From an uncultured Bacteroidota bacterium (lineage in GTDB: Bacteria; Bacteroidota; Bacteroidia; Bacteroidales; P3): a stretch of DNA of 35,945 nt. Under the pieces are notes generated by a model, which saw only the letters and a list, made by a program, of their open reading frames with translations, had not been told where the DNA came from and did not search any database. Shown here piece by piece: positions 1 to 35,945 of the stretch (position 1 is its first letter; each line of letters opens with the position of its first letter). Where the stretch lies: contig CADBOG010000146.1 in assembly GCA_902796265.1 (NCBI GenBank), positions 1 through 35,945 of the forward strand, given 5' to 3'. The position numbers and the translations under genes are program-made.

Positions 1-571
1 CGTTGACTATCTTGGCACGCTGCACGAAGGTGTCACGCACCTGAGGATTGACGATAAGGTCGACGTAGCGCTGGCGATAGCGGAGCTCAGGGTCGGTGAA
101 AGCATCATAGACTTTGCCGTCTTTCTCCTTGACGATGGGCAGCGGGCGCAGGCTCTTACTGAGCACCTTGAGGCTCTTCACATGGATACTGGTCTCGCCC
201 ATCTGGGTGACAAACACATAGCCCGTCACGCCGATAATGTCGCCGATGTCGAGCAGACGTTTGAAGACGGTATTGTAGAGAGTCTTGTCCTCACCGGGGC
301 AGATCTCGTCACGTTTGACATAGAGCTGGATGCGGCCATAGCTGTCCTGAAGTTCAACGAAAGAGGCAGCACCCATGATGCGGCGGCTCATGATGCGGCC
401 GGCGATGCTGATATCCTGGAATTTAGTGTTGTCCTTGGGGAATTCTTCCAAGATTTCGTTCGACTTGGCGTTGACCTCGTAAAGGGCTGCGGGGTAGGGG
501 TTGATTCCGAGCTTCTTGAGCTCTTCCAATGAATTGCGACGTATCTGTTCTTGTTCGGTGAGTTCGGCCAT
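1..571 (-). CDS. lysS: Lysyl-tRNA synthetase, N-terminal part (cut by window edge)
   Basis: Class II lysyl-tRNA synthetase, which charges tRNA-Lys in the cytoplasm. Only the first ~190 residues are inside the window; the catalytic domain lies beyond base 1. The translation starts [20 protein letters not shown] and runs through the N-terminal OB-fold anticodon-binding domain, including a [19 protein letters not shown] stretch typical of LysRS. It ends in [13 protein letters not shown], the conserved entry to the catalytic domain. The ATG at 569-571 gives the usual LysRS N-terminus. The gene follows lpxK with a 69-bp gap and has a good Bacteroidota -7 element inside the end of lpxK, so it probably has its own promoter. 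The identification is secure; the full length cannot be judged. Confidence 0.95.
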
Positions 572-640
572 GAAGGGTAAAGTTTAAAGGTTTATATTTG
601 AATGTAAAATGGTAATAATCTGATTTGTATTTATATATCT

Positions 641-1738
641 TTAGTTGTCGATTTTTTTTCGATTTGCAAAGTTATGAAAAAAATCGAGAATGGCACTATC
701 GAAGTCATTTTGTTCGAAGAATTTGACCTCGATAGGTATGTAGAAGAAGGGAATTTCGTCGAAAAGGTGACGGAAGGGACTGTCAATAAAACGCATGGCA
801 TCTTTCTCGGTTGTGACGATGGCTTTGTTGTCGGCTTTGAGGCTTTTGTATCGACGTATTATCAGTTCGCAATCGAGACGGGAGAATTTGTGATGGTCGG
901 GGAAGTTGAGGTGCGACACCGTGGAGTGGCGTTCGAGGTGTCGCTTCAGAGGGGCAGGGTTGGCGATACCAGAGACGAGCAGCAATTGGGAGTTGAGAGT
1001 AGGGAAAGCATAATTGTTAGAGAAGAGAGGGATGGGGTCGGAGTAGTCGATATAGGAGAAGAAGAGTTTTTGATTGCTCGAGTTGCTGAGAGAGAGATGG
1101 TTGCGTATCTTCTGACGTTTTTGAGGTGAGAGGAGAGGAGGACATTTGGTGACAACGATGATGTCGGCACGACGGCTGCCGCTACGGAATTCGCGTAGGT
1201 CGCCGAAAGGAAGGATGTGGTCATCTATGTAGAGGTCATTATATTCGGTGAGAAGAATCATTAGACCCGGGTTCAGATGACGGTGCTGATAACTGTCGTC
1301 GAGGAGAACTATTGGCGATGGGTTGTTAGTGGATAGTGATTGGGTTTGTAGGTTCTGTAGGCCTTGGGCGCGGTCCTCGCAGACAGCAACGGTGATGTTG
1401 GGAAACTTACGGTGCATCATAAGAGGCTCGTCGCCAATCTGCTCTGCTGTGGCTTTGTCATCGGCGAGAAGAAATCCCTTGGTCTTGCGGCCATAGCCAC
1501 GACTCAGAAGAGCAACTTGATTGTTAGGTCTGCTGAGAAGACGAATAAGGTATTCTGTGTGTGGGCTCTTTCCTGTGCCACCCATACGCAGGTTGCCAAT
1601 GCCGATGGTAGGGATGGCAGGGTTGACGGACCTTTTTATCTTCAAGCGATAGAAGAGGTTGCGAACAGCAACGCCTACTGCATACCAGATGGTCAGTGGG
1701 GCGAAGAGGAGGCAAAGTATGAAGCGAAAGGTAATCAC
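641..1738 (-). CDS. lpxK: Tetraacyldisaccharide 4'-kinase (lipid A biosynthesis)
   Basis: LpxK phosphorylates the 4' position of the tetraacyldisaccharide 1-phosphate lipid A precursor at the cytoplasmic face of the inner membrane. The translation has a hydrophobic N-terminal membrane helix (ITFRFILCLLFAPLTIWYA), then the P-loop region GIGNLRMGGTGKSPHTEYL at about residues 46-64, then LLSRGYGRKTKG and DEPLMMHRKFPN, all characteristic of LpxK. I place the start at a GTG (1736-1738) that overlaps the TAG stop of the upstream gene by one base (TAGTG). This gives 365 residues and the family's normal N-terminus. An in-frame ATG at 1807 would add 23 residues that look unlike LpxK and lie inside the upstream gene. 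The overlap suggests translational coupling to the NamZ-like gene. Confidence 0.93.
   Translation of the reverse strand: MITFRFILCLLFAPLTIWYAVGVAVRNLFYRLKIKRSVNPAIPTIGIGNLRMGGTGKSPHTEYLIRLLSRPNNQVALLSRGYGRKTKGFLLADDKATAEQIGDEPLMMHRKFPNITVAVCEDRAQGLQNLQTQSLSTNNPSPIVLLDDSYQHRHLNPGLMILLTEYNDLYIDDHILPFGDLREFRSGSRRADIIVVTKCPPLLSPQKRQKIRNHLSLSNSSNQKLFFSYIDYSDPIPLFSNNYAFPTLNSQLLLVSGIANPAPLKRHLERHSTVSHLNFPDHHKFSRLDCELIIRRYKSLKADNKAIVTTEKDAMRFIDSPFRHLFDEIPFFYIPIEVKFFEQNDFDSAILDFFHNFANRKKIDN
648..687. repeat. A/T-rich inverted repeat across the lpxK end
   Basis: TCGATTTTTTTTC at 648-660 and GAAAAAAATCGA at 676-687 are complementary apart from one extra T, with 15 bases between them. The repeat starts 4 bp beyond the lpxK stop codon and encloses the putative lysS -7 element. 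It could be a weak lpxK terminator overlapping a promoter, or a chance A/T tract. Confidence 0.45.
667..674 (-). promoter_or_regulatory. Putative lysS promoter -7 element
   Basis: On the minus strand this reads TAACTTTG, followed by CA. It matches the Bacteroidota primary-sigma -7 consensus TAnnTTTG. It lies about 95 bp upstream of the lysS ATG, inside the last codons of lpxK. No convincing -33 TTTG was seen at the expected spacing, so the call rests on the -7 box and its position. Confidence 0.5.
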
Positions 1739-3054
1739 TATTGTATGTCGGGATATAGCAGATAATTCTTGCGTGTCTTCTTGTAGTTGGTGAGGGCAGG
1801 TTCCCACGAGGCACGAATCTCTTCGTCAGAAAGGCCTTGCTGAATCTGTTTGCGAAGCTGGTCGGTGCCAGCAAGGAGCTCGAAGCTATTGCTCTTCTTG
1901 AAGAATGTGTCGTGAGGTGTATAAACATACATGGTCAACAGCCAGCTGAGGTTGAATTTGGCTTCCACTTTAACATCACTCAGGCTGAGTCCGCGGCAGA
2001 GTTTGCCGTTGTGGGGAGGGTTCTCGCTGACCCCCTTGATGGGGTGTGGAGAGAAGAAAAGTGCTGGAACTTTTTGACCATCAATGTTGAATATACTATT
2101 AGAACATGGAATATTGCATTCGGGCGAGCCTATGATTTCGAAAGGAGTTTTAGTTCCGCGTCCTACGCTTATGTTGGTGCCTTCGAAAAGGCATAGGGAA
2201 GGGTAAAGAGCTATGGATTGCTTAGTCTGCAAGTTGGGAGAGGGGGCAACGGGGAGAGGATATATGCTGTCGCGGTGGTAATTCTTCATCTTTACGACTG
2301 TGAGGTCGCATTGCAGATTATTTTTCAGCCAGTGCTCACCGTTAATCATTGTTGCATATTCGCCGATGGTGAGACCATAGACAATGGGGACCGGGTGCAT
2401 GCCTATAAAAGAGCGATAGTGGGCAGTGTCGAGGACAGGGCCGTCGACATAGTGGCAGTTAGGATTGGGACGGTCGAGAACGATGCAGGGGATGCCACGT
2501 TCGGCACAGGCCTCCATGACATAATGGAGAGTAGATATATAGGTATAGAAGCGGCAGCCAACATCCTGAAGGTCGAAGATGACGACATCAATGTCGGACA
2601 TCTGTTCCTTTGTCGGCTTCTTATTCTTGCCATAGAGGGATACTATAGGGAGGCCAGTTTTTGTGTCGGTGCTGCTTTTTATGGTAGCACCGGCTTCGGC
2701 GTTGCCTCGGAATCCATGTTCAGGGGAGAAAATCTTGACAACATCAAATCCTGCAGAGAGCATTGTGTCGACAAGATGTGTGGTGCCAACAAGAGAACTT
2801 TGGTTTGCAACGACAGCGATATTCTTCTTTTTGATAAGAGGTATAGGTTCGCTGGAAGAGGTTTGAGGAATACAGAACCCATTGAATATCATATCAGCAC
2901 CAACTAGTAGGTGCTGGGTGTCTGAAAGTTCCTCGCCTTGCACGGATGGCACATTGTCGGAATGGAGTGACGGCTGTGCATGGCAAGACGAGAGGAACAA
3001 TTGCACACATAGTGCAATAGAAAGGACCAGCTTGTGTCTGCAATGTGTTTTCAC
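1738..3054 (-). CDS. DUF1343 lipoprotein, NamZ-like exo-beta-N-acetylmuramidase
   Basis: A 438-residue member of the DUF1343 family (the YbbC/NamZ group), some of whose members release terminal MurNAc from peptidoglycan fragments. The N-terminus is a lipoprotein signal: MKTHCRHK, a hydrophobic core, then LSSC as lipobox with Cys24 as the likely lipidation site, so the enzyme should be a periplasm-facing lipoprotein. Family hallmarks visible are VVANQSSLVGTTHLVDTM, FSPEHGFRG, IVSLYGKNKKPT, VVIFDLQDVGCRFYTYIST and CIVLDRPNPN. The start is GTG at 3052-3054; no in-frame ATG upstream gives a better signal peptide. It lies 17 bp downstream of dut and overlaps lpxK by one base, so the three are probably co-transcribed. 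Exact glycan specificity is inferred from the family. Confidence 0.88.
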   Translation of the reverse strand: MKTHCRHKLVLSIALCVQLFLSSCHAQPSLHSDNVPSVQGEELSDTQHLLVGADMIFNGFCIPQTSSSEPIPLIKKKNIAVVANQSSLVGTTHLVDTMLSAGFDVVKIFSPEHGFRGNAEAGATIKSSTDTKTGLPIVSLYGKNKKPTKEQMSDIDVVIFDLQDVGCRFYTYISTLHYVMEACAERGIPCIVLDRPNPNCHYVDGPVLDTAHYRSFIGMHPVPIVYGLTIGEYATMINGEHWLKNNLQCDLTVVKMKNYHRDSIYPLPVAPSPNLQTKQSIALYPSLCLFEGTNISVGRGTKTPFEIIGSPECNIPCSNSIFNIDGQKVPALFFSPHPIKGVSENPPHNGKLCRGLSLSDVKVEAKFNLSWLLTMYVYTPHDTFFKKSNSFELLAGTDQLRKQIQQGLSDEEIRASWEPALTNYKKTRKNYLLYPDIQ

Positions 3055-3071
3055 TGTTCGAAAGGTGCGTG

Positions 3072-3509
3072 TCAGTTTTTTCCTGTGTGGCCAAAGCCGC
3101 CTGTGCCTCGCTCAGTGTCGGATAGTTCAGTGACCTCGATTATTTCCGCTTGCTCGTGACGTGCGATGACCATTTGAGCTATGCGTTCGCCATCGGAGAT
3201 GACAAAGTCCTCATTGGAGAGGTTGATGAGGATGACGCATATCTCACCGCGATAGTCAGCGTCGATGGTGCCTGGTGAGTTGAGGACGGTGATACCTTTT
3301 TTGAGAGCCAGTCCGCTGCGAGGGCGTACCTGAGCCTCATAGCCTGCTGGTAGTTCCATGAAGAGGCCTGTCTTGACGAGGGTGCGCTCGAGGGGATGGA
3401 GTGTTATAGGTCCTTCAGGCAGGAAGGCACGAAGGTCCATGCCTGCCGAAAGGGATGTCTCGTATTTGGGCAGCGGATGGTGGCTGCGGTTAATGAATTT
3501 TATCTGCAT
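3072..3509 (-). CDS. dut: dUTP diphosphatase (dUTPase)
   Basis: Trimeric dUTPase: hydrolyses dUTP to dUMP and pyrophosphate, keeping uracil out of DNA and feeding thymidylate synthesis. 145 residues, normal length. All five family motifs are present: AGMDLRA (22-28), RPRSGLA (62-68), [14 protein letters not shown] (77-90, with the catalytic Asp and the uracil-pocket Tyr), GERIAQMV (107-114) and the glycine-rich tail [10 protein letters not shown] (134-143). The start MQIKFIN at 3507-3509 is the family start; a longer reading frame to 3671 runs back through the clpP terminator and is not real. The gene begins ~70 bp after that terminator, so it needs its own promoter, which I could not identify with confidence. 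Confidence 0.97.
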
Positions 3510-3576
3510 AATTCTTTTTTCCAAAATAACGGAAATAAGGATTTTATATTGTATGGAGGAAGGTGGTTTTAAACAA

Positions 3577-3618
3577 CAAAAAAAGCCCCTGCGTGAAATG
3601 TTACATGCAGGGGCTTTT
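3577..3618 (-). terminator. Intrinsic terminator of clpP
   Basis: A perfect 12-bp stem (AAAAGCCCCTGC at 3581-3592 with GCAGGGGCTTTT at 3607-3618, 14-nt loop) is followed on the minus strand by a run of T. It lies 18 bp after the clpP stop codon. The reverse direction also has a short T run, but no gene reads into it from the left. Confidence 0.92.
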
Positions 3619-3636
3619 GTGATAGGGCAAAGAATA

Positions 3637-4335
3637 CTATTTGTCGGCTTTGCGGACGAGGACTTCGTCAATCATGCCATAGGCTTTAGCCTCTTCGGCG
3701 GTGAACCAATGGTCACGATCGCTGTCTTTCTCAACCTGTTCGAAGGGTTGGCCACTGTGGAGTGCGATGATTTCGTAGAGCTCTTTCTTGAGTTTCTGGA
3801 TTTCGCGGACAGTGATTTCCATGTCGGTAGCCTGACCTTCGGCACCACCCATGGGCTGGTGTATCATCACGCGGCTGTGAGGCAGAGCGCAACGCATGCC
3901 TTTCTCGCCGGCGCAGAGTAATACGGAGGCCATAGATGCTGCAAGACCAGTACAGATGGTGGCAATCTTAGGCTGTATATACTGCATGGTGTCGTAGATG
4001 CCGAGACCTGCATATACGCTGCCTCCTGGTGAGTTGAGGTAGATTTGGATGTCTTTGGTATTGTCGACGCTCTCGAGGAAGAGGAGCTGAGCCTGTATGA
4101 CATTGGAGGTATAGTCGTCGATGGCGGTGCCAAGGAAGATGATGCGGTCCATCATCAGACGGCTGAAGACATCCATCTGTGTCATGTTGAGCTGTCGCTC
4201 TTCAATGATATAGGGGGTCAGAGAGTCGCTAACCATTCCAGCCATGGCGTTGCGGTTGATGGCTGAGGTGTATTTGCTGTAGGTGGTGCTGCTAATGCCA
4301 CAATGACGGGTGGCAAATTTTTCGAATTCGGTCAT
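3637..4335 (-). CDS. clpP: ATP-dependent Clp protease proteolytic subunit
   Basis: Serine peptidase that forms the tetradecameric barrel of the Clp protease, fed by ClpX or other unfoldases. The catalytic triad is visible: Ser134 in [11 protein letters not shown], His159 in VMIHQPMGG, Asp208 in DSDRDHWF. The oligomerisation region ([19 protein letters not shown]) is intact. At 232 residues it is longer than enterobacterial ClpP because of an N-terminal segment (about residues 1-40) before [10 protein letters not shown]. This is the usual form in Bacteroidales, and the segment may be processed. It stands without clpX in this window, between trmD (52 bp upstream) and its own terminator. Confidence 0.97.
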
Positions 4336-4387
4336 GAATGAGAAGGGTTAAGGGTTATAAAGGTTTGTTATTAATATCGATAAATGA

Positions 4388-5074
4388 TTAATTGTCGTTT
4401 TTTTCGAGGAGGTCGGGACGGCGTTCTTTGGTTCTTTGGAGAGCTTGGTCATAGCGCCACTGTGCTATCTTGGCATGGTTGCCGCTGAGTAGTATGTCGG
4501 GTACACGCCATCCACGGAACTCAGGAGGACGTGTGTACTCTGGCGGTGCGAGAAGTCCGTCTTGAAAGGAATCCTCGAGGGCAGACTGCTCATCGCCGAT
4601 AACGCCGGGGAGTAATCTTATGACGGCATCGCTGATGACTGCTGCAGCCAACTCGCCGCCAGTGAGGACATAATCGCCAATGGAAATCTCACGTGTGATG
4701 AAGTGCTCGCGCAGACGTTCGTCGACACCCTTGTAATGTCCGCAGAGGATAATCACATTTTCTAAGAGAGAGAGCTGATTGGCGCACTTTTGAGTGAAGA
4801 GTTCACCGTCGGGGGCAGTATAAACCACCTCGTCATATTGTCGTTCGGCCTGCAGTTTCTCAATGCAGTTGGCAAGTGGTTCTATTGCCATCACCATACC
4901 GGCATTACCACCGTAAGGGTAGTCGTCGACACTGCCATAGCGTGTCAGAGAGTAGTCGTGCAAGTCGTGGAAATGAATCTCGGCAAGCCCTTTCTTTTGA
5001 GCACGGCTGACGATGCTCTCCTCGAAGAACATCGTCATCATATTGGGGAAAAGAGTGAGTATGTCTATTCTCAT
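4388..5074 (-). CDS. trmD: tRNA (guanine-N1)-methyltransferase
   Basis: SPOUT-class methyltransferase that makes m1G37 in tRNAs reading CNN codons, preventing +1 frameshifting. 228 residues, normal length. Visible signatures are the N-terminal [33 protein letters not shown], the SAM-binding knot with [12 protein letters not shown] and [15 protein letters not shown], and the C-terminal [18 protein letters not shown] substrate region. The ATG (5072-5074) overlaps the stop of the upstream M23 peptidase gene by an ATGA arrangement, so the two are translationally coupled. The usual trmD partners (rpsP, rimM, rplS) are absent here. Confidence 0.97.
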
Positions 5075-6234
5075 TTCACGCGTATCTTTTTGCCTATCTG
5101 GAGAACGGTAGTTTCCTTTATGCCGTTGAGTTTGCAGAGCTTTTTGACGGTGGTGCCGTTGCGGGCAGCGATTTTGCTAAGAGTGTCGCCGCTGCGAATC
5201 TTATAGTATTTGGCTTGTCCTTGGCTTTGTTGTTTTGCTTTGCTTTTTGGATTGGATTCAGTAGTGACTTTTGCTTTTGACGGGTCACGCTGTTGGCTAT
5301 CGGCGACAGTAGCGCTGCTGTTGTCGGCTGAGCCAATGCCTTGGTTGACGCGTGCAATCTCGCCTGGGGTGGGGGACTGTCGTGAGCTTCCCTTTTTGGC
5401 GAAATAGGCGGGAGTGAGGGTAATCTCGTCGCTGTGGAGTTTATGGTTGACGCAGTCTACTACATATTCGGGATTCATAGCCTTACCCATATAGCGCATC
5501 TCGAAGTGGAGGTGGCTGCCATAACTGCGCCCTGTGTTTCCGCAGAGGCCAAGGACAGCACCTGCACGTACGGTGTCGCCAGGGTTCACGTCAATCTGCG
5601 ACAAGTGGGCATAGTAGGTTTCGAGACCGTTGAAATGGCGTACGACAACGAGGTTGCCGTAAGATCTGTTCCTTTTAGAGATGCGGACAATACCATCGAA
5701 GGCGGCATAGATGGGTTCTCCTGTCGGTTGGGCAAGGTCTACACCATAATGCCAGCGACGGCGGCGAGCACCGAAGTGTGACGACAAGCGCGCGTGCTCG
5801 GGAGTGGGGAAACAGAACTTGCGACCCTTTTCCTTGTCAACAAGGTGGATGGTGACACCATTGGGAAGCTCCTCGTTGCTGGCGTAGTGGATGACATCGT
5901 AATCCATACTGGCATAGAGGATGTCGAACTCGCTGTCTACACCTTCGCCCATCTGCTCTGGGCGATAGAGCTGGTTGGCATTCTGAAGTTCCTCATCGTC
6001 GTCATCTTCCGCAGGTGCGGCAATGGTTGAAGGTATTGCAGGACGCTCATCTTCCTTCTGGTCGATAGTTATGTCGTTGTATTCTTGGTCTTCGTCGTGG
6101 TATATAACGTCCAGCTTGTTGACGTTTACTACCTTATTATTGTCTTTCTTAGTGTTGTTGTTCTGGCCTATGGCGGCGAAAGGGATGACGATTGTGAAAA
6201 GAATCGATATTATTTGGATGATTTTTTTGTTCAT
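5071..6234 (-). CDS. M23 family metallopeptidase with C-terminal LysM domain
   Basis: Secreted peptidoglycan-binding protein, probably an endopeptidase cutting cross-bridges in the periplasm. With the chosen start ([10 protein letters not shown] at 6232-6234, 387 residues) it has a classic signal peptide ending near FAAIGQ. An acidic, low-complexity stretch follows (about 25-115), then the M23 domain (about 140-260) with complete zinc ligands: His162 and Asp166 in HYGVD, and His241 and His243 in HLHFE, plus His210. A linker rich in Ser, Lys and Gln leads to one LysM domain (343-386, [18 protein letters not shown]). An alternative start six residues upstream (6252) is possible. The stop overlaps the trmD start. 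Confidence 0.92.
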
Positions 6235-6316
6235 AATAATAAATAACCGCAAAATGGCTTTGAAATTATGTAGGGTAAGGACTTTTATGTTTTTTTAGGA
6301 AAAAATTATAGGTAGG

Positions 6317-9300
6317 TTAGAATGAGAAACGGACGGTGATACCGCCTTTGGTAGTGGAGTTGGGGAAGGCGTTGCTGATATAGGGTTTGTTGATGTTTGT
6401 CTGGAAGAAGGCGCGGAGAGTGAGGGTGGTGCTGAGCGCATATTCGGCACTGACTTCAGCCATCCATACTTTTGAGCCAGAAGATATCTGGTTGGTGTTC
6501 TGGTTGATTTTGCGTATCATGGTCATGTTGCTGTTGTAGGTGATGTTGGCTTGCAGCACGAGGTCGCTCTTCAGATGGTGGGTCTTGTCGCCGGCCTTGA
6601 TATGGAACTCAAGGTCTTTGAAGCGGTAGCCAGTACCAAAAGTGATACCGTCGCGGTAAGTCTCGGTAAGCTGGTTGTTGGAGAAACTCAAGCCAAGGTT
6701 GCGGCTCTTCTGAATGGAGAGTTTGAAGTTGAAGCTGTTGACCATGTTGACGCTGAGCATGATGAGAGGGCTGAACTGTTCGCTTAGGATGACACCATCC
6801 ATGCTCACAGGAGCTATGTAGTCGCCGTTGTTGTTGGTAATGGTTTCGGTGCCATAGTCGTAACCTTCGGTTATGGCACTGATGGCTGCATCAGTGTAGA
6901 AATTGCCAACACTGTAGGTAGAGCTGTATTTGTGTGAAATGGAGATGTTAGTAAACCATTTCTTAAGGAATTCAATCTTGCTGAGACCGTTGTAGTTGAT
7001 GCTCCAGTTAGGCATTGGCATCTTCATGAAGGGCGAGAAGCTCTTGCTGTCTTTGCCCATATAGGTGGAGAGGAATGCTGTGAGGAGTACTGTCTGTTGG
7101 TTGGCACCGTAGCCGGCAGGGTAGTAGAGACCGTTCATAGTGTCGCGAACCATCTGGTCGCAGTAGGGGTCGGGGTTGAGGTCGGCGAGGCTCATGGCTA
7201 TGTCGGTTCGAGAATCGACAAACTGTCTGAAGAGTTCATCGCGGTCTTTGAACATTGTTTGGAATGCCCATGTCGTCGTGGTGTAAGAGCCTCTGGTCAT
7301 AGGCGAGAGCGGACCTTCAACATAACCCGATGCATTGCTATACTTGTAGTAATATTCTTGGTGCGACGAGTAGTTTTGGTTGGCAGAGAGCTCTATGCGG
7401 AAGTCGCGTAGAGGTTCTACTGTGGCTTGGAGAGTGATGACGCGATTGCGATTGCCCAGGTTCGGGGTGTTCATGAGAGTGTCCTGCGACAGCAAGTCGT
7501 CGCGAAGCAGACTCTCGATGGTGCTATTCTGGATAGATGTGTTATTGATATCGAAAGAAGAATTGTCGGGCAATCCAAGCACGAATGAGGCTCCGGGAGC
7601 CCAATGGTTGGAGGGGTCAAGACCTACTATGCGGCTCTCGCCCATGAAGCCAGCAATGGTAGCACCGAAAGTGTTGTTGTATTGGAAGTTGATATTCTTA
7701 ACAGAGGTGGCAAGGCGAAGTCCGAAATAGGCAAGGTCTTGCAGTCGCTCTTGTAGCTGTGCTTTGCGTAGGGAGTCGGCTACACGATCGTCAGCTTTGC
7801 GTTGTTCGAGACCACGTTTCTTGTCGAGTTCGTTCTTGTCTTTGTCGGCATCTTTGCCTTTCTTATTGACCTCATTCTTCTTGGGAGGCTTCTTTGCGTA
7901 GGCTTTCTTGAGGAGTTTCGATTTGTTGTAGAGAGTCTGGAAGTTGCCTTGAGCACTAAGGGAGATGACGGTATTGTTGCTTATGACGGCACCTTGGTCG
8001 GCAAGAGCGAGGGTGGTTCCGAGGAAGTTGTAATTGGTGCGGTAGGTGATGGGAGTGCGCAGAAAATCCATGTAGGGCAGCTTGTTGATAGGCAAATCCC
8101 ATGATATGTTGATGTTCTGCAGGAAGTTTTGCATAGTGCCTCCATGCAAGATATCTCTCCATAGCGAGTCGCTGGAGCTGCGGTCAACCATTCCAGGCGG
8201 TTCATCTATGCGTGCATTGGCAGTAGCGTCGTAAGTGATGTGGAAACTGCGTGCCAAGTCGTACTGCACGTTATATTGACGTTGCCATGTGAACTGCTTG
8301 AAGTAGGTAGGGTTCATGATAACGAGGGCAGCACTTTTGTTGCGGAGCAGAGTCTCCTCGTTGTCGCGATAGATTTCGGTGCTGAAGCTGATGTTCTTAG
8401 GTTGATAGTAGATGTTAAAGTCCTTGACAAACTTCAGATTCTTGTTTTGGAAGGGCTTCATCTTCTCGAAAGGCTTAAACTGTTTCGGCTGGTTGACAGC
8501 GAAATTGTAGGTAAGTCCGCCACGATGTTGGTCTTTGTTGTAGTATTCTATATCGTCGTCGCTGGAGCGTTCACCGCTGTAGGCATACGAGACAGAGAAG
8601 TTGGCGATATCGTAGAAGTGAGGCTTCAATGCCGACTTGCCTGTGCGGTCTTTGCGGATATTGGTAAGGGTGATGTTGGTGGTGGATTTACGTTGTTGTG
8701 TCATCTTGCGCACAGAGTCGCGTTCCGCCATAGTCTTATAGGTCTTGAGATCATCCTTGAGTTTCACATCAGGATCGAGAGGGTTGTATTCGGGGCTACC
8801 AATCTGGTTGTTATAGTCGACATAGAGTGGGATGTGCACTCCCCAGTCTTCGGGAAAGAACTTGCCCACCTCGAGGTTGAGGGTCGTTTGAAGATTAAAG
8901 GTATTTATTAATTCCAGCTTGTTGAGTTTGTCCTCGAGGTTACCGAATCCAGATGTAGTATATGAGCTGTAGAGTGAGAGGTTGCCGATATCGGCGAGGT
9001 TGGTGCGAGCCAACGCCATAGCAGCCCATCCGCCGTTATTGATAAAATCGGAGAGACGCAGCTCATTAATCCACACTATGGCGCTCTTAGGCATCATGTC
9101 GCCAGCATCGTCCAGCGTCTGCTTGCGGGGATTGCGTACTCCCACCATGATAACCTTCACTTTTCCGAGGTTTGGTGACCCCATGACTGTATAGCGATGG
9201 CCATCTGCTATTTCGCTATAGAGAGAAGTGCTGTTATATTCCAGTTCACCATTGCGGATATGTCGGTTGCGGTTGGTCTTGATTTCGACCATCTTCTGAA

Positions 9301-12300
9301 GGTCAATCTCAACATTGTTGGCATCAGGCCAAATGATATCTTTGCTTTCGAACGAAGTTCCCCATGGGGTGAGTTGCAGCGGCACCTCGTATTCGTAGTA
9401 GTTGCTGGTGTAGTCGCTGCCGAGACGTACAAAGAGGGTCAGGTCGCCGTCGTTGAGGTTTTCTGTCTCGAATTTCTTCTCGGCGTGGACAAACATCTTC
9501 ATCTTGCCGTAGTAGCGAAGGTCATACTGCGAATTGCGGTAGATGGCGCGGGCGTCGCCAGGATTGAGTTCCTGGATGTTGAGTTCGAGAGCCTGTTCGT
9601 TAAGTTCGGTGTATGCCGACGAGGTGGAGTACCAAGACTCACGCTCAATGTTGGGAGGCAGGTTGTAGGGTACTGGCTGACGCGAACCGTTCTCCTCAAT
9701 GTTGACGGTGCTGAGGGTGAAGGTTGTGTTCTCGCCCATGCCGGTGGGGTAGTCGCCAGGTTGCAGAAGGTCCTCGCTGTATTTGCGCCATGTGCCATAC
9801 ACCAGCTCGAGGGTGGCGAAACGCAGTATGACAGGTTCCTCGAATCCGTTGAGGAACATACGCATGAAACGTATCGACTGGAATCCGTTGATGTTGCCAA
9901 TCTTCTGGTCGGGTTCGCGTATTGGGATACGGAACTGATACCAGCGGCATGTTGTCGTGGTGCCATTGGCAAGTTGCACATTGCGGGCTTCCTGTATGTC
10001 GACGATATGGTTCTGACCTATGACCATCTGGTTGGGTCGCAGGTTGATGACATATTGGTAGTAGTTCTCGCTCTCGCTGAGGGTGTTGTCGCGGTTGATG
10101 TCCTCAATGTTAGGATAGGAAGAGCCCTCAGTAGAATAGTCTTCAGGATTGTCGGCATCGCTCACCGAGTTGCCTTCAGGGTTGTTATAGTATTTGTAGC
10201 GGTCGTTGATTTTGACATTATTCTGGTCGTAGTAAGAGCTACGGAAATAGCGGAAGTCATCACTTGAGGGGTCAGCGGCAGCCATCTGGTAGGCTTGCGA
10301 CGAAGTGCCGTGCAAGAGAGCTATACTCTGCAAGTAGTCGGCAAAGAAGCTCTGCTCATCTCCGAGGTCGTTGGCGCTGCTAAGACCATCGTAGCCGATA
10401 TCCTGATAGTGGCGAGAAGCCTCGTTGTTGTCGAAAGCGTTGACCACGGCTTGCATCTTGGCAACGCGACCCCAGATGGTGGTGTCGACAGGATTGGAGG
10501 CAAAAGCTTCATCTGTGTTTGCCGTAGGAAGGCCGTTCTCAAAGGCTTTGCGACCGTCGCGGAGGATGTCCTCGCTGATGTCACCCAAGTTGATATAGAG
10601 TCGTCCGCCCTCCTTAGAGTCGTCATGCTCGCCTGTCGTGGGGTCGATGAAGGGGTCCATGAGCCAAAACTCTATTGTCTCGATGTTTTGGCTTTCGAAA
10701 TCGGTGTAGGTCAGCTCGCGCATGATACCGCCCCAGCGGCTTTTGGGGTTGTTGAGGAATCCGTTTTGGTCGATACCGGAGCTGAAGGCTGTCGGTGCCA
10801 CATCGTAGTTGTAAGGTCCTTTTTCTGATGGATAGAAGGCGAGGTTGAGCTCGAAGACGCGGTTGTTCTCACCAGCAGCGATGCTCTTGTTTGGAAAGAC
10901 CTCCTTCTGGTCAATTTGGCGGGCGTAGGGATGAGAGCGGTCGTTCTCGTCGATGTTTTCAGGACAGTTGCTTTGGAAGAAGGTGTTGCTCACGCTGTAC
11001 CACGCTAGCTTAGCGCGATTGAAACCGTATGCCAATCCTGTGCCAGGACCCGTCTCGGGGAAGAGCGCCAGCGAGTTGCGGTAATCCTGTGGCGTAGAGG
11101 CCAGATGCCAGAATGAATAGCCTTTTAGGTCAATATTGCTCTCAGCTCCCTCGAAATCATCGATATAGGTTACCTTGCCGTCGTCGCTGCCAGTATTGGC
11201 CATACCGGGAATGAAGTGAGCAAACTCTGCCTGTAGTGTTAGGGTAGAGGGTGCTTTGGTTTGGATTCCAGGCAGCTTGTCAATGATTTTGGTGATTAAG
11301 GGAACGTCGTGACGATAGTTGAAGTCGATGCCCCAGATGGAGTTGCTTGTGGGTTCGTCGCCGAAATTGTTTTTCTGTGTTAACGGCTTTTCTCTCAGGT
11401 TCATGAATGTGGCACCGAGGTTGATGTCGGGGTCGAACTCATAGTTGAGGTGCAAACCCAGCATGGTTTTGGTCATCATGCTGAAAGAGCTGTTTTCAGA
11501 GCTGACGCTGATGGGGGTGCCAGATGCCAGCAGGCTTTCGTTGATGATACGTACCGTACCCATAGTGTAGTCGACGGTGTAGTCAACATTTTCTATGAGT
11601 GGCATACCTCCGGCAGTAACAGAGACAGAACCTTGAGTGACGCTGTATCCCAACTGAATCTCTCCACTCACAGAACTGGTGTAATAACCCTCGAGGTAGA
11701 ACTTGTTCTTGTCGGCATACTGTTGCGCAAGTGTTTGTGTCATAGTGTACAGCGAGTCGAAGCAGTAGCGGTTGGCAAGCGTGTTGTCACCAAGCATTTC
11801 GCGGAGGTCTTTGCCGAAGGGCTCCACATAAGGGAAGAAGATTCGACCTGTCGTTGCCTGGATGGTACCTCCCTTATAAGCAGCGCTGTCGAACCAGTCA
11901 AAGACTCCATCGGGATAATAGTAGCTCTGCGAGGCATCCATACGGTCAAGACCAAAGACCTGCACCAAGGGAGTAGCTTCGAGGGGACCTTCGGTGAAGT
12001 AGCCGATACCTACACCACCTTCTGGATTCTCATAAAGGACGTTGAGTCGGAAATTATCGCGGCTTATCTGTGTGCTTTTCAGGAAGTAGACATTCTTCAT
12101 CATCAGCTTCCATAGAGGGCTGCGGCTATTCACGGCCGACCCCTTGATAAGTTTGACGATAAGGGTATTGGGGTCGTTGACACCATCGGTGGTAAGTTCT
12201 CCTACCTGATAAACAGTTGTGTCGCCAATCACTTGATATTGAAATGCTACAGCCAATATCTGGTCGTTGGCAAGAGGCTGTGAAAGGGTGATGAATCCCA

Positions 12301-13573
12301 GCTGGGAGTTGAATGTATATTCATTAGAATTAAGCAGACGAGCACTCTCAACTTTCTCGTAGTCTTTGCCGCCTGAGAATCCGAGACCTTCCATATAGGA
12401 GCTGATGCTGTTGACGCTGCGTACTGCCGAAGTGTTGATAAGTTGCATGAGGTTGTTGCTGCGATAGCCGTCGGGGCGCACCGAAGTGCCAGCATAGACG
12501 CCTGGCGACGAAGTGACGTGCTCGCCAAGGTCGGTGAGAGCCAAGATGTTGCGGTTGTTGGTTACGGCAGCACCGATATTTGTGCGCCACACCTCAAGGC
12601 GTATAATCTTGATATTGCTGTTGACCACGGGAAGGGTCGACATAGCCTTGTTGTAGTTGTCGTAGAAGTACTGGGCGATGAAGTAGTGGCGGTTCTCTTC
12701 GTACTCGTCGGCACGAATCTCGAACTCTTGTGCCGATGCGCCGCCTTGTACCTGCATGTTTTCTGTTGAGGTCTCCTTTTGGCTGAAAACTGCATCGACG
12801 GTCAGTTTGCCGAATTTCAGTTTCGAGTGGACACCAAAGAGCCTCTGGCTACCCTTGATGAGGGTGGTGTTGAGTGGAAACGAGATATCGGCAGCTTCCA
12901 GAAGTTGGATGATGTCATCCTCTTTGCCCTCATATTTCAGTTTTATCTGATTCTCGAAGTCGAAGGTTGCCTGTGTGTTCCAATTGATGTCGGTATTGAT
13001 GAGGTCGCCAATCTTTGCATTGAGTGTCAGCTGGATATTCTCGTCGAAGTCAAAGTTGGTGACGCTGCGACGGCTTTCGTCAATAGATGGGTTATTGGTG
13101 TAGTTGTTGACCATTTGTAGCGTAAGGTCGGCACTCCCCGAAGGGGTTATCTTGATTTCGGGCATCTCCTTGAGACTCTCCAGCTTGCGACTTATCTCGT
13201 TGAATCCGGGTATCTTGCTAAGCAATCCCTCTTCGCCGCCTCCTGTTGCGCTGTTTTGCTCCAGTTTCTCTCCCCAAAAGTCGTTCATCAGTTGTCCCAT
13301 GCGGTAATCTTGATACTCTTGGAAGGACATATATTGGCGGCTGATGACTACGTCGCCAACCTTGGTAATCTTCACATATCCATGCACATCGGGGTCGTAC
13401 TCAACTGTCGTAGTCATGTTCGACGGATTGTTGAGGTACATAGGGCTTTGCGGTTGGTCGCTTCCTGTCGAAGGAATGGGGAAGTGGAGCTCGGTGCCAG
13501 AGCTGTCAGGAACGTCTGGTTCAACTTGCGCCATTGCAGGAGCAGCGATCAGCACTAAAGCCAACAAAACCAT
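6317..13573 (-). CDS. sprA: T9SS outer-membrane translocon protein SprA (Sov)
   Basis: SprA/Sov forms the giant outer-membrane beta-barrel pore through which T9SS cargo leaves the periplasm. 2418 residues fits the family. Recognisable regions are the N-terminal SprA motif (YISRQYMSF-type, here VVISRQYMSFQEYQDYRMG), repeated beta-rich blocks such as LGLHLNYEFDPDINLGATF, VTYIDDFEGAESNIDLKGYSFWHLASTP, KSAIVWINELRLSDF, and a C-terminal strand ending GGITVRFSF. A Lys/Asp-rich insertion lies near residues 1885-1945. The first ATG leaves a short signal peptide (MVLLALVLIAAPAMAQ) without the usual basic residues. In-frame codons before it would encode a more typical n-region (AHRLTVIFRC) but contain no ATG, GTG or TTG. 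Next to ruvA, as often seen in Bacteroidota. Confidence 0.96.
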   Translation of the reverse strand: MVLLALVLIAAPAMAQVEPDVPDSSGTELHFPIPSTGSDQPQSPMYLNNPSNMTTTVEYDPDVHGYVKITKVGDVVISRQYMSFQEYQDYRMGQLMNDFWGEKLEQNSATGGGEEGLLSKIPGFNEISRKLESLKEMPEIKITPSGSADLTLQMVNNYTNNPSIDESRRSVTNFDFDENIQLTLNAKIGDLINTDINWNTQATFDFENQIKLKYEGKEDDIIQLLEAADISFPLNTTLIKGSQRLFGVHSKLKFGKLTVDAVFSQKETSTENMQVQGGASAQEFEIRADEYEENRHYFIAQYFYDNYNKAMSTLPVVNSNIKIIRLEVWRTNIGAAVTNNRNILALTDLGEHVTSSPGVYAGTSVRPDGYRSNNLMQLINTSAVRSVNSISSYMEGLGFSGGKDYEKVESARLLNSNEYTFNSQLGFITLSQPLANDQILAVAFQYQVIGDTTVYQVGELTTDGVNDPNTLIVKLIKGSAVNSRSPLWKLMMKNVYFLKSTQISRDNFRLNVLYENPEGGVGIGYFTEGPLEATPLVQVFGLDRMDASQSYYYPDGVFDWFDSAAYKGGTIQATTGRIFFPYVEPFGKDLREMLGDNTLANRYCFDSLYTMTQTLAQQYADKNKFYLEGYYTSSVSGEIQLGYSVTQGSVSVTAGGMPLIENVDYTVDYTMGTVRIINESLLASGTPISVSSENSSFSMMTKTMLGLHLNYEFDPDINLGATFMNLREKPLTQKNNFGDEPTSNSIWGIDFNYRHDVPLITKIIDKLPGIQTKAPSTLTLQAEFAHFIPGMANTGSDDGKVTYIDDFEGAESNIDLKGYSFWHLASTPQDYRNSLALFPETGPGTGLAYGFNRAKLAWYSVSNTFFQSNCPENIDENDRSHPYARQIDQKEVFPNKSIAAGENNRVFELNLAFYPSEKGPYNYDVAPTAFSSGIDQNGFLNNPKSRWGGIMRELTYTDFESQNIETIEFWLMDPFIDPTTGEHDDSKEGGRLYINLGDISEDILRDGRKAFENGLPTANTDEAFASNPVDTTIWGRVAKMQAVVNAFDNNEASRHYQDIGYDGLSSANDLGDEQSFFADYLQSIALLHGTSSQAYQMAAADPSSDDFRYFRSSYYDQNNVKINDRYKYYNNPEGNSVSDADNPEDYSTEGSSYPNIEDINRDNTLSESENYYQYVINLRPNQMVIGQNHIVDIQEARNVQLANGTTTTCRWYQFRIPIREPDQKIGNINGFQSIRFMRMFLNGFEEPVILRFATLELVYGTWRKYSEDLLQPGDYPTGMGENTTFTLSTVNIEENGSRQPVPYNLPPNIERESWYSTSSAYTELNEQALELNIQELNPGDARAIYRNSQYDLRYYGKMKMFVHAEKKFETENLNDGDLTLFVRLGSDYTSNYYEYEVPLQLTPWGTSFESKDIIWPDANNVEIDLQKMVEIKTNRNRHIRNGELEYNSTSLYSEIADGHRYTVMGSPNLGKVKVIMVGVRNPRKQTLDDAGDMMPKSAIVWINELRLSDFINNGGWAAMALARTNLADIGNLSLYSSYTTSGFGNLEDKLNKLELINTFNLQTTLNLEVGKFFPEDWGVHIPLYVDYNNQIGSPEYNPLDPDVKLKDDLKTYKTMAERDSVRKMTQQRKSTTNITLTNIRKDRTGKSALKPHFYDIANFSVSYAYSGERSSDDDIEYYNKDQHRGGLTYNFAVNQPKQFKPFEKMKPFQNKNLKFVKDFNIYYQPKNISFSTEIYRDNEETLLRNKSAALVIMNPTYFKQFTWQRQYNVQYDLARSFHITYDATANARIDEPPGMVDRSSSDSLWRDILHGGTMQNFLQNINISWDLPINKLPYMDFLRTPITYRTNYNFLGTTLALADQGAVISNNTVISLSAQGNFQTLYNKSKLLKKAYAKKPPKKNEVNKKGKDADKDKNELDKKRGLEQRKADDRVADSLRKAQLQERLQDLAYFGLRLATSVKNINFQYNNTFGATIAGFMGESRIVGLDPSNHWAPGASFVLGLPDNSSFDINNTSIQNSTIESLLRDDLLSQDTLMNTPNLGNRNRVITLQATVEPLRDFRIELSANQNYSSHQEYYYKYSNASGYVEGPLSPMTRGSYTTTTWAFQTMFKDRDELFRQFVDSRTDIAMSLADLNPDPYCDQMVRDTMNGLYYPAGYGANQQTVLLTAFLSTYMGKDSKSFSPFMKMPMPNWSINYNGLSKIEFLKKWFTNISISHKYSSTYSVGNFYTDAAISAITEGYDYGTETITNNNGDYIAPVSMDGVILSEQFSPLIMLSVNMVNSFNFKLSIQKSRNLGLSFSNNQLTETYRDGITFGTGYRFKDLEFHIKAGDKTHHLKSDLVLQANITYNSNMTMIRKINQNTNQISSGSKVWMAEVSAEYALSTTLTLRAFFQTNINKPYISNAFPNSTTKGGITVRFSF

Positions 13574-13758
13574 GCATCGGAAGATGACGGTGAGACGATG
13601 GGCAATATTTGGAAGAGAAAGATTGATAGTTAAAGGTAGGTATTAGAGGTTGAAGTATAATGAATAGAGGTTGTTGGCGATGTTAGTGTTTCTAGATATT
13701 ATCGTTATGAAGTAGTATAGTTATGAGGTTATGATGCGTTATATCGTTGATTGTAGGA

Positions 13759-14352
13759 TTAGATTCCGTGAGCAAGCGCAAGCTTGATAAGCTCCTCCAC
13801 AGAGGCAGCAGGATTGCTGTCGGCCACCTTGTTGAGAACCTTCTCGGCTGCTGCTTTTGGAAATCCGAGCATAACCAAAGCAGATAACGCCTCTTCGCTG
13901 TTTTTATTGTTCGTTATTGTCGGAGCTATGCCTTCGCTGCCCATCATTGCTGCAGGATCCACTTTGTCACGCAGCTCGAGGATTATGCGTTGTGCCGTTT
14001 TGGCACCTATGCCTTTCACCTTTTGCACTCTCTTTGCGTCGTTGTCGACAATGGCTCGCATCAGTTCGTCGACAGTTAGCGACGAGAGCATCACGCGTGC
14101 TGTTGCTGCTCCCACTCCGTTGACGGATATCAGCAGGCGGAACATCTCCCTTTCGGCAGAATCGAAGAAGCCTATCAGCAGGTGAGCATCTTCGCGCACA
14201 ATCTCGTGAACGAGCAGCTTGACTTGCTGCATATCTTTGATTTTTGAATAGGTGTTGAGGGTTATCTCAAGAAGGTAACCCACACCACCGCAGTCGATTA
14301 CTGCATAGGTGGGTGTTGCTTCGTCAAGTCGGCCGGATATGTAGTTGTACAT
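13759..14352 (-). CDS. ruvA: Holliday junction branch migration protein RuvA
   Basis: RuvA binds Holliday junctions and loads the RuvB motor during recombinational repair. 197 residues, normal length. The OB-fold domain I is at the start (MYNYISGRLDEATPTYAVIDCGGVGYLLEI begins the typical pattern). Domain II carries two helix-hairpin-helix motifs, SVNGVGAATARVML and KVKGIGAKTAQRIILELRDK. The C-terminal domain III (SEEALSALVMLGFPKAAAEKVLNKV) binds RuvB. The ATG at 14350-14352 is the family start. The gene lies between a lipoprotein gene and sprA in the same direction; the 185-bp gap to sprA may hold the sprA promoter, but no convincing box was found there. Confidence 0.97.
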   Translation of the reverse strand: MYNYISGRLDEATPTYAVIDCGGVGYLLEITLNTYSKIKDMQQVKLLVHEIVREDAHLLIGFFDSAEREMFRLLISVNGVGAATARVMLSSLTVDELMRAIVDNDAKRVQKVKGIGAKTAQRIILELRDKVDPAAMMGSEGIAPTITNNKNSEEALSALVMLGFPKAAAEKVLNKVADSNPAASVEELIKLALAHGI

Positions 14353-14419
14353 TGGAAGGGGTTTTTGAGTTTGGTTTTATGATGTGACTAATCGTGAAAG
14401 AGAGAAAGATGTAGAATTG

Positions 14420-15898
14420 CTATTGTTTTATAGGTTCCAGAGCTCCTATTGTGGGCGGATTGGAGCGGGGAGTGCCGTGAAGGTCGGTGTTGGAGATTAG
14501 GTAGTTGGCATTTCCCGCTCCTATGGCTGGTGACTCCTCTTGGGGTACGAAGTTGTTCTCCTGAGGATTGGTAAATAGGGGGTCTCTGTTGAGTATTACT
14601 GTCTCGTCGCCATTGTCTATAAGGCTTGAACGCAACAGGCAATGGCTGAATGTGCAGTTGTAGTCGCAGCCTTCCAATTGGTCGAACTTGATTTCACCTG
14701 CGTTGTTCGAGCCGCTGAAGTTGCCATAGATGATACAGTTGCGGAAGGTCGCCTCACGCAGCGGTCGTGGGAAGATGGTCGTCTCGTTGTAGGCATAATA
14801 GTTGTTGATGACCACCGAGGGTGTCTTGCGCGAGCTGTATCGCCAATAGTTGGCGAAGGTGGAGTTGGAGAAGATGTAGCGGCCGCCATAATGAAGGTCG
14901 AGCAAAGCGGTGCCGCAGTTATACACCAGCAGGTTGTCGCCCACAATATATGCACCTTGCCCCAAGATGCCTCTCTCCGAGTGGTTGCAAATCACGCTGT
15001 TGGTGATTTCTAGTGTGGGGTTGTTGTTGACGTTTGTGTCGACCATCAATCCATAGGTGCCATTCTCTATGTGTGCCCATTCAATATGGTTATCTTTGCT
15101 ACCTTGCGAGAGCCAGATATGGCTCCATTGGCCAGGAAGGCTGTCGTAGTAGCCGTCGTGTCTCATCGAGGTGAACAATACGGGTTTTTCCATAGTGCCT
15201 CGCACGTCGAGTGTGGCGCTGTCATATACCCATAGGCAGGCGTTGTTGGCGAAGTAAATCTCGTCGCCGGCGGTAAGGTGCAGCGTCTCGTTGCTGTTCA
15301 CTACGGCATAACCCATAACCACATGCGGCAGCGTATGATCCCAAGTGTTGCAGTCGATGATGGAGAATGGAATCCACATTGTGTCTATCTGTCCTCGGCG
15401 ATTGATGTAGAGTTGGTAAATCTGGTGAGTGTAGGTGGGAACATGATAAACGGCGTTGCGGCCATAGGCCTCTATGGGTAGTCGTTGCTGTTTGTTGTTG
15501 AAATTGAAGACGATATTGGCGTCAATCAAGAATGGGTTTGTCTGGTCGTTGGGGTTGATATTGGCTTGAATGAAGACGAAGATGCTGTCGTGGGCGGCAA
15601 TCTCCACATTGCGTGCCACGCGGTTGGTGTCGCCATCAACATTGAGGCGGAACCTGTTAGCGTATTGTCCCTCTATGGTGACGGCATCAATCAGCAGCGG
15701 CTCGTCGTAGTTGTTGTATACTCTAACCTCTCTCGTGGTCGTCACCATTGCCGTGAAGACGGTATCGAACGCGACGGTGTCCGACGAGAAGGCAAGCTTA
15801 GCCGATGTGTCGCTCAGGAACAGCTCCTCCTTCACGCACGAGGTAAGCGTCGTCATCGCCACCAACAATATAAATATGTATTTCGCTATTCTTGCCAT
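14420..15898 (-). CDS. Outer-envelope lipoprotein with right-handed beta-helix
   Basis: A 492-residue lipoprotein of unknown function. The signal peptide MARIAKYIFILLVAMTTLTSC ends in a lipobox (LTSC, Cys21). The N-terminal part (about 30-150) looks like an immunoglobulin-like, DUF1573/choice-of-anchor type region (LAFSSDTVAFDTVFT, then VRVYNNYDEPLLIDAV). From about residue 200 on there are repeated short beta-strand turns with N/D-rich ends (WAHIENGTYGLMVDTNVN, LEITNSVICNHSERGILG, ATFRNCIIYGNFSGSNN) and a final SPAIGAGNANY...GTPRSNPPTIGALEP signature common in parallel beta-helix surface proteins of Bacteroidota. It follows the M64 gene by 18 bp, so they are likely co-transcribed. A carbohydrate-related or adhesive role is possible but nothing catalytic is visible. 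Confidence 0.8.
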   Translation of the reverse strand: MARIAKYIFILLVAMTTLTSCVKEELFLSDTSAKLAFSSDTVAFDTVFTAMVTTTREVRVYNNYDEPLLIDAVTIEGQYANRFRLNVDGDTNRVARNVEIAAHDSIFVFIQANINPNDQTNPFLIDANIVFNFNNKQQRLPIEAYGRNAVYHVPTYTHQIYQLYINRRGQIDTMWIPFSIIDCNTWDHTLPHVVMGYAVVNSNETLHLTAGDEIYFANNACLWVYDSATLDVRGTMEKPVLFTSMRHDGYYDSLPGQWSHIWLSQGSKDNHIEWAHIENGTYGLMVDTNVNNNPTLEITNSVICNHSERGILGQGAYIVGDNLLVYNCGTALLDLHYGGRYIFSNSTFANYWRYSSRKTPSVVINNYYAYNETTIFPRPLREATFRNCIIYGNFSGSNNAGEIKFDQLEGCDYNCTFSHCLLRSSLIDNGDETVILNRDPLFTNPQENNFVPQEESPAIGAGNANYLISNTDLHGTPRSNPPTIGALEPIKQ

Positions 15899-15916
15899 TC
15901 GTGGTATTGAAATCCG

Positions 15917-17206
15917 CTATTTTACATAAAGATCGAATATCTCGTGCAGCCGCTTGGTGCACACGGGGCAAAATGCGGCATAGTCGCGCATCATGCATTT
16001 GGTGCAAGGGCGATAGCAACCCTTCTCCAGATATCCGGCACCCTCGTATGCTCCCACAGGACCGTTCTCCCTTTTGCCAAGACCTTTCACCGGCTCGGTC
16101 GGAATAGGTGTCCCTTCGGGAACGATGTTCTTCCATTTCGATTCGAAATTCACCAGCGACGTGATGTTTGGCTCCAAAGGCTCGATGCCCACATAGCGGC
16201 GGTTATAGTTAGAGTCGTCCTCCACGTATTCGTCGGCAAGACCTCCTATCGAGTGTCCAAGCTCGTGTGGCAATATCCACATCGACATCTTCTGTACGGC
16301 ACTGAATGCGTAGTAGTTGTAAATGGCTCCTCCGCCGTATGTGTCGCAGTTGGCCATGATGATGATATGGTCGTAAGCCACACCCCTCAGCAGGTCGTGC
16401 AGCCGGAAGATGTTGGTAGTCATCAGGTAACGATCCATGTTGAATGTGTTGTAGGTCGACCCCACAGCGCTCTCCACATATCGGTTGGCATTAGGGTCAG
16501 TCACGCCGCTTTCGTTCATCAGCATTCCCACGCCCCAGATGTTGAAGTCGCCCTTACGTTTCTTGAAAGGTTCCTGCTCTACTGTATATTGTGCGAATTT
16601 CTGGAAATCCTCCTTCATCTTCCGCGCATCCTTCTTGCCGTAGCCTTCAGCAACGATGACGACATCAATCTTATTGTGTGGGTCGCCGTTGTTAAGCAGC
16701 TCTATGGGTCTCTTGCCGGGGAGTGGCTTGCAGCGGAAGGTCGATGGGTCGAAAGCAAACCTTGCCGAAGTGAAGAACTGGTTTTTGGCATCCCTCTTCT
16801 GCAACAGTATGTCAACCCTATGTTTCGGGAACGGCACAAGCATCGTCTCTTCGAAAGTCGCCACGCTGTCCTTGACCCTTCCGGCTATCGTTGAGCGGTA
16901 TTCCTCGAAAAGGGTATTGTAGCAGCGCGAGTAAAGCATGCGTCCGCTTTTGGGTTCGGCCACAACAATACGGTATTCTCCATTGTCGATAGGGTCGAGG
17001 AGCTGCGTCAGCGAACCTGCCCACATGTCGTTCTGGTATACGAACTTGCTCAACACGCAAGTGTCATGCTTCTTGCATCCCGACCTCAGATAGTCGACCC
17101 TTAGTGCCGAATCCCTGAAATGGTCAGCAAATACAACATTCTCTTGTGCCTGCGAACTTGCAATCATGCAAGTCATAACAGCTATTATAAGAAGACTCTT
17201 TCTCAT
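15917..17206 (-). CDS. Secreted M64 (IgA peptidase-like) metallopeptidase
   Basis: Zinc peptidase of family M64, named after an IgA-cleaving enzyme. 429 residues from the chosen start MRKSLLIIAVMTCMIASSQA (17204-17206), which gives a clean signal peptide; an in-frame ATG 15 codons upstream would only add a poor extension. The active site is HELGHSIGGLADEY, with His314, Glu315, His318 and Asp325 as probable ligands and base. The first half is the M64 N-terminal beta domain. The C-terminus has a compact cysteine group, C397, C401, C404, C413 and C416 (CTKCMMRD, FCPVC), recurring in Bacteroidota M64 enzymes and probably structural or metal-binding. Natural substrate cannot be deduced; IgA cleavage should not be assumed. 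Confidence 0.9.
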   Translation of the reverse strand: MRKSLLIIAVMTCMIASSQAQENVVFADHFRDSALRVDYLRSGCKKHDTCVLSKFVYQNDMWAGSLTQLLDPIDNGEYRIVVAEPKSGRMLYSRCYNTLFEEYRSTIAGRVKDSVATFEETMLVPFPKHRVDILLQKRDAKNQFFTSARFAFDPSTFRCKPLPGKRPIELLNNGDPHNKIDVVIVAEGYGKKDARKMKEDFQKFAQYTVEQEPFKKRKGDFNIWGVGMLMNESGVTDPNANRYVESAVGSTYNTFNMDRYLMTTNIFRLHDLLRGVAYDHIIIMANCDTYGGGAIYNYYAFSAVQKMSMWILPHELGHSIGGLADEYVEDDSNYNRRYVGIEPLEPNITSLVNFESKWKNIVPEGTPIPTEPVKGLGKRENGPVGAYEGAGYLEKGCYRPCTKCMMRDYAAFCPVCTKRLHEIFDLYVK

Positions 17207-17419
17207 TGTCGTTTGATGAATAAAGTTAATAATCAGTTTGGTATAGCGCATCGATGGCTCTCTCGCCGTTCGTCAATGCCACCAAGCAAAACCATACCTA
17301 ATGAACATCATTAACGCCTAAATGCTGCTTTTATTATGTACCCTATTAAAAAAAGACGCTAACCCCCTTTTCCGCACCCTTTGATGATTGTCTCAAAAAA
17401 GGATGCGAAAAGATATTTT

Positions 17420-17518
17420 CAACTCTAACCTAACTCTAACTTAAGTCTAACTTAAGTCTGACTTAACTCCTACTTAACTCCTACCTAACTCCCACTTAAC
17501 TCCTACTTAAGGTTTACT
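17420..17518. repeat. Nine tandem copies of an 11-bp unit
   Basis: Consensus TAACTCCTACT. Units start at 17420, 17431, 17442, 17453, 17464, 17475, 17486, 17497 and 17508, with no indel between them. Every unit but the first begins TAA, and most end in ACT or ACC. Divergence is by substitution only (for example TAAGTCTAACT, TAACTCCCACT), greatest in the last copy (TAAGGTTTACT). The period is close to one helical turn, so any protein bound to each unit would lie on the same face. It sits about 100 bp upstream of the rightward promoter element. Confidence 0.95.
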
Positions 17519-17614
17519 CAAAAAAATGCGTTTTTTAGCAATTGGTCATGTCAGTTATGAATGAAGTTTTCTTGCCTAAAAACAGCTTCTATCTTACCAA
17601 TCAGATTTTTTTCG

Positions 17615-17622
17615 TATTTTTG
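17615..17622 (+). promoter_or_regulatory. Putative -7 promoter element for the YciO-like gene
   Basis: TATTTTTG matches the Bacteroidota -7 consensus TAnnTTTG and lies 22 bp before the ATG at 17645. This position also argues against the longer reading frame that starts at 17561, since that would be upstream of the transcript start. A good -33 TTTG is not evident. Confidence 0.5.
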
Positions 17623-17644
17623 CAGTTTCAAAAAAGCTCTACAG

Positions 17645-18265
17645 ATGCTTCTAAAGATATACGAAAACAATCCTAATTATCACGATGTCAACAAGGTGGC
17701 TGACGTGCTTAATGAGGGTGGAATTGTCATAATTCCCACCGATACGCTCTATGCTTTCGTCTGCAGCATGGAGTATAAGAAGTCGGTTGAAACCATTGCC
17801 CGTCTCAAGGGCTTCTCCCTCAAGCAGGCAAAATACTCTATGCTCTGCTCCTCACTCTCGCAGGTCTCCGAGTATGTGCGTCCGATGGATCGCGACACCT
17901 TCGCCATTCTCAAGAGCTCCCTTCCGGGACCTTTCACCTTCATCATGGATGCCTCTAACGAGGTGCCACGCAACTACCTCAATACCAACAAGACGATAGG
18001 CATCCGCGTACCCAACAACCCGATTTGCAATGCCATCATCGAAGCTGTTGGCAAACCCCTTATCAGCACCTCCGTGCGCACGCTTGACGAAGAACGCGAA
18101 TCGGAGTATGTTACTGACCCTGAGTTGATTTACGAACTCTTCGCCAAGCATGTCGACATCGTCGTCGACGGCGGAATAGGGGATGATATACCATCCACCG
18201 TAGTCGATTGCAGCGGCGGCAACTTGGAAATCATTCGACAAGGAAAAGGAGAGATAGAATTATGA
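17645..18265 (+). CDS. YciO/TsaC family protein (threonylcarbamoyl-AMP synthase fold)
   Basis: A 206-residue single-domain protein of the YrdC/Sua5 superfamily. Members of this fold make threonylcarbamoyl-AMP from threonine, bicarbonate and ATP for t6A37 in tRNA. The YciO branch is related but its role is less certain. Visible features are GGIVIIPTDTLYAF near the N-terminus, RLKGFSLKQAKYSMLCSSLS (the position of the KRP-type loop in Sua5), PGPFTFIM, KTIGIRVPNNPICNAIIEA and GKPLISTSV, and a C-terminal TVVDCSG. The KTIGIRVPNNP and SMLC segments fit YciO better than canonical TsaC, and there is no Sua5 C-terminal domain. The ATG at 17645 is supported by the promoter box just upstream. Its stop overlaps the next start (ATGA). 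Confidence 0.85.
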   Translation: MLLKIYENNPNYHDVNKVADVLNEGGIVIIPTDTLYAFVCSMEYKKSVETIARLKGFSLKQAKYSMLCSSLSQVSEYVRPMDRDTFAILKSSLPGPFTFIMDASNEVPRNYLNTNKTIGIRVPNNPICNAIIEAVGKPLISTSVRTLDEERESEYVTDPELIYELFAKHVDIVVDGGIGDDIPSTVVDCSGGNLEIIRQGKGEIEL

Positions 18266-18735
18266 AAATTACAATTTCAAATCACCAAAGACGGCAATCG
18301 GGTTTCCCAGGTTTCCTGGCACGAACAATCGTGCTCACTCTCGCCATCATTATCGCCATCCGCATACTTCCTGGTGTGCGTATCGAAGGCAGCAGCATCA
18401 CCGTCGCGGTCCTTACCGCACTCGTCATCTCACTTCTCGACAACTTCATTCGTCCCATACTTATATTCATCACCTTGCCATTCACGGTGTTGACGATGGG
18501 ACTCTTCATATTCGTAATCAACGCTTTGATTATCCAGTTGGCAGCTGCAATAGTAGGACCTTTCCAAGTTGACTCCTTCGGCTATGCACTCCTATTCAGC
18601 CTCATTATTACGCTGCTTAACTATCTCCTTGAGCTTCCGAACAAATGGCTCAACAAGACCCAATACAAACCCCGCAATCACGACTCCGATACCGACGATG
18701 AAGGCTTCACACCTTATGAGGAAGTCGACGGTTGA
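18262..18735 (+). CDS. YvlD-like small membrane protein (phage holin family 4 superfamily)
   Basis: 157 residues, with four hydrophobic segments at about 18-36, 44-62, 66-90 and 95-118, then a hydrophilic acidic tail (DSDTDDEGFTPYEE). The pattern LPGVRIEGSSITVAVLTALVISLLDNFIRPILIFITLPFTVLTMGLF is that of the YvlD/holin-4 family, widespread integral inner-membrane proteins whose role is not known; no lysis function should be assumed outside phage. The start ATG at 18262 overlaps the upstream stop codon by ATGA, so translation is coupled to the YciO-like gene. A longer in-frame start at 18208 would lie inside that gene and is unlikely. Confidence 0.85.
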   Translation: MKITISNHQRRQSGFPGFLARTIVLTLAIIIAIRILPGVRIEGSSITVAVLTALVISLLDNFIRPILIFITLPFTVLTMGLFIFVINALIIQLAAAIVGPFQVDSFGYALLFSLIITLLNYLLELPNKWLNKTQYKPRNHDSDTDDEGFTPYEEVDG

Positions 18736-18815
18736 TAACTGGAACATCTATACAATTCCTAATTATAACGCAAAACCTTTTAACCTTATAACCTTATCAA
18801 ACTTTAAATAGCATC

Positions 18816-19718
18816 ATGCAAAAATTCACCACAGTAGCATCATTAAAGCAAGCAGTTGCAAATGCCAAATCAGAAGGCAAAACCGTAGGTCTCGTCCCCA
18901 CAATGGGTGCCCTTCACGAAGGTCATCTGTCCCTGATACGCAAAGCCAAAGAGCAGAACGACATCGTTGTCGTAAGCCTTTTTGTCAACCCCATACAGTT
19001 TAATAACAAGGAAGACCTCGCAAAATACCCACGCACAGTAGATGCCGATTGCGAGAAGATCGAAAAGCTTGAGAATGAGCTTCAACCAGGCAGCAATGTT
19101 ATCTTTGCCTTTATTCCTTCCGTCGAGGAGATGTACCCCGAACCCGTAAAGGACGAATATCATTTCGGTCCTCTCGAGGAGGTTATGGAAGGTCCGCAGC
19201 GTCCTGGCCATTTCTCTGGCGTCGCCGTTGTGGTGCGTCGTCTGTTCGACATCGTTGAGCCTAAGCGTGCCTATTTCGGTGAGAAGGATTATCAGCAGCT
19301 CGCCATCATCCGCAACCTTATAGAGCAAATCAAGTACCCCATCGAGATTGTCGCTTGCCCCATAGTGCGTGCCGACGACGGTCTTGCCCTTAGCAGTCGC
19401 AACATGCGCCTCTCACCCGAAGCAAGAGCCATTGCTCCTGCCATCAACGCCACCTTGGAACAAGCTGCCGAAATGGCAGAATGTGAGGATGTTGACGATG
19501 TTAAGGAATGGGTAATGGATACTCTTGGCTCTTTCCATGAGGTCAATGCCGAGCAATGCCCCAATGGCCTTAAGTTTGAACCCGAATACTTCGAGATAGT
19601 AAATGCAAAGACCTTGCAACCCATTGAGAATTGGGAAGATGCCGCCGAAGATGGAGCTGTTGGATGCATAGCCGTATGGCTCGATGGCGTCCGCCTCATC
19701 GACGTCGTCAAATTCTGA
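18816..19718 (+). CDS. panC: Pantothenate synthetase
   Basis: PanC condenses pantoate with beta-alanine using ATP (via a pantoyl-adenylate) to give pantothenate, the precursor of coenzyme A. 300 residues. The nucleotide-binding HxGH signature is LVPTMGALHEGHLSLI with His34 and His37. Other conserved parts are SLFVNPIQFNNKEDLAKYPRT, GPQRPGHFSGVAVVVRRLFDIV, RAYFGEKDYQQLAIIRNLI and the KMSKS-like ALSSRNMRLSPEA. About 25 residues longer than many PanC because of inserted acidic segments (for example EKLENELQPGSN and CEDVDDVKEW). panD, the frequent neighbour, is not in the window. Confidence 0.96.
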   Translation: MQKFTTVASLKQAVANAKSEGKTVGLVPTMGALHEGHLSLIRKAKEQNDIVVVSLFVNPIQFNNKEDLAKYPRTVDADCEKIEKLENELQPGSNVIFAFIPSVEEMYPEPVKDEYHFGPLEEVMEGPQRPGHFSGVAVVVRRLFDIVEPKRAYFGEKDYQQLAIIRNLIEQIKYPIEIVACPIVRADDGLALSSRNMRLSPEARAIAPAINATLEQAAEMAECEDVDDVKEWVMDTLGSFHEVNAEQCPNGLKFEPEYFEIVNAKTLQPIENWEDAAEDGAVGCIAVWLDGVRLIDVVKF

Positions 19719-19795
19719 TGCAGGATTACGCATACCGAAAAGAGTGGGTAAGAGGAGTTATGTCCGCTAAATGGCTAAATTACAATAGTTAACTT

Positions 19796-20629
19796 ATGAA
19801 ACGAGGAAAGAACATCTGCCACCAACTCAAAGCCCTCCGTCGCCAAATTGCCGACGAGAATGGCATCGAGCTACAACAACCGGAGTGTACCTACGAAGGC
19901 GAATGTAGGGGCACCTGTCCTCGTTGTGAGTATGAGCTGCACTATCTTGAGAATGAACTCACTCACCGTCAGGCGTTAGGAAAAGCTGTGACCGTTGCGG
20001 GAATAAGTCTGACATTGGCGTCGTGTGGAGGCGAAACAGCATCATCATCCAAGATTCTCAGTCGTGCGGACGATACTTATGAGGTTATCCAAACGGGTGG
20101 AATTGAGGAGGAAGATGACGATTTGGATGTGCTGAACACTACTGATGCCGACACGCTTGAATTGGAAGGCATCGCTATACTGAATCCAGTTGACCATTTC
20201 GATACTAGCGAGCCTGCCTATTCCTTCAAGATTAAAGATGGAAGCCCCAATGAGAGTAATGAAGCATCTGGTTCCTTGGTTGCTGAACCTGAGGATGAGG
20301 AATTTGTCGAGGAAGAGGAAATGCTGTTGGGCATGATAAATGAGAAATTTGCTGAATTCCCAGGTGGAGAAGATTCTCTGTATGCCTTCTTGAACAAAAA
20401 TATCAAATACCCCTCCGAATTAGATACTTCGGGTATAGTTGTTGTTAAGTTTACTATAGAGAAAGATGGTAGTATTACTAATCCCTCTATTCTTCGTGAT
20501 ATTGGAGGCGGTGCTGGTGAAGAAGTGTTGAGAGTTGTGCGTTTGATGCCCAAGTGGAAACCAGGCTCATATTTAGATAAACCAGTAAGGCAAGAGTTCA
20601 CTCTCCCTGTAGATTTTTCCAATAAATAA
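19796..20629 (+). CDS. TonB C-terminal domain protein with cysteine-rich N-terminal module
   Basis: 277 residues in four parts. Residues 1-60 are a basic and cysteine-rich module (Cys8, then C31, C37, C41, C44 in ECTYEGECRGTCPRCE). Residues 62-77 form a short hydrophobic segment (AVTVAGISLTLASC) resembling a membrane anchor or a lipobox. Residues 78-195 are an acidic linker. Residues 195-277 look like a TonB C-terminal domain (FLNKNIKYPSELDTSGIVVVKF and then VLRVVRLMPKWKPG), which in true TonB contacts the TonB box of outer-membrane receptors. The cysteine module recurs in Bacteroidales proteins, but its function is unknown to me. It lies in the same direction as panC and the M1 peptidase. 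An active energy transducer would also need ExbB/ExbD, which are absent here. Confidence 0.8.
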   Translation: MKRGKNICHQLKALRRQIADENGIELQQPECTYEGECRGTCPRCEYELHYLENELTHRQALGKAVTVAGISLTLASCGGETASSSKILSRADDTYEVIQTGGIEEEDDDLDVLNTTDADTLELEGIAILNPVDHFDTSEPAYSFKIKDGSPNESNEASGSLVAEPEDEEFVEEEEMLLGMINEKFAEFPGGEDSLYAFLNKNIKYPSELDTSGIVVVKFTIEKDGSITNPSILRDIGGGAGEEVLRVVRLMPKWKPGSYLDKPVRQEFTLPVDFSNK

Positions 20630-20672
20630 ACGTTTTTCAATCAGAAACGATAGAAAGAACCTGAATACGAAT

Positions 20673-23012
20673 ATGAAGACAAAAACACTCCTTTTGCTCA
20701 TCTCCTTGCTCTTTTGTGGCAGGATTATTGCCCAAAATGGTGTTGCCGACAGCATCGACGCTCTCCATTACGACTTACAACTTGATATCGGAAACCTGCA
20801 TAATAGGCAGATTTCAGGGTCGGCTGCCGTCACAATGCGTATATTGCGTCACGTCGATAGCCTTGCCCTCGAACTATGCCCCTCGACGATTGATTCGGTG
20901 CTTGTTGACGGCATCAACATCCCCTTTAACTACGACCAGCAACATCGCTTGCTGACCACACATTTCGGTGGCTCTGTTGGCGATACTGTGACTATGACTG
21001 TCTTCTACCGCAAGGGTCAGCATGTTATGCCGCAGGAATGGGGCGGTTTCTACTTCGACGACAATATCTACTACAATCTCGGCATAGCCATATACGAATA
21101 TCCCCATAATGCCGGCAAGGCGTGGTTCCCGTGCCGCGACAACTTTACCGACAAAGCCACCTATAGTTTGCGCATAACCGCAAAACCCGGCTGGAGGGCG
21201 ATATGCAGCGGTGTGAAGACAGGTGAGGTTGAATATGCCGACGGCAGCCTTATGACTGCTTGGAGCCTCAATCATCCGACACCTACCTACCTCGTTGGCG
21301 TCGCTGTGGCTCCTTTCCATATTATTGAACGTGTTTATGAAAGTGAATACGCCACCTATCCCGCTATTCTTGGTTTCATCGGTCACGACAGCACCAATGT
21401 GTGGCGAACTTACGAACACATGAGCAAAGTGATACCAATGTTCGAGCGTTGCTTCGGCCCTTACCGCTGGGACAGAGTTGGTTATGTCTCTACTACAAGG
21501 GGCTCGATGGAGCATGTGGCCAATATCGCCTTTACCACCAACTGTATGTCATCGCAGCAAGAGCCTTGCCTCGCGACGATGAGCCATGAGTTTGCCCATT
21601 CTTGGTTCGGCAACCTCATTACATGCACCACCAGTAAGGATATGTGGATAAATGAGGGTGGTGCCTCCTTCTGTGAGGAGGTCGCTATTCAGGCAATCAC
21701 CCAAGATGAAGATTCTCTCCATTATCGTGACTACGCTCGCCATAATCTTCGCAATGTGTTGCTTACCACTCATCTTTCGGACGGAGGATTCAAACCGCTT
21801 TACGGGCAGACACCGCAATATACTTATGGTTCAACGGTGTATAATAAAGGTGCCACCGTTTGGCATTCACTTCGTGGATATATGGGTGATAAATTGTTCT
21901 ATTCCTCTTTGCGCCGTCTCTTCGAAAGTGCAGCCTTCAAGAATCTGGATAGTTGGCAGCTTCGCGACAGCCTTTCGGCATATAGTGGCATCGATCTTAC
22001 CGACTTCTTCGACTTTCATGTCTTCCGCCCTGGGTTCGTTGATTATGTTATAGATTCTCTCGAACAGTCAGCCAATTCGACAACAATTCATCTACGCCAG
22101 AAGCTCTATGGTACTGATACCATGATGGATGGCAATCGCGTATGGGTTACCTTCTTCTCGCAAAATATGGAGTCAGAGAAACGGCTTGTGACCTTTGATG
22201 GCGAGTCGACTGCCGCTACCTTCCAGTTGCCTTTTGAGCCAGCATTCGCCATAGTTGACTTTGATGAGGAACTCTCGAAAGCTGCCCTGGCACAACAGAC
22301 AACAATCAAGACAAAAGGTTCTGTGGTGATGGATGATGCCCTCTGTCGTATCGATACCCGCAAAGTGGTTGATGGCGATAGTGCATGGCTGCATGTCACC
22401 CACCATTGGTCGAGCCCCGATACTAGCCTTAGTCCTCAGATATTGAAGATGGCCGACCGCTACTGGACAGTCGAAGGCCGCATTCCTGACGGATTCCTTA
22501 TGTCTGGCATGTTTTATTATAGCCGTATGGGCGATGACTACACTCTCGACGACAATCTTATAACGTCTACTTCCGATTTCGGAATCCTGCGTCTTATGTA
22601 CCGTCGTGATGCTAGCGAAAATTGGCGTGTTGCCACCTCGCGTCACACCGACGATATCTCGCAGGGTTACTTCGTCAACACTACCCTTAAACTTGGCGAA
22701 TATACTCTCGCACTTATCGACACCAGCTATGTCTCCATAGAGGTTCCTGTCGATGGTTCATTTCTGGACATTTGCCCCAACCCATCTAACGGAAGAATAG
22801 TTGTCAAGTCGTCTATCGGTTCAACTGTTAAACAATATGATGATTCATTTATTCTGGAGGTAATCAATCCTGCAGGACAAATGGTTAAGCGTTTTAGCGA
22901 GGTTGGTTGCGGTAAAGAATTAGAACTCGGGCTCCCCGCAGGCTTCTATGTTGTGAAGGTCTTGAACCCCAATGGGAAACTCTTAGTGAGCAAAAAAATA
23001 CAGATTTTTTGA
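20673..23012 (+). CDS. M1 family aminopeptidase secreted by T9SS (type A sorting tail)
   Basis: 779 residues. Signal peptide MKTKTLLLLISLLFCGRIIAQ. The M1 N-terminal beta domain (about 25-220) is followed by the catalytic domain with the zinc site HEFAH (His305, Glu306, His309), an 18-residue spacer and Glu328. The exopeptidase motif is GSMEH (277-281) rather than the usual GAMEN. The last ~80 residues, from FLDICPNPSNGRIVV to the end KKIQIF, form a T9SS type A sorting domain with the PNP-NG pattern and the LPAGFYVVKV strand. The enzyme is therefore predicted to be exported through SprA and anchored to the surface or released. Role: cell-surface peptide degradation for nutrition. Confidence 0.92.
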   Translation: MKTKTLLLLISLLFCGRIIAQNGVADSIDALHYDLQLDIGNLHNRQISGSAAVTMRILRHVDSLALELCPSTIDSVLVDGINIPFNYDQQHRLLTTHFGGSVGDTVTMTVFYRKGQHVMPQEWGGFYFDDNIYYNLGIAIYEYPHNAGKAWFPCRDNFTDKATYSLRITAKPGWRAICSGVKTGEVEYADGSLMTAWSLNHPTPTYLVGVAVAPFHIIERVYESEYATYPAILGFIGHDSTNVWRTYEHMSKVIPMFERCFGPYRWDRVGYVSTTRGSMEHVANIAFTTNCMSSQQEPCLATMSHEFAHSWFGNLITCTTSKDMWINEGGASFCEEVAIQAITQDEDSLHYRDYARHNLRNVLLTTHLSDGGFKPLYGQTPQYTYGSTVYNKGATVWHSLRGYMGDKLFYSSLRRLFESAAFKNLDSWQLRDSLSAYSGIDLTDFFDFHVFRPGFVDYVIDSLEQSANSTTIHLRQKLYGTDTMMDGNRVWVTFFSQNMESEKRLVTFDGESTAATFQLPFEPAFAIVDFDEELSKAALAQQTTIKTKGSVVMDDALCRIDTRKVVDGDSAWLHVTHHWSSPDTSLSPQILKMADRYWTVEGRIPDGFLMSGMFYYSRMGDDYTLDDNLITSTSDFGILRLMYRRDASENWRVATSRHTDDISQGYFVNTTLKLGEYTLALIDTSYVSIEVPVDGSFLDICPNPSNGRIVVKSSIGSTVKQYDDSFILEVINPAGQMVKRFSEVGCGKELELGLPAGFYVVKVLNPNGKLLVSKKIQIF

Positions 23013-23183
23013 TTTTTAAGATTTTTTTTCATTTCCCCGTCAACTTTTTTGCCTTTTGATGTACACTATAAGGTGAATTAATTGTTTAATTCTTTCAATT
23101 ATTGAATAACCGTAAACCCATAAAACAGATTCGCCATCGACTTAGAATGCATCATAGAAGGTTGTCGCAAAGGCGACGCAGCT

Positions 23184-23684
23184 ATGCAGAAAGCTCTGTA
23201 TGACCGCTTTAGTGGCAAGTTCTATGTGCTATGCCAACGTTATTCGCCTAATGACTCGGTGGCGCAGGAAGTTTTGAGTGACGGATTCTTATGTGTGTTT
23301 GAACAGATTAATAACTACAGAGGTGAAGGCTCTTTCGAAGGATGGATGCGTACTATTTTTCTCCGCTATGCGATACGTCGCTATAAACAGGAGAACCGAC
23401 ATGAGAAAGTCAATATTGATGAAGAGAACAAACTGCCACATGTTGTTAGCAACCATGAATCGCAACTTGATGTTCGCAAGGCACTCATGGATGCCATGCG
23501 GCAACTTCCTGCTATCGAACGCCAGACATTCAACCTGGTAGCCGTTGAGGGATACAAGTTGGATGAGGCTGCCAAGTTGTTGGAAGAGAACCTCTCTACA
23601 CTAAAGTCGCGATACTATAAGGTATTGCAGAAAATGAAGACAATGCTGACAAAAACATTAGGAGAAGAATACCTTAAGGAATAG
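23184..23684 (+). CDS. RNA polymerase ECF-like sigma-70 factor
   Basis: 166 residues from the first ATG. Region 2 is seen as RYSPNDSVAQEVLSDGFLCVF, GSFEGWMRTIFLRYAIRRYKQ; region 4 as LPAIERQTFNLVAVEGYKLDEAAKLL and STLKSRYYKVLQKMKTML, the helix-turn-helix that reads the -35 element. Both are typical of Bacteroidota ECF factors. The family's usual N-terminus (DLE-x-IIEGCRKGD) is encoded in frame just upstream (from 23136) but only ATC, TTA and ATA codons are there, so the true start may be non-canonical. The next gene encodes an anti-sigma-like protein, so the factor is probably held inactive at the membrane. The 171-bp gap upstream contains no strong promoter box. Confidence 0.92.
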   Translation: MQKALYDRFSGKFYVLCQRYSPNDSVAQEVLSDGFLCVFEQINNYRGEGSFEGWMRTIFLRYAIRRYKQENRHEKVNIDEENKLPHVVSNHESQLDVRKALMDAMRQLPAIERQTFNLVAVEGYKLDEAAKLLEENLSTLKSRYYKVLQKMKTMLTKTLGEEYLKE

Positions 23685-23793
23685 TGATAAAAGAACCTTT
23701 AACATCGCAACGAACAAATCAGTCATAGATGCTCATTTAGAGCTTGATATTTTTAGAATCTTTTGAATTAATTTCTTGTAAAGCTGGTAAAGA

Positions 23794-24714
23794 ATGAATA
23801 TAGAAGAAATAGCACACTCGGTTTTTGAGAATGCCTCACAGGAGCCTCCTAAAGAGGTGTGGGAGGGCATTGAAGCCAAGCTTCATGGCTCTTCTGCTGT
23901 CTCTAAAATGGGCAAACGTCGCTGGATATGGACAGCGGGGGCAGGTGCTGTTGTTGCAGCCGCCCTTGCTTTTGCAACATCATTTTATTATTCGAATTCG
24001 AAAAACAATCATGAACCTGTTGCCCAATTAACCAATATCGACTCGATAGTTGAAGTCCCCATTGACGCAAGGGTAGGGGATATCCAAAAGGAAACAGTTG
24101 GTGACGACTCGTTTGATAGTGAGGCTGTCAATAATAGTCACTCTATAGCAAGCACTAATAAGGCTATCAATACTAACGGTGGTGAAGTTCGAAAAGAAGC
24201 TGTTAAGAAATCTTCTGGCACGTCAGATGGCAAAATGGCTGTAGTGTCTAATGCTCCATCAAGAAGCAATTCATCTAACACTAATGTTGCTAAAACTGAA
24301 GTGACTCCAGTTGAGGATGATCAGGATTTCGACCTCCTTGAGTATCAGCTTTTATCGCACGAGTATGATATCCCTTCCGATTCTCGTTCTCAGGTCAAGA
24401 AGACTGACTCAAAGTCGGCTGAGCAATCTGAAAAGCCACAAGCCACCAAAGCTGAAGATCCAGCAATAAAAATCCCGAACATAGTATCCCCTAATGGAGA
24501 TGGGTATAATGATTGTTGGCGTATCCCCGACCTTGCAAGATATGGTAAAGCTTCCGTTCAGATTTTTACCGCAAGGAGCAAGCGTGTCTATTCGTCAGAC
24601 GACTATCGTGGAGAATTCTGTGGCGACGACCTCCCATCGGGCAACTATTTCTATGTGCTCACTATCCGTCATCTTAACTATACCAGACGTGGTGTCTTGG
24701 TAATCAAAAGGTAG
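23794..24714 (+). CDS. Anti-sigma-like single-pass membrane protein with T9SS type B sorting domain
   Basis: 306 residues. Residues 1-40 match the short cytoplasmic segment of Bacteroidota anti-sigma factors (SVFENASQEPPKEVWEGIEAKL). A basic KRRW precedes a single transmembrane helix (about 45-67), then a long Ser/Asn/Lys/Asp-rich periplasmic linker (68-222), then residues 225-306 form a gliding-motility-associated (CHU_C) C-terminal domain: PNIVSPNGDGYNDCWRIPDL, ASVQIFTARSKRVY, LPSGNYFYVLTI and GVLVIKR. That domain is normally the T9SS type B export signal of surface adhesins. Here it hangs from an inner-membrane anchor, next to a sigma factor (110 bp upstream). I infer a role in sensing T9SS state; the sorting domain may alternatively be a relic or a binding domain. 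Confidence 0.82.
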   Translation: MNIEEIAHSVFENASQEPPKEVWEGIEAKLHGSSAVSKMGKRRWIWTAGAGAVVAAALAFATSFYYSNSKNNHEPVAQLTNIDSIVEVPIDARVGDIQKETVGDDSFDSEAVNNSHSIASTNKAINTNGGEVRKEAVKKSSGTSDGKMAVVSNAPSRSNSSNTNVAKTEVTPVEDDQDFDLLEYQLLSHEYDIPSDSRSQVKKTDSKSAEQSEKPQATKAEDPAIKIPNIVSPNGDGYNDCWRIPDLARYGKASVQIFTARSKRVYSSDDYRGEFCGDDLPSGNYFYVLTIRHLNYTRRGVLVIKR

Positions 24715-24778
24715 TATGCCTGCTATTGTTCGTTATTAAACGTGGAAGATAATCAAAGACACTTAACGAATTAAGACA

Positions 24779-25756
24779 ATGATTAATAAAACAGAAAAAT
24801 ATACCCTTCTTGCAAAGCAGATAGAGAGCTTGCTTTCTGACGAGAAAGATACTATTGCTGCAATGGCAAATGTCGCAGCATTGATACATGATACGTTTCG
24901 TTTCTGGTGGACAGGCTTTTATCGTGTTATAGATGGCGAATTGCTGCTTGGACCTTTCCAAGGCCCGGTGGCTTGTATGCACATAGGATATGGCAAAGGT
25001 GTCTGTGGTACAGCTTGGAAAGAACGTCGTAGCATCGTGGTACCTGATGTGGAGCAATTCCCTGGCCATATTGCATGTAGCAGCGAGAGCCGTAGTGAGA
25101 TAGTAGTTCCAGTCATTCAGCACGACAGAGTTGTTGCTGTGCTTGATATTGATAGTCGTGAACTAGGCACCTTTGATGAGATAGATAAAGAATGGTTGGA
25201 GAAGATTGTGCTTTCCTTGCCAGCTTTCAATTTGCCGGAAAGCGAGATATTTCTTGCTGCTGGATGCTTCTGGGGTGCAGAGAAATATCTTAAGCTGATA
25301 GAAGGTGTTACCTTTACAGAGGTTGGTTTCGCCAATGGCAACACCGATAATCCTACATATAAAGAGGTTTATACCGACCAGACGGGATATGCAGAGACGG
25401 TACACTTGCGCTATAACCCCACTATTGTGAGCCTGCGCTTCTTGCTTGAGATGTATTTAAAGGCGATTGACCCGACCAGCCTTAACAAACAGGGTGAAGA
25501 TGAGGGTACGCGCTACCGTACGGGTATCTACTATAATGACCCTGCAGACCTTCCCATTGTGGATGATGTTGTGGCAGAAGAGGCTAAGAAGTATGGTTTG
25601 CCGTTACAGGTCGAGGTGGAACCTTTACGCAATTTCTACCCCGCAGACGAATACCATCAGGATTATCTCGACAAGAATCCATCTGGTTATTGTCATCTAC
25701 CCATAGCTCTCTTTGAACTCGCCAGAAAAGCTAAAGACCCACATAAAAGCAATTAA
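24779..25756 (+). CDS. Fused free-methionine-(R)-sulfoxide reductase (GAF) and MsrA
   Basis: 325 residues. Residues 1-145 are a fRMsr (YebR/MsrC-type GAF) domain. Its three redox cysteines, Cys66, Cys76 and Cys100, match E. coli Cys84, Cys94 and Cys118 at a constant offset of 18, in the contexts GPVACMHIG, GKGVCGTAW and QFPGHIACSS. Residues 155-325 are a complete MsrA: catalytic Cys163 in GCFWG, then DQTGYAETVHL, DPTSLNKQGEDEGTRYRTGI and a probable resolving Cys305 (PSGYCHL). The enzyme should reduce both free Met-(R)-SO and Met-(S)-SO in the cytoplasm (no signal peptide). No MsrB is present nearby. The junction (about 146-155) is only a short linker with no stop or frameshift, so the fusion is genuine. 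Confidence 0.93.
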   Translation: MINKTEKYTLLAKQIESLLSDEKDTIAAMANVAALIHDTFRFWWTGFYRVIDGELLLGPFQGPVACMHIGYGKGVCGTAWKERRSIVVPDVEQFPGHIACSSESRSEIVVPVIQHDRVVAVLDIDSRELGTFDEIDKEWLEKIVLSLPAFNLPESEIFLAAGCFWGAEKYLKLIEGVTFTEVGFANGNTDNPTYKEVYTDQTGYAETVHLRYNPTIVSLRFLLEMYLKAIDPTSLNKQGEDEGTRYRTGIYYNDPADLPIVDDVVAEEAKKYGLPLQVEVEPLRNFYPADEYHQDYLDKNPSGYCHLPIALFELARKAKDPHKSN

Positions 25757-25771
25757 ACCCAAACTGACATA

Positions 25772-25855
25772 AATTCTAATGGCCGATTTGGATTTAAACC
25801 AAATCGGCCATTAGAATTGTTGTTGTACAACAGGTTGTTCTAATGACCGATTTGG
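25772..25855. repeat. Three-copy A-A'-A repeat able to form alternative hairpins
   Basis: Arm A (25772-25791, AATTCTAATGGCCGATTTGG) is exactly complementary to A' (25799-25818) over 20 bp with a 7-nt loop. A second direct copy of A, 18 bp with one substitution (TTCTAATGACCGATTTGG), is at 25838-25855, so A' can pair with either copy. Between A' and the second A lies a 10-bp palindrome (GTTGTACAAC, 25822-25831). It occupies the convergent junction of the fRMsr-MsrA gene and the leftward membrane-protein gene, 15 bp after the former stop. It may act as a bidirectional terminator or be a REP-like element. Confidence 0.92.
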
Positions 25856-25877
25856 GCTTATTATGGGGGTACACTTG

Positions 25878-26423
25878 TTAAGCGAAGCGTTCCTGTATCT
25901 CGTTCTTCATGAACTCGATAGCTTCATCTGTGGGTATCTTGCTCTTTGCGCAGCTCTCGAAGATAGCACCAGCAAGGCTTGTGGGGTCGGCATCAGCAGG
26001 AAGCTTGACGGCACTGCCATTTATGAGGTTAATCATCTCCTCTTTGGCTTCGCGTATGCGGTTCCAACTCTCGGTGGTGAGATAAACCTGCTGGCTGAGG
26101 TTATGCTCCCATTCGTCGCGAATACTTTTGGTCATCGCAATTTGCAGAGCCTTAATATCCATTCCTGGACGGAAAGTGCGGAGGATTAAACTGTTGGGCG
26201 AGATGCGTTCAAGGTAGAGTGCCATGCGCTCGTATGCTTGGAGTCGGATAGGGGTTACCACTTTAAGAGACTCTTTATGCTCATCGATGCGCATCTGAAG
26301 CATCTGGCTCTTCTGTTGGTTGTCGAAATAAGTTTTGGCTATCTTATAGAAGATGAAGCCTGTTATTGCCACCGAGAGAAGGGCAGTGGCGAGGATGATA
26401 ATAGATGTTAAGAGTGTGTTCAT
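25878..26423 (-). CDS. Conserved Bacteroidota inner-membrane protein, function unknown
   Basis: 181 residues from the start MNTLLTSIIIL (26421-26423), with one N-terminal transmembrane helix (about 5-27, IILATALLSVAITGFIFYKI), then a cytoplasmic or periplasmic alpha-helical domain. The conserved patterns LQAYERMALYLERISPNSLILR, EWEHNLSQQVYLT and WNRIREAKEEMINLI are those of a family I know only from Bacteroidota (probably DUF7935) with no assigned function. A longer reading frame to 26465 adds MPLIIPIISKDIKN before a better-placed start and is not preferred. It follows lepA by 63 bp with a hairpin between, so it may be co-transcribed in part. Nothing catalytic is visible. Confidence 0.85.
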   Translation of the reverse strand: MNTLLTSIIILATALLSVAITGFIFYKIAKTYFDNQQKSQMLQMRIDEHKESLKVVTPIRLQAYERMALYLERISPNSLILRTFRPGMDIKALQIAMTKSIRDEWEHNLSQQVYLTTESWNRIREAKEEMINLINGSAVKLPADADPTSLAGAIFESCAKSKIPTDEAIEFMKNEIQERFA

Positions 26424-26444
26424 GTTTTTTATGTCTTTGGAAAT

Positions 26445-26479
26445 AATCGGGATAATCAGAGGCACTGATTATTCCGATT
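26445..26479 (-). terminator. Hairpin after lepA, possible weak terminator
   Basis: 15-nt arms (26445-26459 and 26465-26479) pair with a single mismatch around a 5-nt loop. On the minus strand the stem is followed by ATTTCC, so the T run is weak. It sits between the lepA stop (26487) and the next start (26423), where it could terminate or attenuate read-through. Confidence 0.55.
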
Positions 26480-26486
26480 GTTTCAT

Positions 26487-28262
26487 TTAATCTAATTTCA
26501 ATACTGCTAGGAATGCACTTTGTGGCACTTCCACGTTGCCAACTTGTCGCATGCGTTTCTTGCCCTCTTTTTGTTTCTCAAGAAGTTTGCGTTTACGTGT
26601 GATATCGCCTCCGTAGCATTTGGCCGTGACATCCTTGCGCACTTGGCGCACCGTTTCGCGGGCGATAATCTTGCTTCCTATGGCTGCCTGGATGGCTACA
26701 TCAAACTGTTGGCGTGGAATGAGGTCTTTGAGTTTCTCGCACATCTTGCGACCGATGGGGTAGGCGTTGTCGACATAAGTTAGCGTGGAGAGGGCATCGA
26801 CAGGGTCTCCATTCAATAGTATCTCGAGTTTGACTAACTTGGATGGCTTGAAGCCGTTGAGATAGTAATCGAACGAGGCATAGCCTTTGGATATGGATTT
26901 TAGTTTGTCGTAGAAGTCGAACACCACTTCACCCAATGGAAGGTCGAAGGTTATCTCAATACGGTCGGTGGTAAGGTAGTTCTGGTTCTTTAGGATGCCG
27001 CGTTTGTCCATGCAGAGCTTTATGACGGGGCCGATATAGTCAGCTTTAGTGATGATCTGAGCATGGATGTAAGGTTCATATACTTCGCTGATATTATTTG
27101 GTTCGGGCATTCCCGATGGGTTGTAGACGTCTATCTCTGTGCCGTTGGTTAGTTTGACCTTGTACTGCACGTTTGGCACGGTGGTGATGACATCCATGTT
27201 GAATTCTCGTGTGAGTCGCTCCTGTACAATTTCCATGTGAAGAAGGCCGAGGAAACCGCAGCGGAATCCGAATCCGAGTGCCAGCGAGCTTTCGGGCTCA
27301 AAGGTGAGGGATGCGTCGTTAAGCTGTAGTTTTTCGATGCTGGCACGCAACTCTTCGTAATCGTCTGTGTCTACAGGATAGACACCAGCAAAGACCATAG
27401 GTTTGACGGCTTCAAAACCTTCGATGGCATTCTCGCATGGGTTGTCGACATGGGTTATGGTATCGCCCACACGAACCTCTTTCGATGTTTTGATGCCGCT
27501 GATGATATAACCGACATCACCTGCACGCAGTTCCTTCCGTGGCTCCATATTGAGTCGGAGTACACCAATCTCGTCTGCGTGATAGTCTTTTTCGGTGCTG
27601 ACGAACATGACATGATCATTGGTGCGGAGTGTTCCGTTCATGATACGGAAATAGCTTATTATGCCTCGGAACGGGTTAAATACCGAGTCGAAAACGAGTG
27701 CTTGAAGAGGAGCGTTCTCGTCACCTTTTGGTGCTGGGATGCGGTCAACGATAGCTTCGAGAATGGCAGGCACACCTTCTCCTGTCTTTGCGCTGCAAGA
27801 TAGTATCTCTTCTCGTGTGCAGCCAAGCAGGTCAATAATCTCGTCGGCAACCTCTTCGGGCATGGCGCTATCGAGGTCTATTTTGTTCATCACAGGGATA
27901 ATCTCAAGGTCGTTCTCGAGGGCGAGGTAGAGGTTGCTGATAGTTTGAGCCTGGATGCCTTGGGTGGCGTCAACAACGAGCAGGGCACCCTCGCATGCGG
28001 CTATGGAACGGGATACTTCATAGCTGAAGTCAACGTGACCTGGGGTATCGATGAGGTTGAGGACATAGTCCTTGTAGTTCATCTGGATAGCATGGCTCTT
28101 GATGGTGATGCCACGTTCTTTCTCAAGTTCCATATCATCGAGTACCTGGTCTTGCATGTCGCGCTGCGAGACAGTGTTGGTTACCTCCAATAAACGGTCG
28201 GCCAGTGTGCTTTTGCCATGGTCGATGTGGGCGATGATACAGAAGTTGCGGATGTTTTTCAA
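26487..28262 (-). CDS. lepA: Elongation factor 4 (LepA)
   Basis: Ribosome-associated GTPase that acts on elongating or initiating ribosomes under stress. 591 residues, normal length. GTPase motifs: G1 AHIDHGKS (11-18), G2/switch I in [12 protein letters not shown]3 DTPGHVDF, G4 NKIDLDSA, G5 SAKTGEGV. The EF4-specific C-terminal domain is present ([41 protein letters not shown]). The start is TTG at 28260-28262, the only candidate that gives the family N-terminus ([17 protein letters not shown]); no in-frame ATG lies upstream. A hairpin lies 48-85 bp upstream of the start. Confidence 0.97.
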
Positions 28263-28309
28263 GAAAGTATTGGGATTTAAGGTTTACTGATTAATCTGAA
28301 AAAGCAAGA

Positions 28310-28347
28310 TGTGAAGATGAAAAGGATTATGACTTTCCATCTTCACA
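28310..28347 (-). terminator. Hairpin between the small cysteine-rich gene and lepA
   Basis: TGTGAAGATG-AAAAG (28310-28324) pairs with 28333-28347 over 15 positions with one mismatch and an 8-nt loop. On the minus strand it lies 43 bp after the small gene stop and 48 bp before the lepA start, followed by CTTGCTTTTTC. It is probably a weak terminator of the upstream gene. Confidence 0.5.
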
Positions 28348-28389
28348 ACTTTCCATAGCTTTACCTATTGTTAAAGGGTAGGGTATCAA

Positions 28390-28710
28390 TTATTGCTTTG
28401 CGTTGTCAGTTGTTTTGCAAGCTTTCTTGCAGGCTTTCTTGCACTCTGTATTGGCGTTGTTTGTTGTGTTGGGAGCAGGGGCATTAGCTGCGACTTTTGC
28501 CTTGTTGTCCTTGTCGCATTTTGTTGCATTAGGGCATTTGCCGCAGTTGTGTTTGCTGGCAGCTGCTTTTGTCTCAGCTTTTTTAGCAGGCTGTTCAGTC
28601 TTCACTGCTTTAGTTGCAGTTTCGGTATTGTTGTTCTTCTTAGGAGTCTGTGCAAAAGCGAGACCTGCGCAAAGCATCATGCTGGCTACAAAAAGGAAAA
28701 CTTTTTTCAT
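28390..28710 (-). CDS. Small secreted Lys/Ala-rich protein with two cysteine clusters
   Basis: 106 residues. MKKVFLFVASMMLCAGLAFAQ is a clear signal peptide, cleaved after position 20 or 21. The mature part is low-complexity, rich in Lys, Ala, Asn and Thr. It has two cysteine groups: C56, C59, C65 (NCGKCPNATKC) and C90, C94, C98 (CKKACKKAC, i.e. Cys every four residues). Six cysteines, an even number, in a periplasmic protein suggest metal binding or disulfides. I recognise no family. Located 163 bp downstream of the alpha-2-macroglobulin gene and 127 bp upstream of lepA. The opposite strand also reads open for 110 codons, but it lacks any sensible product. Confidence 0.75.
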   Translation of the reverse strand: MKKVFLFVASMMLCAGLAFAQTPKKNNNTETATKAVKTEQPAKKAETKAAASKHNCGKCPNATKCDKDNKAKVAANAPAPNTTNNANTECKKACKKACKTTDNAKQ

Positions 28711-28825
28711 TTGTTTTGTTTTTAAGGGTTATTGATTCTGTTTTTATTTGTATTTATATATAGATTGTATAACGATGAAATGCATATATTAGTATACGAA
28801 CCTGAAAAAAAATTGCACCATTTGA

Positions 28826-28843
28826 AAACAAACCTGTTTGTTT
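28826..28843. promoter_or_regulatory. Operator-like dyad upstream of the small cysteine-rich gene
   Basis: AAACAAAC-CT-GTTTGTTT is an exact 8-bp inverted repeat with a 2-bp centre, 30 bp past the alpha-2-macroglobulin stop and 116 bp upstream of the small gene. The 2-bp centre argues for a protein-binding dyad rather than an RNA hairpin. No regulator is indicated. Confidence 0.35.
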
Positions 28844-28873
28844 CCTTATTGCTAAGAGAGAGGACACACCCTG

Positions 28874-31800
28874 TTAATTATTAGATATGTTCAGCTTTAG
28901 TGATGGTGCTATGGCTCGGAATTCGGGGGCATAGGCACTATAAAAACTGCTGATGCCACTAGCAAAGACTCCCGAATGGCGCACCCAGAGGTCGTATTCC
29001 ACATAGTAGTGTCCTTCGTCGAGGCGGTCGATGTAGCAGTCGAAGGAGTCGTCACGCACATCGACATAATAGCTCAATCCGTCATTGTATTGCCAGCCAC
29101 TTTTGGTGCTTACCGGCTCTAACCCCGCTGCACGCTGGTCGCGAAGCACCATGTTGTCGAGGTCTCTACTGCAGTAGATGTCAATATGGAGACGAACACG
29201 GTCTCCCACTCGCAACACCGTACTGTCTCCGACAACTGATAGGCTACCATCATGATTCACAACAGACATTGTCTTGCGGAGTTTGATGCCAGTACCAGAG
29301 TAACGGACACTGTCTACTGGGGTATCGTGACTATAGAAGAGAGCGCCCCAAGCGGGAAAACGTGAAGTGGATTTGAGTATAATGTTTAGTTTGGATGTTT
29401 TTGTATCTAATGGTTGACAAATGGAGGACGATAGTTGGGTGCTGTCATTCATTGCGGTGCCGTTCACGGTAAGTGAGACATTGCCCATGGATTGGGCGTT
29501 GGCTGTGTCTGGTGTCCGAATCAGGGCGGATATTGCACTTGCGGTGGCCATATCGGTATTCCAGGTTGTACCTTGTCTGTAAGATAAAATCCATTGCTGG
29601 ATTCTGTTTACGGATTCCCAGTCGTGTAGCACATCGGCCATTACATCGACTGCCAATGAGGCATCTTCGATGGGTCGTAGATTTATACTCTCTGAAGGTT
29701 TAAAGGAGTTACTAATCCAGTACATTCCCATGCTGTCGTTAATATGAGCGCTCTCCTTGATGAGGGTGGCAAGGTGGACAGCATCGGCTGTGTCGCCCAT
29801 GCGTTGTAACATCAATGCCAGCTGACATTGGCTACGGAGGTTAAGGTTAGGATTCATGCTGCGCATCCGACACAGCAGGTGGTAGTAGCGGTAGGCCTTC
29901 TTGGTAAGGCTGTCACATATATCGAAGGGCTTGACATCCATATAGAGGCTACGGGTGTAAAGCGTTGAAAATGGCAGATATGGCTCAGAAAGCGAATCTA
30001 TTTTGTTGTAAAGTTCCACAATGTTACGGTCGAGATAATCTACGGCCTTTCTGTAGTAGCTTTCATAATATCTATTCGGTGAAGAACATTGTTTTATTCG
30101 TTGCATAACAACTTCTGTGACATATAGATTGGCTTTACGACCATTGGGCATCCAGCTCCAACCTCCTTGGCGGTGTTGAGCACGTAATAGTTTGTATAGT
30201 TTTTCTTTTGCATGTTCAGCATGACGGGTTCGCTCTTTCTCATTGTCAGATGGAAGTAACGAGCTAAGATGGTCAATAAAAATATTGTTGGCCAAATAGA
30301 TGCTGCCTGGCATACGATGTTTCTTAAAGTGAGGCAATGCATCTATGGCGTATTTTAATGGGCTGGCCGTGAAGGTGATGGATAGAGAGTCTCCCTCTTG
30401 TCTTTTGGCGATGGGTATGTTGTAGGTGCGTTGATGATCTTTTCCTTGTGGGTCGCCTGCGATATAGAGCATTCGACTAGTTGTAACACGTTCGTTCATC
30501 GACAGTACAGGAATCACTCCTTGTTCGCCGTCACTATGATGGGTGTTGTTACTAAAGTTATGTGCCTGGACTTTGTAGTTGGCTGTCCCCCAGTTTTTAT
30601 GCACAGGCAACCTAATTGAGGTGATTTTGCTTGTATGAGGTTCAATGGGGATTATTCTATGCTGTATGATATTGGCAAGGGAATGAGCTGAGTCAGAAAA
30701 ATTGAAGGTTACTTGTACCATCATGGCACTGTCGCTGAGGTTAGACACTTTTGCACGCAGCTCGATGGTGTCGCCTTGTCGCATGAAACGAGGCAGTTGG
30801 GGTTGTATCATCAATTCTTTCTGTGTCTGGATGATGCGGTTTATGTTCCCTATTGCGTATTTGTCTGTCCAAGCGAATCCTATTAGTTGCCACTGGGTGA
30901 GGGCATCAGGCAATGTGAAGTTTATTGTAATACTACCATCTTTTTCGCTGCGCAAAGCTGGCATGAAGAAGGCTAGTGTCGAGAGGTTTTTTCGCAAGTT
31001 GACAGGGGCTTCTGAAGAAGTGCCCTCAAAGTCGAAAGAATAAGCTATCTCAGCAATGGCACATTTGGGTGCTTGAATACCTAAGCGTTGACGAACATTG
31101 CCTGTCTGTGTCACCATACCATCTTCGCCTCGGGCATAGCCAATTCCAGCGACAATATCTTCGACACTGTTACCTGGCATTCTGGCTATGTCGTCGCTCG
31201 AGAGCCTCATTCCGGATTCGGGTGCGCCTATTTCATAATCAGGTATTTTTGCTGCTTTTATTACGACTTCTTTTAAGATGGCTCCAGAGGATCCTAATGT
31301 CATATTGCATACAGAATAACCTGTTCTCCTAATGGTTATTTTATACTTGGCTGTATTATAACCAATATAGCTTACTTCAATGTCGTAATTCCCAGGAGGT
31401 ACTGACACTATTTTGAAATTACCATCGAAATCTGTTCTTGCACCAGTGACTATTTTCCCGTCGAGTTTCAAAACGATGTTTACTCCGATTAGCGGTTCGT
31501 TTGTTTTCTCATCAGTGATAGTGCCTATAAGTGAGCCGACACCAATCTTTTGACTTCTGTCAGACATACTCCTGAAAGAATACCCTAGTTGAGGTTTATT
31601 ATTATCATAATATGATATAAGCGCAGGGTTTGTCTTAGGAAATCTTTCTTGAACGATGTCTGAATAATCGAAGCTTGTCCACATATCTCTAACTCTATAT
31701 CTAAAAAATGGCCAAAAACCATAATTTAAATGGTTGTATTGCTCCAGCGACTTATCGTACATCGTCAGGCATAGATTTGCTTCAGCGTTTGTCGAGTCGC

Positions 31801-34800
31801 TATGTGTCAGACGCAGTTTCCATTGCTCTGTAGCTCCTGGCTGCAGGTTGTCTCGGAATGTCTCGGTGTGTATTAATAGTTGCCGTTCAGGACGTGGCAC
31901 GTCTATGTAATACCGACGCACGAAATAATGTCCGTCGCGAACTGCCGCAAACGACACAACGCATCCGTCTTTCATCTTTTTTGTGATGGGTATCTCGAAG
32001 ATGCTAATGCTGCGGTCGAGTATCATCATGCCTTTTTTGTATATTTTGCCAACATGTGTAATGTGGTAAAAGATAGGTTGGTTACCGTATGAGCTACCCA
32101 TCTCGATGCGGATGGTGTCGCCCACATTGCATGTAATAGACTGACGATAATCTTCTTGATGTTTAGGGGTAGTGCGCATCCACACTATGTTGGTGCCAGT
32201 AACTATGCCGTCTTTTGCAACATAGTTTACCACAGTGTCGTGTTGTGTACCGTCGGGCATAATGAAGTGTATGCGGTACATGCTTGACGGTAGGTTGTAT
32301 AGGTTGATGGATCGTTCTGTCGTTGTAGTGTCGAGGAGTGTGTCTACTACTGGCCAGTAACGAGGTAGGTTCTCCTCTCGTGTGAATGCGAGGTGAGGGA
32401 AGAGCCTACGGAAATCTCCCTCGCTGCCTACCCATTGGGCATCAGGGTGCATGGCCATCATTGTGTCGAGTGGGCGCAAGATGTCAGGTTGTTGCAGCTG
32501 CTGTACTGTGATATGTATGGCGCCATTCAAAGGCTGGTGGTCGAAGTTGTTATAAATATAGGTCAAATGACTCAAATCCTCACCTGTCAGCAGGCAATAG
32601 CCGTCAGCATTGCTCACATGGAGCGATAGACGACAGTCATGTGTCTCACCGTCGGCATCGGTCACAATGGCGTATGCAGTGAATACGTATGTGGCTTTGC
32701 TGTCAGTGTCACCTTCTGATGGTAAAGGTGTAAAAGAGAAACTAAAAGTTCCGTCATCGTTCACTGTGAGGCTGTCGCGAAAGGGATATTCTTTTGCCGC
32801 AGAGAAATACTTAAGAGGATTGTTGAGTTTCTCGCGTGCCACTTTCCATTGAACCTTGGCGTCTGTCATGGGTGCACCGCTGTAGCTCATCGCCATTCCA
32901 TAAATGGTTACGGGTTGCCCCATGTGGCGTACTGATACCGTGTCCACACCTTCCTTTGTTGCAGAAAGACTTGCTGTGAAGTGCGGTGGCCTATAGGCTT
33001 CTACCTTAATACTATGTGATTCTCTGTAGTCGTTTTTAGGTGTGGAGAGCGAGATATTATAGATGCCATTTTCTTCATCAGTAGGTATTACAAACCATCC
33101 CCAGCAGCGTCCATGCTGGTCGGTAGTCATGTAAAGAGTGTCTAAGGCTTTATTAAAATCGCGACCGAAAGTGGCAGTCACATTAAGGTTACGTGCCGGA
33201 CGTACTTTTATCTTCCAGTCGCTGCCCTTAATTCGTTGATGAAAGGCCTCGCAGCAGAAATGCACTGTGTCTCCCAACCGATATACGGGTCGGTCAGTCA
33301 TGACAAGTCTTATTTGTATCGAAGGGTCTATCCTCCAATCGTAACTTTTTTCATTAATTTGCACTGGACTATAACTGTACTTATTAAAAAAGTAGTGCCT
33401 ATATCCGTCAATATTGACTGACAATTTTTCATAGTCTATTAAGTTATAAGATACTGACGATATGGGAAATTGGAAAAAGCCCTCTTTATCAGTGCGGCAA
33501 CGACGATGGTATGATTTGGAAGTAATTACACCCCACCCTTCTAGAGTCACCCGATACCCTTTCATCGGCATGCCTGTAATGCGGTCAACAATATGACCAG
33601 CCGAATGTGATAATTCCGTCCATCGTCGGGCGGATCGAGGAATAGAATAGGTGATAAATGTGGCATCGGAAGAAACATAATTTAGGTAGCAGAGTCCTTT
33701 GTCGGTATAGACAACAAGATAGTAGTCGCCTTGTTCTATTGCGGGTAGTGGTACTAGATATTTGTGCTTCTGATGGTCGCCGGAATCGGGCAATTCCTGG
33801 TCCCATTTTGCTGTCGGAGTGATGGTTAATAAGGTATCAGATGGCCATTTTTTGTATTTGGGCAAGCTGTCTTGGCTCACAAGTCTAAAATGCAACAGCG
33901 ATGTGTTGCGAGCTTCTATGACGGCGAGCCGGTTGCGTTTTGATGACTCTGTGTTGTCGAAACGGATACTGAATTCTGAGTGTGTAATGACTCGTAGCAG
34001 AGATTTGCATCTGTTTGCACCATAGGTGTTTGGGTATAATCTCTCTGTTTCAAGGCAAATCTTTTCGGATGCCACTTTCTGATTTTTTGCATAGAGTTCT
34101 AAAGCTAACAGCGAAGCGAGCGAAGCCTTCAAATCATCTCTGACATTGAGTTTTCTGTAGTGAGCATAGAGACTGTCAATGATAGCTAAGCTGTTATCGT
34201 TTGAGGGCATATAATATAGTCGCTCCAATTCGAACCATAGAGCATAATCAGTTGGCATATCGGAATACAATTTTGCCACTCTCTTGTGCATCTTCATGAA
34301 GAACTCTTGGGTGGGATAGGGCTTTAACAGGTTCTGTGCCATCGCTCCAAGTAGGGTGCTGTCGATAGGGGGAGGTGCCAAGCTATCGTTGCGGAACATC
34401 ATTTGGTAGGCAGCTGGATTTGTTCTACGCAGCAGATCCCCATAAGCCAAGATGCTGTCAGCTATGGTTGTCAGGGTGTCCTCCATCCGTTGCCTGTGCC
34501 ATAGGTGATACACTAGTTTTGGGTCGTCAGAAGATGTATTGCGACTTAGCTGATAATATTCCTGTAGGTATACCTCGCGATAGGTCTGGAAAAGAATTCC
34601 GTATGCTATTGCACGGTCGGTACCTTTCAGTCTTCTTGTCAAAGTTGTAAAGCGAGCAATGGCCGAATCGGCTGGATATTTGTTGTAGGCGTAGTCGATG
34701 GTGGAAAGATAATATGCCGCTATAAGGCTGGTATATCCGTAGTTGTCGACTTGTGCCTTCCCACACAATCGCTCCACTTCTTTCCTTGCCGTGGTGAAGT

Positions 34801-34915
34801 ATCCTTCCGACAACAAGTTGTCGATACGGTTCCAGTTGTATCTGTTTTGACTATTACTGACGAATGATGCCAGGATGAAAGAGGTCACAATCAGTAGTTT
34901 GGCATATGATCTCAT
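28874..34915 (-). CDS. Alpha-2-macroglobulin-like protein with inserted carboxypeptidase-regulatory/plug segment
   Basis: 2013 residues, signal peptide MRSYAKLLIVTSFILASFVSNSQ. The N-terminal ~300 residues are helical repeat-like (SLLALELYAKNQKVASEKICLE). MG-type beta domains follow (PVYRLGDTVHF, FTPLPSEGDTDSKATYVFTAYAIV). Near residues 1125-1210 is a carboxypeptidase-regulatory-like domain (IGTITDEKTNEPLIGVNIVL, GNFKIVSVPPGNYDIEVSYIG). It continues into a receptor-plug-like stretch (LKEVVIKAAKIPDYE, SSDDIARMPGNSVEDIVAG). The A2M core follows at ~1310 (FFMPALRSEKDGSITINFTLP). The thioester motif (CxEQ) is missing: the site near residue 1530 reads RMPGSIYLAN. Bacterial A2Ms trap peptidases in the periplasm; here covalent trapping seems absent. 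Confidence 0.88.
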   Translation of the reverse strand: MRSYAKLLIVTSFILASFVSNSQNRYNWNRIDNLLSEGYFTTARKEVERLCGKAQVDNYGYTSLIAAYYLSTIDYAYNKYPADSAIARFTTLTRRLKGTDRAIAYGILFQTYREVYLQEYYQLSRNTSSDDPKLVYHLWHRQRMEDTLTTIADSILAYGDLLRRTNPAAYQMMFRNDSLAPPPIDSTLLGAMAQNLLKPYPTQEFFMKMHKRVAKLYSDMPTDYALWFELERLYYMPSNDNSLAIIDSLYAHYRKLNVRDDLKASLASLLALELYAKNQKVASEKICLETERLYPNTYGANRCKSLLRVITHSEFSIRFDNTESSKRNRLAVIEARNTSLLHFRLVSQDSLPKYKKWPSDTLLTITPTAKWDQELPDSGDHQKHKYLVPLPAIEQGDYYLVVYTDKGLCYLNYVSSDATFITYSIPRSARRWTELSHSAGHIVDRITGMPMKGYRVTLEGWGVITSKSYHRRCRTDKEGFFQFPISSVSYNLIDYEKLSVNIDGYRHYFFNKYSYSPVQINEKSYDWRIDPSIQIRLVMTDRPVYRLGDTVHFCCEAFHQRIKGSDWKIKVRPARNLNVTATFGRDFNKALDTLYMTTDQHGRCWGWFVIPTDEENGIYNISLSTPKNDYRESHSIKVEAYRPPHFTASLSATKEGVDTVSVRHMGQPVTIYGMAMSYSGAPMTDAKVQWKVAREKLNNPLKYFSAAKEYPFRDSLTVNDDGTFSFSFTPLPSEGDTDSKATYVFTAYAIVTDADGETHDCRLSLHVSNADGYCLLTGEDLSHLTYIYNNFDHQPLNGAIHITVQQLQQPDILRPLDTMMAMHPDAQWVGSEGDFRRLFPHLAFTREENLPRYWPVVDTLLDTTTTERSINLYNLPSSMYRIHFIMPDGTQHDTVVNYVAKDGIVTGTNIVWMRTTPKHQEDYRQSITCNVGDTIRIEMGSSYGNQPIFYHITHVGKIYKKGMMILDRSISIFEIPITKKMKDGCVVSFAAVRDGHYFVRRYYIDVPRPERQLLIHTETFRDNLQPGATEQWKLRLTHSDSTNAEANLCLTMYDKSLEQYNHLNYGFWPFFRYRVRDMWTSFDYSDIVQERFPKTNPALISYYDNNKPQLGYSFRSMSDRSQKIGVGSLIGTITDEKTNEPLIGVNIVLKLDGKIVTGARTDFDGNFKIVSVPPGNYDIEVSYIGYNTAKYKITIRRTGYSVCNMTLGSSGAILKEVVIKAAKIPDYEIGAPESGMRLSSDDIARMPGNSVEDIVAGIGYARGEDGMVTQTGNVRQRLGIQAPKCAIAEIAYSFDFEGTSSEAPVNLRKNLSTLAFFMPALRSEKDGSITINFTLPDALTQWQLIGFAWTDKYAIGNINRIIQTQKELMIQPQLPRFMRQGDTIELRAKVSNLSDSAMMVQVTFNFSDSAHSLANIIQHRIIPIEPHTSKITSIRLPVHKNWGTANYKVQAHNFSNNTHHSDGEQGVIPVLSMNERVTTSRMLYIAGDPQGKDHQRTYNIPIAKRQEGDSLSITFTASPLKYAIDALPHFKKHRMPGSIYLANNIFIDHLSSLLPSDNEKERTRHAEHAKEKLYKLLRAQHRQGGWSWMPNGRKANLYVTEVVMQRIKQCSSPNRYYESYYRKAVDYLDRNIVELYNKIDSLSEPYLPFSTLYTRSLYMDVKPFDICDSLTKKAYRYYHLLCRMRSMNPNLNLRSQCQLALMLQRMGDTADAVHLATLIKESAHINDSMGMYWISNSFKPSESINLRPIEDASLAVDVMADVLHDWESVNRIQQWILSYRQGTTWNTDMATASAISALIRTPDTANAQSMGNVSLTVNGTAMNDSTQLSSSICQPLDTKTSKLNIILKSTSRFPAWGALFYSHDTPVDSVRYSGTGIKLRKTMSVVNHDGSLSVVGDSTVLRVGDRVRLHIDIYCSRDLDNMVLRDQRAAGLEPVSTKSGWQYNDGLSYYVDVRDDSFDCYIDRLDEGHYYVEYDLWVRHSGVFASGISSFYSAYAPEFRAIAPSLKLNISNN

Positions 34916-35061
34916 AGCTTGATTATTGAGTGTTATACATTATGATTATCATCAATCATCACAAAAATGTAATCGCATCAAACTGAGACATTATTGTGGC
35001 AATTGCGAATAATCATTTATACAATATTAGTAACACAAACTTCTCGTATTTTACAGTAACG

Positions 35062-35106
35062 AAAAAAAGACCGTTCTGCCTTTATGGGGCGGAACTGTCT
35101 TTTTTT
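35062..35106 (-). terminator. Intrinsic terminator of tnaA
   Basis: An imperfect 19-bp stem (35062-35080 with 35088-35106), a 7-nt loop, and T-runs on both sides. On the minus strand it lies 28 bp after the tnaA stop and ends in TTTTTTT. It separates tnaA from the alpha-2-macroglobulin gene. Confidence 0.8.
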
Positions 35107-35133
35107 CATGATGCTTATAGATGATATGTTCTA

Positions 35134-35945
35134 TTAGCTCAATCTCTTGAACTGGCAGGTGAAGTGGCGCATAAGTTCAGCTTCCCAGGTAATCTCAAGA
35201 CCGCGTTTGATGGTGTCGCGACGGTCGTAGACATTCTTGAGAGCGGCAGCGATGACATCCATGTGGTTGTTAGTGTATACGCGGCGCGGGATGCAGAGGC
35301 GTACAAAGTCGTTGCCACCAAAGCGGTTCTCACGGGTCACGGGGTCACGGTCAGCGAGGACATATCCAATCTCGCAGGCACGGATGCCGGCTTCGAGGTA
35401 AAGCTCGCAGGTGAGGGTTTGAGCGGGGAATTCCTCTTTCGGGATGTTGGTCAGAACCTTGTCGGCATCGACAAAGATGGCGTGGCCACCGGCAGGACGC
35501 TGGTAAGGAATGCCATATTCGTCAAGTTTCTTGGCGAGGTAGTGAACCTGCTTGATGCGGGTTTCGACCATCTCGAACTCGATGTTCTCTTTCAGACCTA
35601 CTGCCAAAGCGTCCATATCACGGCCGTTCATACCGCCATAGGTAAGGAATCCTTCGAAGGGGATGCAGAACATCTTGGCGCCTTCGTACCAATCCTTCTT
35701 GTTGGTGGCGATGAATCCACCCATGTTCACGAGACCATCTTTCTTGGCACTCATGGTCATGCTGTCAGCATAGCTGAACATCTCGAGGCAAATCTCGCGC
35801 AGAGTTTTGTTCTCATAGCCTTTCTCACGGGTCTTGATAAAGTATGCGTTCTCGATGAAGCGTGCGCTGTCAACGTTAACGGGGACACCATATTTGTGGC
35901 AGAGTTCGCAGGTCTCGCGGATGTTCTGCATGCTGACGGGCTGGC
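35134..35945 (-). CDS. tnaA: Tryptophanase, C-terminal part (cut by window edge)
   Basis: PLP-dependent beta-eliminating lyase that cleaves tryptophan to indole, pyruvate and ammonia. The window holds the last ~270 residues; the reading frame is open to the right edge and starts in the QPVS stretch, so the N-terminal ~190 residues are outside. The PLP lysine lies in SMTMSAKKDGLVNMGG. Substrate-specificity positions favour tryptophanase over tyrosine phenol-lyase: IRACEIG has Ile where phenol-lyase has Arg381, and MRHFT has His where phenol-lyase has Phe448. The in-frame ATG at 35931 is internal and not a start. Its own terminator follows. Indole production by this organism is therefore likely if the rest of the gene is intact. 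Confidence 0.9.
   Translation of the reverse strand, partial: QPVSMQNIRETCELCHKYGVPVNVDSARFIENAYFIKTREKGYENKTLREICLEMFSYADSMTMSAKKDGLVNMGGFIATNKKDWYEGAKMFCIPFEGFLTYGGMNGRDMDALAVGLKENIEFEMVETRIKQVHYLAKKLDEYGIPYQRPAGGHAIFVDADKVLTNIPKEEFPAQTLTCELYLEAGIRACEIGYVLADRDPVTRENRFGGNDFVRLCIPRRVYTNNHMDVIAAALKNVYDRRDTIKRGLEITWEAELMRHFTCQFKRLS

Follow-up and report, generated by a model that had tools for sequence, protein, structure and literature searches.

In the FlgM/sigma-28 system, an export machine handles the very anti-sigma factor that controls the late genes of that machine. In the Dma ('dual membrane-spanning') proteins reported from Bacteroides, an anti-sigma segment is followed by a membrane helix, a disordered tether and, at the C-terminus, a barrel, and the gene for an ECF21 sigma factor is adjacent (PMC13088901). 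T9SS C-terminal sorting domains (CTDs) are reported to direct export and to suffice for the export of fused proteins (PMC12618676). Type B CTDs are reported to use cognate PorP/SprF-like shuttles rather than PorV (PMC12618676, PMC9143113), and they are described as kept at the surface by PorP-like proteins, PG1035 being held by PorP-PorE (PMC9143113). ECF sigma factors are tied to T9SS in the PorXY-SigP system of Porphyromonas gingivalis, where the CTD-bearing PorA is reported to feed sigma signalling (PMC7712824), and in the SM6 ECF regulon described for Flavobacterium psychrophilum (PMC9723704). The matching of surface adhesin and enzyme supply to secretion capacity in T9SS bacteria is poorly known, and the reported circuits govern machinery genes. 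An anti-sigma factor bearing a T9SS sorting domain was not found described in searches of an open-access library (subscription papers and preprints lay outside the scope), and a preliminary description of the present locus gave no described function for such a pairing.

In this study, we analysed computationally a stretch of 35,945 nt (the window) from an uncultured Bacteroidota bacterium of gut/rumen type (Bacteroidales; P3; GCA_902796265.1, contig CADBOG010000146.1). The window encodes an ECF sigma factor followed by a protein that probably acts as its inner-membrane anti-sigma factor, with a Dma-like N-terminal half and a tethered sorting domain that would tie cargo expression to secretion capacity; this is the reading that we favour.

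Order of parts in the sigma/anti-sigma pair

Table 1. Features of the window (residue numbers refer to the anti-sigma protein)
Feature	Positions	Strand	Basis
sprA, T9SS outer-membrane translocon gene	6317..13573	-	PF14349, E 6.3e-178
M1 peptidase, upstream neighbour, borderline type A sorting domain	20673..23012	+	Profile matches
Promoter-like site CAACTTTTT-N-ACACTATA, type A motif, before sigma gene	23041..23070	+	Motif scoring
In-frame N-terminal extension of sigma factor	23124..23183	+	Open frame without ATG/GTG/TTG
ECF sigma factor gene	23184..23684	+	166 aa from first canonical start; TIGR02937, PF04542, PF08281
Anti-sigma N-terminal segment, residues 1-31, ...PPKEVWEGIEAKL	23794..23886	+	Homology to barrel-type Dma-like anti-sigmas; sigma binding predicted
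Anti-sigma membrane helix, residues 45-67	23926..23994	+	Hydropathy; helix 52-65 in AlphaFold model
Anti-sigma low-complexity linker, residues 68-224	23995..24465	+	pLDDT <50 over most
Anti-sigma T9SS type B sorting domain, residues 225-306	24466..24711	+	PF13585, TIGR04131; Foldseek
GAF-MsrA fusion, downstream neighbour	24779..25756	+	Pfam; neighbourhood comparison

Both open reading frames of the pair lie where the preliminary description had placed them. The sigma protein scores 64.9 bits with TIGR02937 (cut-off 42.9) and is also above cut-off with PF04542 and PF08281. The sigma proteins of relatives begin about 20 residues before the 23184 start, and the window carries ATC at the position of their ATG (TTG in L005/L060); its gene seems to have no canonical start there, so that either the start codon is an unusual one or the assembly is wrong at this point.

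The anti-sigma gene (23794-24714, coding 23794-24711) lies directly downstream and encodes 306 aa. No Sec signal peptide was seen at the N-terminus by hydropathy or sequence: the first 44 residues are hydrophilic and carry a conserved motif, and the sole hydrophobic segment of the N-terminal part, at 45-67, has a modest hydropathy peak (1.58 at 45-63, compared with 1.71-2.88 in the other 30 loci checked). Ordinary T9SS cargo was rejected as an identity for this protein because no signal peptide was seen and a sigma gene is adjacent. The C-terminus matches CHU_C (PF13585) over residues 225-303 with E 4.8e-18 and 65.5 bits (cut-off 27) and TIGR04131 over residues 225-306 with 43.0 bits (cut-off 35). 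The assignment of residues 225-306 to CHU_C thus stands, as does the originally described order of a sigma gene and then an N-terminal segment, helix, linker and type B sorting domain. The N-terminal part weakly matches the anti-sigma model NF052375 (E 1e-5, 25.6 bits, cut-off 100), and the protein matches no barrel family in Pfam.

An AlphaFold model built with 14 relatives, of mean pLDDT only 56.6, has further helices at 3-11 and 20-31; its pLDDT is below 50 at 33-51, 67-86 and 99-212, and blocks from residue 241 onward reach 83-95. The top Foldseek match in the PDB is a T9SS substrate CTD in a translocon complex (8glk_D, TMt 0.78), at E 2.3e-3 and hence short of E 0.001. At the sequence level, the family profile also detects the C-terminal end of GhpA, a grappling-hook protein (E 1.5e-7).

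The presence of sprA in the window is confirmed, and the peptidase said to be T9SS-exported is indeed an M1 peptidase directly upstream of the pair, with a sorting domain that is only borderline type A (TIGR04183 24.4, cut-off 23; Pfam 18.7, under its cut-off of 27). An M1 peptidase occupies this place in 6/6 type A neighbourhoods examined, and a fusion of a GAF domain with the methionine sulfoxide reductase MsrA stands beside the pair in 3/6. Large repeat-rich exported proteins, forming one cluster, are encoded near pairs in 7/21 neighbourhoods (L152, L154, L160, L161, L162, L163, L164); the two that were profiled contain BspA-type leucine-rich and InlB-like repeats (L163) and Ig-like domains (L162). 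PorP/SprF was not found among the 22 window ORFs scanned, and three PorP/SprF genes are located elsewhere in the genome. PorV had been suggested for modelling with the sorting domain, but the partners reported for type B CTDs are PorP/SprF-like shuttles (PMC12618676, PMC9143113).

Conservation and kinship with barrel-ended anti-sigmas

A first search with the window protein, made over 99 relatives, gave full-length relatives from the same genus, each with a sigma gene upstream. The census, made with a profile of alignment A2 (29 members), gave at least 63 full-length copies in at least 49/59 same-genus genomes among the matches listed. Two paralogous types can be distinguished across the 59 genomes, type A, to which the window protein belongs, with at least 14 copies and type B with at least 49, again among the matches listed. 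All 14 genomes with type A also have type B, including that of the window, whose type B anti-sigma lies at C47:8035-8922. A sigma gene is located just upstream on the same strand in 31/31 loci found via the anti-sigma. In a class sample of 247 genomes, at least 10 nearly full-length matches from five other families were among the matches listed, with a sigma gene just upstream in 9/9 full-length loci of other families and also in the tenth (L191). Three more families of the order have the fused architecture (L034, L035, L051), which is thus present in at least eight families besides the genus's own. A scan of genome contigs gave mostly cargo; among the 80 of 334 loci that were kept, four have the fused anti-sigma and a sigma gene, all in uncultured Bacteroidales (yak rumen, L192; UBA1223, L193; horse faeces, L198; buffalo caecum, L233). 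The genome of the window is a draft of 152 contigs, 82% complete, as might be expected if chance or an assembly error had joined an anti-sigma to a cargo tail, but the number of copies in the genus and the occurrence in other families rule this out, and we give it practically no credence.

The genome of the window has another sigma/anti-sigma pair, at locus L149 (G000:C47:7502-8922), whose sorting domain is of type B; a convergent gene for a type B cargo protein of ~1060 aa adjoins it and bears the window-type promoter motif. Type A copies have cysteines at 241 and 276 of the sorting domain, a possible disulfide; both are absent in L014, L016 and L017, and L013 is without the first only. Tandem copies of the N-terminal anti-sigma motif precede the helix in L091 and L092 (three copies) and in L093 and L099 (two copies), as though several sigma molecules might be bound by a single protein.

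The N-terminal half of A2 matches proteins of 350-470 aa without CHU_C in the family f42. A sigma gene adjoins 8/8 of these barrel-type candidates that were read, and of five proteins submitted to Pfam four pass the cut-off of a barrel family and one falls below. Residues 1-75 align with eight barrel-type anti-sigmas at an hhalign probability of 98.3 (E 1.2e-14), and an N-terminal HMM matches 8/8 of them with E values from 9e-10 to 5e-5. These matches, together with the differing C-termini, show a common N-terminal module and a different C-terminal one. Judged from sequence, the T9SS type B sorting domain is found where Dma-like anti-sigmas have the outer-membrane barrel, a comparison that rests on f42 proteins of the same layout and not on the B. 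thetaiotaomicron proteins themselves. A midpoint-rooted sigma tree (48 CTD-type rows and 8 of the barrel type, the latter exclusively from f42) gives no order for the C-terminal modules. Strict membership of Dma was rejected because the anti-sigma has no barrel. The pair is no isolated oddity and is better regarded as a conserved, T9SS-flavoured relative of the Dma architecture. The f42 genomes with a CHU_C match (L169-L180, L189, L190 and similar) mostly contain a single protein of ~230-300 aa ending in CHU_C, which recalls P. gingivalis PG1035.

The fused architecture is found in SprA-positive genomes as far as seen. The proposed check of co-occurrence with T9SS gave 0/31 SprA-negative f42 genomes with a full-length copy, as the sensor idea would predict, but is low in power because the 90 SprA-positive f42 genomes are also without the fused protein, the architecture being absent from f42 whether or not SprA is present. 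Among the class sample 8/247 genomes are SprA-negative, of which five have no match at all and G167 has an N-terminal match only; the matches of G136 and G154 lie outside those listed for the sample.

Promoter motifs and the genes behind them

Two promoter-like motifs, both read by eye first from the same sequences that were later scored, precede the sigma genes: AACTTTT-N13/14-CTACTA in the type A relatives of the window and GCAACAAA-N14-GTCTATA in type B. The type A motif scores a mean of 11.4/13 matches at 14 loci versus 9.0 in shuffled sequence, and the type B motif 12.1/15 at 25 loci versus 9.6; a few loci fit poorly. The site in the window is its only relaxed type A match. Among 354 loci its variant occurs only at the window locus (two overlapping loci) and in the same genome before the ~1060-aa type B cargo gene on C47, a relative of L320, L327 and L332; this cargo gene and the window sigma gene are both preceded by CAACTTTTT-N-ACACTATA. 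Across 59 whole genomes the type B pattern has 23 matches versus 2 for the reversed pattern; in the 14 genomes with type A, the type A pattern has 22 versus 7, a threefold excess only. The strict type A pattern has one site in the window's own genome, L330, without a sensible gene, and neither a relaxed type A nor a type B site was found at the three PorP/SprF gene loci of that genome (L146-L148). The motif before the sigma genes is common to other genes too, and autoregulation of the sigma factor is predicted.

Of the 23 type B sites, six precede the pair's own sigma gene. In nine of the other 17, the next gene begins 20-90 bases on, is complete and encodes a protein with a type B sorting domain; at L343 such a gene is second in line, and at L337 the gene is cut by the contig end, its start resembling the type B cargo family. 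L340 precedes a gene of 1580 aa with a C-terminus that, read from the sequence, resembles a type A domain, and L338, L349, L350, L352 and L353 have no assignable target or other proteins. Six of the 17 non-sigma sites thus have no readable target or precede genes for other proteins, and the contig-cut gene accounts for one more.

The evidence for type A is weaker and the targets are mixed. Four of the 22 sites precede a sigma gene and four a complete CHU_C cargo gene (L320, L327, L332, and L325 at 197 bases), and L329 precedes a cut gene of the same family as these cargo targets. Five lie before genes with type A-looking C-termini (L321, L322, L323, L328, L331), of which two were submitted to Pfam, L331 being above the cut-off and L321 below; L334 precedes a possible type A sorting-domain gene. 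In three genomes the site stands before a 478-aa exported thioredoxin-like protein (L317, L326, L333), identified by Pfam as DUF5106/DUF4369 in L317, the other two being alike by sequence. L318, L319, L324 and L330 have an unclear target or none.

Controls were performed on 40 upstream regions of cargo genes, selected by CTD score alone with short frames excluded, using a scoring matrix derived from the promoters of 14 type B sigma genes. Where the genome has the pair, sites scoring at least 12 were found in 16/32 cargo regions versus 1/32 on reversed sequence, and 12/32 reach p <= 0.01 against shuffles; three of the 32 regions were already pattern matches. Genomes without a detected pair have a site in 2/8 regions (G051 and G032, genomes 64% and 73% complete), the other six regions coming from G012, G013, G031 and G051. 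Sigma and cargo site variants agree within genomes (14.4 versus 11.9 of 18 positions, 0/5000 permutations) in a set of 21 cargo genes from 13 genomes, where 9/21 cargo sites are exact pattern matches and several weak ones are misplaced; in G007 an unusual variant is common to sigma and cargo. The shared promoter motif and these controls lend support to a link with T9SS cargo genes.

The sorting domains were compared using two profiles, one from the CTDs of 14 type A anti-sigmas and the other from those of 13 type B anti-sigmas, run on 21 target and 26 other C-termini. On the type B target CTDs the type B profile outscores the type A profile in 9/9 cases, by 45-67 bits; on the ~1060-aa type A targets the order is reversed in 3/3 cases, by 21-24 bits. 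Some cargo of type A neighbourhoods (L164, L165, L166, L168) likewise has a type B-like CTD, as does the cargo behind the type A site L325, so that domain matching is not clean for type A. These results bear on the possibility that the sorting domain serves only to hold the protein at the outer-membrane or peptidoglycan side, through a PorP-like protein, and that the pair senses envelope geometry or stress, the cargo regulon serving surface remodelling. We regard this as unlikely, yet deserving of some weight: the layout equals that of Dma, which may sense envelope geometry or stress, PorP-like proteins are reported to hold type B CTDs at the surface (PMC9143113), and the type A targets, which include both the thioredoxin-like proteins and type A cargo, are wider than one CTD class. 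Anchoring alone, however, leaves the likeness between the sorting domains of the type B targets and the anti-sigma's own unexplained.

The type B anti-sigma CTD has lost the NGDGxND motif, and in a PDB search its best matches are generic Ig/PKD-like folds, a T9SS CTD ranking 11th. The Ig-like domain might accordingly be an ordinary periplasmic sensor of a ligand or partner, re-used without contact with T9SS, with cargo genes as targets for unrelated reasons. We consider this improbable, since many cargo proteins of the same genus are also without the motif and look similar, so that its loss does not mark non-export; moreover, the motif is retained in 14/14 type A anti-sigma CTDs, and the architecture, so far as seen, is found in SprA-positive genomes.

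A possible secretion-to-transcription circuit and its known counterparts

Under our favoured reading, the sigma factor would activate its own operon together with a group of T9SS cargo genes. The sorting domain, on a linker of ~155 aa, would span the periplasm to the outer membrane and could be recognised there by the cargo-handling machinery, SprA with a PorP/SprF-like shuttle. Engagement of the CTD, or its idling while cargo fills the shuttle, would shift the state of the anti-sigma, possibly with proteolysis, and alter sigma activity in one direction or the other; cargo expression would then track secretion capacity. Being anchored in the inner membrane by its N-terminus, the protein cannot be released; given this tether and the cargo regulon, we take it as simplest that engagement of the CTD by shuttle or translocon is relayed to the sigma factor. 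The T9SS-sensor idea of the preliminary description accordingly gains from the conserved pair and from a predicted regulon containing T9SS cargo genes; the remainder of it we infer.

The long linker would also allow the CTD to pass SprA and be displayed outside, with the N-terminus still in the inner membrane, and to sense a cell-surface cue; CTDs are reported to suffice for T9SS export of fusions (PMC12618676). A chain threaded through the translocon would, however, plug it, and the protein has no surface domain beyond the CTD, which makes this reading very improbable. A more specific form of the favoured reading, attractive to us although we would not wager on it, is that each pair constitutes a private secretion-to-transcription circuit, in which the anti-sigma, leashed to the inner membrane, carries a decoy of the sorting domain of the cargo class switched on by its sigma factor, and occupancy of shuttle or translocon by that class is converted directly into gene expression. 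If so, paralogous pairs with differing sorting-domain subtypes and promoter specificities would provide separate feedback loops for each class of T9SS cargo. A secretion signal within an anti-sigma, coupled to a predicted cargo regulon, would connect outer-membrane transport directly with transcription in a way that can be tested, and the promoter motifs allow regulon calls in many uncultured Bacteroidota.

Among the known systems, Dma is alike in the order of its parts, the long disordered tether, the C-terminal domain directed to the outer membrane and the adjacent ECF sigma gene, whereas the window protein ends in a T9SS type B sorting domain and its predicted regulon includes T9SS cargo. 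The Dma idea, in which a single protein connects the two membranes with a sigma factor, would thereby be extended to an exchangeable outer-membrane module. Type B CTD cargo (SprB-SprF; PG1035-PorP-PorE) has the same C-terminal domain family as the anti-sigma, which, in contrast, is small, has a predicted cytoplasmic N-terminus, shows no signal peptide and is encoded beside a sigma gene rather than PorP/SprF. The targets reported for PorA-PorXY-SigP and SM6 are T9SS machinery genes, whereas those found here are cargo; PorA is described as a separate surface protein acting via a two-component system, and here the CTD is part of the anti-sigma itself. FlgM/sigma-28 resembles the proposed circuit in that an anti-sigma is handled by an export machine, but machine and protein are unrelated to those considered here, where the anti-sigma is membrane-anchored and not fully exportable.
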